A DNA stretch of 64,000 nt from Rheinheimera sp. A13L (GTDB taxonomy: Bacteria; Pseudomonadota; Gammaproteobacteria; Enterobacterales; Alteromonadaceae), in the NCBI RefSeq assembly GCF_000217935.1, contig NZ_AFHI01000012.1:124001-188000 (forward strand), written 5' to 3'. The notes below the pieces were generated by a model that was given only the letters and a program-made list of their open reading frames with translations, was not told where the DNA came from and did not search any database. Below, in pieces: positions 1-64,000 of this stretch. Both the position numbers and the translations under genes were made by a program. The number at the start of each line of letters is the position of its first letter. Position 1 is the first letter of the stretch.

Positions 1-130
1 AAAGGATTGTTAAGACACCAAACAGTTCGATCCCAAGTTGCTTTATCAGAATAGGTATAGATATGACACCAACCAGAAGTGGTGCCAGCGATCCTGCGAC
101 ATTCCAGAGTGTATTTTTTTTAAAAGACAT
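1..130 (-). CDS. Wzx-like polysaccharide flippase, N-terminal fragment (cut by window edge)
   Basis: The reverse strand reads from an ATG at 130 off the left edge with no stop, giving 43 residues. After MSFKKNTLWNVAGSL comes a hydrophobic helix (APLLVGVISIPILI) and then KQLGIELFGVLTIL. This is the usual start of Wzx/MATE-like O-antigen and polysaccharide flippases: a short basic N-terminus, then a first membrane helix ending in a K-x-LG-x-E-x-FG-type motif. Family knowledge: these inner-membrane proteins flip undecaprenyl-linked glycan units. It lies downstream of the rhamnose operon and is separated from it by a terminator, so it probably has its own promoter. Only the first helix is visible, so the assignment rests on a short stretch. 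Confidence 0.6.
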   Translation of the reverse strand, partial: MSFKKNTLWNVAGSLAPLLVGVISIPILIKQLGIELFGVLTIL

Positions 131-315
131 AAAACTCACTATTTTGCATTAAAGCGTCTTTGCTTAACAAGAAATGCAAATCAAGCTATCAGCGAACGCC
201 TTAACTCTTACTACATCACTGAAAAGAGAAGTTACTGGAGCGTCGCTCAGAATCAACATCTCAGAAGCAGATTTCAGAACGAACATCGGACTTCTGCCCG
301 CTAAGACTTTAACCG
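131..315 (-). other. Intergenic spacer, presumed promoter region of the flippase gene
   Basis: This spacer lies between the rhamnose-operon terminator and the flippase start. Small open frames on the plus strand here have no recognisable protein character and run over the terminator and the flippase start. I could not pick out a convincing -35/-10 pair. Confidence 0.35.
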
Positions 316-349
316 AAAACAAAAACTGCCATTGTCAGTACAATGGCAG
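316..349 (-). terminator. Rho-independent terminator after rfbC
   Basis: On the minus strand, downstream of the rfbC stop, a perfect 10-bp stem (CTGCCATTGT at 340-349 paired with 326-335, loop 336-339) is followed directly by TTTTTG. This is a textbook intrinsic terminator closing the rhamnose operon and isolating it from the flippase gene. Confidence 0.9.
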
Positions 350-360
350 GGTATAAATTA

Positions 361-909
361 TTACTTAAATAAATCAGCATCTTTCAAACGTTTTGCTTTA
401 TCGTCTTTCTCAGAGAGAAGCGGTGAAACGGTTAAAGGCCATTCAATACCAATGTCACTATCGTTCCAAAGGATCCCACGGTCACTATCAGGTGAATAAT
501 AGTTTGTTGTCTTATACAAAAACTCAGCTGAGTCACTGAGAGTTAAAAATCCGTGAGCGAATCCTTCTGGTATCCATAACTGCTTTTTATTTTCAGCAGA
601 CAGATGTACACCGACCCACCGCCCAAATGTCGCAGATGATTTACGTATATCCACTGCAACATCAAAAACTTCGCCTTGAACACAACGAACCAATTTACCT
701 TGTGCACAGGGGTCAAGTTGGTAATGAAGTCCTCTCAATACATTCTTAGAAGATTTAGAGTGATTGTCTTGTACAAAATTTACCTTACGACCAATTGCGT
801 CTTCAAATTTTAACAAGTTAAAACTTTCAAAGAAAAATCCACGCTCATCACCAAATACTTTTGGTTCAATTATTTTCACATCAGGTATAGAGGTATCAAT
901 AATATTCAT
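361..909 (-). CDS. rfbC: dTDP-4-dehydrorhamnose 3,5-epimerase
   Basis: RmlC epimerises dTDP-4-keto-6-deoxy-D-glucose at C3 and C5, the third step of dTDP-L-rhamnose synthesis in the cytoplasm. The 182-residue cupin shows family landmarks: KVFGDERGFFFESF near the N-terminus, LRGLHYQ with the catalytic His, and WIPEGFAHGFLTLSD, followed by the Y-S-P-D-x-D-RGILWND segment. I chose the ATG at 909 because it gives the canonical start MNIIDTSIPDVKIIEP. A GTG at 918 in the same frame would overlap rfbD, but it has no better ribosome site. It is the last gene of rfbBADC and is followed by a strong terminator. Confidence 0.95.
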   Translation of the reverse strand: MNIIDTSIPDVKIIEPKVFGDERGFFFESFNLLKFEDAIGRKVNFVQDNHSKSSKNVLRGLHYQLDPCAQGKLVRCVQGEVFDVAVDIRKSSATFGRWVGVHLSAENKKQLWIPEGFAHGFLTLSDSAEFLYKTTNYYSPDSDRGILWNDSDIGIEWPLTVSPLLSEKDDKAKRLKDADLFK

Positions 910-914
910 TTGAA

Positions 915-1799
915 TCACTTATATTTGTCGACGTTAGTAAGAGCAGTTTGCCAATCCGAAGGTTTGATACCGAAGGCTTTTTCAAGCTTCGAGCAATCTA
1001 AGCGAGAATTCGCTGGCCGTTTGGCAGGCGTTGGATAATCTTCCGTATTTATGGCTTTCAGCAAAGGAATATTCGTCAGGACGTTGCTACCTTCAGCTGC
1101 CTGGAAAATTGCTCTGGCGAATTCAAACCAACTCACATAAGGCATACCACTATAATGATAGGTCCCCCACAGTGCTGTCGATGGTGTTGACGTTATTTGC
1201 TGACAAATCGATATCAGCGCATCAGCAATATCACCGGCATAAGTTGGCCCACCGAACTGGTCGGCTACAATACCAAGCTCAGGTCTGGTTTGTCCCAAAC
1301 GGAGCATAGTCTTAACAAAGTTATTACCGTGCTCACCGAATACCCAAGCTGTTCTCATTATAATATGGTGAGGACAATGTTCCGCAACTGCAGCTTCACC
1401 GTCCAACTTTGTTTTCCCATAGACGCCGTTGGGACCAGTTGGGTCTTTCTCGTTATATATAGAATTTTCGTGTCCGGAAAATACGTAATCTGTCGAGATA
1501 TGTAACAATGCTGCATTTACTTTATTGGCTGCGATAGCCAGATACTTACTACCTAAATGGTTAATTGCATTTGCAGCTTCTGTTTCGATTTCTGCTTTAT
1601 CCACCGCAGTATAAGCAGCAGCGTTGATAATGACATCAGGCTGAAATTTCATAACGAAATCTTCAACTTGCTGTTGATTGCTGATATCAAGCACACTTCG
1701 GTCTGTAGCTAGTAGCTCGACTTTACCAGTAAGACGTTGAACCAACTGATGCCCTACTTGCCCGTTTGAGCCTGTAACTAATACTTTTAAATGGTTCAT
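915..1799 (-). CDS. rfbD: dTDP-4-dehydrorhamnose reductase
   Basis: RmlD reduces dTDP-4-keto-L-rhamnose to dTDP-L-rhamnose using NAD(P)H, the last step of the pathway. The 294-residue Rossmann protein has the N-terminal nucleotide site GSNGQVG, the STDYVFSG segment, and the SDR catalytic pair in VYGKTK (Y-x3-K). The length is normal for the family. Its start overlaps the rfbA stop as ATGA, which indicates translational coupling. Confidence 0.96.
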
Positions 1800-2674
1800 T
1801 TTGTTGCTACCAAGCGCATTAAGTACTGGCCATATTCGTTTTTCAGCATTGGTTTAGCTATTTGAACAAGTTGTTCGTCACTCAACCAACCATTACGCCA
1901 CGCAATTTCTTCAAGACACGACACTTTAAGTCCTTGCACATGTTCTATGGTCTGAACAAAAGATGATGCCTCATGCAAACTTTCGTGAGTACCTGTATCA
2001 AGCCATGCAAAACCACGGCCTAATACTTCTACACTCAATTTACCCGCCTCGAGATACATCTGATTAAGAGTAGTAATTTCCAACTCGCCACGACTTGAGG
2101 GTTTCACAAGCTTTGCCATTTCAACAACATTATTGTCATAGAAATAAAGCCCAGTAACAGCATAATTTGACTTAGGTGCCGCTGGCTTTTCTTCTATTGA
2201 CACAGCTTTCATCTCAGAATCAAACTCAACAACTCCGAAACGTTCCGGATCTTTAACTTTGTAACCAAAAACAGTAGCCCCACTTTCACGTGATGCGGCA
2301 TTTTTAAGTGTTTTGGAGAAGTTATGACCGTAGTAAATATTATCGCCTAAGACGAGACAAACATTATCTTTTCCAATAAAGTTCTCACCAATAATAAATG
2401 CTTGCGCTAAACCGTCAGGAGTTGGCTGTATCTCATAGCTGATGTTGATCCCAAAGTCCTTGCCATCTCCCAAGAGACGGCTGAAGCTATCACTATCTTC
2501 TGGTGTGGTAATGATCAAAATATCGCGAATGCCAGCGAGCATCAAGGTCGATATAGGGTAATAGACCATCGGTTTATCATACACAGGAAGTAGCTGCTTG
2601 GACACTCCACGAGTGATCGGATAAAGACGTGTACCAGAGCCACCTGCTAAAACAATTCCTTTATAATTGGCCAT
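1796..2674 (-). CDS. rfbA: Glucose-1-phosphate thymidylyltransferase
   Basis: RmlA joins glucose-1-phosphate and dTTP to give dTDP-glucose, the committed step to dTDP-rhamnose. The protein has 292 residues. The nucleotidyltransferase signature [16 protein letters not shown] begins at about residue 6 and is followed by [26 protein letters not shown] and [13 protein letters not shown] are also present. The length matches the short RmlA class. It is the second gene of the operon, three bases after rfbB. Confidence 0.97.
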
Positions 2675-2677
2675 ACA

Positions 2678-3742
2678 TTAAGACTCCTTTCCTAAACGTT
2701 CTAATTTGTAACTTCCATCAAGCACAGCTTGCCACCAGTTTTTATTATCCAGGTACCAAAGTACTGTCTTCCGTAAACCAGTTTCAAAACTTTCAGCGGG
2801 TGTCCAGCCTAACTCGCGCTCGATCTTACTAGCATCAATAGCATAACGCAGGTCATGGCCAGGTCGGTCTGTCACATAAGTAATAAGGTCTTCATATTTG
2901 GCTACATGTGCTGGCTTGTTAGGAGCCAGCTCTTCCAACAGCTGACAAATAGTCTTGACGACTTCAATGTTTTGCTTCTCATTGTGCCCACCGATATTAT
3001 ACGTCTCGCCTACAGCACCTTTTGTTACTACTTGATGAAGTGCTCGGGCGTGGTCTTCCACGAATAACCAATCACGGATTTGATTTCCTTTTCCATACAC
3101 AGGTAGTGGCTTTCCAGCCAAAGCGTTTAATATGATTAACGGAATCAGCTTCTCTGGAAAATGATATGGACCATAGTTATTTGAACAGTTTGTAACAACT
3201 ACAGGCAAGGCGAAGGTGCGATGCCAAGCACGAACTAAATGATCTGAACTTGCTTTACTAGCAGAATATGGACTACTTGGTGCATAAGGAGTCGTCTCAG
3301 TAAATAAATCGTCTGTACCATGTAAATCGCCATACACCTCATCTGTGGATATGTGATGAAAGCGGAATGCAGCTTTGCGTTCCTCAGGAAGTTGACGCCA
3401 ATAGTTCCTGGACGCTTCAAGTAGAGTATAAGTACCTATGATATTTGTTTCTATAAATTCCGCAGGACCATCGATAGAACGATCAACATGACTCTCTGCG
3501 GCAAGATGCATCACCAGGTCTGGCTGATGTTCAATAAAAACTCTGTCCAGCTCAGAACGATCGCAAATATCAACGTGCTCAAAAATGTATCGCGGACTAT
3601 CGGAAATTTCGGCAACAGAATTTAAATTACCTGCATAAGTTAATTTATCTACATTGATGACACAATCTTGTGTGTCCTTCACAATATGCCTCACAACTGC
3701 AGAACCGATAAAACCAGCACCACCTGTCACTAAAATTTTCAT
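2678..3742 (-). CDS. rfbB: dTDP-glucose 4,6-dehydratase
   Basis: RmlB converts dTDP-glucose to dTDP-4-keto-6-deoxyglucose with bound NAD. The 354-residue extended SDR has [14 protein letters not shown] at the N-terminus, the catalytic STDEVYGDL and [12 protein letters not shown] (Y-x3-K), and the substrate-side [13 protein letters not shown]. An AGAGGA-like ribosome site lies upstream of the ATG. It is the first gene of rfbBADC. The 209-bp AT-rich spacer before it (3743-3951) is presumed to hold the operon promoter, though I cannot point to a clear -35/-10. Confidence 0.97.
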
Positions 3743-3951
3743 TACTTAATATCCTCTAGATCTATTACAACATATGTCTGCTATTGTTAATAGGATCAAA
3801 CATTTACAACTAAGACACATTTAAAATAAACACTGTAGCAACAAAGAATTATCGAATACGTTCAGATTAACTACCCATGAAACTGTGTTTAATATAATTA
3901 ATTCTTTTATTTCTATACGAATGCAACAACTCAGTAGAATACATATAATAT

Positions 3952-4902
3952 CTAATGTCTGTCTCTTCTATATATGTGACTAATTATAAAGAAAATCGAA
4001 CTAAAGCATCCACCTAACAAAGCAGCAAAAATCACTATCAAAGCTCTTCTTGGTTTTGCTTTCTTCTCTGGAGCTATTGCAGGATCTATCACTTTAAAGA
4101 CATATTCATCTCTCACATTAGCTAGCATAAGTGTCTTAATCTGATCTTCAATTAATGAATAGAGAGTTGTTCTGACATCTGCGATGTTAGTTTGATCTAT
4201 TTGTTTGTTTAAATAGGCAATAGAATTTTCTGCTTCAGTTATGTCACGCTGTTTCAACTCCTGATTAATATCATTTGTTAAAAGGATCAACCACTCTTTA
4301 GCAATATAGGGGGATACATGCATCAAAGACATCTTAACCATGCCGGTTAACTTATCTTGATTAACACTGAATATCTTCAAAAAAGCTTCATGCGCTTCTA
4401 ACATTGAAGGCTTAGGTTTATATGGTTCTTTCACTACCCGAACCCATTCATTTGTACTTGTATCATAGATCCCATCATCGTAGTTCAATGTGTTATCTTG
4501 TCGATTCCAACTGTCCGCAGCCATCAAAGGGAGCAATAAGTTGTGTCTCTCAATGAACTTCGCAATGAAATCTCTGGATTTCAATATTTCAATAGCAAGA
4601 GCGGTCCGATCTCCATCACCAAGGCTTCCCAAGTTGACGCCAGCCAATGCAGCAAGACCGCCTAATTGTCCTGGTATTTTCATACCGCCATTATCAGATA
4701 CAGGAGCTACCAAAACTTCACTTTTATAAACATTGGGCAAACTTAAAGCGAAAAAAACTGCAGCCAAAGCAAAAATGAAGGTAACAAGTGAAATAATCAA
4801 CTTGCGCCTCCAAATCACTGAAACAAGATCTTTTATATCTATTTCATTCCCCACATGCATGGAGTTATCTACGGCTACTTCCGAGTAATCTTTTATATTC
4901 AT
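3952..4902 (-). CDS. Wzz/FepE-type polysaccharide chain-length determinant
   Basis: This is a 316-residue inner-membrane polysaccharide co-polymerase. It has an N-terminal IDIKDLVSVIWRRK motif typical of the Wzz domain, a first membrane helix at about residues 35-57, a long periplasmic coiled-coil region, then the proline-rich DPAIAPEKKAKPRR and a second helix (ALIVIFAALLGGCF). It lacks the C-terminal tyrosine-kinase domain of Wzc, so it belongs to the O-antigen/Wzz class. It controls the modal length of the polymer made by a Wzy system; no Wzy is visible here. It sits between the export protein and the rhamnose operon. Codon use is more AT-rich than in the flagellar block. Confidence 0.88.
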   Translation of the reverse strand: MNIKDYSEVAVDNSMHVGNEIDIKDLVSVIWRRKLIISLVTFIFALAAVFFALSLPNVYKSEVLVAPVSDNGGMKIPGQLGGLAALAGVNLGSLGDGDRTALAIEILKSRDFIAKFIERHNLLLPLMAADSWNRQDNTLNYDDGIYDTSTNEWVRVVKEPYKPKPSMLEAHEAFLKIFSVNQDKLTGMVKMSLMHVSPYIAKEWLILLTNDINQELKQRDITEAENSIAYLNKQIDQTNIADVRTTLYSLIEDQIKTLMLANVRDEYVFKVIDPAIAPEKKAKPRRALIVIFAALLGGCFSSIFFIISHIYRRDRH

Positions 4903-5021
4903 AATGTTCAGATACGCTAATAACGTCCTTAATATGCAACCATCTTAAAGTTGCGGTCATCTATTCAACTGTAAAAGCACAGTATTCCATTACGGCAAAA
5001 AAATACGCCTATTTAATCTTC

Positions 5022-5058
5022 TTAAAACCAAACATAGATTATATATGTTTGGTTTTAA
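5022..5058. terminator. Perfect 15-bp inverted repeat, likely terminator between export gene and wzz
   Basis: Arms 5022-5036 and 5044-5058 are exact reverse complements, with a 7-base loop. Each arm contains AAAACCAAAC or its complement, so each strand ends in GGTTTTAA and the hairpin could terminate in either direction. It lies downstream of the SLBB export gene and upstream of wzz in the same transcription direction. The rest of the 234-bp gap (4903-5136) is AT-rich with no gene. Confidence 0.7.
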
Positions 5059-5136
5059 ACATCTCATGTTTTCTCTTTCACAACATCATAGTGACTTGTG
5101 ATTTTTACGAAGATTAAACTTCATCAAATCTCAATA

Positions 5137-7929
5137 TCAGAACGAATTCAAAGCAGCTAATGCCACAGCTGACTGGTAGAATATTTGCGTAACAGTAGCC
5201 CACAATCCTAAGCTGTCTTTATATTCCGTATCAACAGGAACAATAATGGCATCACCCGGTTCAAGCTGAGAAGTTTTTACAGCAAACCAGCCTTTTGCAG
5301 AGGGTATGACTACTGAACCATTGGCTTTTATTACATAGATTCGGTCTTCATCGGCTCTTTTACGTAACCCACCAGCAAGATTCAGATAATCTTCGACTGT
5401 CATATTGTCTTTAAATCTGTGGCTACTGGCATGCTGAACTTCGCCAACAACTGAAACCGTATAGTCGGTACGGGGAATATAAAATAAGTCACCGTCTTCA
5501 ACAGGAATATCTGCCGAAATATCGCCAGCTAAAATAGCAGGAACATCAAGAACAAGTCGACCTATAGGAGGTTGACTTTCTAACTGATTAATCATCAACA
5601 TTGCATCTTGTGGTGATGTTTTGATGCCGTCCTCAGATAAACTTTTTGTAGCAATGTCTGCTCGTAGTTGTTCGGTCAGCTTTTTAAGTTGTAAACGCTC
5701 ACGTTCTTTTACACTTTCACGGGTATAGACTACACCTTGCATAAAAGCACTGCGGCTTAAACCACCAGCACGTTCAATCACATCCGACAACATTTCGCCA
5801 CGCTGAATCGTATAACGGCCTGGGAATTTTACTTCGCCACGAATTTCAATAGCTCGCTCAATATTCCAATCCGGAATAGGGAATATATTCAATCTGTCTC
5901 GGCTTTGTAGTGAAAAAACCTCGCTGCCACTGAAGGCTGTCTCAAGATTGACAGCTATATTTCTTACTTCTATCGAATTGCTGTTGCTGTTAATACCCTC
6001 AGCACGGGTTAGCTCAGCACGGCCTAAATAGGCTGATTCAGTCAAACCACTGGCAGCCGTTATTAAGTGTTTTAAGTTAGCACCTTCAACCAGCGGATAC
6101 TCACCAGGAACTTTAACCTCTCCGCTCACCCGAACCAATAAAGGTGAAGCTCCGTTACGGGCCTGCATTTTTAGCTTTTCGATAAGCGGGAACATTAGTT
6201 CAGTACGGTTAAAACTAGCGGACAAATTCAGCAACTCTTTATCATAATAAAGCTTTAACATAACTTGCTGCATAATATCAGGCAAAGCACTTTCGCCTAC
6301 ACTTACACCTACCACTGTCTGGTCGAACATTGCGCGTTTAGGTTGGCTATCGTACAACTGAGCATCAACGATTTTTTGGCCAGCTATAACATCGGTAGCA
6401 CCCAATGAAGCTCGACGGGCCATACGATTTTCGTTATCTTGTACTAAATTGTTAAAACCAACGCTGGATAAGTCTTCGCTGGCTGCCCAACGCATTTCAT
6501 CGCTGGTGTTATAGCGTTTTTGTACTTCCTTACGCAGGTAATCATTTAAAGCAGTTCTGTTGACTGCTTGTTCTGCATAGTTAAAAACCAACACTAAATC
6601 ACGTGGCTTTAGTTCTATATTATCAGTGCTTTGTGGCTGATTCACAGCATTAGCTAGGGCAAACTGCAATACTTTTACGTCACCGGCATCATTAGTTTCA
6701 CGTACTATCAGCGCATAGTCTAAATCTGCTGTCATATGCAGATCAGCCCAGAAGGACTTAATCAGGTCGTTTATTCTTAGTCCTTGCTGCCATGAATACT
6801 GGCCAGGACGCACTACAGCGCCAACTAAAGTAACCTGATGTTCGATACGAGGCGAGGTAGCCGATACTGTCAAGACATCACCATCACGCAAAGACATTTG
6901 CTTATTTACAGCATTGGTTAGATCGAGATTTAACAAGTTTCTTAAGTTATTACTATCAAAACGTTCTAATACTACAGATTGCGGGTAAGCACCTGCTTTA
7001 GTGCCACCAACCATAGATAATAAATTGTCTATGGTTTCGCCAGATTTGATTTCATAAATAGCAGGGCGTTTTACTTCACCAGTTGCTTGAACAGTGGCTT
7101 TTAGCGGCGCAACAAAAACTACATCACCATGCTTGAGCTGTATATCACCGCTATTATCACCGCGTAGCAATAGGTTGTATAAATCAAAATGAGCGACGGT
7201 TTCGCCGTTACGTTTGACTTGAATATCCCTCAGACTGCCGATTTCAGAAACTCCACCAGCGACATACAAAGCCTGAGTAACGTTAGTTAAAGCTGAGACG
7301 GCGAACATACCAGGTGTTCTAGCTTCACCCGCAACAAAAATATTGATGGTGCGTAACTTGCCCATAGTGACAACGGCGTCAACACCTATCATGGCTTCGC
7401 GCACTTTATTGACAATGAGATCGGAAGCCTGAACAACTGTTAAACCGTTAACATTAACCGGGCCTATTTCCGGCAAACTTACAGTACCATTACGGCTTAC
7501 TTTTAATTCTTCACTGCTGTTTTGTTTGCCAAACAATTGCAGTAAAACAATATCATCAGGGCCTAAACGGTAGTTTTCAGCAACTGGGGCATTATCTATA
7601 GGAGCAAAAGTGCTGACATCAGCATTAAACATTGACATGCCAAAACGTCCTGATGTGGCAGCAGGTGCGACAGGTAGTGCGGTTCTGACCCGTTCTTTAG
7701 TTGCTGATACCTGTTGTGGTGCCAAGACTTCGGGTTGAGCCTGCTGAGATGTTGAAGAACCAGATGAACCGGCTGGTAATTCAATGCCATATTGTTTGGC
7801 AAGACGTTGCTGCTCTGCCGGAGACAAGTTTTGGAACTGCGCTATCATTGCCGGTGAAGGCGTCACAGCAGCTACAGGTAATGCCGCAAACAATGCAGCA
7901 ATCACGGCGATTTTTACAAATTTCAGCAC
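5137..7929 (-). CDS. Outer-membrane polysaccharide export protein with six SLBB-like repeats
   Basis: This is a large (930 residues) Wza-superfamily protein. After a signal-like hydrophobic N-terminus (KIAVIAALFAALPVAA, no lipobox cysteine) and a Q/S-rich linker comes a poly-export domain (NYRLGPDDIVLLQLFG). Six segments then repeat the SLBB pattern G-E-x-x-x-P-G-x-Y...AGG, starting near FVAGEARTPGMF, QATGEVKRPAIY, TLVGAVVRPGQY, RVSGEVKVPGEY, EIRGEVKFPGRY and SVVGEVQHASSH. E. coli Wza has about 380 residues. I chose the GTG at 7929 because GGAG lies just upstream; a TTG at 7968 would add 13 residues before the signal sequence. It probably forms the export channel for the rhamnose-containing glycan. 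Confidence 0.85.
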   Translation of the reverse strand: MLKFVKIAVIAALFAALPVAAVTPSPAMIAQFQNLSPAEQQRLAKQYGIELPAGSSGSSTSQQAQPEVLAPQQVSATKERVRTALPVAPAATSGRFGMSMFNADVSTFAPIDNAPVAENYRLGPDDIVLLQLFGKQNSSEELKVSRNGTVSLPEIGPVNVNGLTVVQASDLIVNKVREAMIGVDAVVTMGKLRTINIFVAGEARTPGMFAVSALTNVTQALYVAGGVSEIGSLRDIQVKRNGETVAHFDLYNLLLRGDNSGDIQLKHGDVVFVAPLKATVQATGEVKRPAIYEIKSGETIDNLLSMVGGTKAGAYPQSVVLERFDSNNLRNLLNLDLTNAVNKQMSLRDGDVLTVSATSPRIEHQVTLVGAVVRPGQYSWQQGLRINDLIKSFWADLHMTADLDYALIVRETNDAGDVKVLQFALANAVNQPQSTDNIELKPRDLVLVFNYAEQAVNRTALNDYLRKEVQKRYNTSDEMRWAASEDLSSVGFNNLVQDNENRMARRASLGATDVIAGQKIVDAQLYDSQPKRAMFDQTVVGVSVGESALPDIMQQVMLKLYYDKELLNLSASFNRTELMFPLIEKLKMQARNGASPLLVRVSGEVKVPGEYPLVEGANLKHLITAASGLTESAYLGRAELTRAEGINSNSNSIEVRNIAVNLETAFSGSEVFSLQSRDRLNIFPIPDWNIERAIEIRGEVKFPGRYTIQRGEMLSDVIERAGGLSRSAFMQGVVYTRESVKERERLQLKKLTEQLRADIATKSLSEDGIKTSPQDAMLMINQLESQPPIGRLVLDVPAILAGDISADIPVEDGDLFYIPRTDYTVSVVGEVQHASSHRFKDNMTVEDYLNLAGGLRKRADEDRIYVIKANGSVVIPSAKGWFAVKTSQLEPGDAIIVPVDTEYKDSLGLWATVTQIFYQSAVALAALNSF

Positions 7930-8260
7930 CCTACAACTCCAGATTTTATAGTGGTTAGATACAGCCAAAAAAACTTCACCTAGTTTACCTGCTTTGGTTG
8001 TATTTCCAAGCGATAAATTGGTCTTAACATAGTGCGACGTTGTGAGTATTCAGCGTTAAATTACAAATAACCAATTTATTTATCACAATTAGCAACACGC
8101 GACTTCTGATGCAATCTTTAAAGTACATTGATTAATACAAACGGTGTAAAGCAGAGTTAAAGCAGAAAGACTTTCTGCACATCCTGATGCTACCTGTCCT
8201 TTATGGCTTTCTCAAAAAACCGGGCGCGACTTTAGCGAATTCCGTTGTTTTTGTCTATCG
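7930..8260 (-). promoter_or_regulatory. Intergenic region upstream of the export gene, with inverted repeat
   Basis: No gene is visible in these about 330 bases. The region follows the wecB terminator and must contain the promoter for the export gene. A 10-bp perfect inverted repeat, ATAAATTGGT (8013-8022) and ACCAATTTAT (8070-8079), could be an operator. A GGTAGC core resembling the RfaH ops element occurs on the minus strand near 8190, but the match is too weak to call. Confidence 0.35.
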
Positions 8261-8303
8261 AAAAAAGTAGCAGTAAACGCCTTTAGGCTCTCTACCGCTA
8301 CTT
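8261..8303 (-). terminator. Rho-independent terminator after wecB
   Basis: On the minus strand an 11-bp stem (8293-8303 with 8265-8275, one G-U pair) encloses a small GCC-TAAA-GGC hairpin and is followed by TTTTTT. It lies 18 bases past the wecB stop and separates wecB from the export operon. Confidence 0.85.
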
Positions 8304-8321
8304 ATTTTACAGTGCTGCTAA

Positions 8322-9446
8322 TTAAAAGCTGGCTTTGATTGTCTCAATAATACGCGCACAAGCTTTGCCGTCACCATAAGGATTATGGGCAAAACTCATT
8401 TGCTCATAATAGGCTTTGTCTGTAAGTAAACGACTGACTTCACGCACTATCACATCCGCATCTGTTCCCACCAGTTTGACAGTACCAGCAGCTACAGCTT
8501 CAGGACGTTCTGTGGTATCACGCATCACTAACACAGGTTTACCTAAAGAAGGCGCTTCTTCCTGAATGCCACCAGAGTCGGTAAGTACCAGAGTACTGCG
8601 GCTCATCAGGTAAACAAAAGGCAGATAATCCTGAGGTTCTATTAAGTGTACGTTGGAGGTGTCGCTTAACAAACGAAAAACAGGTTCACGCACATTAGGA
8701 TTTAAGTGCACAGGGTAAACGACGTCTGTATCAGGGAATTGCTGCGCAATTTGTTTTAAGCCAGCACAAATTTGCTCAAAACCATCACCAAAGCTTTCAC
8801 GTCTGTGACCAGTGACTAACACTAAACGACGACCGTTTAAGCCATAAGGGAATTGTTGTTCGAAGTTTTTTGTTAAACCAGCATCGCCATCAATTTTTGC
8901 GACCACCTGATGCAAAGCGTCAATCACTGTATTGCCTGTGACCACTATGCCTGCTGGATCGATATTTTCATTCAACAGGTTTTGTTTTGAGGTATCAGTG
9001 GGCGCAAAATGCAGCTTAGTTAAAGCACCTGTTAATTTTCGGTTCGCTTCTTCAGGCCATGGGCTGTAGATATTGCCGGTACGAAGCCCAGCTTCAACAT
9101 GCCCCACCGCAGTTTTTTCATAATAACAAGCCAAAGCTGCAGCAAAAGTGGTGCTGGTATCACCGTGCACCAGGACTATATCGGGTTTGAAGTCACGTAA
9201 TACAGGTTTGATATTCAAAAGAATACTGGTGGTGACATCATATAAGTCCTGACCGGCTTTCATAATGGCAAGATCATAGTCTGGAACTATGTTAAACAGC
9301 TTCAATACCTGATCCAGCATTTCTCTGTGTTGGCCTGTGACACAAACTTTGCTCTCAATACCTGGGGTTTCTTTTAACAGATTCACTAAAGGAGCCATTT
9401 TGATGGCTTCGGGTCTGGTACCAAACACGCTCAATACTTTGATCAT
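8322..9446 (-). CDS. wecB: UDP-N-acetylglucosamine 2-epimerase (non-hydrolysing)
   Basis: WecB interconverts UDP-GlcNAc and UDP-ManNAc, supplying ManNAc-type sugars for surface glycans. The 374-residue protein begins [20 protein letters not shown], the family hallmark, and contains [48 protein letters not shown] and [18 protein letters not shown] take the ATG at 9446, which has GGAAG five bases upstream. An ATG at 9458 would add four residues and lacks a ribosome site. It is monocistronic, bounded by its own terminator and by a 130-bp gap after the nuclease gene. Confidence 0.95.
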
Positions 9447-9576
9447 AGGAACTTCCATTAAACTGAGACTGTTGAAATGGTATCAGAATTTATGTTGTGG
9501 CGGCAGAGTAAAGCAGGCCGGCTGAACACTAACTTAAGTAATTCGGCTTAGAGTAAAATTAGCTACTTTCACAGAG

Positions 9577-10992
9577 CTAACCAATAACCACACTCTGCCC
9601 TCTGGCTTCCAGTTGCTTTTTCAGCTCAAGTTTTGCTTCTGTATCACCATGTACCAAACGAATTTGTTCAGGGGCTTGGTGCATACCACTGACAAAATGC
9701 AATAGATCCTGTTGGTCGGCGTGAGCTGAGTAACCACCAAGTTGGATTACTTCAGCATGTATAGGGTAGTCCTCGCCATCAAGCTGAAGATAGCCCCCTG
9801 CTTTTGCATACTTGAGTAATGCTGCGCCCGGAGTACCGCGGGCCTGGTAACCAATAAACAAAATTTGATGGCGGGCAGAAGCTAATAAAGCTTTCAGATA
9901 ATTCACTACTCTTCCGCCAGCACACATGCCGCTGGCTGCTATCACTACAGCAGGTCGGCCTGTTTCAGCCAGATGCCTGACAATTTTTTGATGATCATCA
10001 TGAGTGTTGACGGTCAACAACTGCTCAAACTGCAATGGATGCCGGCCCAGTTGCAGCCTCTGTTTTGCTTCGTCATCCCAGAACTGTTTTAATTCTTTGT
10101 ATACAGCAGTAAAGTCAGCGGCTAAGGGCGAGTCGACAATAATATCCAGTTGCTCCCAGTTCAGCTCTTGATGAATAGCCTGGCCTTGCATACGATGAAT
10201 AATATCTTCAAGCTCGTACAACAATTCCTGAGTACGGCCTATGCTGAACGCAGGAATAAGCACAGTGCCATTATCACTCAGTGCTTTTTCCAATACCTGT
10301 TGTAAGCGTTGTTGGCGGTTTTTCCGGTCTTCGTGATTTTTATCACCATAGGTGCTTTCAAGTACCAGTAAGTTGGCACTCTCAAGAGGGGTAGGATCAG
10401 GTAACAAAGGGGTATCACGGGCGCCTAAATCCCCTGAAAACACTGCTTTATACCAGCCTTGTTCTGTACTTGGTTTGTTCGACGGAATCTGATGCAGAAT
10501 TTCAATATAGGCAGAGCCCAGAATATGACCTGCGTTTTGAAAACGCAGTTGAACAGCTTCTGCGCTGCCTTCCAGTTCATACCAAGAGTTGTAGTCACAA
10601 GGCCGCAGCTGGCGTGATACTGCTTTGATAAAACCACTGATCAGCTTTTCATCTCTGGTGATGCCCATTTTTAATGCATCCTCTAACACCAGCGGCAGCA
10701 ATAAAGCCGATGCTTTGCTGCAATAGATGGGCCCTTTAAAACCTGCTGCTATTAAATAAGGAATACGACCAGCATGATCAATATGCACATGAGTCAGCAA
10801 AAGCGCCTGAATACCTTCAAGCGGAAAATCGATCTGCGCTGAATCTGCACCTGCTTTGCCCCTGCCCTGCTCTACGCCTTGAAACAAGCCGCAATCGATC
10901 AGAACGCTTTGTTGTTCGTTGAAAAAATACTGATGGCAGGAGCCTGTTACGCCATCGACAGCGCCATGATGGATAAGAGTTGGATTGTGCAT
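9577..10992 (-). CDS. Metallo-beta-lactamase / beta-CASP fold RNA-processing exonuclease
   Basis: This 471-residue protein has the metal-binding motif THVHIDHAGR (HxHxDH) near residue 66, a beta-CASP insert (LIPAFSIGRTQELLYELE and IIVDSPLA), ASGMCAGGRVVNYL, and the C-terminal YSAHADQQDLL of the RMMBL segment. This architecture matches the CPSF73/YSH1-like bacterial RNases. The substrate in the cell cannot be read from the sequence; RNA cleavage is the family expectation. It stands alone between the polysaccharide genes and the chemotaxis operon and is probably a housekeeping gene. Confidence 0.85.
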   Translation of the reverse strand: MHNPTLIHHGAVDGVTGSCHQYFFNEQQSVLIDCGLFQGVEQGRGKAGADSAQIDFPLEGIQALLLTHVHIDHAGRIPYLIAAGFKGPIYCSKASALLLPLVLEDALKMGITRDEKLISGFIKAVSRQLRPCDYNSWYELEGSAEAVQLRFQNAGHILGSAYIEILHQIPSNKPSTEQGWYKAVFSGDLGARDTPLLPDPTPLESANLLVLESTYGDKNHEDRKNRQQRLQQVLEKALSDNGTVLIPAFSIGRTQELLYELEDIIHRMQGQAIHQELNWEQLDIIVDSPLAADFTAVYKELKQFWDDEAKQRLQLGRHPLQFEQLLTVNTHDDHQKIVRHLAETGRPAVVIAASGMCAGGRVVNYLKALLASARHQILFIGYQARGTPGAALLKYAKAGGYLQLDGEDYPIHAEVIQLGGYSAHADQQDLLHFVSGMHQAPEQIRLVHGDTEAKLELKKQLEARGQSVVIG

Positions 10993-11042
10993 AGCAGTGC
11001 CCTGTGAGCTTCATCCTTGTACAGAAAACTATAGCCATTTAA

Positions 11043-11075
11043 TAAAAAAAAGACCAAGCCCGTATATACCCAGGT
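11043..11075 (-). terminator. Possible terminator of the chemotaxis operon
   Basis: On the minus strand, about 40 bases past the DUF2802 stop, a GGGTATATACGGGC segment with weak self-complementarity is followed by a run of eight T. The stem is poor, so the call rests mostly on the T-run and the position. Confidence 0.35.
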
Positions 11076-11114
11076 AACTTCAAGATGCAGAATTCAGCCA
11101 GAGAAAAGGAGTGG

Positions 11115-11603
11115 TTATTTAGTTTGCTTATGCAGGTTAAACAGCAGTTCAGCTTCCGCCTGAGGCAGTTCACATTCAAGCATGATTTCATCCAGGCTGG
11201 CACCCAAATGGACCATTTTCATCGCTCTGCTGTAAATTTTTGATTCCGGATCAAATAAATGCAGTGATTTTTGTTGTTCGGCCAATTCAGCAACCTGTTG
11301 CATGCCCTGGCCTAAGTGACTTTCCAAAGTGAGCACACGTTGCCCTACCCCAATCACGGTAGAACGCAACTCTTCTACGTCCTGATGGGCACGTTTAAGC
11401 TGTTGTGCCTGATGTTCCAGTTGCTGACTTAATTGCTCAATGTGTTGTTGCTGCTGCCAACTGGCTGCTGCGTTTTCATTAATGATATCCAGCAGCTTTT
11501 TACTTTGACGTGAAGCGAGCGCTGCCATACCTGCAGACAACAACAAAATGGCCACTATTCCCAGTAGCCATATCCATGAAAATTCAGTCAGAAAATTAGC
11601 CAT
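11115..11603 (-). CDS. DUF2802 membrane-anchored coiled-coil protein of the chemotaxis operon
   Basis: The protein has 162 residues: an N-terminal membrane helix (IWLLGIVAILLLSAGMAAL, about residues 11-29), a glutamine-rich coiled coil to about residue 110, and a conserved C-terminal block (SKIYSRAMKMVHLGASLDEI...CELPQAEAELL) that looks like a small helical DNA-binding-like domain. Proteins of this type close the polar chemotaxis operon in Vibrio and Shewanella, immediately after cheW. Its function is unknown. Its start abuts the cheW stop by one base. Confidence 0.75.
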   Translation of the reverse strand: MANFLTEFSWIWLLGIVAILLLSAGMAALASRQSKKLLDIINENAAASWQQQQHIEQLSQQLEHQAQQLKRAHQDVEELRSTVIGVGQRVLTLESHLGQGMQQVAELAEQQKSLHLFDPESKIYSRAMKMVHLGASLDEIMLECELPQAEAELLFNLHKQTK

Positions 11604-12097
11604 TAAATGCTACGGATCTCTTCCCATTCATCATCAGACAGCAGTTTATTCAGATCGACCAGGATCAGTAGTTCACCTTCGCGGTTAGAAACGCCCTGGA
11701 TAAACTTGGCACTTTCGTCTGTGCCTACATTGGGTGCCGTGTCAATTTCAGACTGTTTCAGGTAAACAACTTCAGCTACGCTGTCGACCATAATGCCAAT
11801 CACCTGACGCTCTGATTCGATGATCACAATGCGGCTGTTGTCAGTCACTTCTGAAGGCGGCAAACCAAAACGCGCACGGGTATCAATCACTGTGACTACG
11901 TTGCCACGTAAATTGATAATACCCATGACATAATCAGGCGCACCAGGCACCGGGGCTATGTCTGTATATCGCAAAACTTCCTGCACCTGCATGACATTAA
12001 TACCGTAGGTTTCTTCCTGCAGTTTAAAAGTCACCCATTGCAGCACTAAGTCTGTGACTTCTTTAGTTTTGCCAGATTGTGCTGTTAAATTACTCAT
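11603..12097 (-). CDS. cheW: Chemotaxis coupling protein CheW
   Basis: CheW couples chemoreceptors to CheA in the signalling array. The 164-residue single-domain protein shows WVTFKLQEETYGINVMQVQEV, VPGAPDYVMGIINLRGNVV and IDTRARFGL, all typical of CheW. The length is normal. It lies 40 bases after parP in the same operon, as in Vibrio. Confidence 0.95.
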   Translation of the reverse strand: MSNLTAQSGKTKEVTDLVLQWVTFKLQEETYGINVMQVQEVLRYTDIAPVPGAPDYVMGIINLRGNVVTVIDTRARFGLPPSEVTDNSRIVIIESERQVIGIMVDSVAEVVYLKQSEIDTAPNVGTDESAKFIQGVSNREGELLILVDLNKLLSDDEWEEIRSI

Positions 12098-12137
12098 GCA
12101 TAGCTCCTACCCAGAAGTTAAATTCTTTTACACTCAA

Positions 12138-12857
12138 TCAGTGCTGACTATTCATACCCTTTGCCAATAAAGCAATCAGAGCGTCTACGTCCAGCAAAGC
12201 ACACATATGTTGTTTTATTAAACCAGCGAGCCAAGGCCTTTTGCCTTCGGATTCCCGCCACTTTACTTCGTCTTGCTCTAAGGCAATGGTGTTGACCAAA
12301 GTATCACAAGCAAGGCCCCAATGGCTATTGCCAAGCATAATAACATATTGATAGTTTAGCTTTTCTGCCAGCCCTTGGTCATATTTTTCTGGCATGACCC
12401 AAAGCGCAGTATCGACCACATTAATTTTTTGCTCACGGTACAACATCACACCTTTGAGCCATTCGGGCTGACCTGGTAATGAGCTGATAGGCATTATCTT
12501 ATGAATACCACCCAGCGCTTTCAAAGGTAATGCTACTTTTAAACCCGCCACCGTAAAAAACAACGCCTGAAAACGGCCTTTTCGGTAGTCTTTTACCACA
12601 GGTGCCGCAGCTTTTACTGCAGGAACAGCAGGCGCCACCTTCACTTGTTCAACCACAGGGGCAACCGGAGCTACAACAGCGGGTTTTGCGATCACCGGAG
12701 CTTTAACAGGTGCAACAACAGGGGCCGATACCGGAGCCAGCAGTTCATTCAGTTGTTGCTTTTTCGCTTGCTGAATAGGCGTTTCGACCACGTCATCGGT
12801 CAACAAAGCATTCAAATAATGCTTCATGACTTTTTGGCTGGCTTGTAAATCGCTCAT
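12138..12857 (-). CDS. parP: ParP-like CheW-domain protein for polar chemotaxis arrays
   Basis: The protein has 239 residues. The N-terminal half is a low-complexity Pro/Val/Ala linker (about residues 40-90). The C-terminal half is a CheW-like fold (FFTVAGLKVALPLKALGGI ... LPGQPEWLKGVMLYREQKI). Its place between a ParA-type ATPase gene and cheW is the parC-parP-cheW order of Vibrio. There ParP is known to tether CheA arrays to the pole through a CheW-like array-integration domain. The name is assigned from this context plus the domain. Confidence 0.8.
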   Translation of the reverse strand: MSDLQASQKVMKHYLNALLTDDVVETPIQQAKKQQLNELLAPVSAPVVAPVKAPVIAKPAVVAPVAPVVEQVKVAPAVPAVKAAAPVVKDYRKGRFQALFFTVAGLKVALPLKALGGIHKIMPISSLPGQPEWLKGVMLYREQKINVVDTALWVMPEKYDQGLAEKLNYQYVIMLGNSHWGLACDTLVNTIALEQDEVKWRESEGKRPWLAGLIKQHMCALLDVDALIALLAKGMNSQH

Positions 12858-12858
12858 C

Positions 12859-13638
12859 TTAGTTCTCCGGCGCTAACTGCAATAAATAGGTTAGCAACGT
12901 ATTGTAAGCAAAGACACCACGGGATTTTGGCGCGAATACAGGGGGTGGAGTCTGAGCCAGGCTGGCATCACGGAACTTAGTGTCAATAGGAATGACGGCA
13001 GACCACACCCTTTCCTGATACTGAGCTTTTAACGCTTTGTAAGCATCTAAGGAGGCTTTGGTTCTTTTATCGTACATAGTGGGCACTATGGTAAAAGCGT
13101 AATCCTGTGGCGCTGAACTGTGCATCAGTTGCATAGTGGCAATCATCCGGTCCAGACCTTTTAATGCCAGAAACTCTGTCTGCACCGGTATTAAAATACG
13201 GTCACAGGCAGCCATGGCATTCACCATCAGCACACCAATAACAGGAGGGCAATCAATCAGCACATAGTCATAGTCGTTTTCAATTTTTTGCAGAGCTTTT
13301 TTCAGAATAAGCCCCATACCACCTTGTTGACCATGAGAACGATCAAGAGTGGCCAGCGCCATAGAAGTAGGCAATATATCCAGATTGGGCATACCGCTTG
13401 GGCAAAGTGACTGCAAAATTTCTTCGCCGGTAATGTCTTTACCACGCAGAAAAATATCGTAGACGCTGACTTCCAGCTCTTCAGCATCAATGCCGAAATA
13501 GTAGGTAAGCGAGCCATGAGGGTCAGTATCGATCAGTAAAACACGATGGCCACGCTGTGCAAGCAAAGCGCCTAAGGTTACTGTAGTGGTAGTTTTTCCA
13601 ACCCCACCCTTTTGATTTGCGATAGTCCAAACAACCAA
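12859..13638 (-). CDS. parC: ParC-like ParA-family ATPase positioning chemotaxis arrays
   Basis: This MinD/ParA-type ATPase contains the deviant Walker A NQKGGVGKTTTTVTLG at the very N-terminus, LLIDTDPHGSLTYYFG (Walker A') and VLIDCPPVIGVLMVNA (Walker B). I chose the TTG at 13638, two bases after the motD stop. It gives 259 residues starting (M)VVWTIANQKGG, matching the usual start of the family, and AGGAA lies upstream. An ATG at 13713 would add 25 residues inside motD. In Vibrio, ParC recruits the chemotaxis array to the old pole. Confidence 0.85.
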   Translation of the reverse strand: MVVWTIANQKGGVGKTTTTVTLGALLAQRGHRVLLIDTDPHGSLTYYFGIDAEELEVSVYDIFLRGKDITGEEILQSLCPSGMPNLDILPTSMALATLDRSHGQQGGMGLILKKALQKIENDYDYVLIDCPPVIGVLMVNAMAACDRILIPVQTEFLALKGLDRMIATMQLMHSSAPQDYAFTIVPTMYDKRTKASLDAYKALKAQYQERVWSAVIPIDTKFRDASLAQTPPPVFAPKSRGVFAYNTLLTYLLQLAPEN

Positions 13639-13639
13639 T

Positions 13640-14626
13640 TTACTGTTCCTGCTCAATAGGTGGCTCTTCTTCGCCTGGTTCAGGCGGTCTGGTTGTGATC
13701 CGTATGCCACCATGAGGTAAGCGGATCACCCGTATTTGTTGCTGTTCTTGCGCGGCAGCCGCTTCAGCTGCCTGTTCTGCTGCAGTTTCCGGTTCGGCTG
13801 CCTCTGGTGTTTCAACCACAACAGCTTCGTATGCATACTTAGACAAAGCTATCACCACCTTGCGGTTTTGACTGCGTCCTTGTGCCGTAGCGTTATCTGC
13901 AAAAGGGGAATATTGCCCATAGCCTTCAATCGCCATACGTTCAGGTTCTATACCTAACTCTTCCAATAAACGGACTATAGAAGCAGCCCGCGCTACGGAC
14001 AATTCCCAGTTCGATGGAAACTGCTCGGTGCGGATAGGTACCGAATCAGTATAACCCCGTACTCTTAAAAAATTATTCGTCTGCTTTAAAATAGCAGTTA
14101 ATTCAGTGATGACCGCAGAAGCTGAACTGTTTGAACGGGCACTGCCACTGCCAAACAATAGGCCACTATTGAGTTCAACCGTTAACCAGTCTTCGTCTAA
14201 TGTAACTTTGGCTAACCCCGACTCGATCAAAGTGCGCAAAGCACGATTGATGTCTTTTTGCATCCCCACTAAAGGGCTGCCAAGTTTAGTACTGTCTATC
14301 TGTTCTAACTTCGAATTATCCGCCAGTAAAGTGGGGCCTGTAGCGTCTTCCAACCCTGAACCATACAATTCAAAATCACTTTGCGGGTGAATATCAGGTT
14401 GTACAGATTGCCCCTGGATACCTGTACCTGTTTTTTCTGTCGCTACAAACACTTTCGAAATAGTGTCCTGTAAGGCTTTAAACTGCTCACGCTCCATATT
14501 GGCCATTGAATACAGCACGACAAAAAGTGCAAACAACAAGGTCATATAATCGGCATAAGACACCAGCCAACGTTCTGAATCTGACTTTTCCGCTTCACTG
14601 GCGGCAGAACGGCGAGGCCTGTACAT
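13640..14626 (-). CDS. motD: Flagellar motor stator protein MotD (MotB family)
   Basis: The protein has 328 residues. One N-terminal membrane helix carries the ion-binding aspartate (SYADYMTLLFALFVVLYS, Asp at about residue 26). The OmpA-like peptidoglycan-binding domain follows (LRVRGYTDSVPIRTEQFPSNWELSVARAASIV). The C-terminus is Ala/Glu/Pro-rich and ends EEEPPIEQEQ. It is adjacent to motC downstream of cheB, the arrangement known from Pseudomonas motCD. Whether it uses protons or sodium cannot be settled from the sequence. Confidence 0.9.
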   Translation of the reverse strand: MYRPRRSAASEAEKSDSERWLVSYADYMTLLFALFVVLYSMANMEREQFKALQDTISKVFVATEKTGTGIQGQSVQPDIHPQSDFELYGSGLEDATGPTLLADNSKLEQIDSTKLGSPLVGMQKDINRALRTLIESGLAKVTLDEDWLTVELNSGLLFGSGSARSNSSASAVITELTAILKQTNNFLRVRGYTDSVPIRTEQFPSNWELSVARAASIVRLLEELGIEPERMAIEGYGQYSPFADNATAQGRSQNRKVVIALSKYAYEAVVVETPEAAEPETAAEQAAEAAAAQEQQQIRVIRLPHGGIRITTRPPEPGEEEPPIEQEQ

Positions 14627-15370
14627 TTAAGTGGCTCTGTATGCCATCAGTTTGGATTCCACACTGCGTGGGTTTTCCCCCAGCGCTATAGAACACAAAC
14701 CTTCGATCACCATGGAATGAAACAAAGCCCGCTCTTCAACTAACACTTTGATTTTATTAAATATAGGTATAAAGACAAAGTTAGCTAAGCCCACGCCATA
14801 AATAGTAGCGACAAAAGCGGTAGCAATGCCCTGCCCTAATTCATCCGGGTTGGAAATATTAGACAAGGCCAGAATAAGCCCAAGCACGGCGCCAACTATA
14901 CCTATAGTCGGACTATAGCCACCCATAGCTTCAAATACCTTTGCTGCTCTTAATAAACGTTCTTTTTCCAGATGCAGTTCTGTATCGAGGATATCCTGCA
15001 ATATTTTGGCTTCAGTGCCATCCACCAGTAAGTTCAAACCACGCTTTAACAAGGGTTGCTCTTCGTTCAGCGCATCCTGTTCTAAGGATAAAAAACCTTG
15101 CAGGCGAGCCGAATGCCCCCATTGGGTAATACGTTCTATGGTCGAATCGAAGTCCAGTTTAGGCGGCGTAATGACCCAGGGCAGCAAGCTCATGCTCAAA
15201 CGAAACTGTGAAGCCGGACTTTGGATCAGCACAGCACCCAAAGTACCACCAAACACAATTAAAAAAGCAGGCCCATGCAACAAGGTTAGAACATCTCCAC
15301 CTTCCTGACTAAAACCGCCCACTATAGCCACTAACGCAATAATAATACCGGCAAGAGTAAGCTTATCCAT
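14627..15370 (-). CDS. motC: Flagellar motor stator protein MotC (MotA family)
   Basis: The 247-residue stator subunit has four membrane segments: two at the N-terminus ([22 protein letters not shown]-like stretch) and two in the second half ([18 protein letters not shown] and [23 protein letters not shown]). The MotA_ExbB-type Pro-Thr-x-Gly-Ile-Val-Gly-Ala segment is clear. It overlaps the end of cheB by eight bases and abuts motD. It pairs with MotD to form an ion channel that drives the motor. Confidence 0.92.
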
Positions 15371-16559
15371 TGCCTACTTCTGCAATAAGACGGTTTGCCA
15401 CATCAGATAACGCCACTTCAAGATGAGTCAAGCCTGCAGCAGTCACAGCCTGCGGCATGCCATAAACCACACAACTGGCCTCATCCTGCGCCCAGATCCG
15501 GGAACCGGATTGCTTCAGTAAACGAGCGCCTTCACGGCCATCCGATCCCATACCTGTCAGCACTATCGCCAGTACCTTGTCGTTAAAGACTTTAGCAGCA
15601 GTACCAAAAGTAATATCAACGCTGGGTTTAAAGGTAATACGAGGTGAATCGTCTTCGCGCACCCTGAGCCTGGCCTGGTTTTCATTGCCATCAACCAGCA
15701 TTTGTTTACCACCTGGCGCCAGATAAGCCACACCAGGTCGCAGAATATCGTTGTCTGCGGCTTCTTTGACTTCAATTTTCGCCAGACCATTTAAACGGGC
15801 AGCAAAAGCGCCGGTAAAAGCAGCCGGCATATGCTGAATAAGCACAATGGGCAAAGGGAAATTAGCAGGCAAAGCGGTAATGATTTGTTGCAGAGCTACA
15901 GGTCCGCCTGTTGACGTACCAATAGCGACCAGTTTGTAGTTTTTGCCGCTGGATTCAAAATTAGCAGTACGTTGTGATTCAGCGCGTTCTGCTGCTCTGT
16001 TTTGTAACTCTGCCCGCTCAGCCAATGCTCTGGCCGCCAGACTTTGAGCCAAAGGTGCTCTTGCTGTTGTAGCAGAAGCACTGGCCGCAGGAGCTGGTGC
16101 AGTGCGGGATGACAAAGTAGAGCCTGTGTTTCCCGTTAAACTGGATGGTCTGCTGATCACCCGACGACGCGCCACTGTTTTCACCCGCTGACGTAATACA
16201 TCAGCGGCTTCAGCTTTATCACGGGCTATGTCTTCGAATTTTTTCGGCAGGAAATCTATAGCGCCAGCTTCCAGTGCATCTAACGTGGCTTTTGCACCTT
16301 CGTGAGTTAAAGATGAAAACATCAGAATAGGTGTGCGCTGTACCTTTAAGATTTCGCGAACAGCCTGAATGCCATCCATCACTGGCATTTCTATGTCCAT
16401 CGTTATCACGTCAGGCCTTAAGGCCAACGCTTTTTCCACCGCCTCTTTACCATTATTGGCGGTGGCAATGACCTCTAACTCGGCATCCTGACTCAGTATT
16501 TCCGTCAGACGGCGACGGAAAAAACTTGAATCATCAACAACTAATACCCTGATGGTCAT
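15363..16559 (-). CDS. cheB: Protein-glutamate methylesterase/deamidase CheB
   Basis: CheB removes methyl groups from chemoreceptors during adaptation. The 398-residue protein has an N-terminal receiver domain ([14 protein letters not shown]; phospho-acceptor Asp55 in [11 protein letters not shown]), a Ser/Ala-rich linker (about residues 135-205), and a C-terminal methylesterase with the triad in GTSTGGP (Ser), IQHMP (His) and GMGSDG (Asp). No cheR lies in this operon. Confidence 0.96.
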
Positions 16560-16570
16560 ACTTCACTCTC

Positions 16571-18793
16571 TTAGGCTGAGAATTTATCAAAGCGATCAAA
16601 TTTTATTTTGGAACGTTTGGCATAATGCTTCAGCAAGTTAGGCACATCCAGAATAAGCGCTATACCGCCGTCTGATGTGATAGTAGCGCCAGCCATGCCC
16701 GGAGTACCTTGCAATAAGGCATCCAGAGGTTTGATCACTACTTCTTCCTGACCAATCAGAGAATCCACTACAAAACCAATTTGTTGGGTACCAATTTGCA
16801 CTATCACCACATGACCCTGCTCGCGACGGATCTTTTTGGTCGAACCTTTCACCAGCCAGTGCTCGAGATAAAACAACGGAATGGCTTTATTCCGAACCAC
16901 TATGGTCAACTGGCCATCCACATTGTTGGTTTTTGCCAGGTCCAGATGGAAAATTTCGTTGACTGTCGCCAATGGCAAGGCAAAAGTTTGTTCGCCTACT
17001 ATCACCATCAAGGTTGGCAATATTGCCAAAGTCAGCGGCACTTTAATTTCTAAGATAGTGCCCTGACCTAACTTGGAGTTGATATGCACTGTGCCGTTAA
17101 GTTGGGTAATTTTGGTTTTCACCACATCCATACCCACACCACGACCAGAAATATCAGAAATTTGCTCTTTGGTTGAAAAGCCTGGCGCAAAAATCAGATT
17201 AAAGGCTTCAGTGTCTGACATACGGGCTGCCGCATCAGGTTCAAGTACACCACGTTTAATGGCTATGCCTTTAAGTTTTTCCGGATCCATACCTGCACCA
17301 TCATCAGTGATGGTTAACAGAATATGATCACCAGCCTGAGACGCCGCTAATCTGACTAAACCTGTGCGTGGCTTACCGGCTTTCACACGAACGTCCGGCA
17401 TTTCAATACCATGGTCAACCGAGTTACGCACTAAGTGGACCAATGGATCGGCCAAAGCTTCAACCAGGTTTTTATCTAAATCTGTTTCTTCCCCTTCCAG
17501 CACAAGGTTAATGTCCTTTTGCAGAGAACGGGCTAAGTCGCGTACAACCCTTGGGAAACGGCCAAATACTTTTTTGATCGGCTGCATCCGGGTTTTCATC
17601 ACAGCACCTTGTAAATCGGCTGTGACTACGTCGAGGTTCGCTATGGCTTTGCTCATTTCTTCATTCTGAGCAGTGCCGGATAAACTCACTAAACGGTTAC
17701 GCACTAAAACTAATTCACCAACCATGTTCATGATTTGATCCAAACGTTTGGTATCAACACGAACTGTAGTTTCTGGCTGGTTGGCGGCTGCTTTTGGATC
17801 GGCATCCGGATCTTTTGGCGCTGCAGCTACAGGAGCTGGTTTTGGTGCTGCAGCAGGTGCAGGAGTTGGGGCTGGCGCTTTGGCAGGCTCTGCAGCTTTG
17901 GCTACAGGTGCTGCTTTTGCAGTTTCAGCCGGGCCAACAGGCGCTTTGCCTTTACCATGCAAATCGTCCAGTAAAGATTCAAATTCGTCGTCAGAGATGT
18001 CATCCGCTGATGCAGCTTTGGCTTTTTCTGGCGCTTTAGCCGGTGCTTTTTCTGCAGGCTTAGCAGCAACAGGTGTAGCTGCTTCACCAGGGATAAAGGA
18101 ACCCTGGCCATGTAGCTGATCTAAAATAGCTTCAAATTCATCGTCTGTGATGTCTTCACTGGCTGTTTCTTTCACCGCAGGTGGAGGTAAGTTGGCAGAC
18201 GTATCACGGCCCGGAGCTCCGGCACCATGCAATTCATCCAGCAGAGATTCAAATTCGTCGTCGCTGATTTCATCAATGGAAGATGAAGTTTCAACAGCCG
18301 GAACTGTAGCAAACTCAACTACAGCATCAAACTCTTCCATGCTGATTTCAGCTTCTGGTTCAGGTTCAGCTGCAACAGCATGATGGGCATGCTCGTCTTC
18401 CGACTCAGGCATGCTCAGGCGATGCAAAGCTTCAATAATAGCAGGATCAGCCGGAGTCAGAGGTTCGCGGTTTTGCACATCGGCAAACATAGCGTTGACC
18501 GCATCCAGAGCTTGTAAAATAACATCCATCAATTCTGCAGTGACACGACGTTTACCGGTCCGCAAAATATCAAACACGTTTTCGGCGCCATGGCAGGCGT
18601 CAACTAATTCAGTCAGCGATAAAAATCCAGCGCCACCTTTAACGGTGTGGAAACCACGGAAAATGGCATTTAATAAATTTGCGTCATCCGGATTATTTTC
18701 CAGCTCAACCAACTGCTCTTGCAGTAGTTCAAGGATCTCGCCGGCTTCGACTAGGAAATCCTGTAAAATATCCTCATCTAAATCAAAGCCCAT
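16571..18793 (-). CDS. cheA: Chemotaxis histidine kinase CheA
   Basis: CheA phosphorylates CheY and CheB in response to receptors. The 740-residue protein has a P1 HPt domain (FRGFHTVKGGAGF, phospho-His49), P3 dimerisation (TTVRVDTKRLDQIMNMVGEL, about 343-362), a P4 kinase (LVRNSVDHGIEMP, DDGAGMD, GRGVGMDVV) and a P5 CheW-like regulatory domain. Between P1 and P3 there is no typical P2. Instead three copies of a DDEFE-x2-LD-x-LHG motif (about residues 174-190, 213-229, 264-280) sit in an Ala/Pro-rich linker. In Vibrio CheA a linker region (LID) binds ParC/ParP, and these repeats occupy that position. Confidence 0.97.
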   Translation of the reverse strand: MGFDLDEDILQDFLVEAGEILELLQEQLVELENNPDDANLLNAIFRGFHTVKGGAGFLSLTELVDACHGAENVFDILRTGKRRVTAELMDVILQALDAVNAMFADVQNREPLTPADPAIIEALHRLSMPESEDEHAHHAVAAEPEPEAEISMEEFDAVVEFATVPAVETSSSIDEISDDEFESLLDELHGAGAPGRDTSANLPPPAVKETASEDITDDEFEAILDQLHGQGSFIPGEAATPVAAKPAEKAPAKAPEKAKAASADDISDDEFESLLDDLHGKGKAPVGPAETAKAAPVAKAAEPAKAPAPTPAPAAAPKPAPVAAAPKDPDADPKAAANQPETTVRVDTKRLDQIMNMVGELVLVRNRLVSLSGTAQNEEMSKAIANLDVVTADLQGAVMKTRMQPIKKVFGRFPRVVRDLARSLQKDINLVLEGEETDLDKNLVEALADPLVHLVRNSVDHGIEMPDVRVKAGKPRTGLVRLAASQAGDHILLTITDDGAGMDPEKLKGIAIKRGVLEPDAAARMSDTEAFNLIFAPGFSTKEQISDISGRGVGMDVVKTKITQLNGTVHINSKLGQGTILEIKVPLTLAILPTLMVIVGEQTFALPLATVNEIFHLDLAKTNNVDGQLTIVVRNKAIPLFYLEHWLVKGSTKKIRREQGHVVIVQIGTQQIGFVVDSLIGQEEVVIKPLDALLQGTPGMAGATITSDGGIALILDVPNLLKHYAKRSKIKFDRFDKFSA

Positions 18794-18808
18794 GCTACAG
18801 CTCCCCTT

Positions 18809-19561
18809 TTAGAAACCTAAACTTGATAATAAATCGTCCACATCATCCTGACCGGACACCACGTCATCACGCTCTGCTGCGTCAATAATAGGGCCTTCAG
18901 CTTCGTGACCTGCTTTTGGTTTTTTCACTACGGCTGGTCGTTCTTCCATACTTAAGTTGGTTTGACCAAAGGCCGTTAATAAACCAATTAAGCTGTCTTC
19001 CACTTCCCGGACCAATTCAATGACCCGCCGTAAAATCTGACCTGTTAAATCCTGATAATCCTGTGCCATCAATACTTCGGTCAGCCGTGCATGTAAGGTA
19101 GCAGAGTTTCCGGTGGCCTGATGCAAAAAGCCATCAAGATTATGACATAAGGCTTTGAACTCCCCGACTTTTAAGTCACGACTCATCAGTTTCTGCCAGT
19201 CTGGCAAAATTGATTGTAGATGGGAGTTCAGCTCATCGGCGATAGGAAGACAGTTTTCGACCGCATCCATCGTTTTATTCGCTGCTTGTTCTGTCATATC
19301 AATAACATGATTCAAGCGTTTTTTGGCGTCTGGAATATCATCGGCCAGTAACGAACTTAAAGATGGATCGATTTGGAAACTTTTTAGCGAGTCATGCAAT
19401 TGCCGGGTTAGTTTTCCAACCTCGGCAAATAACTCTGAAGAACCCGGGACAGCCAGCTGTTGCACCAGTTCGTTCGCAGCGTCGGTTTCACCAAACTCAA
19501 GCAATTGAACCAGTTCACGGGCCTGTTCTAAAGAAATCAAGGGTGCCGTAGCTACAGACAT
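18809..19561 (-). CDS. cheZ: CheY phosphatase CheZ
   Basis: CheZ accelerates dephosphorylation of CheY-P. The 250-residue helical protein has the conserved central block around ATLHARLTEVLMAQDYQDLTG, with the catalytic glutamine in AQDYQDLTGQ. Its C-terminus is an acidic CheY-binding peptide (QDDVDDLLSSLGF). The length is near the Vibrio norm. It lies between cheY and cheA with short spacers. Confidence 0.94.
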   Translation of the reverse strand: MSVATAPLISLEQARELVQLLEFGETDAANELVQQLAVPGSSELFAEVGKLTRQLHDSLKSFQIDPSLSSLLADDIPDAKKRLNHVIDMTEQAANKTMDAVENCLPIADELNSHLQSILPDWQKLMSRDLKVGEFKALCHNLDGFLHQATGNSATLHARLTEVLMAQDYQDLTGQILRRVIELVREVEDSLIGLLTAFGQTNLSMEERPAVVKKPKAGHEAEGPIIDAAERDDVVSGQDDVDDLLSSLGF

Positions 19562-19586
19562 GGTGTACTCCTTTGTCAGTTACGGT

Positions 19587-19970
19587 TTAACCCAGGCGTT
19601 CGAATACTTTAGCCAGTTTTTCCTGTAAGGTTGCAGCAGTAAAAGGTTTAACGATGTAACCGTTCACTCCAGCTTGTGCCGCTGCAATGATCTGTTCCTT
19701 TTTCGCTTCAGCAGTCACCATCAACACAGGAATATGTTTCAGCTTTGCATCGGCACGAATTGCACGTAACAAATCGATACCCTGCATACCTGGCATATTC
19801 CAGTCTGTGACTACAAAATCAAAATCACCATTTTGCAACATAGGCAAAGCAGTACTGCCGTCATCAGCTTCTGACACGTTGGTGAAGCCAAGATCTCTTA
19901 GCAGGTTTTTAATTATGCGTCTCATGGTTGAGAAATCATCAACCACAAGAATTTTCATATTCTTATCCAA
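19587..19970 (-). CDS. cheY: Chemotaxis response regulator CheY
   Basis: This is a stand-alone 127-residue receiver domain that switches flagellar rotation by binding Fli[21 protein letters not shown] starts at residue 5, the phospho-acceptor Asp56 is in [12 protein letters not shown], Thr is in VTAEAKK, and Lys is in VKPF. I keep the first ATG (19970), matching the length of other polar CheY proteins. It follows fliA by 42 bases. Confidence 0.96.
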
Positions 19971-20012
19971 AATCCCCTCCGGTGAGAGCCCAAGCTGGAC
20001 TAACTCAAACTA

Positions 20013-20732
20013 TTACAACCAATCCTGCATTCTGGAGCGTAAGCGCACCAGCGCCTGACTATGAATTTGACTGACCCTGGACTCACTGACATCCAGCACA
20101 GCACCAATCTCTTTCAAATTTAGTTCGTCATTATAATACAGCGACAACACTATAGCTTCTCGCTCCGGTAAGCTACTGATATTTTTTATCAACGCTTGTT
20201 GAAATGCATCAGTTGCCTGTTGTTCGAACAAATGATCTTCATCTTTATCATTTGCCGTCACCAACACATCATCCGAGATGCCCAGATCTTCAATGCCAAT
20301 AATGCGGCCACTGCTGGCGTCACTCAGCATATGATGATACTCATCTAAAGATATATCAAGTTTTTCAGCAACTTCACTATCTTTTACATCACGACCCAGT
20401 TCAGATTCAAGCTCAGAAATGGCTTCAGCTATCATGCGGGAATTGCGGTGGACAGAGCGTGGAGTCCAGTCGCCACGGCGAATCTCATCCAGCATAGAGC
20501 CACGGATACGAATTCCAGCAAAGGTTTCAAAGCTTGCACCTTTGCTGCCATCAAAATTCTTTGCAGCTTCAATCAGGCCTATCATACCGGATTGAATTAA
20601 ATCATCGACTAACACACTGGCGGGTAAACGGGCTAACAAGTGGTAGGCAATACGTTTTACCAGAGGCGCATGCCGCTCAATCATTTGAGTCAGTTGATCC
20701 GCGGCACCGTAGGCCGCAAGTTTGCTATTCAA
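20013..20732 (-). CDS. fliA: Flagellar sigma-28 factor FliA
   Basis: FliA directs transcription of late flagellar and chemotaxis genes. The 239-residue sigma-70 family protein has region 2 (LVDDLIQSGMIGLIEAAKNFD...FETFAGIRIRGSMLDEIR), region 3 (DSEVAEKLDISLDEYH) and region 4 (LPEREAIVLSLYYNDELNLKEIGAVLDVSESRVSQIHSQAL). Its start overlaps the flhG stop by four bases. It would be held in check by FlgM, which is not in this window. Confidence 0.96.
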   Translation of the reverse strand: MNSKLAAYGAADQLTQMIERHAPLVKRIAYHLLARLPASVLVDDLIQSGMIGLIEAAKNFDGSKGASFETFAGIRIRGSMLDEIRRGDWTPRSVHRNSRMIAEAISELESELGRDVKDSEVAEKLDISLDEYHHMLSDASSGRIIGIEDLGISDDVLVTANDKDEDHLFEQQATDAFQQALIKNISSLPEREAIVLSLYYNDELNLKEIGAVLDVSESRVSQIHSQALVRLRSRMQDWL

Positions 20733-21613
20733 ACCAGACCTCTCGCTTCAGGTTGTTGTACCAATTGTTCCAAAAAGAATTCCAGATGCCCGGAAGCAAC
20801 AGGTGGTACAGGCCATTGTACAGCGCGGGTGGCTAAGGTGCGGATAGCCAAAGACGCCGGAGTTTTTGGAAAAGCATCGACAAAAGCTTTTTGCTTACGC
20901 GCTGCTTTTCTGACATTTTCATCAAAAGGTATAGTAGCTACTAATTCGAGGCTGACATCTAAAAAACGATCGGTCACCCGGCTTAGTTTAGCAAACAATT
21001 CCTGACCTTCTTTTAAACTGCGCACCATATTGGCGACAATTTTAAAACGTTGCACACCATGTTCCCGGCTTAAGATTTTCATCAGGGCATAAGCGTCAGT
21101 GATGGAAGAGGGTTCATCACAGACCACCACCAATACATCCTGAGAGGCACGGGAGAAACTTAACACCATATCGGAAATGCCTGCTGCAGTATCGACCAGC
21201 AACACATCAAAACGGGTGCGCATTTCACTAAAAGCACGAATAAGACCTGCGTGTTCTACTGGCTTTAATTCGGTCATGGACTGAGTACCTGAAGTCGCTG
21301 GTACAATTTTAATACCAAAAGGACCTTCAATCAGAATGTCATCCAGCTCAGCTTCACCGGATAACACATGAAATAAATTTTGCTGAACCCTAAGTCCAAG
21401 CATCACGTCACAGTTCGCCAACCCAAGGTCGGCGTCCAGTACTAATACTTTTTTGCCCAGCTGTGCCATAGCCATGGCGAGGTTCAAGGTGACGTTGGTT
21501 TTACCGACGCCGCCTTTACCACCTGTCACTGCTATCACTTTTACCATCTGTTGCTGTTGGTTCATTCTTCTCAGGCCACTGGCTTGATCATCATTCATCG
21601 GAAGATTATGCAT
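20729..21613 (-). CDS. flhG: Flagellar number regulator FlhG (FleN), MinD-like ATPase
   Basis: FlhG limits the number of polar flagella, acting against FlhF and the master regulator. The 294-residue protein has a short N-terminal helix (ASGLRRMNQQQQ, resembling the DQA-x-LR motif that binds FlhF), then deviant Walker A (VTGGKGGVGKTNVTLNLA), VLDADLGLANCDVMLGL, and VDTAAGISDMVLSF. Its start overlaps flhF by eight bases. Confidence 0.95.
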   Translation of the reverse strand: MHNLPMNDDQASGLRRMNQQQQMVKVIAVTGGKGGVGKTNVTLNLAMAMAQLGKKVLVLDADLGLANCDVMLGLRVQQNLFHVLSGEAELDDILIEGPFGIKIVPATSGTQSMTELKPVEHAGLIRAFSEMRTRFDVLLVDTAAGISDMVLSFSRASQDVLVVVCDEPSSITDAYALMKILSREHGVQRFKIVANMVRSLKEGQELFAKLSRVTDRFLDVSLELVATIPFDENVRKAARKQKAFVDAFPKTPASLAIRTLATRAVQWPVPPVASGHLEFFLEQLVQQPEARGLV

Positions 21614-23012
21614 AGGTTCCTTCCACCCGGGTCACTGAATCTGAATACCACTGATAACCCGTACTACTGTTAGAGGTCCGTAACTGCTCTGCCTTGGCAA
21701 CCATTGTTTTTGCGTCTGCCATTTCGATGTCTTCAGGGACTCGTTGACCATGGGTCAAATAACTGACCGGTAACGCATTTTGTATTGCCACGTTAATGAT
21801 TTCTCCCAAACTTAAGCATTCATCAAGTTTGGTGAAAATACAACCCGCTAATGGAATACGTTTGAAATGTTCAACGGTTTCCTGCATGACGCGAGCTTGA
21901 GATGTTGCAGACAATACCAGATAACTTTTTATTTTGACACGCGAATTATGCACTAAGGACGCAAGTTTTTCTGCAAGACGAACGTCACGTTGGCTCATAC
22001 CTGCAGTATCAATCAGTATTAATTTACGTGTTTGTAACTGATTTAACAGCATGGCCAACTCTTCACTGTCTTTCACCTGTTTGACCGGACAGCCGATAAT
22101 GCGGCCAAAAGTAGCGAGCTGCTCATAAGCACCGATACGAAATGAATCAGTGGTGATTAAAGCGACCTGGTCGGCACCATGACGCTTGGCAAACTGAGCC
22201 GCCAGCTTTGCCACAGTAGTGGTTTTGCCTACGCCTGTAGGGCCAACCAGAGCGACTACGCCGCCACGACGCATAATATCGTCATTGGTGGTGATCAACT
22301 GACCGGTCAAGAGTTCCAATGCACTGTCCCAGGCTTCTGCATCGCTGATATCTTCAGGCATAAAACAAGCGATTTGATCAGCCACAGGTTCAGACAACCC
22401 CAAAGCCAGCAGCTTTTCAATCACCATGGCACGCACAGGTTCACGACGCGCCAGATCCTGCCACATCAAACCAGAGACCTGGTGTTGCAGCAATTGTTTC
22501 ATGGACGACATTTCGTTTCGCATGGCGTCAAACTGTTTTTGCATCAGTTTGGCTTGTTGCTCCTGATAACGGGTTAATTCGTTCAGATTTACAGCAGCTG
22601 CGCCGGAAGATTGACGTTCAACATCAGAGGGTGCTGAATTTGCAACCGAAAACAATGCATTGGTCGCTGCAGCCGTTTTTGCAGCCGCCATTTTATTGGC
22701 AGAGATAGCCTGAGCAGCTGCAGGTTGTTTGCTGATTTGACGGGCGAGCAAAGCTTGCAGAGAATCAGCTGGCACTTGCTCTGGCTCATCATCTACTTTG
22801 ATATTCAAACGCGCGCCTACTGCAGGCTGAGCTACAGTTTTAGGTTCAGGCACAGCCTTTGCTGGCGCGGCTTCCGGGTCAATTGCCGCCACAATTTCAA
22901 CACCACCTGCGACCTTTTTATTCGACAGAATAATGGCATCAGGGCCTAAAAACTCTTTGACTTCCGTCAGAGCGGTGCGCATATCTTTGGCAACAAAGCG
23001 TTTGATTTTCAT
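21606..23012 (-). CDS. flhF: Polar flagellar placement GTPase FlhF
   Basis: This is an SRP-family GTPase that sets the flagellum at the pole. The 468-residue protein starts MKIKRFVAKDMRTALTEVKEFLGPDAIILSNKK (B domain), then a variable Ala-rich linker, an N domain, and the G domain with VGPTGVGKTTTVAKLAAQ (G1), TTDSFRIGAYEQL, LIDTAGMSQRD (G3) and FTKLDE (G4). The length is typical for Vibrio/Shewanella. Confidence 0.96.
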   Translation of the reverse strand: MKIKRFVAKDMRTALTEVKEFLGPDAIILSNKKVAGGVEIVAAIDPEAAPAKAVPEPKTVAQPAVGARLNIKVDDEPEQVPADSLQALLARQISKQPAAAQAISANKMAAAKTAAATNALFSVANSAPSDVERQSSGAAAVNLNELTRYQEQQAKLMQKQFDAMRNEMSSMKQLLQHQVSGLMWQDLARREPVRAMVIEKLLALGLSEPVADQIACFMPEDISDAEAWDSALELLTGQLITTNDDIMRRGGVVALVGPTGVGKTTTVAKLAAQFAKRHGADQVALITTDSFRIGAYEQLATFGRIIGCPVKQVKDSEELAMLLNQLQTRKLILIDTAGMSQRDVRLAEKLASLVHNSRVKIKSYLVLSATSQARVMQETVEHFKRIPLAGCIFTKLDECLSLGEIINVAIQNALPVSYLTHGQRVPEDIEMADAKTMVAKAEQLRTSNSSTGYQWYSDSVTRVEGTYA

Positions 23013-23022
23013 AGCTTAACTC

Positions 23023-25128
23023 CTAATTCGACTGGCCTACCACACTGACAATACGGATTTGTTTGTTGTCAGGGATCTCTTGGTAGGACAAAACCCGTAA
23101 TCCTGGAATACTGTATTTCACGAATCGTGCCATAACTGATCGCAGAATACCGGAAGTCAATAAAACTGCAGGTTCACCAGCTAATTCCTGATTCTGACAG
23201 GCAGTGGCCAAAGATTGCTGTATACGTTCTGCCAGGCCTGGTTCTATGCCTGCACCGTCATTTCCGGCCGATTGCATCGACTGATGTAGCATCTGCTCCA
23301 AATCAGGCGCAAAGGTGATCACAGGCACTTCAGGCGCACTGCCAACCACTTCCTGAACAATCAATCGTTTAAGCGCTACACGGCAAGACGCGGTTAAGAC
23401 GTCAACATCCTGACTCTTCGATCCATAGTCCACCAAAGTTTGTACTATGGTACGCATATCCCGGATAGGCACACCTTCGTGCAGCAGGTTCTGCAGCACT
23501 TTGACCACCACAGTCAGCGGTAATGTATCAGGTACTAAAGCATCCACCAGTTTAGGCGAGGATTTCGCCAGCATATCCAGCAGATTCTGCACCTCTTCAT
23601 GACCCAGCAACTGCGCCGCATTATTGGTTAAAATCTGGCTTAAATGGGTGGCAACTACTGTTGCAGCATCCACTACTGTGTAGCCCAAGGTCTGTGCATG
23701 TTCACGCTGATTTTTGGCTATCCAGACCGCTTCTAAACCAAACGCAGGATCTTTGGTGGCTATGCCTTTGACAGTACCAAACACCTGACCCGGATTAATG
23801 GCCAGTTCGTTGTCATGCCGAAGCTCTGACTCCCCTGTAGTGACACCCATCATGGTGACACGGTAAGTGTTAGGTTCTAGATCCAGATTGTCACGGATAT
23901 GCACAGCAGGAATAAGGAATCCCAGCTCCTGAGATAATTTTTTGCGCACGCCTTTGATACGCGTCAGGAGTTCGCCGCCCTGGGCTTTATCGACCAGCGG
24001 AATTAAGCGGTAGCCGACTTCAAGGCCTATAGTGTCAACAGGTTGCACATCGTCCCAGCCGATTTCTTTGACAGGAGCCACTTCCACAGGAGTGGTCATT
24101 TCCGCCTTTTTAATAGCTGCAGCTTTTTCCGCTGTTGGGTTTTCCACTCTGTACAGGTAATACGCAGCGCCGCCAACAATAGCAGCCAGAGTTAAAAAAG
24201 CGACATGAGGCATACCAGGCACTATGCCCATAATAACCAGGATTGCTGTGGCAAGAACCAGAACTTTAAAGTTACTGAACTGGCCAGCCATTTGGGTACC
24301 AAAATCACCATCTTTGTTTTGACGGGTGACGATAATAGCTGTGCCAACCGACAATAACAGGCCTGGTATTTGTGCAACCAGACCATCGCCTATGGTCAGC
24401 AGCGTATAAATTTCAACGGCTTCCATAAAAGGTAAATCGTGCTGCACTACGCCAATCACCAGGCCACCAATAATATTGATCACCATAATCACTATGCCTG
24501 CCATCGCATCGCCTTTGACGAACTTATTCGCACCGTCCATTGAGCCGTAAAAATCAGCCTCCTCGCCTATTTCTTCCCGGCGTTTACGTGCCTGGTCTGC
24601 ATCGATAAAACCAGCGTTTAAGTCAGCGTCTATCGCCATTTGTTTGCCAGGCATAGCGTCTAAGGTAAAACGGGCCGTTACTTCAGAAATACGGGCAGCA
24701 CCAGAAGTTACAACCATCATATTGATAATGACGAGGATGATAAAAACAACAAGACCCACAGCATAGTTACCACCAATGACCACTTCACCAAAAGCCTCAA
24801 CCACTTTACCTGCCGCATCAGGACCATTATGACCTTCCAGCAAAATCACCCTGGTACTGGCAATATTCAGAGTTAAACGCATAATAGTGGCCACCAGAAT
24901 AACGCTGGGGAAAATGGCAAAATCTAATGGTTTTCTGGTGTAAATAGTGATTAAAAGTACCACTAAGCCAAGGGTAATATTAAAAGTAAATAAGATATCC
25001 AGCATCAAAGGTGGCAGAGGCAGCACGACCATAGCCAAAGCGGCCAGGATCATTAAAGGAGTGCCTATTCCTTTGATATAAGACAAAACTTCGGGGTTAA
25101 CTCGGGATAATACTTGGGTCATCGACAT
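23023..25128 (-). CDS. flhA: Flagellar export gate protein FlhA
   Basis: FlhA is the large inner-membrane component of the flagellar type III export gate and docks chaperone-substrate complexes with its cytoplasmic domain. It has 701 residues and about eight membrane helices in the first 340. The signatures include FPSVILVATIMRLTLNIAST and MPGKQMAIDADLNAGFIDAD. The C-terminal cytoplasmic domain contains LEVGYRLIPLVD. A possible sigma-54 promoter lies 37 bases upstream, making this the likely first gene of the flhA-to-DUF2802 operon. Confidence 0.97.
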   Translation of the reverse strand: MSMTQVLSRVNPEVLSYIKGIGTPLMILAALAMVVLPLPPLMLDILFTFNITLGLVVLLITIYTRKPLDFAIFPSVILVATIMRLTLNIASTRVILLEGHNGPDAAGKVVEAFGEVVIGGNYAVGLVVFIILVIINMMVVTSGAARISEVTARFTLDAMPGKQMAIDADLNAGFIDADQARKRREEIGEEADFYGSMDGANKFVKGDAMAGIVIMVINIIGGLVIGVVQHDLPFMEAVEIYTLLTIGDGLVAQIPGLLLSVGTAIIVTRQNKDGDFGTQMAGQFSNFKVLVLATAILVIMGIVPGMPHVAFLTLAAIVGGAAYYLYRVENPTAEKAAAIKKAEMTTPVEVAPVKEIGWDDVQPVDTIGLEVGYRLIPLVDKAQGGELLTRIKGVRKKLSQELGFLIPAVHIRDNLDLEPNTYRVTMMGVTTGESELRHDNELAINPGQVFGTVKGIATKDPAFGLEAVWIAKNQREHAQTLGYTVVDAATVVATHLSQILTNNAAQLLGHEEVQNLLDMLAKSSPKLVDALVPDTLPLTVVVKVLQNLLHEGVPIRDMRTIVQTLVDYGSKSQDVDVLTASCRVALKRLIVQEVVGSAPEVPVITFAPDLEQMLHQSMQSAGNDGAGIEPGLAERIQQSLATACQNQELAGEPAVLLTSGILRSVMARFVKYSIPGLRVLSYQEIPDNKQIRIVSVVGQSN

Positions 25129-25165
25129 AAAAAGCCTGACAAATTACTGACGCTACAGGCTGTTA

Positions 25166-25181
25166 TACAAAAACCGTTCCA
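25166..25181 (-). promoter_or_regulatory. Possible sigma-54 promoter of flhA
   Basis: The minus strand reads TGGAACGGTTTTTGTA, against the consensus TGGCACG-N4-TTGCW. The GG is in place, but GT replaces GC at the -12 element. It fills the short flhB-flhA gap. Confidence 0.4.
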
Positions 25182-25186
25182 CAATT

Positions 25187-26314
25187 TTAGTGACGGAACC
25201 CCTCAGGAATAGGCAACTCTTTTTCCAGTGTTTTAGGTCGTTTTCCTTTGCCTTTTTTATACATATTTAATTGATAAACATAAGCAAGAACCTGAGCCAC
25301 TGCCGCAAATAACTGTTCCGGGATAGGATGATCCAGCTCTGTGGTATAAAAAATTGAACGGGCTAAAGCAGGTGATTCGAGCACAGGCACTTTGTTTTCT
25401 TCGGCTAAACGCCGGATATAAAGTGCAATTTCATCAGCACCTTTGGCGACAACAACAGGAGCTCTGAATTTTGCCTGATCGTATTTAAGCGCTACCGCAA
25501 AGTGAGTCGGGTTCGTCACCACTACGTCTGCTGTAGGCACTGCAGCTATCATTCGACGCCGCGCAGCCTGGTACTGTAAGCTACGAATACGGCCTTTCAC
25601 CCTTGGGTCACCCTCAGAGTTTTTATATTCGTCTTTGACTTCCTGCAGCGTCATTTTCAGTTCTTTATGATGCTTCCAGAGCTGATAAGGCGTATCTATA
25701 GCCGCAACCACAATCACGCTAAAGCAAATACCAAAAAACACCCAGGCCAGAATTTCTGCCGATGCAAAAATATCTTCAGGGCTGGTCATCAGCGATAAAG
25801 CCATAATATCGTCGAAAAACGTAGACAAGAGAGCAAAAGTTAACCCCCCTATCACCAGCACCTTGGCAATACTTTTAAGCAGCTCTACCATGGCCTGTAA
25901 ACCAAACATTCGCTTAAAACCCGCAGCCGGATTCAGTTTACTCCATTTAAAACCAACAGCCTGCCAGGTGAAGTTGTAGCCGCCCACAAGCACACTGCCC
26001 ACATAAGCAGCCAGCATAATCAGCAGGAAAAACTTCAGTAAACCGGGAAATAATTCAATTAAGGCATCTCCCCAGACCGAAAACATCGAATAGGGATTAA
26101 AAATGTCTTTTTCATCCAGTGACAATAAACGACGACAAACCTCAAGTACTGAAGCGGCAATCTCTTTACCGAAAATTAACAGACCTGCCGCACTTCCCAC
26201 CAGCACAGTAAAGGTGGCCAGATCTTTAGAACGAGCAACCTGACCTTTCTTTCGGGTGTCGTCCAGTTTTTTACTGGTGGGTTCTTCGGTTTTTTCCTGA
26301 CCAGAGGTTGCCAT
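25187..26314 (-). CDS. flhB: Flagellar export switch protein FlhB
   Basis: FlhB switches export specificity from rod/hook to filament substrates after self-cleavage. It has 375 residues: a basic N-terminus (EKTEEPTSKKLDDTRKKGQV), four membrane helices, and a cytoplasmic domain with the autocleavage site NPTH at about residues 268-271 (VVVTNPTHFAVALKY). It has a normal C-terminal tail. It follows fliR by nine bases. Confidence 0.97.
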   Translation of the reverse strand: MATSGQEKTEEPTSKKLDDTRKKGQVARSKDLATFTVLVGSAAGLLIFGKEIAASVLEVCRRLLSLDEKDIFNPYSMFSVWGDALIELFPGLLKFFLLIMLAAYVGSVLVGGYNFTWQAVGFKWSKLNPAAGFKRMFGLQAMVELLKSIAKVLVIGGLTFALLSTFFDDIMALSLMTSPEDIFASAEILAWVFFGICFSVIVVAAIDTPYQLWKHHKELKMTLQEVKDEYKNSEGDPRVKGRIRSLQYQAARRRMIAAVPTADVVVTNPTHFAVALKYDQAKFRAPVVVAKGADEIALYIRRLAEENKVPVLESPALARSIFYTTELDHPIPEQLFAAVAQVLAYVYQLNMYKKGKGKRPKTLEKELPIPEGFRH

Positions 26315-26323
26315 GCAGCTCTC

Positions 26324-27097
26324 CTAGCAACCAATTAACTTGCAGGTGTATTCAATACCATGCTGCCAGTTCAGGTTAAAATGAAACAAAAAGGTATCCA
26401 TGGTCATCCACATGATTAATAAACCAGCCAACATGCTGATAGGCATACCAATAGAGAAAATATTCAACTGAGGTGCAGTACGGGTTAGTACACCAAAAGC
26501 AATGTTGACCACCAGCATAGCGGTGACAGGAGCCAAGGTAATGGCAAGGGCGGTGACAATAATCCAGCTGCCGAATTCAGCCACTTGCCAGTATTTATTG
26601 ACATCAAGCCACTCGCCATTAATAGGCAAAGTTTCAAAACTGAACACCACCATTTGAAACATAATCAGATGGCCGTCGTACACCAGAAACAATAAGGTCG
26701 CTAAAATCAGATAAAACTGGCCTATAGCCGGCACTGAAATACCGTTGGCCGGATCAGCCATGGCAGCAAAACCTAAACCTGTTTGAGTGGCCAGAATTTG
26801 GCCAGCCGTGACAAAAGCCTGCACAAAAATTTGTGAAATAAAGCCTATGGCCAAACCTATCAGAATTTGCTGGATCATTTGCACCACCAGATTCAGCGAC
26901 ATCAGATTCACGTCTTTGACCGGTGGTACCACAGGCATAATCATCACAATAAAGGCTGCACAAAATGCAGCTTTGACGCGGGTAGGAATATTTTTTGCAC
27001 CAAAGGCCACCATAATAAACATCATGGCTGAAACTCTGGCAAAAGGCAGCATAAAGTCAGCAATAACCTGCAGTAACTGCTGTAATGGGTATTCCAT
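26324..27097 (-). CDS. fliR: Flagellar export apparatus protein FliR
   Basis: This 257-residue hydrophobic export-gate protein has about six membrane segments. ADPANGISVPAIGQFYLILATLLFLVYDGH is the most conserved stretch of the family. It overlaps the fliQ stop by one base and is part of the fliPQR core complex. Confidence 0.95.
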   Translation of the reverse strand: MEYPLQQLLQVIADFMLPFARVSAMMFIMVAFGAKNIPTRVKAAFCAAFIVMIMPVVPPVKDVNLMSLNLVVQMIQQILIGLAIGFISQIFVQAFVTAGQILATQTGLGFAAMADPANGISVPAIGQFYLILATLLFLVYDGHLIMFQMVVFSFETLPINGEWLDVNKYWQVAEFGSWIIVTALAITLAPVTAMLVVNIAFGVLTRTAPQLNIFSIGMPISMLAGLLIMWMTMDTFLFHFNLNWQHGIEYTCKLIGC

Positions 27098-27366
27098 CAG
27101 CTAATAACCGAAGGAATGCTCATGTAGAGCCTCTCGGTGTAATCCATAATGGTTTGGGTTAACCAATGGCCACCAAACATCAGCGCCAGCAAAGTGACAA
27201 TTAAACGCGGTAAAAAGCTTAAGGTTTGTTCGTTGATGGACGTGGCAGCCTGAAAGATAGATACAATTAAGCCGACGATCAGAGACGGAACTATGGCCAT
27301 GGAGACTATTAAAATCACCAGCCAAAGCGCGTCGCTTAAAATATCAACAAAAACCTCTGGACTCAT
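27097..27366 (-). CDS. fliQ: Flagellar export apparatus protein FliQ
   Basis: This 89-residue protein has two membrane helices ([22 protein letters not shown] and [15 protein letters not shown]) joined by the conserved [19 protein letters not shown] loop. It matches FliQ in length and pattern. It overlaps fliP by four bases (ATGA-type). Confidence 0.96.
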
Positions 27367-28109
27367 GTACCCACTCCGTAGCTGGTGGCTAAAGTCCCCA
27401 TCACCAGTAACCAGCCATCCACTAACACAAACATCATCAGCTTAAAGGGCAAGGCAATAATCATGGGTGATAACATCATCATACCCATGGCCATCAGAAT
27501 ACTGGCAACCACTAAGTCGATGATCAAAAAAGGAATAAAGATCATAAAACCAATCTGGAAAGCTGTTTTTAACTCACTGGTAACAAAAGCAGGGATCACC
27601 ACTGTGATAGGTAAATCTGCCACATTGTCGACTCTGGGTGTGCCAGCTATTTCAGCAAAAGTTTCTAAGTCTTTCATCCGGGTCTGATGCAGCATAAAAG
27701 CTTTCATCGGCTTTATGGCTTCATCAAAGGCCTGAATAGAAGTCATTTCTTCAGCCAGATAAGGTTGCAGGGCTTTTTGATTCACCTCATCAAAGACTGG
27801 CGCCATAATAAAAAAGGTCATAAAAAGCGTGATGCCAATCAAGACCTGGTTGGATGGCGAGGATTGCAAACCTATGGCCTGACGCAAAATAGCCAGCACC
27901 ACGATAATACGGGTAAAGCTGGTCATCATGATCACCATGGCAGGCAGGAAACTCAGGGCTGTCATGACAGCCAGAACCTGCAGCGTTACGCTGTAGTCCT
28001 GTGAACCATCCGGATTGGTGGTGACTGATAAAGCGGACAAAGAGCCGCCTTGCTGTGCCAGCAAATCAGGGGATAAAAGTAAAAGTACTATCGCAAGTAA
28101 TGGCCACAT
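27363..28109 (-). CDS. fliP: Flagellar export apparatus protein FliP
   Basis: FliP is the major subunit of the FliPQR export pore. The 248-residue protein has a cleavable-type N-terminal hydrophobic segment (ending LLAQQGG), then [41 protein letters not shown] and a C-terminal membrane pair. Its start directly follows the fliO stop. Confidence 0.97.
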
Positions 28110-28556
28110 TTAAGAGTTCGACTTCTGTTTTTGTAGTAATGCCTGAAATTGAGTGCGCCAGTCTGGCGCGGCCGCATCATCAACCAGTGGCTGTTCTAAC
28201 TCAAACAGCATATTGATCTGGTTCGCTGTTACACCTAATACCCTTTGTTTGCCCTGCACTTCAATCACAAGCAAACGTTCACGCGGACCCAGCATCACCG
28301 AACTAATAATTTTTACATGGCTGGAGCCTGGTAACTTTATAGCCAGCTTTTTATACAACCAGGCCAAACCAAACAACAACCCCAGCACAATAATTAAAGA
28401 GCCAAACACATTCATAATGGTCATGGCATTCATGCCGTTGCCCTGGGCTGAAGGTGCTGCAGTGGCCGTAACTTCAGCGACAGTTTCAGCAGCAAGTACC
28501 AGAAAAGGGCTGAAAGTGCTCAGACTGAATGCCAGAAGGCGAAAACCTGACCGCAT
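28110..28556 (-). CDS. fliO: Flagellar export accessory protein FliO
   Basis: The 148-residue protein has an N-terminal signal-like helix, a membrane segment (VFGSLIIVLGLLFGLAWLYKKL, about residues 50-70) and a small cytoplasmic domain (VKIISSVMLGPRERLLVIEVQGKQRVLGVT) typical of FliO, which assists FliP assembly. It overlaps fliN by one base. Confidence 0.93.
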   Translation of the reverse strand: MRSGFRLLAFSLSTFSPFLVLAAETVAEVTATAAPSAQGNGMNAMTIMNVFGSLIIVLGLLFGLAWLYKKLAIKLPGSSHVKIISSVMLGPRERLLVIEVQGKQRVLGVTANQINMLFELEQPLVDDAAAPDWRTQFQALLQKQKSNS

Positions 28557-28945
28557 TAGCGTAACTTCTTAATACGTTCAATCTGACTGATCACGTCGGT
28601 CAGACGAATACCAAATTTGTCGTTCACCACAACCACTTCGCCGTGAGCAATCAAAGTACCGTTTACCAATACGTCCAGCGGTTCACCAGCCAGACGTTCC
28701 AGCTCCACCACTGAGCCCTGGTTCAGTTGCAGTAAGTTACGAATACTGATTTTGGCGCGACCTACTTCCATTGAAATGGTGACTGGTATATCTAAAATAG
28801 TATCGAGTTTACGTTTTTCATCTACAGTAAGTTGTGCAGGTTCTTCTTTGAGTTCATCCAGCTCTACTGCCGATACTCCGGTATCCACTTCAGCTTCAGC
28901 TAAAGCTGCCGCCCATTCGTCCATGGTATCTTGTTCATTCGCCAT
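28556..28945 (-). CDS. fliN: Flagellar motor switch protein FliN
   Basis: The 129-residue C-ring protein has an acidic N-terminal extension (about 45 residues) and a SpoA domain: ILDIPVTISMEVGRAKISIRNLLQLNQGSVVELERLAGEPLDV. CheY-P binding and export docking occur on this ring in other bacteria. It lies two bases from fliM. Confidence 0.97.
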   Translation of the reverse strand: MANEQDTMDEWAAALAEAEVDTGVSAVELDELKEEPAQLTVDEKRKLDTILDIPVTISMEVGRAKISIRNLLQLNQGSVVELERLAGEPLDVLVNGTLIAHGEVVVVNDKFGIRLTDVISQIERIKKLR

Positions 28946-28947
28946 GA

Positions 28948-30036
28948 TTATCTCTCCCCACGTTCAGATAAGTTTAAGTCCGCTTCCAGTTCAGTGATAT
29001 CCGCATCGCTGTCCAGACGGCGACCGCCTTTAGTGAACACATGCATTTCTGATTTCACGGACTCAGGTCGTTTAATTTTCTCAATAATTTTTAATGCAAT
29101 ATTGTCGCGGGAACGTCCCATTTTTGCTCTGTAAGTCGGTAAATCTTCAATCAGCACAGTAATATGATCAGGCATTTCTACTGGAATAATATCGCCGGCC
29201 TGCAGATTCATCAGTTGTTCCAGTGTCACTTCCACATCCAGCATTTTGGTGGTCAGATCCACTTTCACATCCATAATTTCGTCACGCAGCGCCTTACTCC
29301 AGCGTAAGTCGGTATCTTCTTTATCACTTTGTACACCGGCATCCAGTAATTCGCGGATGGGTTCCAGCATTGAATAAGGAAGAGCCACGTGGAAATCACC
29401 ACCACCACCATCCAGTTCAATATGGAAAGAGCTGATGACCACCACTTCGGTTGGGCTGACGATGTTAGCCATGGCAGGGTTGACTTCAGAATCCAGATAT
29501 TCAAAGGACACGTCCATCACTGGCGCCCAGGCTTCTTTATAATCTTCGAAGATAAGTTTCAGCAACATCTGGATAATACGGCGTTCTGTCGGCGTAAATT
29601 CACGACCTTCTATTTTGGCATGATAACGACCATCGCCACCAAAGAAGTTATCCACCAGAATAAAAACCAGACGCGCTTCCATCGTAATAAGGCCAGTCCC
29701 TTTTAACGGACGGAACCGCACCATGTTTAAGCTGGTCGGAACAAAGAGGGTGTGTACGTACTCACCAAATTTAATCATCTGCACGCCGTTAATGGAAACC
29801 TCGGCGGTGCGGCGCATCATATTAAATAAGCTGATACGCATATGACGGGCAAAACGTTCGTTGACCATTTCGAGCGTGGGCATACGACCACGCACGATAC
29901 GATCCTGTGAGGAAAAGTCATATTCAGTCGCAGAGCGCCCGCGACCGTCGCCACTTTCCTCGACCTCTTCTTCTTCAACGTCATCGACACCATGGAGTAG
30001 CGCGTCAATTTCGTCCTGGGACAATAAATCAGTCAA
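28948..30036 (-). CDS. fliM: Flagellar motor switch protein FliM
   Basis: FliM binds CheY-P and sets rotation direction. The 362-residue protein has an N-terminal CheY-binding peptide (LLSQDEIDALLHGV), a middle CheC-like domain (TLEMVNERFARHMRISLFNMMRR, GLITMEARLVFILVDNFFGG) and a C-terminal SpoA domain (LEVTLEQLMNLQAGDIIPVEM). Confidence 0.97.
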   Translation of the reverse strand: MTDLLSQDEIDALLHGVDDVEEEEVEESGDGRGRSATEYDFSSQDRIVRGRMPTLEMVNERFARHMRISLFNMMRRTAEVSINGVQMIKFGEYVHTLFVPTSLNMVRFRPLKGTGLITMEARLVFILVDNFFGGDGRYHAKIEGREFTPTERRIIQMLLKLIFEDYKEAWAPVMDVSFEYLDSEVNPAMANIVSPTEVVVISSFHIELDGGGGDFHVALPYSMLEPIRELLDAGVQSDKEDTDLRWSKALRDEIMDVKVDLTTKMLDVEVTLEQLMNLQAGDIIPVEMPDHITVLIEDLPTYRAKMGRSRDNIALKIIEKIKRPESVKSEMHVFTKGGRRLDSDADITELEADLNLSERGER

Positions 30037-30048
30037 GCTATTGCTCTC

Positions 30049-30573
30049 TTATTGCATCACAAAACCAGTGAAAAGTACTTCTTCCACTACTTCACTGCCA
30101 GCCACGCCGGTTAAGGCTTCCTGCACATCTTTTAGTGCCTTTTTCTTTAAATTTTCTTTGCCTGCAACTGTGATCAGCTCTTCGGCATTGCTGGTGCTGA
30201 AGTTACGTAACAAGGTACTTTCAATCAAAGGAATATGCACTTTGGCTGTTTCTTCGTTGTTACTGCCACGAACCAGGAGTTGTACTTTAATTTGCACCAG
30301 ACGATCTTTGGATGCGCCAGGCACATTAAAGATAAAAGGCCTTGGCATACTGACATACAAAGCAGTACCTTTAGCCGCCAATGCATTTGGGTCTGTTGGC
30401 ACCGCGCTTTCAGCGCCAGCTGCGACCGGAGCAGGTTCAGACGAACCACCTGACATCATCAGTACAGCAACTACAGCTCCAATGGCAAGCACAACAGCTG
30501 CAGCTATGATGATAAGCAGCTTTTTCTTTTTCGCTTTACCGTCACCAATCTCTAAGTCTTTACCCGCTGCCAT
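30049..30573 (-). CDS. fliL: Flagellar basal-body protein FliL
   Basis: This 174-residue stator-associated membrane protein has a basic N-terminus (KAKKKKLL), one membrane helix (IIIAAAVVLAIGAVVAVLMM) and a periplasmic domain with stomatin-like ring features (VQIKVQLLVRGSNNEE, C-terminal VLFTGFVMQ). It is followed by fliM at 12 bases. Confidence 0.93.
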   Translation of the reverse strand: MAAGKDLEIGDGKAKKKKLLIIIAAAVVLAIGAVVAVLMMSGGSSEPAPVAAGAESAVPTDPNALAAKGTALYVSMPRPFIFNVPGASKDRLVQIKVQLLVRGSNNEETAKVHIPLIESTLLRNFSTSNAEELITVAGKENLKKKALKDVQEALTGVAGSEVVEEVLFTGFVMQ

Positions 30574-30658
30574 TTTTATTCCTTATCCACTGTGATGAAG
30601 CCGTATTATTGACCTCGCCATTCATCAAAGGCAATCTCTAACTGTGCAACTGTTGTTT

Positions 30659-32716
30659 TTACGCATAATAATCCACCACACGATCCGAATGCCTTGTTGG
30701 CACCAGTGCAGGATCAACCAGCTCATCAGTACTGTCCACAGCTGTACCAGTACCTCCGGCAGTGCGACGGCCGCCTTCCTGACCTGAAGAAGATTGGTTT
30801 TGCTGCTGTACTGAGCCTTGACTCAATTCAATGCCCTGCTGCTGCAATAATTCTCTGAGTTTTGGCATTTGTTGTTCCATCAACTCTTTGGCATTGCCCT
30901 GCTGCACCATAAACTGCACTGACATCTGATCCTGCTGCAGGCTTATTTTGATTTGCATCGAACCTAATTCAGACGGATCCAGACGAATTTCAGCTGTGTG
31001 TACTTTGTCTTTGACCATCATCAGCATTTTTTCTTTTAACTGATTCGAGGCTTCAGGTTGGATCAAATTCAGTTTTTGTCCAAGCGGATCGGCTTGCTTT
31101 TGGCTTTGCTCAGCAACAGCTTCACGACCCGTCACTGTAATAGCTGCGTTGGTTTTTTCCAGACTGGATTTCAGTTGACTGCTAAATGAGTTGGTTTCTG
31201 TCACCAGGGGAGCAGTGACTTTTTGTTGTTCAATCACGCTTAGTAAGGTTTCAGCTTTGTTCTGCTGCTCAGATCCACCGGATGAGGAGGACGCTCCCTG
31301 CTCTCCCTGAGCTGAAACAGTTGCAGTCTGAAGTTGCTTTAATGCTTCTTCGGTGGTGACTTTAGCCTCTGCATTCACAGCTTTAGTTTGCTGAGCGACA
31401 GGAGCCACTATGGCTGCAGCACTTTGAGCCTGAACTGACATTTTAACATCGGTGGCAGGAGCTGCAGCGAGCAAGCTTTCCGCATCAATCTCCTGCTCTG
31501 CAGCAGTTTGGCTGCTGGTCACTGCAACGCCTTTAGGCAAAGTGGGTTGCTCTGTCTGAAGCAATGCTTTATTCACTACAACAGGAGGAGCAGGTTCAGT
31601 AACCGGGACCACTGCAGGCTCATGTTCAGCTTTTACAGCTGGCACAGGGCCTTTAATTTGTTTTTCAATATGAGCAAAAATTTTGCTTTGATCAGGACCA
31701 GTATCTTTATTGGTTTTTACCAGAGATTTATCTGTAACTTCTGTCGTGGTTTCAGCCAGACTTTCTGACAATACCACAACGGCCTCTTGCTGCGCTTTGG
31801 GCGCTGATTTTTCAATATGAGCTATGATTTTGCTCTGATCCGGCCCCGTATCTTTATTGATTGTCGCCAGGGCTTTGTCTGTCACTGCAGTTGCCTGTTT
31901 TAAGGCTGTGTCAGCTGGCTTTGTTGTGGTATCAGCAGTGTCATTTTTTGCCGTTGTTTTTTGCTCTGTCTGAGCAACAAGTTTTAACGCTTTTAACTCT
32001 TCCACACTCAGGTGCTGCTCAGCAGTTTGTTCTGTGCTTTGTTCTGTGCTTTTTGCAGTGAGCGGCTTTTCACTGAGCACTATAGCGCCATCACTTTGAG
32101 CTGCCACTGTTGTTTTTGCTGACGCAGCCGCAGTTGTAGCTAAAACTCTGGCCTCTGTTATGTTCTCAGACGGTCCCTTTACAACGTCTGCCTGAAGCAC
32201 TGCAGGCTCTTCCGTCATTCCGGGACCAGGTTTATCCACACGTGGTAACGGGGTCAGCTTGGTATCAGCCTCTGCTTTTTCCGCTTTGGTTAAACGCTCA
32301 TGCAAACTTTTTGCTTTTTCCAGCAAGTTTAACCAATGGGATTGTCCGCCCTCGCCTTTTTCAGCACTCACAGGCTCAGCTTCAGTGTCATCTGCAGTCA
32401 GTGTTTTATCATCTTTAGTGTCTGAAGGGTCGTTAGTCACCGCAGATCCGGCGGTCTCACTTTTAGTGTCGGCTGTGCCAGCACTCTGTTTTTCAGCCGA
32501 TTTGTTCTGTTCCGGCACTTGTGAGGCAGTATTCTGCCGCGTTTTATCAGAAGCTTTTGCTGATTTTTCCGGCGCTTTTCCATTGACTTCTGCAGCCAAA
32601 GTAGCGGCAAAACTTTGATCTGGCTCTGCAGAAGCGTCGTTTGACAAAGCAGCTTGTGGCTTTGCAGCTGAGACAGGCTCAGAGCTAAGCAGTGTCATTG
32701 ATAATAATTCAGCCAT
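30659..32716 (-). CDS. fliK: Flagellar hook-length control protein FliK
   Basis: FliK is the secreted ruler for hook length. The 685-residue protein is long for the family and has an Ala/Thr/Glu/Lys-rich low-complexity N-terminal part. The C-terminal Flg_hook domain contains IRLDPSELGSMQIKISLQQDQMSVQF and the family LDP-x-x-LG motif. An internal duplication with a 49-residue period (VTDK...NKDTGPDQSKI...AHIEK) lies in the ruler region. A sigma-54 type element lies upstream, so this likely starts the fliK-to-flhB operon. Confidence 0.93.
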   Translation of the reverse strand: MAELLSMTLLSSEPVSAAKPQAALSNDASAEPDQSFAATLAAEVNGKAPEKSAKASDKTRQNTASQVPEQNKSAEKQSAGTADTKSETAGSAVTNDPSDTKDDKTLTADDTEAEPVSAEKGEGGQSHWLNLLEKAKSLHERLTKAEKAEADTKLTPLPRVDKPGPGMTEEPAVLQADVVKGPSENITEARVLATTAAASAKTTVAAQSDGAIVLSEKPLTAKSTEQSTEQTAEQHLSVEELKALKLVAQTEQKTTAKNDTADTTTKPADTALKQATAVTDKALATINKDTGPDQSKIIAHIEKSAPKAQQEAVVVLSESLAETTTEVTDKSLVKTNKDTGPDQSKIFAHIEKQIKGPVPAVKAEHEPAVVPVTEPAPPVVVNKALLQTEQPTLPKGVAVTSSQTAAEQEIDAESLLAAAPATDVKMSVQAQSAAAIVAPVAQQTKAVNAEAKVTTEEALKQLQTATVSAQGEQGASSSSGGSEQQNKAETLLSVIEQQKVTAPLVTETNSFSSQLKSSLEKTNAAITVTGREAVAEQSQKQADPLGQKLNLIQPEASNQLKEKMLMMVKDKVHTAEIRLDPSELGSMQIKISLQQDQMSVQFMVQQGNAKELMEQQMPKLRELLQQQGIELSQGSVQQQNQSSSGQEGGRRTAGGTGTAVDSTDELVDPALVPTRHSDRVVDYYA
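31661..31885 (-). repeat. Internal tandem duplication in fliK (period 147 bp)
   Basis: Segments 31661-31738 and 31808-31885 are highly similar and 147 bp apart. Both encode VTDK-x-L-x3-NKDTGPDQSKI-x-AHIEK. The period is a whole number of codons (49), so the frame is kept. Confidence 0.85.
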
Positions 32717-32824
32717 CGATCACTCCGGTCCGGGTCCTTGCAGCTCAGAGGCTGCTGTTGTTTGTCTGTGACTGCACATGGCAGGCTACATCATTTTTTT
32801 ACAAACGAGATAATTGAAAATACA

Positions 32825-32840
32825 TACAAAATACGCGCCA
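32825..32840 (-). promoter_or_regulatory. Probable sigma-54 promoter of fliK
   Basis: The minus strand reads TGGCGCGTATTTTGTA, close to TGGCACG-N4-TTGCW, with GT in place of GC at -12. It lies directly after the fliJ stop, 108 bases upstream of fliK, and no other gene is in the gap. Confidence 0.5.
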
Positions 32841-32843
32841 AAC

Positions 32844-33284
32844 TTAACTGACTCTACGGAAAAATTGCTGAGTAACGATTTCGTCCAGCATTTTTTGTTC
32901 TTGTTTGTCCGCTTTGCGTTGTACTTCCGCCAAATCCCGTTCAATCAGTATTTCCAGCGCCTTGCGTTTTTTCTGCATCGCCAGCAGCTGCATTAAACGC
33001 TGATCAGCATTCGCCTTCGCTTGCTGTACATACTGCTGTTGTGCTGTTAATGCGGCGTCCAGCTTGCCAATAAAGTTTAAGTACTGATTAAAATGGCGGC
33101 TGGCCATACCTTCCTGGCCACGACTTTGGGTTTGTTGCACATACTCAATACGGTAATCTGCCAGGCCCTGATACTTTTGCTGCATCGACTGATAATTCTG
33201 CAATGCAGCTCTGTACTGCGCCTGTAATTTGTCTTCTTTTTCCTGCTGGACTTTCACCAACAGCTGAAGCTGTGCCAATGCCAT
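32844..33284 (-). CDS. fliJ: Flagellar export chaperone/stalk protein FliJ
   Basis: The 146-residue all-helical coiled-coil protein is Gln-rich, with the pattern LLVKVQQEKEDKLQAQYRAALQ at the N-terminus and a basic AMQKKRKALEILIERDL near the C-terminus. The length and its position after fliI are as expected. FliJ sits in the FliI hexamer and links it to FlhA. Confidence 0.93.
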   Translation of the reverse strand: MALAQLQLLVKVQQEKEDKLQAQYRAALQNYQSMQQKYQGLADYRIEYVQQTQSRGQEGMASRHFNQYLNFIGKLDAALTAQQQYVQQAKANADQRLMQLLAMQKKRKALEILIERDLAEVQRKADKQEQKMLDEIVTQQFFRRVS

Positions 33285-33287
33285 AAC

Positions 33288-34625
33288 TTAACGCCCCATA
33301 GTGCCTGGTAAGAGTTTATCCAGTTGCGTCAGACTTTCGTCATAAGGCACAACCTCTTTCATTTCCTGCTGTAAAAAACCACGGATTTTTGGCATCAGCT
33401 GCACTGCGGCATCCAGCTGTGGATCGGCGCCTTTGACATAAGCACCAATAGAAATTAAGTCTTTGCTTTGCTGGTAAGCTGCATACAACTGTTTCACCGC
33501 TCGCGCCAGTTTTTGATGTTCCATACTGGTCACCGCTGGCATAACCCGGCTAATCGACTTTTCGATATCTATGGCCGGAAAATGACCACTGTCGGCCAAC
33601 TGACGTGACAGAACTATGTGGCCATCTAAAATTGCACGCGACGCATCAGCAATAGGGTCCTGCAGATCATCACCTTCGGACAATACAGTATAAAAGGCTG
33701 TAATAGAGCCCTGACCTACGGCCCCATTACCGGCTCGTTCTACAAGAGCTGGTAACTTAGCGAACACTGAAGGAGGATAACCTTTAGTTGCAGGTGGTTC
33801 GCCGACCGCCAGAGCTATTTCCCGCTGCGCCTGAGCGTAACGGGTGATGGAATCAAGCAACAGCAGCACATCCAGCCCCTGCTCACGAAAATACTCGGCC
33901 ACCTGCACTGCAGTTTCACAACCTTTTAAGCGCATTAAAGGCGAGACGTCAGCAGGCGCTGCAACAACCACAGAACGCTTACGGCCTTCTTCACCTAAAA
34001 TTTCATCAATAAATTCTTTGACCTCACGGCCCCGCTCGCCCACTAAACCTACCACTATCACATCGGCTGCAGTACCCCGGGTCATCATGCCCAAAAGTAC
34101 TGATTTACCTACACCTGAACCTGCAAACAGCCCCATACGCTGACCTTTGCCTACAGTAATAATACTGTTGATAGCGCGCACACCGACATCCAAAGGGGCA
34201 TGAATAGGCTGACGTTGTAATGGATTAATAGGAGGTTTTTTCGCACCGCCAAATTCCTGACTTAAAATCGGCCCTTTGCCATCCAATGGTTTGCCTGCAC
34301 CGTCAATCACCCGTCCGAGCAATGCCATGGTTAAAGGCACCCCTTTGAAGTCATTTAAAGGAGTCACTTTGGCGCCAGGCACTACACCTGACACATCATC
34401 TTTGGGCATTAAAAAAATACGATCGTTGGCGAACCCTACCACTTCAGCAAATAACTGGCCTGAGGCGGTTTCCACGTGACAGGTCTGGCCTATAGCCGCG
34501 GTGCAGCCTGTAGCTTCCAGAGTCAGCCCCACGACCCGAACCAAACGTCCGGCCAGATTAGGTCTGCTTTTCTGAATATGCTGCAGCTGTTGTTTTAAAT
34601 TAGCGGCTAACTGTGAAGACGACAT
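33288..34625 (-). CDS. fliI: Flagellum-specific ATP synthase FliI
   Basis: This is the export ATPase of the flagellar type III system. It has 445 residues, with Walker A in [17 protein letters not shown], the family [13 protein letters not shown], Walker B in [20 protein letters not shown], and [17 protein letters not shown]. It is closely related to F1 beta. It lies three bases from fliJ. Confidence 0.97.
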
Positions 34626-34673
34626 AAAGATAAAACTCCGAAAACAAAGCCTGCGACAAAGCAGGACTTATTA

Positions 34674-35477
34674 TTAATCAGGAGAATGCAAGAAATGCTC
34701 CAGACTGCTTTGCAATCTGTGTTTAATAGTTCTGTCCATGGAAGATAATGAGGTTTCCAGCAAACAACCACCACGTTCAATGGCAGGGTCTGAGCGCAAC
34801 TGCCAATGCCGTTCTGCTAATTGTTCACCACTGAAATGTTGTTCTACCAAAGCCAGATCGTCAGGATGAAGTTTGATCAGAATATGTTCGGTTTGCATAG
34901 GCAATACAGAGGTCGCATCAGAAAGTGTTTTTAAAATCACTTGTGGATTGGTTTTTACTTCCACCGCTATCACAGCTTCAGCCATCGCCAGACAAAGCTG
35001 CACCAGTTGCTGCTCAACCTGTTGATCAATTTGCAATAAAGGGTGCTGCAGCTGATCCAGCAAGGCCGCCAGTTCCTGCTTCTTCTGCTCTATTTCTTCT
35101 GAGGCTTGTTCTAAACCAAGTTTTTTCCCTTCAGCCTGGCCCTGAGTCAAACCATCAGCACTGCCCTGTTCGCGGCCTTCTTCATAGCCTTTAGAAAAAC
35201 CTTCTTCTTTACCCTGAGCAAAACCTTCATCAAAAGCCGCCTGACGTATTTGTTCAATATCGTCAGCCGTCAGAGGTTTGATCTCCAGTTCAGTTTCTTC
35301 TTCTAAAGCAATCGATGCCACCTTTTTTGTCGGCAGCGTTTTGTTCAGCGCATTGGTTTTACCTGCTGGCGCTTTTCTATCTGAGCTCAGCTCAGGGCTG
35401 GGCCAACGTTTGAGTAACTCAAGTAACTCATCCGTTGGCGCAAAAGGTTGTTTGGTACGAAAAGGATCCATGGTCAT
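34674..35477 (-). CDS. fliH: Flagellar export regulator FliH
   Basis: FliH is the negative regulator and peripheral stalk of FliI. The 267-residue protein has a Gly-rich helical repeat region with G-x3-G spacing (GFAQGKEEGFSKGYEEGREQG) typical of FliH, then the V/E-type ATPase stalk-like C-terminal domain. I keep the first ATG (35477), which has GGAG nine bases upstream. Confidence 0.94.
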   Translation of the reverse strand: MTMDPFRTKQPFAPTDELLELLKRWPSPELSSDRKAPAGKTNALNKTLPTKKVASIALEEETELEIKPLTADDIEQIRQAAFDEGFAQGKEEGFSKGYEEGREQGSADGLTQGQAEGKKLGLEQASEEIEQKKQELAALLDQLQHPLLQIDQQVEQQLVQLCLAMAEAVIAVEVKTNPQVILKTLSDATSVLPMQTEHILIKLHPDDLALVEQHFSGEQLAERHWQLRSDPAIERGGCLLETSLSSMDRTIKHRLQSSLEHFLHSPD

Positions 35478-35499
35478 ACAGCTTTACTCCAGAACCCTG

Positions 35500-36534
35500 T
35501 TACAGGAAGTCTTCACCACCACCACCACCAAGCATAATTTCACCGGCATCCGCCAGACGCCGTGCAACTGACAGTATGTCTTTTTGTGCCGCTTCCACTT
35601 CGCTGACACGAACTGGTCCCATGGCTTCCAAATCGTCGTTCAGCAATTCTGCTGCACGTTTGGACATGTTTCTCAGGATTTTCTCTTTTAAGTCAGCATC
35701 GGCACCTTTTAGTGCTTTCATCAATGCATCCTGCTGCACTTCACGCAGAATGGTTTGAATGGCCCTGTCGTCAACGTCGATCAGGTTTTCAAATACAAAC
35801 ATCAAATCCTGAATTTGTTGCGCCATTTCTTCATCATGTTCGCGAATGGAGTCCATCAACTGGCCTTCAACATTAGTATCAAGGTAGTTCATGATATCGG
35901 CCGCTGCTTTTAAGCCGCCCATTTTCGCGGCCTGAGCACCAGCCTGACCTGCAAACTGTTTCTCCATAATTTCGTTTAATTCCTGCAATGCCGCCGGTTG
36001 TACTTCTTCCAGGTTGGCAATACGCATGGTTAAATCCAGGCGCACTTTTTCCGGGAACTGCGATAAAATTTCAGCGGACTGCTCAGGCTCCAGATAAGAC
36101 AAGACAATAGTCTGGATCTGCGGGTGTTCGTTACGAATGATGTTCGCCACCTGTTTTGAGTCCATCCATTTCAGCGAATCCAGACCTTTGGCACCACCAC
36201 CCAAAATAATCTGATCAATCAGGTTCGAGGCTTTTTCTTCACCCAAAGCGGCGGTTAAAGCACGGCGGATGAACTCTTCGCTCTGGAAGCCTATAGTACT
36301 GAAATTCTGAATTTGTTCGATAAAAAGCCGGTGCACAGCAGAAATTTTAGCCTGATTCAGATCATCGATCTGCGCCATTGCCATACCCACCTTTTGCACT
36401 TGTTTTGGCTCAAGGTGTTTTAAAATCTGTGCAGCGTCCTCTTCTGACAAACTCAGCAACAGGATGGCGGCTTTTTCAACGCCATCTAATTTGCCTACGT
36501 CAAAGGCTGGCTTGGTGGTTTCAACATTACTCAT
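35500..36534 (-). CDS. fliG: Flagellar motor switch protein FliG
   Basis: FliG generates torque against the stator. It has 344 residues. The N-terminal domain (LDGVEKAAILLLSLSEEDAA) binds FliF. The middle domain has EHPQ. The C-terminal domain has the charged helix LMFVFENLIDVDDRAIQTILREV and LRNMSKRAAELLNDDLEAMGPVR. Its start overlaps fliF by eight bases. Confidence 0.97.
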   Translation of the reverse strand: MSNVETTKPAFDVGKLDGVEKAAILLLSLSEEDAAQILKHLEPKQVQKVGMAMAQIDDLNQAKISAVHRLFIEQIQNFSTIGFQSEEFIRRALTAALGEEKASNLIDQIILGGGAKGLDSLKWMDSKQVANIIRNEHPQIQTIVLSYLEPEQSAEILSQFPEKVRLDLTMRIANLEEVQPAALQELNEIMEKQFAGQAGAQAAKMGGLKAAADIMNYLDTNVEGQLMDSIREHDEEMAQQIQDLMFVFENLIDVDDRAIQTILREVQQDALMKALKGADADLKEKILRNMSKRAAELLNDDLEAMGPVRVSEVEAAQKDILSVARRLADAGEIMLGGGGGEDFL

Positions 36535-38245
36535 CTTCGGCTAACCAATTTTTAACGACCAGTGAGGACAATTCAGGTTCGTTCGCCACAAGGGCACGAA
36601 CCGCTTTTAACAGGTCTTCGTCACCATGCAAGTCTGGCAGCATCAAGGTACCATCGGCTGCAAAACCGACAGATTTTGAATCAAACTCGCGGGTTAACAT
36701 ATCCAGAGTATCATCTCCCAGATCCAGACCACTGCTTAATGAAGATTCATCATAAGTGTCCTGTGTATCTTCAGGGTAAATCAGTTTCTTCAGCATTGGA
36801 CGAACTACGGCAAGGATCAGCACTATAATGATCAGCGTACCCATCACCAGCTTCAGCATACGGGCAAACCATTCCTGCTCGTAAATAGGTGGTTCCACTG
36901 CTTCAGCCATTATGCTGCGCGCAAAAGGCACTGAGACCACTTCTATAGTATCGCCCCGTTGCACATCAAAACCAATGCCACCTTGCAATAAACGGCGGAT
37001 ATTTGCAATTTCGGCCTGTGAACGGATTTGAGGTTCAGTGACAGAGCCATCAGCAGCAGTAGAACCAGGTAAATAATCCACAGCCACAGACACACTGATC
37101 CGACGGATCACACCAGACTGCTGAGTCGAATGACTGATGGTGGTATCCAGCTCATAGTTGCGGGTCATCTCTTTGGTATTACGACCCGGCACTACAGCTT
37201 TGCCGGCATCAGCTCCAACTGCTTGTTCAGGAATGGCGCTGTTCAGTGGGGGCTGATTGGTTAAAGCGCCAGGAATACCACCTAAACCACCGCCTACGCT
37301 GTTTTCTTCAATGCTCATTTCGCTGCGCACCGCAGGTAAATCAGGATTAAAGCGTTTTTGCGTTTGCTCAACAGCAGTAAAATCCATTAATAAATCAACC
37401 TGCGCTGTGTAGTTATCTACTCCCAGCACCGGGATTAAAATGGAGTCAATTTTCTGACGATACTCTTCTTCACGGGCGCGTTCCATCTCGTATTCTTTGC
37501 GACTGCGGGCAGATGAAGCATCTTGCGAGCCACTGTTGAGCAGACGACCGTTTTGATCCGTTACTGTAACGCGACTGGGTTCAAGACCTTGTACTGCAGA
37601 GGCGACTAAATCGACTATGGAATCCACTTCGCCGTCTTTTAAGCTTTTACCGCCCCGGACTGTCACCATCACAGTAGCTGAAGGTTGTTTTTCACGGCGG
37701 GCAAAAATATTTTCTTTTGGAATAGCAAGCAGTACACGAGCTGAAGCGATGCTCTGAAATTGTTCTATAGTGCGGGCAAGCTGTTGTTCACGGCTGTGTT
37801 TTAAGCGTTCCATCTCTAAACGCTGACTGACGCCAAAACCGCTGTCCTGCATCAGAATTTCATCGCCTGTGCTTTGTTCTTGCTGCAAACCGGCACGGGC
37901 CAGTTTAAGTTTGATGTCCTGGTATTCTTTACCAGACACCATCACCACCTGACCTTCCAGCTTGTAATCTACTTTTTGGCTGTCCAGATAATCCAGAGTT
38001 TCAATCAGCTCTTTGGTTTCAAAAGTGCCTAAAGGGCGCATATCAGGCTCACGGGCCCATAAAATAATCAGTACAGCTAAGGCGATACAAATCGTTAATG
38101 CGACAATCAGACTGATTTGACGCACCATGTCCATGCCACCGCCCATAGAGCCAAGGAAGCCGGATTTTTGTTCTTGTTGCACCGGAGTGCTGCTGCCAAA
38201 ATCATCTGACGAAATTGCCAGTTCAGTTGAGGTACTTTCTGCCAC
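36527..38245 (-). CDS. fliF: Flagellar MS-ring protein FliF
   Basis: The 572-residue inner-membrane ring protein has a first membrane helix at about residue 45 (ISLIVALTICIALAVLIILW), ring-building motifs (YxLEGQVVMVSG, RVLLAIPKENIFAR), a D/S-rich variable loop, a second helix (LVMGTLIIIVLILAVVRPML) and a cytoplasmic FliG-binding tail (ELSSLVVKNWLAEDE). Confidence 0.97.
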   Translation of the reverse strand: MAESTSTELAISSDDFGSSTPVQQEQKSGFLGSMGGGMDMVRQISLIVALTICIALAVLIILWAREPDMRPLGTFETKELIETLDYLDSQKVDYKLEGQVVMVSGKEYQDIKLKLARAGLQQEQSTGDEILMQDSGFGVSQRLEMERLKHSREQQLARTIEQFQSIASARVLLAIPKENIFARREKQPSATVMVTVRGGKSLKDGEVDSIVDLVASAVQGLEPSRVTVTDQNGRLLNSGSQDASSARSRKEYEMERAREEEYRQKIDSILIPVLGVDNYTAQVDLLMDFTAVEQTQKRFNPDLPAVRSEMSIEENSVGGGLGGIPGALTNQPPLNSAIPEQAVGADAGKAVVPGRNTKEMTRNYELDTTISHSTQQSGVIRRISVSVAVDYLPGSTAADGSVTEPQIRSQAEIANIRRLLQGGIGFDVQRGDTIEVVSVPFARSIMAEAVEPPIYEQEWFARMLKLVMGTLIIIVLILAVVRPMLKKLIYPEDTQDTYDESSLSSGLDLGDDTLDMLTREFDSKSVGFAADGTLMLPDLHGDEDLLKAVRALVANEPELSSLVVKNWLAEDE

Positions 38246-38261
38246 GTTTTAATCCCCCGCC

Positions 38262-38603
38262 TTAGACCGGCATCGACATAATTTCTTTGTAGGCTTCAAC
38301 CAGTTTGGTTCGCACCTGTACTGTGGCTTCAAAAGCTAATGAAGCTTTTTGCCCCGCAATCATGGCCTGAGCCAAAGACACTTTAGGGTCGCCCATTTCA
38401 ACAGCTGTCGCCAGTTGACGGCTTTCACCTTGTAAGCCATTGACCTTATCCAGCGCACCTTTGAGCATGGCGGAAAAATCGGATTGGCTGTTATTTTGCT
38501 CAGGAATAGCCGGGATCGCCATCTCAGAAGACACACTTCGGGCTTGTGAAGCGAGGGATTGAAGTTCCTGATAAAGACTGTGACCTTGACCTTGAATGTT
38601 CAT
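38262..38603 (-). CDS. fliE: Flagellar hook-basal body complex protein FliE
   Basis: This is a 113-residue MS-ring/rod junction protein. The C-terminal signature VSLAQAMIAGQKASLAFEATVQVRTKLVEAYKEIMSMPV is the standard FliE ending. It is the first gene of fliEFGHIJ, and a strong -24/-12 element lies 50 bases upstream. Confidence 0.96.
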   Translation of the reverse strand: MNIQGQGHSLYQELQSLASQARSVSSEMAIPAIPEQNNSQSDFSAMLKGALDKVNGLQGESRQLATAVEMGDPKVSLAQAMIAGQKASLAFEATVQVRTKLVEAYKEIMSMPV

Positions 38604-38652
38604 CTGCTGGCACCTGTCAAAATATTGCTATTACTACGATTAACAGAGATAA

Positions 38653-38668
38653 AGCAGGGATCGTGCCA
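38653..38668 (-). promoter_or_regulatory. Sigma-54 promoter of fliE operon
   Basis: The minus strand reads TGGCACGATCCCTGCT: a full TGGCACG -24 box and CTGC at -12, with exact GG-N10-GC spacing. In Vibrio this operon is activated by FlrC. Confidence 0.85.
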
Positions 38669-38676
38669 GTATTGAG

Positions 38677-38835
38677 GGTCAGAGGTTTAGCTCTGATCCT
38701 CCGTAGTGAGGCTAGCTGGTCACCAAGTAAAAATATCATTATAAAACAGGAGCTTAAACTAAAGCGCCAGGGGTATGCAGAGTCTAAAACTCTGACATCA
38801 AGGGGTGTAAAAAAAGGTCAGAGCCTAAGCTCTGC
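38677..38835. repeat. Three related CAGAG...CTCTG hairpins between fliE and flrC
   Basis: Three stem-loops share the core: TCAGAG-N6-CTCTGA (38679-38696), CAGAGT-N5-ACTCTG (38778-38794) and CAGAGC-N4-GCTCTG (38819-38834). The last acts as a terminator for flrC. They look like REP-type elements. This covers most of the 241-bp gap without a gene. Confidence 0.6.
38809..38834 (-). terminator. Rho-independent terminator after flrC
   Basis: On the minus strand, 11 bases past the flrC stop, the hairpin CAGAGC-TTAG-GCTCTG is followed by ACC and then TTTTTTT. Confidence 0.8.
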
Positions 38836-38844
38836 CCTTGGGAT

Positions 38845-40200
38845 TCAGGCGGGTAACTGTATACCAGACTCACGCATCCGGGCCAGTTTGTATCTTAAAG
38901 TACGGGCGCTGATCCCCAGCCGTTCAGCCACTTCTTTGCGGCTGTTGGCGCAGGCACGCATGGTCTCCAGAATAATACGGTGCTCCTGCTCGTAGATCTC
39001 AGACTTAAAAACACTGACATCTTGCTCAGCGTTTTGAGCAAAAGCTGCATCAGGCATGCTGTCCATCATAGTGGGTGCTGATTCCAGCAAAATATCAGCA
39101 GCATTGATCTGATCGCCATCACAAATAATCAGAGCCCGTTGCACTATGTTGTCCAGCTCACGCACATTACCTGGCCAGTAGTGCTGCATCAGCTTGTGCT
39201 GAGCGGCATAACTTAAAGTGGGTTGTGGCATACCTGTGCTGCGACAATGGCGCTCCAGCAAATGCATAGCCAGTGGCACTATATCAGCCGGGCGTTCAGC
39301 CAGAGCTGTCCAGGTCAGTGGAAACACATTCAGACGGTAGTATAAATCTTCGCGGAATTTACCTTCAGCCACAGCTTGTTTTAAATCTCTGTTACTGGTG
39401 GCAATGACCCGCACATCCAGTTTGATGGTTTTGCGTGCGCCTAAGCGCTCCACTTCACGTTCCTGCAATACCCGCAGTAATTTCGCCTGCAGGTTTAAAT
39501 CCATTTCACTGATTTCATCCAGTAAAATAGTGCCTTGTTGGGCTTGTTCAAACTTGCCGGGGCAAGCCTGTATAGCGCCGGTAAAGGCGCCTTTTTCATA
39601 GCCAAACAAAGTAGCTTCGAGCATATTTTCCGGAATAGCAGCACAGTTAATAGCAACAAAAGGACCATCGGGACGACCGCTTTGCTGATGGATATAACGT
39701 GCCAGAACTTCTTTACCTGAACCACTTGGCCCCAGCACCAGCACATTAGCGTCAGAACGGGCAACTTTCGCCGCGAGTTTTACCAATTGTTTGCCCTGCT
39801 CTGAATGCACTACAGGTTCAATAGTCGCAACTTCTGCACCCAAAGCATAACGACTGACCATATTGATCAGTACTTCGGGTGAAAATGGTTTCGCCAGATA
39901 ATCCACAGCACCATGACGAATAGCCACCACTGCATCATTGACGTTGGCGTAGGCCGTCATCATCAGCACAGGCAAAGAGGGATAATTCAGTTTCACGGTT
40001 TTGAGTAAATCTAAACCTGACATAGTGCCCATTTGCACGTCACTGATCAGCAAAGAGATTTTATGCTCTTTTAACAGCTGCAAGCCCTGCTCAGCACTTT
40101 GGGCTGGCACCACCTGATAATTCGCCAGACTCAGCGTGTCACACAATGCTTCGCGTAAGCCGGCATCATCCTCTACGACCAAAATACTAGTTGTTTGCAT
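38845..40200 (-). CDS. flrC: Sigma-54 dependent flagellar response regulator FlrC
   Basis: FlrC activates the class III flagellar operons once phosphorylated by FlrB. The 451-residue protein has a receiver domain (ILVVEDDAGLREAL, phospho-Asp in LLISDVQMGTMSG), an AAA+ domain (Walker A GPSGSGKEVLARYIH, sigma-54 contact loop EKGAFTGAI, Walker B TILLDEISEMD) and a Fis-type HTH (SRKEVAERLGISARTLRYKL). It overlaps flrB by 14 bases. Confidence 0.95.
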   Translation of the reverse strand: MQTTSILVVEDDAGLREALCDTLSLANYQVVPAQSAEQGLQLLKEHKISLLISDVQMGTMSGLDLLKTVKLNYPSLPVLMMTAYANVNDAVVAIRHGAVDYLAKPFSPEVLINMVSRYALGAEVATIEPVVHSEQGKQLVKLAAKVARSDANVLVLGPSGSGKEVLARYIHQQSGRPDGPFVAINCAAIPENMLEATLFGYEKGAFTGAIQACPGKFEQAQQGTILLDEISEMDLNLQAKLLRVLQEREVERLGARKTIKLDVRVIATSNRDLKQAVAEGKFREDLYYRLNVFPLTWTALAERPADIVPLAMHLLERHCRSTGMPQPTLSYAAQHKLMQHYWPGNVRELDNIVQRALIICDGDQINAADILLESAPTMMDSMPDAAFAQNAEQDVSVFKSEIYEQEHRIILETMRACANSRKEVAERLGISARTLRYKLARMRESGIQLPA

Positions 40201-41311
40201 AATTTAACTCCTGACCTGCAGTGACAGGCCGATAGACCGGAAACAATAATTCAAAACGGGCACCACCCAATGCAGAAGTGCAATAGCGGATAGAGCCATT
40301 GTGGGAATGAGCAACAGCCTGTACCACAGCCAATCCAAGGCCAGTGCCCTGACTACGGGTCGTGAAAAAGGGTTCAAAAATTTGTTGTTGTAAATGTTGT
40401 GGTACACCAGGGCCATTGTCTTCAACCGCGATGATCACTTGCTGCGAATTCGACGGATCTAATCTGGCTTCCAATTTTAATACCGCGCCCTGACCTATGA
40501 TCTGCATACTGTTTTGTATTAAATTCTGAATAGCACCGGCTAAGCTGCGGGGATTCCCAAGAATTTGCACATCGGGTTCAGGTAACTGGACGCTGATTTG
40601 ACTCTGTTGTTGTTCTACCAAGGCTTCAACGCCAGCAAAAACTTCTGTCAGCAGTTGCTGTAAAGACAAAGCTTCTACTTGTTGCTCGCGTCCTGCGCGC
40701 GCAAATAACAACATGTCATTGACCTGTTGTTCTAAATCCACCAGACGGGCCACCAGCTTGTGCTGAAATTGCTCACGCGACTGCGGATTCAGTTTAGGAC
40801 TGGTTAAATTCTGGGCGTATAACAAAGCTGAAGATAACGGAGTGCGGATTTGATGCGCCAGCGACGCCATCATTTTTCCAAGGGTAGATAAACGTTGCAG
40901 ATGAGCGAGACGGCTTTGTAGCTGGCGGGTTTCCGTCAGATCAGTTAATACAATCAACTGCCCTGCTTCAGGCTCCAGTGAACTGATCGCCAGCTTGACT
41001 CTGCGACCATCCAATAAAGACACTTCCATGCCATCATCACTGCGGGGCCGGAATGAACGCGCTATCACGTCCAGCCAGCGCTGCCCCACTAAAGGTTCGC
41101 CCAGAATAGAAATAGCAACAGGATTGGCTTCAGCCACATAACCCCGTTCATCCAGCACTATAACGGCTGTCGGCAGGTTATTGACTAAATGTTGCAGACG
41201 ACGGGCCTGACGGGCCGTAGAAATGGCGGTTGCTGAGGCTGTCGCTATTTCTGGCTGCGCTTGTGGCTGCATTTCTGCTGCAACATAAGCATAAGCTTTG
41301 GCTGTACTCAT
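40187..41311 (-). CDS. flrB: Flagellar sensor histidine kinase FlrB
   Basis: This is the soluble histidine kinase partner of FlrC. The 374-residue protein has a PAS domain (LPTAVIVLDERGYVAEANPVA), a HisKA domain (MASLAHQIRTPLSSALLYAQ, phospho-His) and an HATPase domain (AVEDNGPGVPQHLQQQIF, FFTTRSQGTGLGLAVVQAV). No membrane segment is seen, as in FlrB/FleS. A strong sigma-54 promoter lies 38 bases upstream. Confidence 0.95.
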   Translation of the reverse strand: MSTAKAYAYVAAEMQPQAQPEIATASATAISTARQARRLQHLVNNLPTAVIVLDERGYVAEANPVAISILGEPLVGQRWLDVIARSFRPRSDDGMEVSLLDGRRVKLAISSLEPEAGQLIVLTDLTETRQLQSRLAHLQRLSTLGKMMASLAHQIRTPLSSALLYAQNLTSPKLNPQSREQFQHKLVARLVDLEQQVNDMLLFARAGREQQVEALSLQQLLTEVFAGVEALVEQQQSQISVQLPEPDVQILGNPRSLAGAIQNLIQNSMQIIGQGAVLKLEARLDPSNSQQVIIAVEDNGPGVPQHLQQQIFEPFFTTRSQGTGLGLAVVQAVAHSHNGSIRYCTSALGGARFELLFPVYRPVTAGQELNYANN

Positions 41312-41348
41312 AACGTCTCTGCAAATGAATTGACACTAGCCATTCAAA

Positions 41349-41364
41349 TGCACAAGACATGCCA
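41349..41364 (-). promoter_or_regulatory. Sigma-54 promoter of flrBC
   Basis: The minus strand reads TGGCATGTCTTGTGCA: TGGCA at -24, TGCA at -12, with exact GG-N10-GC spacing. It lies in the 122-bp flrA-flrB gap. In Vibrio this operon depends on FlrA and sigma-54. Confidence 0.8.
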
Positions 41365-41433
41365 CAATTAAAATCCGATTTAAGACACGTAAAATCAATA
41401 ACTTAACAGGCCATTTTTTTGACAGTTCGGTTA

Positions 41434-42885
41434 TCAGGCCTGGCTTTCATCCCGCATCAAATTGTATTTACGCATTTTTTCCACCAGGGTAGTACGGCGC
41501 AAACAAAGAATATCCGCCGCTCTTGCAACTACATAGTCGTGCCGCTCTAATGCCTGAGTGATCAAAGAAATTTCCAGTTCAGCCAAAAACTCTTTTAGAT
41601 CCATGCCCTGCTCTGGCAAAACTTCAATACTCTCTGGTGCAGAAAACAGCGACTCCTCTGTGCTTTCGTCTTCATCGTCACTGCTTTGGAACAATTCATT
41701 AATGGCGTCCCGCTCCAACAAGGCATCCGGATAAACAGGCACATAAGTGTCGACTTCCAGATGGCGGTATTTTTGCGGTAACTCAGCCACATCCACCACC
41801 TGATTCGGAAACATAATAGCCATACGTTCCACCAGGTTGGCCAGCTCACGCACATTACCAGGCCATGGGTGCAGTTTTAGGCTTTCCAAAGCCCGCTCGG
41901 TAAACTTCACTTTGGCATGACCTTGTTGCTCAGTGCGGATAATCAATTCCTGCACCAACAGCGGCAAGTCATCGCTTCTGTCGCGTAATGCCGGGGTTTC
42001 AATAGGAAATACGTTCAGGCGATAAAATAAGTCTTCACGAAAGCGCCCTTCTTCAATCATGTTTTCCAGCGCTCTGTGGGTCGCGGCAATAATACGTACA
42101 TCAGCCCGGATCGGCTGACTACCGCCCACCCGTTCATAGATCCGCTCCTGCAGTACTCTTAACAATTTAACCTGCATAGGCAAAGGCATATCACCAATTT
42201 CATCCAGAAACAGAGTGCCGCCCTGTGCCAGTTCAAAACGGCCTTTGCGGGTAGAAATAGCACCGGTAAAAGCTCCTTTTTCATGACCAAACAATTCGCT
42301 TTCCAATAGCTCGGCCGGAATAGCACCACAGTTCAGCGGCACAAAAGGCCCCTGACTGCGATTCGACAACACATGGATATTACGGGCTACTACTTCTTTG
42401 CCTGTGCCTGAATCCCCAAGAATTAATACATTGGCGTCAGTTTTGGCCACTTGTTGGATCAGGAAACGGACCTGCTGCATGGCCTGAGTTTGTCCAACCA
42501 TACCAATAAAACGTGATTGCTCACATTGGCCTTTCTGGCCAGGCAATAAACGCTGGTATTCCTGGCAATCCCGCAGTAACTGGGTAAAAGAAGCGTAAGA
42601 GAAAGGTTCGGTCAGTAAGCCAACCACATTGGCTAAACCCAGATGGTGCTTCAGAGTCTCGCCCAGCAGCAAAAAAGCACAAGCCGGATAACGACGGATC
42701 AGTTGTTCATGATCCTGACTGGATAAAGCCCCTAATAAAATCACAGCCTGCGAGCCCGCATGTAAATGCTGGTCCAGCTCGTGGTAGTTCAGCAACTGAT
42801 GAGTTTCAGAAATAAAACTCAGCACTGCACCTAAACGAGAGGTTCGTTGTTCCTGCTGATCAAGAATATAGAGCTTGGTGGTCAT
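41434..42885 (-). CDS. flrA: Master flagellar regulator FlrA (FleQ-like)
   Basis: FlrA is the top sigma-54 activator of the polar flagellar cascade. The 483-residue protein has a FleQ-type atypical receiver ([18 protein letters not shown], lacking the full acidic pocket), an AAA+ domain ([37 protein letters not shown]) and a C-terminal Fis HTH ([21 protein letters not shown]). The FleQ family can bind c-di-GMP; that is not testable here. It is monocistronic, with a sigma-70 type promoter upstream. Confidence 0.95.
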
Positions 42886-42914
42886 AAGACTCAGACTTTT
42901 ATTGCTTTTTAGTC

Positions 42915-42942
42915 ATTCTACAAAGCTTGTCTGAGGTTGCAA
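42915..42942 (-). promoter_or_regulatory. Sigma-70 type promoter of flrA
   Basis: On the minus strand TTGCAA (42937-42942) and TAGAAT (42915-42920) are separated by 16 bases, about 30 bases ahead of the flrA ATG. The large palindrome at 42945-42990 ends two bases upstream of the -35. Confidence 0.55.
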
Positions 42943-42944
42943 GG

Positions 42945-42990
42945 TAAAACGCTATTTTTTTGACACTGGTGTCAAAAAAATAGCGTTTTA
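42945..42990. terminator. Perfect 22-bp palindrome between flagellin gene and flrA
   Basis: Arms 42945-42966 and 42969-42990 are exact reverse complements, with a 2-base centre. Each arm has an A/T-rich outer part and a GACAC core, so either strand ends in GCGTTTTA. It lies 23 bases past the flagellin stop and directly upstream of the flrA -35. A bidirectional terminator is the simplest reading; an operator is possible. Confidence 0.65.
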
Positions 42991-43013
42991 GAGAGGGAAA
43001 AAAGAGTAAAAAA

Positions 43014-43811
43014 TTAAGCTAACAGCTTTAAGGCTTGTTGTTCAGAAATACGGCCCTGGCTTATTACAGAAACAGAAGCTTGTTCACGAACACCAGCTGC
43101 TACCTGCTCTGTTACCGCTTTGGCATAATCCAGGTCCTGAATACGGCTGATGGCTTCCTGCTCGTTTACATTCTGCGTTTGCAGATTACGGGCCGTAGAC
43201 TGCAAAGCGTTAATAGTAGCGCCTAAATCAGTTCTGTTGTTGTCCACCAGTTGTGAAGAAGTCTGGATAGACTTCAACGAAGCTTCCGCACTTTCGGCAG
43301 AAGACAAATCAATACTGAAAGCACCTGAGTCAGTTAATTTAGTGGATAAATCCTGAGTTTTGATAGCAATGCTGCCATTACCTGTACCGACCGGAATAGA
43401 GCCATCCTGATCAAATAATTTGATGCCGGCAAATTCAGTGTTTTTAATTTGATCCTGAATACTGGCAGCGTAGGCGTCAGCTTGTTTTTGTAATGCCTGA
43501 CGGTCAGAAGCCGACAATATGCCATTACCAGCCTGCACTGCTAAACGACCCATTTCATTCAGGTTGTCTGTCACGCCCTGCAGACCTTGATCGGCCACAG
43601 TAGCTAAAGAAATACCATCGTACACATTCTGTGTGCCCTGAGCTGAAGCATTGGCACTTTGAGTTAAGCGGTTGGCAATTTGCAGTCCGGCAGCATCGTC
43701 AGCAGCGCTGTTGATACGACGGGCAGTGGCTAATTTTTTCAGCAGATTTTCAGATTCATTCGAATTGAATTTCAACTGATTTTCATTGGCGAAGGAGCTA
43801 CCGATTTTCAT
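43014..43811 (-). CDS. Short, divergent flagellin
   Basis: The 265-residue protein has both conserved D0/D1 flagellin ends. RINSAADDAAGLQIANRLT (canonical RINSA-x-DDAAG-x-x-IA) lies in the first 50 residues with YDGISLATVADQGLQ and NTEFAGIKLFDQDG. The C-terminus has LGATINALQSTARNLQ, DLDYAKAVTE and QGRISEQQALKLLA. The usual hypervariable D2/D3 domain is nearly absent, and the first residues (MKIGSSFANENQLKF) do not match the common start with conserved Asn/Ile/Leu. It is likely a filament or minor flagellin. It sits next to the pseudaminic-acid genes, but no FlaG/FliD/FliS follows. No clear sigma-28 or sigma-54 promoter could be read upstream. Confidence 0.85.
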   Translation of the reverse strand: MKIGSSFANENQLKFNSNESENLLKKLATARRINSAADDAAGLQIANRLTQSANASAQGTQNVYDGISLATVADQGLQGVTDNLNEMGRLAVQAGNGILSASDRQALQKQADAYAASIQDQIKNTEFAGIKLFDQDGSIPVGTGNGSIAIKTQDLSTKLTDSGAFSIDLSSAESAEASLKSIQTSSQLVDNNRTDLGATINALQSTARNLQTQNVNEQEAISRIQDLDYAKAVTEQVAAGVREQASVSVISQGRISEQQALKLLA

Positions 43812-43970
43812 ACTACTACCTCAGGCTATTCCAGAATGGACAGGCTATGCTTGGAGTTTACCCCAAAATGATCAGCTTCCCCAAGCTTTAGTCTGTACTT
43901 TTTTTATGCAACAGCGTCACTTCAAGCCTGTGCGAAGCTAAGCACCTATTTAAAAAGGATTTTTTAATAG

Positions 43971-43986
43971 TGGAATAAATTATGCT
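43971..43986 (+). promoter_or_regulatory. Possible sigma-54 promoter of pse operon
   Basis: The plus strand reads TGGAATAAATTATGCT with GG-N10-GC spacing, 65 bases before the pseB ATG. The -24 box lacks the CAC. The element lies in the divergent flagellin-pseB spacer (43812-44051). Confidence 0.4.
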
Positions 43987-43988
43987 AA

Positions 43989-46201
<2,213 letters not shown>

Positions 46202-46204
46202 CGG

Positions 46205-46900
46205 ATGCGACTGGCCATTATTCCGGCACGCGGTGGCAGTAAACGTATTCCGCGTAAAAATATTAAAGACTTTAATGGTAAGCCGATGATTGGCTGGTCT
46301 ATTGAAGCCGCATTGTTATCGGCGGCTTTTGATGAAGTCTGGGTATCCACAGATGATGCTGAAATAGCTGTTGTGGCGCAAAAATTTGGCGCCAAAGTGC
46401 CTTTTATCCGCCCTGCTGAATTATCAGACGACCACACAGGCACTTCAGCCGTGGTGCGCCACGCGATTAACCGGGCCATACAGCAGCAGTTAGAGCCCAC
46501 ATTAGTTGCCTGCATTTATGCCACTGCCCCTTTGCTTCAACCTGATATGCTGAAAGAAGCCATGCTGCAATTGCAACAGGATCCGGCTTTAGATTATGTA
46601 TTCTCTGGTTGTCGTTTTAGTTTCCCTATTCAGCGGGCTTTATATCGCTCTGAGTCAGGCAAAGTAAATGCTGTAGACCCAGCCTCTATTCCTAAACGTT
46701 CACAGGATTTGCCTGAAACTTATCATGATGCAGGTCAGTTTTATTGTGGCCGCGCTCAAAGCTGGTTGGATGCCAAACCGGTGTTTTCACCAGCTTCTTA
46801 TTTGTATGAGCTGCCACAGCATCTGGTGCAGGATATAGATACTGAAGAGGATTGGCTGCGGGCAGAGCTGTTACATCAATTGCTGTTAAAACGCCTATGA
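46205..46900 (+). CDS. pseF: Pseudaminic acid cytidylyltransferase
   Basis: PseF activates pseudaminic acid with CTP to CMP-Pse. The 231-residue CMP-sugar synthetase shows MRLAIIPARGGSKRIPRKNI, STDDAEIA, VVRHAI, and YHDAGQFYCGRAQSW near the C-terminus. It starts three bases after the pseC stop and overlaps pseG as ATGA. Confidence 0.95.
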   Translation: MRLAIIPARGGSKRIPRKNIKDFNGKPMIGWSIEAALLSAAFDEVWVSTDDAEIAVVAQKFGAKVPFIRPAELSDDHTGTSAVVRHAINRAIQQQLEPTLVACIYATAPLLQPDMLKEAMLQLQQDPALDYVFSGCRFSFPIQRALYRSESGKVNAVDPASIPKRSQDLPETYHDAGQFYCGRAQSWLDAKPVFSPASYLYELPQHLVQDIDTEEDWLRAELLHQLLLKRL

Positions 46901-47988
46901 AAGCGGCAAAAAACGCCTTGTTTCGGGTAGATGCCTCAGCCGTTATAGGGTCAGGCCATCTGATGCGTTGCCTGACCTTAGCCAAAGCATTGCAGCAATC
47001 AGGTTGGTTTATAGCTTTTGCTTGCCGCGCCCATCCGGGTAACTTAATTCAGTGGTTGCGTGATCAGAGTTTTGACGTCCTTGAATTAACAGCTCCAACT
47101 ACAAACACTCAAGCCACAGGTTATGCTGCCTGGCTTGGTGTAACAGAGCAGCAGGATGCAGCGGAGCTTATGCAGCAACTGCAAGCGCCTGTCGATTTAT
47201 TAGTCATTGATCACTACGGTTTATCCTCAGTGTTCGAACAGGCGATGACAGGCTTTTATCAAAAACTGCTGGTGATTGATGACTTAGCCAACAGGCCTCA
47301 CCACTGCGATTATTTATTGGATCAAAACCTCTATCCACAGCTGCATAGCCGCTATGAAACACAGGTCAACAAAGATGCTCTGCTGCTGTTAGGCCCTTCT
47401 TACGTGCTGCTACGTCCGGAATTTGCAATTTTTCAACGAACGGCAAAAGCCGAACAACTGCGTTTTTTGGTTTTTTACGGCGGTACAGACGAGCTTAATT
47501 TAACCCGGCTGAGCATCGAAGCGTTACAACAACTTCAGAAAACCGACTTTCATGCCGATATAGTCATAGGCCTTGCCAATCCACACAAGTTTGAGCTTGA
47601 AAAACGTTGTGCTGAAGACCGTCGTTTTACGTTGCATATTAATACGCCACAGATGGCTGAATTGATGAGTCAAGCTACTTTAATGATAGGCGCAGGTGGT
47701 TCCACCCATTGGGAGCGCTGCGCTTTGGCATTGCCAGCTTTGGTGGTAACTTTGGCGGAAAACCAGGTCGCCAGCACCTTATCTTTAGCCGATGCCGGCG
47801 CTTGTATTTATCTGGGACATGGCCAGGATTTAACAGCACAGCAATTAACACAAGCAGTGCAACAGCTGCTGGGCAATCCAGAGCAGTTGCAGCAGATGTC
47901 AAAACAAGCCAAACAACTGGTGCCACAAGGCGGCGGTTGTGCTGCTATTGTAGATTTACTCAACACAGAATTTCAGGGTCGGCATTAA
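46897..47988 (+). CDS. pseG: UDP-2,4-diacetamido-2,4,6-trideoxy-beta-L-altropyranose hydrolase
   Basis: PseG removes UDP to free the sugar for PseI. The 363-residue GT-B-like protein has FRVDASAVIGSGHLMRCLTLA at the N-terminus and MIGAGGSTHWERCALALP in the C-terminal half, the expected family motifs. I take the ATG at 46897, which overlaps the pseF stop. A TTG at 46852 would only add out-of-family residues. Confidence 0.93.
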   Translation: MKAAKNALFRVDASAVIGSGHLMRCLTLAKALQQSGWFIAFACRAHPGNLIQWLRDQSFDVLELTAPTTNTQATGYAAWLGVTEQQDAAELMQQLQAPVDLLVIDHYGLSSVFEQAMTGFYQKLLVIDDLANRPHHCDYLLDQNLYPQLHSRYETQVNKDALLLLGPSYVLLRPEFAIFQRTAKAEQLRFLVFYGGTDELNLTRLSIEALQQLQKTDFHADIVIGLANPHKFELEKRCAEDRRFTLHINTPQMAELMSQATLMIGAGGSTHWERCALALPALVVTLAENQVASTLSLADAGACIYLGHGQDLTAQQLTQAVQQLLGNPEQLQQMSKQAKQLVPQGGGCAAIVDLLNTEFQGRH

Positions 47989-48016
47989 AGGCCAACAGCA
48001 GTACAGGAAAATACAG

Positions 48017-49078
48017 ATGAGCAAAGCATTTTTGGATATTCAATTAGGCCAGCATTGGGTTGGACCTTCTCATCCGCCTTTAATTATTGCTGAGTTGTCG
48101 GGTAATCACGATCAGTCTTTGGATAAAGCGCTGGCCATGATAGATGCTGCAGCTGCGGCCGGTGCTCAGGCCGTTAAATTACAAACCTACACAGCCGACA
48201 CCATGACGCTGGATATAGATACAGGCGAGTTTTATATCGAAGATACCAACAGTCTCTGGCATGGCACTACCTTGTACAAGCTGTACCAGATTGCCTATAC
48301 ACCATGGGACTGGCATAAGGCCATTTTTGAGCGGGCCAAAAGCCACGGTATGCTTACATTCAGCACCCCTTTTGATTTAACTGCAGTGGATTTTTTAGAA
48401 TCTTTGGATGTGCCTTGTTATAAAATTGCTTCCTTTGAAAACATCGACCATCCGCTATTGGCCGCAGTGGCTAAAACCGGTAAACCTGTGATTATGTCTA
48501 CCGGCATGGCCAGTCAGTCAGAACTGGCTGAATCAGTAGAGGTGTTAAGAGCAAACGGCTGTAAAGAGCTGATTTTATTGAAATGCACCAGCAACTACCC
48601 TGCCCGTCCAGTGGATGCCAACTTGTTGACCATTCCCCATTTAGCTCAGCTGTTTCAGTGTCAGGCGGGTTTATCCGATCACACCACTGGCATTGGGGTC
48701 TCTGTTGCTGCAGTGGCTTTGGGTGCTACTGTGATTGAAAAACACTTTGTGCTCGACAGAAGCGAAGGTGGCGTGGATGCTGAGTTTTCATTAGAGCCCC
48801 ACGAGCTGAAGCAATTGGTGGAAGAAACCGCCAGAGCCAAAGTAGCCTTAGGTCAGGTTAATTATGGTTGTACTGAAAAAGAAATCGCCTCACGCAAACA
48901 CCGCCGCTCTTTGTATATTGCGGTCGATTTAAAAGCAGGTGAGGTGCTTACGACTGAAAACTTACGCGCCATCCGGCCTGGTTTGGGTTTAGCGCCTAAA
49001 TATTTGTCGATGCTACTCGGCAAAACTGTGACTAAAGATGTGGCCCGTGGCACTGCCATGAGCTGGGATTTGGTGTAA
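48017..49078 (+). CDS. pseI: Pseudaminic acid synthase
   Basis: PseI condenses the free 6-deoxy-AltdiNAc with phosphoenolpyruvate to form pseudaminic acid. The 353-residue NeuB-family protein has IIAELSGNHDQSLDKAL, AVKLQTYTADTMTL, TFSTPFD, KCTSNYPA, SDHTTGIGVSVAAVALGA, IEKHFVLDRSEGGVDAEFS, and a C-terminal SAF antifreeze-like domain (SLYIAVDLKAGEVLTTENLRAIRPG). Confidence 0.96.
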   Translation: MSKAFLDIQLGQHWVGPSHPPLIIAELSGNHDQSLDKALAMIDAAAAAGAQAVKLQTYTADTMTLDIDTGEFYIEDTNSLWHGTTLYKLYQIAYTPWDWHKAIFERAKSHGMLTFSTPFDLTAVDFLESLDVPCYKIASFENIDHPLLAAVAKTGKPVIMSTGMASQSELAESVEVLRANGCKELILLKCTSNYPARPVDANLLTIPHLAQLFQCQAGLSDHTTGIGVSVAAVALGATVIEKHFVLDRSEGGVDAEFSLEPHELKQLVEETARAKVALGQVNYGCTEKEIASRKHRRSLYIAVDLKAGEVLTTENLRAIRPGLGLAPKYLSMLLGKTVTKDVARGTAMSWDLV

Positions 49079-49110
49079 TGCTAAACAATGGATGTCAAAA
49101 ACATACTGTT

Positions 49111-49157
49111 GGGGCGGAAAAGGGCTGGGGCAAGCCCAGCCCCTACGGTCCCGCCCG
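49111..49157. repeat. GC-rich REP-like hairpin between pseI and pseH
   Basis: A perfect 8-bp stem GGGCTGGG / CCCAGCCC (49122-49129 with 49135-49142) is nested inside an outer GGGCGG / CCGCCC pair (49112-49117 and 49151-49156). It is far more GC-rich than its surroundings and resembles widespread short intergenic palindromes. It also contains in-frame codons that could mislead start calling for the next gene. Confidence 0.7.
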
Positions 49158-49186
49158 TCTATTTCAGCATAAAAGGATGCCCGCCA

Positions 49187-49741
49187 ATGTGGCATAAAGA
49201 TGAAATTGCCGCCTTTAATGTAGTATTAAAACCTCTGCAGCTGAATGATTTAGAGCAACTGCGGCTGTGGCGTAACAGCCCTGAAATAAGCAGCCAGATG
49301 CTGGATCAGGCTGAAATAAGCGCAGAACAACAACAGAGCTGGTTTGAACGTATTTGCGCGGATCAACGCCAGATGCAGTTTATGATTTATTATAAAAACC
49401 AGCAGGTTGGCGCCTGTAATTTAAAAAGCCCAACGGCTTTGACTGTGACAGAATCTGAGGCTGTGGAAACAGGGTTTTATTTAGGTGAAGCCAAATACCG
49501 CGGCACTATACTGGCTTTTTTTGCAGCCTTAGCGCTGAATCAGTATGCTTTTGAACAGCTTGGTAAAAAAACGCTGCTCGCACAGGTCAAAAACACCAAT
49601 AGCGCAGCCTTACGTTTTAATGAACAATTGGGTTATCAACCCGACGCAATAAAGCCTTCAGGCGAGATGGTAGCCATGACTTTAGTGCCACAAGCACACC
49701 AGAACGCCGCCGCTAAATTTGCAACTTTTATCCGGAATTAA
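49187..49741 (+). CDS. pseH: PseH-like N-acetyltransferase (GNAT)
   Basis: PseH acetylates the 4-amino group of the PseC product. The 184-residue GNAT-like protein has VVLKPLQLNDLEQLRLWRN at the N-terminus, a variable middle, and the acetyl-CoA side ETGFYLGEAKYRGTILAFFA with KNTNSAALRFNEQLGY. I take the ATG at 49187 (AAAGGA upstream). An earlier ATG at 49088 would translate the REP-like repeat. The similarity to PseH is by pattern and position, so acetyl versus another acyl donor is open, especially beside the acyl-carrier cassette. Confidence 0.8.
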   Translation: MWHKDEIAAFNVVLKPLQLNDLEQLRLWRNSPEISSQMLDQAEISAEQQQSWFERICADQRQMQFMIYYKNQQVGACNLKSPTALTVTESEAVETGFYLGEAKYRGTILAFFAALALNQYAFEQLGKKTLLAQVKNTNSAALRFNEQLGYQPDAIKPSGEMVAMTLVPQAHQNAAAKFATFIRN

Positions 49742-49742
49742 T

Positions 49743-50000
49743 ATGAGCAACGAACTGATCCAAACCAACACCGCTAAATTAACTGCCGCTTTTGCGACAG
49801 CTTTAGTGGTAGCCGACACGCAAATCCATGATGATTTAGCTTACAACAGCATTAAAGAGTGGGATTCAACAGCCCATATGTTGCTGATTGCCGAGCTGGA
49901 AAACGTATTTAATGTGATGCTTGATACCGACGATATTATTGATATGAGTTCGGTCGCCAAAGCCAAAGAAATACTGAGTAAATACGGAGTTTCGTTCTGA
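49743..50000 (+). CDS. Acyl carrier protein of the pse-linked cassette
   Basis: This 85-residue acidic helical protein has the phosphopantetheine site WDSTAHMLLIAELEN; Ser42 is the expected attachment residue, in a DST rather than the usual DSL context. The rest (VFNVMLDTDDIIDMSSVAKAKEIL) fits the third and fourth ACP helices. It starts one base after the pseH stop and is followed by an SDR. It presumably carries the acyl group handled by the downstream ligase, LuxE-like and LuxC-like proteins; that is inference from order. Confidence 0.85.
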   Translation: MSNELIQTNTAKLTAAFATALVVADTQIHDDLAYNSIKEWDSTAHMLLIAELENVFNVMLDTDDIIDMSSVAKAKEILSKYGVSF

Positions 50001-50013
50001 TGGCTGCTTGTCA

Positions 50014-50760
50014 ATGATCAGCAAAACGCCTGTTAGTCTTATTACTGGTGCCAGTCGTGGCATAGGTCGCGCAGCAGCCCTGCATCTTGCTAAAGCGGGC
50101 CATGAGTTGATTCTAATCGCTCGGGATCTAACAGCTTTAGAACAAGTGCAGATGGAGTGCCAGGCTTTGGGCGCTTTGGTCTGTATTCATGCAGTCGATT
50201 TAACAGACCGTGACGCTGTAACTGCTTTATTTCGCCAGATACACACAGCATTACAAGATAAAGCTTTAAGTCATCTGGTGCACTGTGCAGGTCAGATGCA
50301 GGACTCGTTACTGGCTATGACTCGCCTGACTGATATGGATAAGCTACTGGCGCTGAATGTTGGCGCTACAGTGCAGTTGTGTCAGCTTGCCAGCAAATTA
50401 ATGCTGCGCCATAAAGCCGGTCACTTGCTGTTGTTATCGTCCAAAGTGGCAGAAGCAGGTTCTGCTGGTCAGGCTGTCTATGCCGCAACTAAAGGCGCGG
50501 TCTCTGCTTTAGTCAAATCTCTGGCAAAAGAATTAGGCCCAAGCGGTATTCGCGTTAATGCGGTAGCACCTGGTTTTATCGAAACTGATTTAACAGCCCA
50601 TTACAACGAAGATAAAAAACAGCAATTGATACAAAACATCAGCTTACGCCGTTTAGGTCAGGCCGAGGAAGTGGCCGCTGCCATCAGATTTTTATGCTCA
50701 ACCGACGCTCGTTATATCACTGGCCATATTCTGGCGGTGGATGGTGGTTTTAGTTTATGA
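50014..50760 (+). CDS. 3-oxoacyl-ACP reductase-like SDR
   Basis: The 248-residue classical SDR has TGASRGIGRAAALHL, HCAGQMQ (in place of NAG), LLSSKVAEAG, the catalytic YAATKGAVSALVKSLAKEL, and VNAVAPGFIETDLT and AVDGGFSL, as in FabG. It would reduce a 3-keto to a 3-hydroxy group on a carrier-bound chain. I start at the ATG at 50014; a TTG at 50008 is possible. It overlaps the next gene by four bases. A FabG copy next to an ACP suggests a dedicated hydroxyacyl precursor. Confidence 0.85.
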   Translation: MISKTPVSLITGASRGIGRAAALHLAKAGHELILIARDLTALEQVQMECQALGALVCIHAVDLTDRDAVTALFRQIHTALQDKALSHLVHCAGQMQDSLLAMTRLTDMDKLLALNVGATVQLCQLASKLMLRHKAGHLLLLSSKVAEAGSAGQAVYAATKGAVSALVKSLAKELGPSGIRVNAVAPGFIETDLTAHYNEDKKQQLIQNISLRRLGQAEEVAAAIRFLCSTDARYITGHILAVDGGFSL

Positions 50761-52151
50761 GCAGTTTTGCTGACAGATTAGAGCAGTTTGGTGAAGCTAT
50801 TGCCCTGCGTTTGCCGGATGGCACCAACATTAGCTACCTGGAATTGGCCAAAATCGTTGATCAGTATTCTGCAACACTAAACAAACTGCTGCCGGAGCAC
50901 TTTTTGCTGGCATTGCGTTTTAGTTCTACCTTATCTGCGGTCGTGGCTTATCTGGCGGCACTTCGCAGCGGTAAAGCCCTGTTATTACTGGCGCCGGATT
51001 TAAGTGATAGCCATAGCTTAGCGTTAGTCGAGCGTTTACAGATTGCGGCTGTGATCCAAAGCTCTGGTGAGATTCAACTCACTGGCCATCAGCATCTAGT
51101 CAGGCCAGACTGCGCTTTACTGCTCAGCACTTCAGGCAGTTCTGGCTCGCCCAAATCCGTGATGTTGTCACTAGAAAATATCGAAGCCAATGCCCGGGCT
51201 ATTTGTGCTTATTTGCCGATAGAGAGCACAGATACCGCCATCACTGCACTGCCTTTGCATTATTCTTATGGCTTGTCGGTGCTGAACAGTCATCTATTCA
51301 AAGGTGCTTCTATTTTACTGACTGAAGCCCCTTTGATGAGCAAAGAGTTCTGGCAGCAAACCCGGGATTTTCATATCAGCAGTCTGCATGGCGTGCCTTT
51401 TAGTTATCAGCTGTATCGCCAGTTGCGGCTGGAGCGTATGCCCCGCCCTGCTTTGCGGTATCTGACTCAGGCTGGTGGCAAACTGAACAGCAGCCTGACT
51501 GATTATGTGCAGCAACTTGCAAGCTCGCTGCAAAAACCTGTGTATCTGATGTATGGCCAAACTGAAGCCACAGCCCGTATCGCTTATTTACCACCAGAGC
51601 TTATTCAGCAGCATGCCGACTGTATTGGTGTGGCTATTCCGGAAGGTGAATTGCTACTGCGAGATCCTGTAACCAAAGCTTTGATCATCGACGATTTGCT
51701 TGAAGGCGAGCTGTGTTATCGTGGCCCTAATGTGATGTTAGGTTATGCCAATTGTGCCGACGACTTAACAAGTAGCAGTGCTTTGACTGAATTAAACACC
51801 GGCGATTTGGCTGAAAGACTGCCGAATGGTTTGTACCGTATTGTTGGGCGCTTAAGCCGTTTTCTGAAAATTCAGGGCAAAAGACTGCAACTGGATCATC
51901 TGGAACAACAACTTTGCGCTTTGGTTGACCCTGTCTGCTGCACTGGCAACGATGATTTGTTAGTAGTCGCTTACACACAACAAGAACCAGCTTTGGCAGA
52001 ACAAATACAACTGCTTTTACGCGAACAACTGCAACTGCATCCGGCTTTATACAAAGTACTGCAACTGCCCACTTTACCAAGGCTTTCCAATGGTAAAGCC
52101 GATTACCAGGCTTTGTTACAGCTTGCAATGGGGAGCCATCATGCTGGTTGA
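50757..52151 (+). CDS. AMP-dependent acyl ligase
   Basis: This 464-residue ANL-superfamily adenylating enzyme has the AMP-binding P-loop LLLSTSGSSGSPKSVMLS, then LPLHYSYGLSVLNSHL, MYGQTEATARIAYLP, ELNTGDLAERL and the hinge-like GRLSRFLKIQGKRLQLDHLE. It is somewhat short. It could charge the adjacent ACP with a carboxylic acid. The substrate cannot be read. Confidence 0.85.
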   Translation: MSSFADRLEQFGEAIALRLPDGTNISYLELAKIVDQYSATLNKLLPEHFLLALRFSSTLSAVVAYLAALRSGKALLLLAPDLSDSHSLALVERLQIAAVIQSSGEIQLTGHQHLVRPDCALLLSTSGSSGSPKSVMLSLENIEANARAICAYLPIESTDTAITALPLHYSYGLSVLNSHLFKGASILLTEAPLMSKEFWQQTRDFHISSLHGVPFSYQLYRQLRLERMPRPALRYLTQAGGKLNSSLTDYVQQLASSLQKPVYLMYGQTEATARIAYLPPELIQQHADCIGVAIPEGELLLRDPVTKALIIDDLLEGELCYRGPNVMLGYANCADDLTSSSALTELNTGDLAERLPNGLYRIVGRLSRFLKIQGKRLQLDHLEQQLCALVDPVCCTGNDDLLVVAYTQQEPALAEQIQLLLREQLQLHPALYKVLQLPTLPRLSNGKADYQALLQLAMGSHHAG

Positions 52152-53235
52152 GCGCGAGCCTTATAGCCTGAATGCGGCAGAAAAACAGCCTTTATTGCTG
52201 GCAGAACTCAATGAGCTGACAAAACATCATCAACAACATTGCCCCCCTTATCAGCAACTTGTTGCAGCGCAGTGGCCAGCTTTTGTTGCAACTGAGCAAA
52301 GCGCACAAAACACAGAACAGCTGCCTTATCTGGCGGTGCGGCTATTTAAGCAGTTAAAACTGCAATCTGTGCCGGACGCCGAAGTCTTTAAAGTGCTGTA
52401 TTCCAGCGGCACTACAGGCACTCCGTCCCGTATTGTGCTCGACAGTGCAACTGCCGCTATGCAATCAAAAATTCTGGTGAAAATCATGCAGCACTGGTTG
52501 GGTAAAGCCCGTTTGCCGATGCTGATTATTGATCATCCTGGCGTGATTAAAGACCGCAGCAACTTTTCTGCCCGTGGTGCCGGTATTCAGGGTTTATCTT
52601 TTATGGGCCGCAATCATTGTTATGCACTGAATGACGATATGAGCATTAATTTTGAAGCTGTCGAGCAGTTTTGCCAGCAGTTTGGCGATGGCCCTGTCTT
52701 TGTATTTGGTTTTACCTTTATGGTCTGGCAGTTTTTTATTCAAGAGCTGCAAAAGCAGAACAAAACTATTTCGTTGCCACAGGCTTTGTTACTGCATAGC
52801 GGTGGCTGGAAAAAACTGCAGGACCAAGCCGTCGACAATGCCACTTTTAAGCAGCAGGTACTGACTCAAACCGGCATCAGCAAAGTGCATAACTTTTATG
52901 GCATGGTAGAGCAAGTGGGCGCTATTTTTGTCGAATGTGAACAAGGCCATCTGCACTGCCCCAGTTACGCTGATGTAGTAGTTCGTACGCCGGGCAGTTG
53001 GCACACAGCGGATGTCGGAGAAGAAGGGGTATTGCAGCTGTTATCTACGTTGCCGCGCAGTTATCCTGGCCATAGCTTATTGTCAGAAGACCGTGCCGTG
53101 CTTTTAGGCGAAGATAACTGCCTTTGTGGCCGTATGGGCAAATATTTCCATATTTTAGGCCGTTTGCCTGCGGCTGAAGCTCGGGGCTGTAGTGATACGT
53201 TTTCTCCGGCAGCAAAAGAGGGAACCACTCCATGA
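52141..53235 (+). CDS. LuxE-like acyl-protein synthetase
   Basis: This 364-residue LuxE-domain protein has the adenylate-forming motif VLYSSGTTGTPSRIVLDS, then FGFTFMVWQFFIQEL, HNFYGMVEQVGAIF, and a C-terminal EARGCSDTF with a cysteine at about residue 350. LuxE of luminous bacteria is acylated on a cysteine near its C-terminus. I start at 52141 (GGGAG upstream); an in-frame start at 52090 lies within the ligase gene. It overlaps the ligase by 11 bases and luxC-like by four. No luxAB or luxD is present. Confidence 0.88.
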   Translation: MLVEREPYSLNAAEKQPLLLAELNELTKHHQQHCPPYQQLVAAQWPAFVATEQSAQNTEQLPYLAVRLFKQLKLQSVPDAEVFKVLYSSGTTGTPSRIVLDSATAAMQSKILVKIMQHWLGKARLPMLIIDHPGVIKDRSNFSARGAGIQGLSFMGRNHCYALNDDMSINFEAVEQFCQQFGDGPVFVFGFTFMVWQFFIQELQKQNKTISLPQALLLHSGGWKKLQDQAVDNATFKQQVLTQTGISKVHNFYGMVEQVGAIFVECEQGHLHCPSYADVVVRTPGSWHTADVGEEGVLQLLSTLPRSYPGHSLLSEDRAVLLGEDNCLCGRMGKYFHILGRLPAAEARGCSDTFSPAAKEGTTP

Positions 53236-54407
53236 GCTGGACCATTTTAAACCCACCCTCAACTAAAACAGAACTGCAGCAGTCTTTTGCAGAGCAGGAT
53301 TTTGCCTATTGTCAGGCCTTATCCGAAGCTTTATTAAAAGCCCCTCAAAGCCGGGATTTTCCGGATCTAATAGCTTTAGGTTTCTGGTTACGTCAGGCCA
53401 ATTTAAAGCCTTTACTTGCGCCTTATCAGCAGGGCCCCTTTATCCGTCAACCCTTAGGTTTGGTGTTTCATAGTGCGCCTGCCAATGTCGACAGTTTATT
53501 TGTTTATTCCGGCATTTTAAGTTTGCTCTGTGGCAATAAAAACGTGATTCGTTTATCCAGCCGCAGCGGTGGCAGCACAGCGATATTGATTGAAAAAATC
53601 CGTAGTCTGGCAGCACAATTTCCGCAGCAAAATGCCCGCTTTCAACTGGTACAGTGCGACTACAACAGCCCTGAATTAAAAAGCCTGATTAACACAGTGG
53701 ATGGCCGGGTATTGTGGGGCTCCGATCAGGCAATCCAGGCGCAGCGCCAGTTAGTGATGCCTGCCCATGCCCGCGAACTAAGTTTTGGCCATAAGTTTTC
53801 CTTGTGTTTAGTAGGCGCAGAGCAAGTGCTTGCTGCCGATGACACAGAGTTCCAGCAGCTGGTCCAACTGTTTTACCGCGACCAGCTGACCTTTGCCCAG
53901 CAAGGCTGCTCTTCGGCCAAAGCCGTTCTATGGTTGGGTGACGCAGCACAAGTACAACAAGCGCAGCAACGGTTTTGGCCCGCCTTAACAGAGCTTATTC
54001 AGCAGAAGCAGCCACTGAATGCCAGTGAGCAGTATCAGGCCTTAGCCACAGCGCAGCAGTTGATTATGAGCAGTGAACAACAGCTGATGCTGACTCAGCA
54101 GCAGAGTATTTCCCGTGTGGCAGTTAGCTCGTTAGAGCCCGCATTTATCCAGCAGCATCAAGGCTGTGGTTTATTTCTGGAATTACAGCTTGAAGATCTT
54201 CAGCAATTAAATCCGATGCTGACTCAGGCGCATCAGACCTTAACAGTGTGGGGTGTTGATTCAACAGCGTTAAAAAGCTGGCTGACGAGCGTGTATACAG
54301 GTCTTGATCGGGTAATGCCAGTTGGACAAGCGCTTAGCTTTAGCCCGGATTGGGATGGCGTGAATTTGATAGAGCAGTTTAGCCGTAAGGTGACCTGTAC
54401 TTTTTAA
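53232..54407 (+). CDS. LuxC-like acyl-CoA/acyl-protein reductase
   Basis: This 391-residue aldehyde-dehydrogenase-type reductase of the LuxC family has LVFHSAPANVDSLFVYSG (NADPH side), GNKNVIRLSSRSGGS, ELSFGHKFSLCLVG, and the nucleophile in QQGCSSAKAVLWLGD. It would reduce an activated acyl group to an aldehyde. It is paired with the LuxE-like protein as in fatty-acid reductase complexes. Its stop codon shares TTAA (54404-54407) with the stop of the convergent glycerophosphotransferase gene. Confidence 0.88.
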   Translation: MSWTILNPPSTKTELQQSFAEQDFAYCQALSEALLKAPQSRDFPDLIALGFWLRQANLKPLLAPYQQGPFIRQPLGLVFHSAPANVDSLFVYSGILSLLCGNKNVIRLSSRSGGSTAILIEKIRSLAAQFPQQNARFQLVQCDYNSPELKSLINTVDGRVLWGSDQAIQAQRQLVMPAHARELSFGHKFSLCLVGAEQVLAADDTEFQQLVQLFYRDQLTFAQQGCSSAKAVLWLGDAAQVQQAQQRFWPALTELIQQKQPLNASEQYQALATAQQLIMSSEQQLMLTQQQSISRVAVSSLEPAFIQQHQGCGLFLELQLEDLQQLNPMLTQAHQTLTVWGVDSTALKSWLTSVYTGLDRVMPVGQALSFSPDWDGVNLIEQFSRKVTCTF

Positions 54408-55816
54408 GGCTGCAATTTAAGTTGTTCTAAATAAGCAATAAGAGCAGGACAACAGCTTGTACTCACCATATCGAACTTTTGCTGTAAAGCCTGTCTTTTT
54501 AAGGCAAAACGGTCAGTTTCTAAATCCAACGCCATCTGCTCTAACAACTGTGCAAAAGTCTCTGCTGTCCTGCCTGCAATAAAATCTTCTTTGGCTATCG
54601 CAAACTGGCCCCGTACTTTGGCGTACTGCTCTATGTCATACATAAAATGCAATACAGGCTTATTACAGAGTAAAAAGTCGAAAGCCACAGACGAATAATC
54701 GGTGATCAATAAATCAGCATCTGCCAGCCAGGGATAGACATTAAAACGCCCTGGATAATGGAAAATCCGGTCACAACCTTCTTGCTGACGCAGTTCATCA
54801 AAAGGTGCCAGAAAAGGATGAGTTTTCATCACAAAGACGGCGTTATGCTCAACAAGAAACTGCTGCAGTTCAGGCCAGTTGATCGGATGATCATTCTGGC
54901 CATTGTCGCGGTAGGTTGGCATAAAAACGATGAGTTTTTTACCAGCGCGAAGCTGCTGTAATTGCTCCTGACTTAAGCTATTGTGCCAGCAGCGATCAAG
55001 AGGAGCCTGTAGTAAAGCATCGTTACGTGGATAGCCAAAATCCAGATAATGTTTGGCTTTAAACATCTTTGGAAAAACGTGCAGATTAAACCAACTGGAG
55101 CTGGAGACAAAAGCTTCATCCAGAATATGGGCAAAGTGCTTGTTGCCAGCCAGATGTTTAAAAGGTAAACCATGCCACAGCTGCACAACTTTGGCCTGAG
55201 TTCGGATACGGTTGAACAGAGGGTCGGTGGATTCATGATCCAACACCAGCACTTTGGCTCTTTGTAGCAACCAGCAAACCTGCAATGGTTTGTCAATTTG
55301 CGCCGGATGAAAACACCGCTGCGCATCTTTTACCACTAAATATACGTCCTGATGTCGCTTTTGATGCGCATCAAAAGCGACCAGCACATTACTGTCGACG
55401 TACTTTTCAGCGTAATAAACCACGTGGCCTTTAGGCAGCAGATCCTGCAATGACAAAAAACAGTCGTGAATAATAACCTTAAGCTTCTGCCACACTGAGC
55501 CCGCTTTATAGGGCTCAAACTGGAATGGATTTAGAGTTTTGCAACACCAGATTTTTTTTGCCACAAAGCCATTTTGCAACATACCTTCAGCAATTTTCTG
55601 TTGAAAATCACTAGGGGCAATCAGCACAGCATCATAAGCTTTGCTCTGTGAAGCATGATTACACACATCAGGCCCCTGCTTCAGGTTATCCACTATACCG
55701 AGCACAATCGCGCCCTGCTGTTGCAGCAAAAGCGCAAGGTTCCTGCCAGCAGGATTATCCGGTGCTATATAGAGGCGTTGTCCTTGCCAGTCTTTGGCTT
55801 CACGCGGCGCAGACAT
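54404..55816 (-). CDS. CDP-glycerol glycerophosphotransferase family protein
   Basis: This 470-residue protein has a Rossmann-like N-terminal part (about residues 1-95: YIAPDNPAGRNLALLLQQQG) and a TagB/TagF-type catalytic domain: VVQLWHGLPFKHLAG, DFGYPRNDALL, VFMPTYRDNGQND, FVMKTHPFL, LLITDYSSVAFDFLLCNKP and the following FMYDIEQY. The family transfers glycerol- or ribitol-phosphate from the CDP form. Together with the next upstream gene (glycerol-3-phosphate cytidylyltransferase), it suggests glycerol phosphate is added to a glycan. In Gram-positives this builds teichoic acid; here the acceptor is unknown. Confidence 0.85.
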   Translation of the reverse strand: MSAPREAKDWQGQRLYIAPDNPAGRNLALLLQQQGAIVLGIVDNLKQGPDVCNHASQSKAYDAVLIAPSDFQQKIAEGMLQNGFVAKKIWCCKTLNPFQFEPYKAGSVWQKLKVIIHDCFLSLQDLLPKGHVVYYAEKYVDSNVLVAFDAHQKRHQDVYLVVKDAQRCFHPAQIDKPLQVCWLLQRAKVLVLDHESTDPLFNRIRTQAKVVQLWHGLPFKHLAGNKHFAHILDEAFVSSSSWFNLHVFPKMFKAKHYLDFGYPRNDALLQAPLDRCWHNSLSQEQLQQLRAGKKLIVFMPTYRDNGQNDHPINWPELQQFLVEHNAVFVMKTHPFLAPFDELRQQEGCDRIFHYPGRFNVYPWLADADLLITDYSSVAFDFLLCNKPVLHFMYDIEQYAKVRGQFAIAKEDFIAGRTAETFAQLLEQMALDLETDRFALKRQALQQKFDMVSTSCCPALIAYLEQLKLQP

Positions 55817-55855
55817 AAGACTCTGAATGATGAACAGATTTGATGGCTGGCATGT

Positions 55856-56272
55856 TTAGTCCAGGAAATCCCGTTTGAGTTGCATAAACACCTGAATAGC
55901 TTTTTTCAAATCAGTGGAAGACACATTATCAGTGCGGGGCAAATACACCACTTCACAATGCGGTTTTAAGAAATCAAACTTGCCCTGCCAGTCCGAGCCC
56001 ATCACAAAAATATCCACTTTGTGCTGCTGCACATCGCTGATTTTTTGATCCCAGTTCGACTCTGCTATCACCTCATCAACATAACGCACACTACGCACCA
56101 GTTCTACCCTGTGCTCAAAAGGCATCAAAGTGGTTTTTCCTTTGGTGGCATTAAACTCGTCGGTAGAGACAGCCACAATCAGCTTGTCACCCAACTCCCG
56201 CGCCCGTTTCAGCAAATTCAGATGACCAATATGAAACAGGTCAAAGGTGCCGTATGTTAATACTGTTTTCAC
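55856..56272 (-). CDS. tagD: Glycerol-3-phosphate cytidylyltransferase
   Basis: TagD makes CDP-glycerol from CTP and glycerol-3-phosphate. The 138-residue nucleotidyltransferase has YGTFDLFHIGHLNLLKRARE (HxGH motif), STDEFNATKGKTT, FEHRVELVRS and LPRTDNVSSTDLKK (RTxxxSTT-like). The length is normal. It supplies substrate for the adjacent glycerophosphotransferase. I use the tagD symbol by homology. Confidence 0.92.
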   Translation of the reverse strand: MKTVLTYGTFDLFHIGHLNLLKRARELGDKLIVAVSTDEFNATKGKTTLMPFEHRVELVRSVRYVDEVIAESNWDQKISDVQQHKVDIFVMGSDWQGKFDFLKPHCEVVYLPRTDNVSSTDLKKAIQVFMQLKRDFLD

Positions 56273-56299
56273 CTTGTACCTCTTTTTTCTATTTTCTCT

Positions 56300-57667
56300 T
56301 CATAATGTGACATAGTGTAAAACTTTGTCAGCCATATTCCGTTCCACCATAACTTCCCAAATTGTCTGATATCCATCACGTGAACAAATAATGACATGTT
56401 CTATCTGTTCAGGTGGGATCTGATCAAGTCGGTAGCAAGCTAAATTTTTATAACTCATATTGGTAGTAGCGGCACTGTCGATAAAACCTTTAGGTGTGAT
56501 CTCAAAAGAACCTAACATCATCAGCCAGTAATCTGCCCATACACCGGTTCCCCATAACCACAATCCTTTGCTTTGCATTGATTTCGCCAGCACACGACCA
56601 AGCAATATGCCGTCGAAATAGTGCACGGCAAGTAATGGAGCAGAAGCACGTAATGAGTAGCTAGGTGGATTTAGTAATTGCCCACTATCTAATTCACTCT
56701 GCTGCGCAAGTTCAGCTACTTGCTGCCAGAATACAGATTCCTCTGCTGACTTAGCCAAGGCTAGACGTCCTTGAACTTGCCATTGCAACTTATTAATTAA
56801 TAATAATGAAGAAGATGTCTTAATGGACTTTAATCTTGGAAGTAAGTGCAAAAAGCTTCGGTAATCCTGGCTCTGAACTGCAAGCAAAATTACGCCATGA
56901 AGAACATCTAACAGACAAGGCTCATGTTTAACTCTTCCTTGTAAGATTTCCTCCAGCGCATAATCTATGATTCGAATGCTTGCCTGATGCAATTTTTGCG
57001 TGTCTGCCGAACGACTGCCCGGCTGTTTGTGATAGACGACACCAGTTCGATGAATAGTAGTCGCAATGACTCCATGCAGAGCAATACGCAAATTGAAATC
57101 ATAATCTTCCATAGTTTCAAGGGTTCGTTCTGTCTGATCAAATCCACCAATGGCTCTTACATCTTCAGAACGGTACAAAAATGCATGCAGTGGGGCCAAA
57201 TTACCCTGCAGTAAAGCTGAGATTAACCAGTCGAATTTTGGTACCCCTTCTACCCATTTCACACCTTGTTGTACTCGATATCCGATAATAGATAGTTCTG
57301 GCAACTCACTTCTAATTGATGCCAGCTGAGCGGAGCAGCAGCCTGGCAAAAGTTCATCATCGCAATCAAGAAATTTAATAAAAGTGCCCTTGGCTTCCCA
57401 AATACCAAGATTACGAGCAGATGCTACGCCACCATTAAGTTTGCGCAAAAGACGAACATTAACTCCATCAACGCAGCCAACATTTGGCAAAAAAACTTCT
57501 GGTTCAGACCCGTCATCAATAACCAAAATTTCAAGCCTTTCCACTTGTTGATTAAAGCAGGACCGAAGTGCACGCTCAAGAAAATGCTGTTGGTTGAACA
57601 CCGTAATAATAATACTCAGATTGGTATTATACACATGAACTCCACAATCAATTTTTTTCAGGGTCAT
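56300..57667 (-). CDS. Family-2 glycosyltransferase with C-terminal Rossmann-like extension
   Basis: This 455-residue protein has a GT-A domain in its first 230 residues: LSIIITVFNQQHFLERALRS, EILVIDDGSE, NGGVASARNLGIWEAKG, IKFLDCDDELL (DxD), and RTLETMEDYDFNLRI. After a helical middle, the last 100 residues (LWLWGTGVWADYWLMMLGS...GFIDSAATTNMS) look like a nucleotide-binding-like fold with a WGTGxxA turn. The acceptor and donor sugar cannot be predicted. It is the only glycosyltransferase-like gene of this operon besides the glycerophosphotransferase. Confidence 0.8.
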   Translation of the reverse strand: MTLKKIDCGVHVYNTNLSIIITVFNQQHFLERALRSCFNQQVERLEILVIDDGSEPEVFLPNVGCVDGVNVRLLRKLNGGVASARNLGIWEAKGTFIKFLDCDDELLPGCCSAQLASIRSELPELSIIGYRVQQGVKWVEGVPKFDWLISALLQGNLAPLHAFLYRSEDVRAIGGFDQTERTLETMEDYDFNLRIALHGVIATTIHRTGVVYHKQPGSRSADTQKLHQASIRIIDYALEEILQGRVKHEPCLLDVLHGVILLAVQSQDYRSFLHLLPRLKSIKTSSSLLLINKLQWQVQGRLALAKSAEESVFWQQVAELAQQSELDSGQLLNPPSYSLRASAPLLAVHYFDGILLGRVLAKSMQSKGLWLWGTGVWADYWLMMLGSFEITPKGFIDSAATTNMSYKNLACYRLDQIPPEQIEHVIICSRDGYQTIWEVMVERNMADKVLHYVTL

Positions 57668-57757
57668 TGATACATTATTGACAGTAAAAAAGACCTAAAT
57701 AAATTTTGCTATGACCAGTATTGTCTGAACATTATTTAACGATATTCACGACAATCA

Positions 57758-58528
57758 TTATGTACGTCGCAAAAAACCATTTGGAGCAACTGTGATCTGC
57801 AACTTATTGTCAATATCCGAATCTACAACAAAATCCTGATTGTGTTCCATGAACTTCCAGACTGCAGATTTCGGACTATTACCACGGCACCAGCTACGAT
57901 CAGACACTAACTCCTCGGGCATATCTTCAATAATAGTGTCATAAACCACACAATAGCTGCCAGAGCTTACTAAAGGAGCATAAGCTTCAAGCTCAGCAAG
58001 CACATGATCATGAGTATGATTGGAGTCAAGGCAAACTAATACTCTATTGTATCCAGCGGCGGCTGCACGCACCTTTGAGACTATATCAGGATCAATACTC
58101 GAGCCTTGGAACATCTCAATTTTATGAGCCATAGCATGGGCTTCAATTGCCGTGCGGTTATGAGAGCGAATATCGATATCTACACCTATGACTTTACGCC
58201 TACTGCTTTTAGGATCCAAAACATTACCTTGCTCAACTGCATCTTTGTAATCCAGCAAAGCCAGTAAAGACGCGCTGAGGATCAAAGAACCACCATGAGC
58301 TATCCCTGTTTCGATGATCAAATCAGGCTGCACCTGCCATACCAGTTCCTGCATCATTACCATATCTTGTGGATACTGAATAATGGGTCGTCCCATCCAA
58401 CTAAAGTTATAGGAATACTTTCCAGCACTGCCTACAGCCAGCATCCATTCCAGAGACATCTGAGCTAAATCTTTTCTTTCGCCAAGAATACGGATGTTTT
58501 CTTTAACCTGTTGCTGATGTTCGTCCAT
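57758..58528 (-). CDS. CmcI/cephalosporin hydroxylase-family SAM-dependent protein
   Basis: This 256-residue Rossmann protein resembles the CmcI/rhamnosyl O-methyltransferase family: PDLIIETGIAHGGSLIL (SAM loop), VIGVDIDIRSHNRTAIEAH, FQGSSIDPDIV, LVCLDSNHTHDHVLAELEAY, and VVYDTIIEDMPEEL. The database label 'cephalosporin hydroxylase' is historical; O-methylation of a sugar or related substrate is the likely activity. It overlaps the phosphoesterase gene by one base. Confidence 0.85.
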   Translation of the reverse strand: MDEHQQQVKENIRILGERKDLAQMSLEWMLAVGSAGKYSYNFSWMGRPIIQYPQDMVMMQELVWQVQPDLIIETGIAHGGSLILSASLLALLDYKDAVEQGNVLDPKSSRRKVIGVDIDIRSHNRTAIEAHAMAHKIEMFQGSSIDPDIVSKVRAAAAGYNRVLVCLDSNHTHDHVLAELEAYAPLVSSGSYCVVYDTIIEDMPEELVSDRSWCRGNSPKSAVWKFMEHNQDFVVDSDIDNKLQITVAPNGFLRRT

Positions 58529-59229
58529 CAGATGCCCTCTTGTTCAATTGTTATTTTGTCAATGCGCCCACCTATTTGAGCACCTGCATATAAATTCATA
58601 TAAAATTTGGAATCAAATCCTGCTGCTATCATTGTCTGTACTGTTTTATCAATATCGTAATCAACCCGACACAAGCGAATGTTACTTGCATCAACGATAG
58701 CGTAAGCTGCTCGTGGATCTCCATCTCTGGGTTGCCCAACAGAGCCTGGGTTGCAATAATAGCGAAAGCCGAACTCGGCCAGACATTGTACGTGAGTGTG
58801 ACCACTAAAAAGTACTCTGGCACCGTCAGGTATGTCTGAAGAACGAACTTTGTAAAGATACTGATCCATAGGATCTTTCCATCCGCCATGTACCATATAC
58901 ATATCATCAATAACTAGTGACGATACTGATTGCGCCAGCCAGTCTTTCTGCGAGTTTGTCACTATGCTTTTCTGGTAATCAATAATCTGACTCACTAACC
59001 GTGATCGTGGGCAATTTTCCTCTCCAATCAGATAATAATCATGATTGCCCATTATATTTTTGACGTTATGCTGTATCAGTAAATCAATACATTCTCCAGG
59101 TTCCGCGTGATAACCAACAACATCTCCCAACGAAATAATCTGAGAACATCCCTGAGCTTCAACATCAGCTAAAACTGCCTTTAACGCAGCCAGGTTGCTA
59201 TGAATATCCGACAAAATGGCTATTTTCAT
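58528..59229 (-). CDS. Metallophosphoesterase (calcineurin-like, YfcE-type)
   Basis: This 233-residue protein has all metal-binding motifs in order: LSDIHSNLAAL (D-x-H), SLGDVVGYH (GDxxGY), IMGNHDYYL (GNHD), VHGGW and FSGHTHVQ (GHTH), then NPGSVGQPRDGDPRAAY. Family members are phosphodiesterases or phosphatases. Within a sugar operon it may dephosphorylate an intermediate. It overlaps the ATP-grasp gene by four bases. Confidence 0.88.
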   Translation of the reverse strand: MKIAILSDIHSNLAALKAVLADVEAQGCSQIISLGDVVGYHAEPGECIDLLIQHNVKNIMGNHDYYLIGEENCPRSRLVSQIIDYQKSIVTNSQKDWLAQSVSSLVIDDMYMVHGGWKDPMDQYLYKVRSSDIPDGARVLFSGHTHVQCLAEFGFRYYCNPGSVGQPRDGDPRAAYAIVDASNIRLCRVDYDIDKTVQTMIAAGFDSKFYMNLYAGAQIGGRIDKITIEQEGI

Positions 59230-60185
59230 AGGGTAAAATCTTCGTTGTAACGCCAGCCGCGGCCGGAGCGTACCTGCGGTGAGCGTTGAATTGTTTTATA
59301 TAATGCGTAATTAACCGCAAGCTCAGCCTCGTTGTAACCAAATGCAGTACGTAATGATGTGCTGCTAGAAAAACGTGGATTAATTTCTAGTAAAAAGACA
59401 TGATCACCATCCAGCCTAAACTGATAATTCGTAGGGCCGTAAGGTTTAAAAATGTTACTTAAACGACGGATCCAGCCATCAATGCCAGAGTGTGTTACAA
59501 CTTCTGCATATTGAGTATTGCCGGCTGCACCAAGCTTTCGCCGGAAGATAATTGAATCAGTGGAACTACCATCACCTAAACCAATAGCTGCTGCCGTATA
59601 TTCCTCATCATCTGAGCCAATAAATTTCTGCACAAAAAATGGGCGCTTCGTTTTCACACTCCAGTAGCGGTAATCCGTTTCGTCATCAAGCCTGACTATG
59701 CCAGAAGATGCACTACCTGATTTAGGTTTAAGGATAAAAGGTGGTTGTCCCAATTGTTGTAAACATTGCTGCCAGCTATCCCCTTCACATGCAGGTATAA
59801 CCTTCAAGCCCTGACCGCTACAAAACTCAGAAAAAAGCCACTTATCCCGGCACAATTCAATCAATTTAGGTGAATTTAGTAACACACGCTCTTGAAAAAA
59901 CGCGCGGTGTTGGTGAAAAAAATACATATCAATATCAAGCCCGGCGAGTACGAGATCGATCTGATGAGTGAGTAATAAATGCTGCCAAAACTGCAGATAA
60001 TCGTCAGAACCCTCCGGATACTGAGGTTTTTCTATAGTCAAATCGCATAAGGAACTCACTAAGGGTGTGATTGTTCTATCTACGCCGATCACAAACACAT
60101 TAAGCGCTGAACGACGCAAGGATTTAATGATCCCCTGACCAATAATAGCGCCAGCCCCGGTAACTACCACCTTAATTTTTTTCAT
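59226..60185 (-). CDS. ATP-grasp ligase
   Basis: This 319-residue protein has an N-terminal pre-ATP-grasp Rossmann part (VVVTGAGAIIGQGIIKSLRR) and an ATP-grasp core: PFILKPKSGSASSGIVRL, FFVQKFIGSDDEEYTAAAIG and FLLEINPRFSSSTSLRTAFG (metal-binding E-x-N-P-R-F). This is the CarB-like class that ligates a carboxylate to an amine or other nucleophile. The substrate is unknown; a sugar-bound amino group or an amino acid is conceivable. Its start overlaps the stop of the epimerase gene. Confidence 0.85.
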   Translation of the reverse strand: MKKIKVVVTGAGAIIGQGIIKSLRRSALNVFVIGVDRTITPLVSSLCDLTIEKPQYPEGSDDYLQFWQHLLLTHQIDLVLAGLDIDMYFFHQHRAFFQERVLLNSPKLIELCRDKWLFSEFCSGQGLKVIPACEGDSWQQCLQQLGQPPFILKPKSGSASSGIVRLDDETDYRYWSVKTKRPFFVQKFIGSDDEEYTAAAIGLGDGSSTDSIIFRRKLGAAGNTQYAEVVTHSGIDGWIRRLSNIFKPYGPTNYQFRLDGDHVFLLEINPRFSSSTSLRTAFGYNEAELAVNYALYKTIQRSPQVRSGRGWRYNEDFTL

Positions 60186-61060
60186 TATGATGCAACGTCC
60201 AGTGGTCCAAACCTATTGATAGTATTGAGTTCAGCAAGGCGCCTGAAATACTGCTCCATAGTTAGCTTTGGCTGATAGTGTAAAAGTGACCACAATTCTG
60301 CTTGTGCAGGATAATTCATTTGGCGAAAAGGAGTTTTCTGGGCATTGATATGCCAACTACCACCTCTGGAAAAAACGCGGTATGCTAAATCAGCAAGTTG
60401 GTGCATCAACCAGTACTCGTCAGACAATACCGGATATACGCCTTGCAATTTTTGTAGTGCAGCCCTGATCATTAATTCTGCAGCATCTTGCACATGCAGA
60501 AAATTTCTTGGTCCAAGAGAATCAGGCAATGCAAGTTTGTTACCGCTTCCAGCGTAAGCAACGAGACGTCCAAACCAAGGCTGATGGCGAATGCAGTCGC
60601 CATCATCGTCTATAAGATGGGTAAAACGTAAGCTACAAAATAACGATGACCGTTTATTCAGGCTCCAGGCAAACTGACTTTCAGCCATAAATTTACTTAA
60701 ACCGTAACTGGTGTAACCGGAAGAATCAAAATCCATAGCCGAAGCCAAAGTTCCGGCATATACCAATTGGCAACAATCGCTTTCATCCATCAGCTTTAGT
60801 ATTCGACTGGCACTATAGCTGTTCTGTTGAAAATTGAGGATAGATCCCTCAGGTGAGTCGTCTGCAAAACTGGCGGCACAATGAAACAGCACATCAAATT
60901 TCAGGCTGCAACTTCGATCTGTATTGCCATTGAGATCAAATTGCAGGTCACTGTCAGAGCTACGACCAATCTTAATCACTTCAATGCCGCGGCGACTTAA
61001 CAATTCGCAGAGCGATCTCCCTAACATGGAGCTGGCACCGAGCACAGCGGCATGCTTCAT
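60185..61060 (-). CDS. NAD(P)-dependent epimerase/dehydratase-like protein
   Basis: This 291-residue extended SDR has AAVLGASSMLGRSLCELLSRRG at the N-terminus, LFHCAASFAD, LVYAGTLAS, and Y-x3-K in SGYTSYGLSKFMAESQ, followed by RNFLHVQDAAELMI. It probably acts on a nucleotide sugar (epimerase, dehydratase or reductase). The family is too broad to name the reaction. It overlaps both neighbours by one to four bases. Confidence 0.82.
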   Translation of the reverse strand: MKHAAVLGASSMLGRSLCELLSRRGIEVIKIGRSSDSDLQFDLNGNTDRSCSLKFDVLFHCAASFADDSPEGSILNFQQNSYSASRILKLMDESDCCQLVYAGTLASAMDFDSSGYTSYGLSKFMAESQFAWSLNKRSSLFCSLRFTHLIDDDGDCIRHQPWFGRLVAYAGSGNKLALPDSLGPRNFLHVQDAAELMIRAALQKLQGVYPVLSDEYWLMHQLADLAYRVFSRGGSWHINAQKTPFRQMNYPAQAELWSLLHYQPKLTMEQYFRRLAELNTINRFGPLDVAS

Positions 61061-61776
61061 AACAGTTCTGCTTCAACTAACAAGCCAACACATAAATCGG
61101 GAAAATCTATCCCAACTTGCAGCATCGCCTGTAAATTCTCCTCAAATCTATCCAGGGTTTTCAGTACATGCAGAGGCAAAGGCTTAAGATAAATACCTTC
61201 TTCATGGGTTATTTTGTAACCCTGTTGCTCCAACTCCTGACGTAGCGTATCCCTGCAATACTGGCGCTGATGCCCTAGAGCTAAATCGTTGGCATTTAGG
61301 CTGTATATGTCATCTATCATTCCCAGCTCGATCCCCATACGCCTGTTCATCGATTTTGCATTTGGTACTGCAATATAAAACTTACCACCGGGTTTCAGAA
61401 ACTGACGGTAATGCTTCAAAACAAAGGCAGGGTCATCAACATGTTCAAGGATAAATCCCATAACGATCACGTCAAATTTCGTCGCGATGTCCAGAGTTTC
61501 GAAATAACTTTGGATAAGTTCAACTTTTAACTCTGGTTCAGCTTTCTTAAACATATCAATAAGTACACCAGAACCTTCTACTATGGTGTGCTGTGTAGTC
61601 ACAGCATTAAAAGTCGATGCAGTGAAACCATGACCAAGCCCTAATTCAAGCAAACTATCGCATCGTTTAAAGCGCTGAACGATGCGCTTAGGGTACCAGT
61701 GTAAAATAAGGTCATTTTCTATCGCAGTTGCGGCATTTGGCTGGTACTCAGAGATCACCATGTCTAACTTATTCAT
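61057..61776 (-). CDS. Class I SAM-dependent methyltransferase
   Basis: This 239-residue protein has LLELGLGHGFTASTF (motif I), a motif-II/III-like FDVIVMGFILEHVDDPAFVL and LKPGGKFYIAVPNAKS. The ATG at 61776 has AGGGG six bases upstream and gives MNKLDMVISEYQPNAA. An earlier in-frame ATG at 61839 has no ribosome site. The substrate is likely a sugar or lipid-linked intermediate. Confidence 0.85.
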   Translation of the reverse strand: MNKLDMVISEYQPNAATAIENDLILHWYPKRIVQRFKRCDSLLELGLGHGFTASTFNAVTTQHTIVEGSGVLIDMFKKAEPELKVELIQSYFETLDIATKFDVIVMGFILEHVDDPAFVLKHYRQFLKPGGKFYIAVPNAKSMNRRMGIELGMIDDIYSLNANDLALGHQRQYCRDTLRQELEQQGYKITHEEGIYLKPLPLHVLKTLDRFEENLQAMLQVGIDFPDLCVGLLVEAELL

Positions 61777-61865
61777 ATATCCCCTGAATATTTTATAAAA
61801 ATCAAAAAATGACTCAAAATCGGAAAGCAACTCTGCCACAACAGATACGACATGTGCTTCCAGTC

Positions 61866-62588
61866 TTACTTACCGCGAGTCAGACAGTGGCTACGCCAAT
61901 CGACAACTCCAGACTGCAGATAATGCAAGCCGGCTTTCCCCTGATGCGCAATCAGATCCAAACTAGTCACGTAAGGAGTGAAGGTACCAAAAAACTGAGT
62001 ATATGGAGCGCATTTATAATCCATGTACTTAACTTCTACAGCTTTCTCTTCAAACAACTCATGTTGAAGGTAGTTTGCTGCGCCATGACCGGTAATGTAA
62101 CAGCTAGCTTTTAATGCGTTGCAAATATCCAATAGTCTCTGACTACCTGCGCCATCAACACCAATGTCTCGTGAATCTAAAAATTCTGTAGTTTCTGTTA
62201 AACCAAAGTAGCGACTTAACGCAACTATGGACAAGCTGCTTAGCTGATCTAACGTAGTGCAAGGTTCAGACCAGACCGAATCGCACAAACCTTCTACATC
62301 TGAAAAAAAAGGCGCTTTACCCAATGAACGTTTTAATATGGCTAAATGCTCTTGTTTCCAGTTTTTTTTGTGATCAATTTCGACCTCATCGATCCGCTGA
62401 CGTGAACGAACATTTTTAACAGGAACAGTCATCCACGAAGTATCAGGATCAGTTTTGACCTGAACCCTATTAAAGAATCCCCTAGCAAATTGCACATCAC
62501 TATAAAAAACAAACTTATCAGCCAGCCTCACTTGTTCTAACAAACCAACCCAAGGAAAATACATAGGCTGAGATATAACAACATTCAT
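61866..62588 (-). CDS. WbqC family protein
   Basis: This 240-residue protein matches the WbqC-like family found in O-antigen and glycan clusters. It starts VVISQPMYFPWVGLLEQVRLAD, then FVFYSDVQFARGFFNRVQVK, WMTVPVK and YITGHGAANYL. The biochemical role of WbqC is not established; association with amino-sugar acylation has been proposed. It lies 27 bases after the aminotransferase gene. Confidence 0.88.
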   Translation of the reverse strand: MNVVISQPMYFPWVGLLEQVRLADKFVFYSDVQFARGFFNRVQVKTDPDTSWMTVPVKNVRSRQRIDEVEIDHKKNWKQEHLAILKRSLGKAPFFSDVEGLCDSVWSEPCTTLDQLSSLSIVALSRYFGLTETTEFLDSRDIGVDGAGSQRLLDICNALKASCYITGHGAANYLQHELFEEKAVEVKYMDYKCAPYTQFFGTFTPYVTSLDLIAHQGKAGLHYLQSGVVDWRSHCLTRGK

Positions 62589-62615
62589 TCTGAACCCCTT
62601 TAAGGAGACCGAAAA

Positions 62616-63734
62616 CTACTTAATATTTTTTGTAATTAATTCAGTCAGCACGGCAACAACCCTTTTCTGCTCGTCCATTGATATATCGACAAAACTTGGC
62701 AAGTTCATTGCCCTTTGACAAATAGAATATGCATTCGTGTTTGACTTATTTTCCTTAAACATAGGCAGAGCTGACAAAGGCCAGAAGAATACTCTGGCAT
62801 CAATGTTTTCTGCTAAAAACGCTTCCTGTAGCTGTTTCTGATGAATGCCACTATCTTCTGAAAAAACGACAGTCGGCATCCAATAAGAATTAACACATTC
62901 ATGTGATTCAGGATTCAGCTGAATTCTAGGCAACCCTTTCATTAATTCGGCATAACGATGAAAAACTTTACGTTTTGCGGTAATTAATTCCTCAATGCGT
63001 TCTAACTGCGCACACCCCAATGCAGCCTGGATATTAGACATCTTATATTTGAAACCAATCTCGTCCGGCCAAAACTGTTTATTCTGTCCGGTTTTACGAC
63101 CATGGTTACTCAAAGTCAAAACTTTTTGATATAGAGCTTCATCATTGGTCGCAAAAATACCTCCTTCTCCTGTAGTCATGGTTTTAGTGCCATGAAATGA
63201 GAACGCGGAAAATGTCCCCATACTGCCAGCCTTGTTTCCTTTATATTCCGAACCTAAAGCTTCTGCAGCATCTTCAATCAAGGCAAGTCCATACGTTCTC
63301 GCTAATTGCCTTAAACCATCCATATCACAAAGATTGCCATATAAATGGACTGCTATTATGGCTTTTGTTTTTGAGGTTATCGCGCGTTCAGCTTGCTGAA
63401 CACTGATACACCAGTTATCCGGGTCTATATCAACAAAGACTGGAGTTGCTCCCAGATGCACAACCGGAACGACACTGGCAATCCAGTTGGTGTCAGCCAA
63501 AATAACTTCATCACCGGGCCCTATACCTAAGGCCGCCATCCCCATGTGTAAAGCACCTGTACAGCTAGAGGTCGCTATGGCATAGCGCACGCCTAAATAC
63601 TCTGAAAAATTGCGTTCAAGCTTATTTATATAGTCATAACACTTGTCTCCCCAACCATGAGTGACTGCGTCCGTGACATAAGCTATCTCTAACTCACCAA
63701 TAGATGGCTTGGTATACATAATCTTGTTTTTCAT
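62616..63734 (-). CDS. DegT/DnrJ/EryC1/StrS-family sugar aminotransferase
   Basis: This 372-residue PLP enzyme resembles perosamine-synthase-type aminotransferases: IATSSCTGALHMGMAALGIG, DTNWIASVVPVVHLGA, AVHLYGNLCDMDGL, LIEDAAEALGSEYKG, the catalytic lysine in FSFHGTKTMTTGEGG, and a KMSNIQAALGCAQLERI block. It transfers an amino group to a keto nucleotide sugar. The HGTK motif distinguishes it from PseC above. It overlaps the upstream methyltransferase as ATGA. Confidence 0.92.
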   Translation of the reverse strand: MKNKIMYTKPSIGELEIAYVTDAVTHGWGDKCYDYINKLERNFSEYLGVRYAIATSSCTGALHMGMAALGIGPGDEVILADTNWIASVVPVVHLGATPVFVDIDPDNWCISVQQAERAITSKTKAIIAVHLYGNLCDMDGLRQLARTYGLALIEDAAEALGSEYKGNKAGSMGTFSAFSFHGTKTMTTGEGGIFATNDEALYQKVLTLSNHGRKTGQNKQFWPDEIGFKYKMSNIQAALGCAQLERIEELITAKRKVFHRYAELMKGLPRIQLNPESHECVNSYWMPTVVFSEDSGIHQKQLQEAFLAENIDARVFFWPLSALPMFKENKSNTNAYSICQRAMNLPSFVDISMDEQKRVVAVLTELITKNIK

Positions 63735-64000
63735 ATGATCGATAACTCGGGAATAAGGGTAACGAACTTACAATGTTCCGGCAGCTGTCCCGCCAGTTGT
63801 TGTATAACTTCATCACGGATGTTCCATGGTAATATCAATACATAATCCGGTTGATAAGCACTCAGTTGTTCAGGAGGTAGGATAGGTATATGGCTACCAG
63901 GCAGAAACTGTCCTTGCTTTGACTTTGCCGCATCAAATACCACGGGCAGGTCATCAGCCTGAATACCTGCATAGTTTAATAGCGTATTGCCTTTTGCTGC
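63731..64000 (-). CDS. Sugar C-methyltransferase, C-terminal fragment (cut by window edge)
   Basis: The frame is open to the window end and ends at 63731, giving 89 residues of the C-terminal domain of SAM-dependent NDP-sugar C-methyltransferases. AAKGNTLLNYAG (the usual G-A-x-AKGNT), VFDAAKSKQGQFLPGSHIPI, and YQPDYVLILPWNIRDEV are hallmarks of this class (TylC3/Methyltransf_14-like). The N-terminal catalytic part lies outside. An internal ATG at 63943 is not the start. Confidence 0.85.
   Translation of the reverse strand, partial: AAKGNTLLNYAGIQADDLPVVFDAAKSKQGQFLPGSHIPILPPEQLSAYQPDYVLILPWNIRDEVIQQLAGQLPEHCKFVTLIPELSII

Follow-up and report, generated by a model that had tools for sequence, protein, structure and literature searches.

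A LuxE/LuxC-type gene cassette beside the pseudaminic acid genes of Rheinheimera sp. A13L as a candidate route to an N7-dihydroxybutyryl flagellar sugar

In the 64,000-nucleotide stretch of Rheinheimera sp. A13L DNA analysed here (the window), genes for an ACP, a FabG-like SDR, an AMP-forming ligase, a LuxE-like and a LuxC-like protein follow a divergent pseH, and we consider it probable (roughly 60%) that they form a portable short-hydroxyacyl pathway which feeds this PseH and gives flagellin bearing N7-dihydroxybutyryl pseudaminic acid (Pse), and that they serve neither fatty acids nor light. In the proposed order of steps, LuxE would activate one of the two carboxylates in a small, most likely C4, diacid (malate is a guess) and hand it to LuxC, which would reduce the activated carboxyl to an aldehyde; the SDR would convert this aldehyde to a primary alcohol, and the ligase would adenylate the resulting hydroxy acid and load it onto the ACP. 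The divergent PseH would then take its acyl group from acyl-ACP, not from acetyl-CoA, and place it on the 4-amine of UDP-4-amino-4,6-dideoxy-L-AltNAc, after which PseG, PseI and PseF would yield CMP-pseudaminic acid with a dihydroxybutyryl group at N7 (3-deoxytetronyl-like, C4H6O3), and Maf would attach the modified sugar to flagellin as a residue with a predicted mass of 376.148 Da. As we read it, this route may work like tetronate synthesis in Vibrio cholerae O1. A search of the open-licence literature found no paper on dihydroxybutyryl-pseudaminic acid and, among the papers listed, none that joins it with a tetronate-type LuxC/LuxE N-acyl pathway.

The genes upstream are pseB, pseC, pseF and pseG (44052..47988, forward strand; ORFs with matches to PF02719, PF01041 and PF02348, PseG scoring 287 bits for TIGR03590 against 153.6) and, last of this pseBCFGI run, the pseudaminic acid synthase gene pseI (48017..49078, forward; TIGR03586, 502 bits against a cut-off of 340). 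They are followed on the same strand, with coordinates counted from ATG starts, by the divergent pseH, a GNAT (4.7e-16) and the putative N-acyltransferase for the cassette acyl group (49187..49741), the 85-aa ACP, a putative hydroxyacyl carrier (49743..50000), the SDR, a putative aldehyde-to-alcohol reductase (50014..50760; PF13561/PF00106, 4e-55), the ligase, a putative ACP loader (50757..52151; PF00501, E=8.7e-38), the LuxE-like acyl-protein synthetase (52141..53235; PF04443, E=1.3e-43) and the LuxC-like acyl reductase (53232..54407; PF05893, E=8.6e-28). The junctions from pseH to luxC are, in order, 1 base, 13 bases, a 4-base overlap, an 11-base overlap and a 4-base overlap, whereas 108 bases containing a dispersed short repeat separate pseI from pseH, so that the cassette is joined to the pse genes more loosely than its own members are to each other. 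An earlier sequence-only reading had named these six genes from pseH to luxC, with overlaps of four to eleven bases or short gaps and without luxA/B/D; all six are present in the order and on the strand it gave, the measured junctions agree, and no luxA/B/D was seen by eye among the ORFs of the window. A convergent CDP-glycerol phosphotransferase-like gene lies 3′ of luxC. Divergent to the pse run is a flagellin gene (43014..43811, reverse strand; PF00669, PF00700), which we propose as the local glycosylation target, or as one among several; a Maf-family gene (MptE/Maf, PF01973), which reaches only 53.5 of 670 bits for the NCBIfam PseD family, FliD and four more flagellins (one of the four family-checked) are found just outside the window. 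The setting described in that reading, one of pse genes and flagellin and not of luciferase, is thus borne out.

The catalytic residues of all five cassette proteins are intact across the aligned loci. The ACP has no match in Pfam or NCBIfam, and is called an ACP because of its size, its invariant Asp-Ser attachment site (78/78 aligned rows) and a profile match to the ACP of another locus (L157), itself a PF00550 match. Ser-Tyr-Lys of the SDR is kept in 73/73 rows and Lys447 of the ligase in 78/79, the remaining ligase motif residues being found in 77-79 of 79; the C-terminal Cys of the LuxE-like protein (81/81) aligns with Cys362 of a luminescence LuxE, and Cys226 of the LuxC-like protein (79/79) with Cys285 of a luminescence LuxC. 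Three extra conserved cysteines of the cassette LuxE are missing from the three luminescence rows compared. Scores for the luminescence families are low, namely 47.5 bits for LuxE (NF052244, cut-off 550) and 27.9 bits for LuxC (NF052251, cut-off 750), and in a LuxE tree built from every second pse row (29) plus the window, whose other_sugar group includes loci on contigs that stop before any pse gene is visible, the cassette LuxE forms a deep branch separate from luminescence LuxE (100/100), with RfbN-like LuxE:LuxC fusions as a sister branch. This separation and scores so far below the family cut-offs rule out a luminescence remnant.

The cassette is linked to pse genes well beyond this genome. 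Across 394 genomes sampled from the order, our own counted in, a PseI over cut-off is found no more than 10 kb from 29 of the 54 LuxE genes (E<1e-20), with about 0.005 expected per pair, which rules out a chance neighbourhood. Among the best 80 of at least 583 LuxE relatives, a choice that favours query-like sequences, 13 loci were set aside as truncated, and PseI is present in the flanks of 55 of the other 67, with a NeuB-like gene in one more (L118); this set overlaps that of the same-genus genomes (several contigs are shared, judged by length, such as those of L046 and G016 and of L055 and G018). The sequence-only reading had suggested a survey of whether the cassette is usually unlinked to pse genes, and by both counts it is not. 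A PseH- or PglD-type gene stands within 2.5 kb of the cassette in 59 of the 67 untruncated loci; none was found beside it in the remaining eight, which counts against the proposal. Two loci (L033, L044) carry the cassette with no pse genes in the stretch and adjoining hexapeptide/PglD-type N-acyltransferases and aminotransferases, and this position beside sugar N-acyltransferases other than PseH suggests that the cassette supplies the acyl substrate required by an amino-sugar N-acyltransferase. A similarity search of E. coli genomes gave no match, and plasmid searches gave distant relatives only. A single stop-free stretch containing both ligase and LuxE could be demonstrated at L110 only, and L092 was dropped as a candidate fusion of the two.

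PseH itself changes, by score, tree and motif, together with the presence of the cassette. The window PseH misses the cut-off of the acetyltransferase family TIGR03585 (73.3 against 93.1 bits), and among the matches listed the cut-off is exceeded by 1 of 24 LuxE-adjacent PseH as against 27 of 29 PseH beside PseI without LuxE, the latter share being biased upward and low-scoring PseH, with or without LuxE, being missing from both counts. In the PseH tree, a branch (99/99) separates 54 cassette-type sequences from 18 others, and within Aeromonas it likewise divides the eight rows with the cassette from the eight without it. The cassette set was taken at scores >120 for a profile built from such proteins, with six lower-scoring linked rows added later; one row (L193) was placed in it on account of the cassette found 63 kb off in its genome (G003), and one of the 20 comparison rows (L198), a fragment, was left out of the trees. 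The usual P-loop is gone from the cassette-type PseH, with a hydrophobic replacement in 50/53 rows against 1/20 comparison rows. Some observations count against the proposal: of the 20 comparison rows, no more than 10 have a plain G-x-G at this loop, the six low-scoring GNATs linked to a cassette are placed by the tree outside the clade of cassette-type PseH, and the H. pylori PseH itself has an atypical P-loop (PMC4964394, in the part consulted).

Two other Rheinheimera genomes (G001, G002) carry a canonical PseH in the same pse locus and are without LuxE/LuxC. In G003, pseH and the ligase are at the pse locus and a full cassette is 63 kb off, and in G015 the ligase is missing from the cassette, with a pair of ACP and ligase genes at a distance of about 57 kb; from these split loci, the cassette parts seem to work in trans. 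G020 has a cassette-type PseH with no LuxE/LuxC found, on a contig that ends inside pseH, and this counts against the proposal. Taken further, and as a tentative suggestion, the cassette-type PseH may be a distinct family that gave up acetyl-CoA for a dedicated hydroxyacyl-ACP, so that the portable ACP-SDR-ligase-LuxE-LuxC module would define flagellar N7-dihydroxybutyryl pseudaminic acid in many gammaproteobacterial families and a swap of the N-acyltransferase (PseH/PglD type) would retarget the acyl group to other amino sugars.

The occurrence of this gene set in flagellin glycosylation islands is already in print and not new: it is described for Aeromonas (PMC7874193, in the sections available), as the sequence-only reading had stated for similar luxC/luxE-like genes, and for Enterobacteriaceae (PMC4875605), and is read in both as fatty acid or 'liposugar' synthesis. 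A Pse derivative of 376.14 Da is reported for A. piscicola AH-3, a cassette strain, and it is still present in the fgi-1 mutant. A Pse mono-NAc core plus C4H6O3 has a computed residue mass of 376.148 Da, a match that concerns one strain at two decimals and a difference (C2H4O2 over Pse5Ac7Ac) that can be written otherwise. A. caviae Sch3 carries plain Pse5Ac7Ac and AH-1 a 403 Da sugar for which the dihydroxybutyryl proposal does not account; the published group definitions imply that both are without the cassette.

Alternatively, the cassette could produce or alter a fatty acyl chain and thereby give the flagellar glycan a lipid, as is suggested by the names of its enzymes (FabG, fatty-acid ligase, LuxE, LuxC) and by what PMC4875605 and the available sections of PMC7874193 say. 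We regard this as unlikely, since family searches find no chain-elongating enzyme in the cassette, the LuxE and LuxC scores given above are far under the cut-offs of the long-chain families, and the linking sugar of the sole cassette strain in which it was measured is 60 Da heavier than Pse5Ac7Ac, with no long chain. Also doubtful, but deserving more weight, is a different short acyl product (3-hydroxybutyryl, 4-hydroxybutyryl or some other hydroxy acid), in which case the SDR would be a genuine beta-ketoacyl-ACP reductase and the 376 Da sugar of AH-3 would have a separate origin. Hydroxybutyryl groups are known on nonulosonic acids, and the best NCBIfam match of the SDR is 3-oxoacyl-ACP reductase, though below cut-off (221.9 against 297.75 bits); a hydroxybutyryl form, however, has a computed mass of 360.153 Da and does not fit 376.14, LuxE and LuxC would be without a role unless succinate were the start, and an alcohol dehydrogenase is present in five LuxE:LuxC fusion loci.

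These five loci, all of other genomes, carry an Fe-dependent alcohol dehydrogenase between the ligase and the fusion and have no SDR there, and the aldehyde is thus better read as an intermediate, reduced in the cassette by the SDR, than as an end product. The sequence-only reading had proposed a carrier-bound hydroxyacyl or aldehyde group on pseudaminic acid; its first option is supported, and a sugar-attached aldehyde is not. A LuxC that stops at the aldehyde, with the aldehyde or a derived imine or acetal carried on the sugar, would agree with the intact cysteines of LuxE and LuxC and with the 3/67 untruncated loci without an SDR (L073, L094, L096), which also count against our main proposal, but it is very improbable: an SDR lies within 9 kb in the other 64, a free aldehyde close to amines would be reactive, and 376.14 Da fits the alcohol form and not the aldehyde form (374.13, computed for the isomeric succinyl). 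An Fe-dependent alcohol dehydrogenase near six cassettes was considered as a replacement for the SDR and rejected, as only one of the six (L094, where a PEP-mutase gene of phosphonate type adjoins it) is among the SDR-less loci.

The dihydroxybutyryl proposal turns a gene set labelled 'fatty acid / liposugar' by two surveys into a testable chemical prediction, and suggests what the 376 Da linking sugar on Aeromonas flagella may be, and perhaps the 102 Da end group as well. It also puts forward a CoA-to-ACP donor switch for a sugar N-acyltransferase and, if true, would make a flagellar sugar predictable from genome sequence alone in many aquatic bacteria.

Several known systems resemble parts of this locus. 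The luminescence fatty-acid reductase (luxCDE) has homologues of both LuxE and LuxC, and their catalytic cysteines are shared with the cassette. The PseH of Helicobacter and Campylobacter belongs to the same GNAT family and has the same pathway position, but is acetyl-CoA dependent (as stated in the part of PMC4964394 consulted), whereas the window PseH is under the family cut-off, has an altered pyrophosphate loop and falls in a clade apart from canonical PseH. Similar in context are the Aeromonas Group II islands (orf1-3-luxE-luxC and pse genes; PMC7874193, in the sections available), in which the same five families follow pseH in a flagellar setting; their set of orf1 (ACP), orf2 (SDR), orf3 (ligase), luxE and luxC beside pseH is found here, as is the position near flagellin and maf genes. 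Those sections place the glycosyltransferase fgi-1 (GT-2) directly after luxC, whereas in Rheinheimera a CDP-glycerol-type transferase converges on luxC, and since there is no fgi-1 after luxC we do not call the locus Aeromonas Group II proper; on mechanism, they go no further than fatty acid/aldehyde and liposugar. In the Aeromonas loci compared here, pseI and pseG (and pseF where seen) are on the other strand from pseH and the cassette, whereas in Rheinheimera all run in one direction.

For tetronate synthesis in V. cholerae O1, gene-by-gene roles are reportedly given in a 1995 paper by Morona in Gene; we take WbeL to be the ligase, and the set presumably also has an ACP, an alcohol dehydrogenase and LuxE/LuxC-like members. 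For each role presumed in a tetronate-type pathway (ACP, AMP ligase, alcohol-forming dehydrogenase, LuxE/LuxC reductase, sugar N-acyltransferase), there is a candidate gene here. The sequence-only reading had called a reaction using an aldehyde here undescribed, which was too strong, because VC0248-VC0252 (wbe/rfb; WbeL 471 aa), a five-gene set for a hydroxyacyl group that N-acylates an amino sugar, is a described, homology-based precedent (PMC3441752, in the portion available). By its published description, it resembles the proposed cassette pathway in supplying a hydroxyacyl group for N-acylation of an amino sugar. The five loci taken as tetronate kin combine a LuxE:LuxC fusion with an iron-type dehydrogenase, whereas Rheinheimera has separate genes and an SDR; and where V. 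cholerae O1 modifies the perosamine of its LPS, the Rheinheimera cassette would act on the Pse of flagellin.

The ACP, SDR, AMP ligase, LuxE-like and LuxC-like genes follow pseI and pseH (49187..54407 from pseH to the LuxC-like gene) in a head-to-tail run of seven genes on contig C60 (the window being C60:124001-188000, in a genome of 4.5 Mb). The five junctions 3′ of pseH are tight (gaps of 1 and 13 bases, then overlaps of 4, 11 and 4 bases), and the only loose junction is the 108-base gap between pseI and pseH, within which a short GC-rich palindrome-like element (49127-49148) has 18 genomic copies at no more than 3 mismatches, versus 0 for a reversed control. Flagellar genes and a flagellin flank the stretch on one side; on the other, just beyond the window end, lie a glycosyltransferase of the Maf family, FliD and four further flagellins (FliD and one flagellin assigned by family, the other three by eye). 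A CDP-glycerol phosphotransferase-like gene (54404-55816, minus strand) converges on luxC and, together with a neighbouring glycerol-3-phosphate cytidylyltransferase (55856-56272, minus strand; 178 bits versus a cut-off of 165), suggests phosphoglycerol on the flagellar glycan.

In the window, LuxE and LuxC are good matches to their Pfam families and lie far below the cut-offs of luminescence-specific models, PseH reaches 73.3 bits against the PseH model's cut-off of 93.1, and the ACP had no match in the database family searches. Judged by its residues, the cassette is CATALYTICALLY intact: in the alignments, the attachment serine of the ACP is kept in 78/78 rows, the Ser-Tyr-Lys of the SDR in 73/73, the ligase motif residues in 77-79/79, the C-terminal cysteine of LuxE in 81/81 and the LuxC cysteine in 79/79, the last two corresponding in the alignment to LuxE Cys362 and LuxC Cys285 of a lux operon (L160) in which genes of luciferase-like and acyl-transferase type were verified. 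Since these residues are kept, family knowledge would predict that an acid is activated, bound as a thioester and reduced to an aldehyde, which is then reduced further.

The five genes form a unit. When named genomes were scanned with the LuxE alignment, at least 583 relatives came up; the best 80 were retained, with 67 loci uncut by a contig end. In these, ligase, ACP and LuxC lie within 9 kb of LuxE in 67/67 and the SDR in 64/67, with the order ACP-SDR-ligase-LuxE-LuxC in 47/67 and the first two genes swapped in 9/67. Ligase and LuxE share one stop-free stretch in locus L110, and the open frames around LuxE in genomes G023 and G394 (880 and 939 aa) are long enough for the same arrangement. 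LuxE and LuxC are a single protein in five loci (L157, L158, L179, L180, L181) and in L161. One locus (L122) has a GNAT gene between luxE and luxC, and another (L123) two LuxE-LuxC pairs. Distant LuxE/LuxC relatives occur on Rhizobium, Priestia, Pantoea, Salmonella and other plasmids, those of Rhizobium having ~41-44% identity to the window LuxE among the matches listed.

PseI is found in the flanks covered for 55/67 loci, and a NeuB-like gene in one other (L118). In an order sample of 394 genomes that includes the one studied here, 29/54 LuxE genes (counted at E<1e-20) have a PseI above its own cut-off at most 10 kb away. In 3/14 strong-LuxC relatives (L033, L035, L044) the same five genes lie in stretches that have no pse cluster; in L033 and L044, whose ORFs were read, the cassette lies 3′ of a hexapeptide/PglD-type acyltransferase with a DegT-type aminotransferase nearby, and L044 has RmlA/RmlB-type genes near it as well. 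Of the 67 loci, 59 have an acyltransferase of PseH or PglD type no more than 2.5 kb from the cassette, and in the other 8 none was recognised at that distance. The predicted role of the cassette is to serve amino-sugar N-acylation.

Other glycan genes are found around some relatives. A PEP-mutase and cytidylyltransferase gene near the cassette in L094 (11334-12632) and its look-alike, by eye, in L042 (6819-8117) are accompanied by Fe-ADH genes, and the glycan genes neighbouring these cassettes would involve phosphonate chemistry. LuxE/LuxC genes of L182-L184, L161, L163 and L164 sit in clusters with varying sets of a ThDP-type enzyme (by eye), a NeuB-like synthase, an ACP and a dehydratase-like (by eye) or KAS III-like protein. 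A flagellin modification in S. oneidensis is reported to depend on SO_3261 (NeuB domain) and on SO_3262 (TPP enzyme), and its outer part is described as seemingly without nitrogen (PMC3765264). By analogy, these clusters may represent a second LuxE/LuxC-linked sugar-acid pathway.

The PseH proteins beside the cassette differ from canonical PseH. Among those listed within 12 kb of LuxE, 1/24 reaches the family cut-off, and in a tree of 72 PseH a single branch (99/99) splits 54 cassette-type sequences from 18 others, with eight Aeromonas rows without a LuxE match (L185-L192) and eight Aeromonas cassette rows on opposite sides. The P-loop for CoA pyrophosphate binding has the reported consensus Gln/Arg-x-x-Gly-x-Gly/Ala, that of H. 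pylori PseH itself being called atypical (PMC4964394). Hydrophobic residues take the place of the P-loop in 50/53 cassette rows versus 1/20 others, the exception being genome G003, which has a cassette elsewhere, and the same replacement appears when the window PseH is aligned pairwise with that of H. pylori. A plain G-x-G occurs in 10/20 other rows versus 4/53 cassette rows, the latter from Marinomonas and with the motif past the P-loop. From the altered P-loop and the separate clade we infer a donor other than acetyl-CoA, which would most simply be the cassette's own acyl-ACP. The clade is not the whole story, as six GNATs adjoining cassettes (L079, L092, L099, L120, L121, L122) fall outside it.

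Within the genus (22 Rheinheimera genomes, own and 21 more), in G001 and G002 a pse operon occupies the same place beside flagellin, but its PseH is canonical, the loop reading Gly-Ser-Gly, and LuxE/LuxC of the cassette kind was found in neither genome. At these two loci (L206, L207), the next genes after the canonical PseH are a ligase-like ORF, very divergent, and an SDR, which might form an acyl route independent of LuxE/LuxC. Cassette-type PseH is present in 13/22 (own, G003, G005, G006, G008, G009, G012, G013, G015, G016, G018, G020, G021), and LuxE or LuxC was found in 12 of these 13; in G020 neither was found, and its contig ends inside pseH. Other genes lie 3′ of PseI in G004 and G014, and G007 has a weak PseH-like domain joined to PseG. 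The pse locus of G003 retains pseH and a ligase of full length, separated by nothing but short remnants as judged from the bases, and has no LuxE/LuxC, and a complete cassette lies 63 kb away; the pse cassette of G015 is without a ligase, and an ACP-ligase pair lies ~57 kb away, followed within a few kb by a gene of PglD type. From these split arrangements, the parts appear to work in trans, which would fit production of a free hydroxy acid by LuxE-LuxC-SDR and its loading by ligase-ACP.

The likely acyl group can be approached through Aeromonas flagella. The A. piscicola AH-3 island is reported to have orf1-orf5 3′ of pseH, and a pseudaminic acid derivative of 376.14 Da is reported to remain in the fgi-1 mutant when the rest of the glycan is lost (PMC7874193); the lateral flagellin is described as carrying the 376 Da sugar alone (PMC4284686). 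A mono-N-acetyl Pse core plus C4H6O3 computes to 376.148 Da, versus 360.153 Da for hydroxybutyryl and 374.133 Da for succinyl, and C4H6O3 alone makes chemical sense among the four C/H/O additions that come to within 0.025 Da of 376.14. At 102 Da, the AH-3 end group agrees with C4H6O3 in nominal mass, and the heptasaccharide with such an end group sums to 1491.49 versus the reported 1491.5. A. caviae Sch3 is reported with plain Pse5Ac7Ac (PMC9290775) and A. hydrophila AH-1 with a 403 Da sugar (PMC4691044), which C4H6O3 does not explain.

The gene set in flagellin islands is known: it has been published for 98 Aeromonas strains (PMC7874193), and its individual genes for 71-80 strains of Enterobacteriaceae (PMC4875605), with an interpretation as fatty acid or liposugar in both surveys. 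As no paper giving the hydroxyacyl and PseH-switch reading was found in the open-licence literature, novelty is claimed only for the proposed mechanism and PseH switch.

For wbeL of V. cholerae, the role is termed predicted in the source (PMC3441752). The five fusion loci (L157, L179, L180 and L181 of family f21, taken for Vibrionaceae, and L158 of f9) combine a ligase of 472-479 aa, an Fe-ADH of 374-375 aa and a LuxE:LuxC fusion of 825-827 aa, with an ACP listed in L157 and L158, and most have NeuB-, NeuD- and CMP-transferase-like genes in the same cluster. In the LuxE tree a fully supported branch separates cassette LuxE from three luminescence LuxE, with the fusion between, and three further cysteines are common to cassette LuxE and the fusion and absent from luminescence LuxE. 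The V. cholerae tetronate set to which wbeL belongs also codes for an ACP, an alcohol dehydrogenase and a protein of LuxE/LuxC type. In the five loci taken as its kin, the dehydrogenase is of the iron type and LuxE and LuxC are fused.
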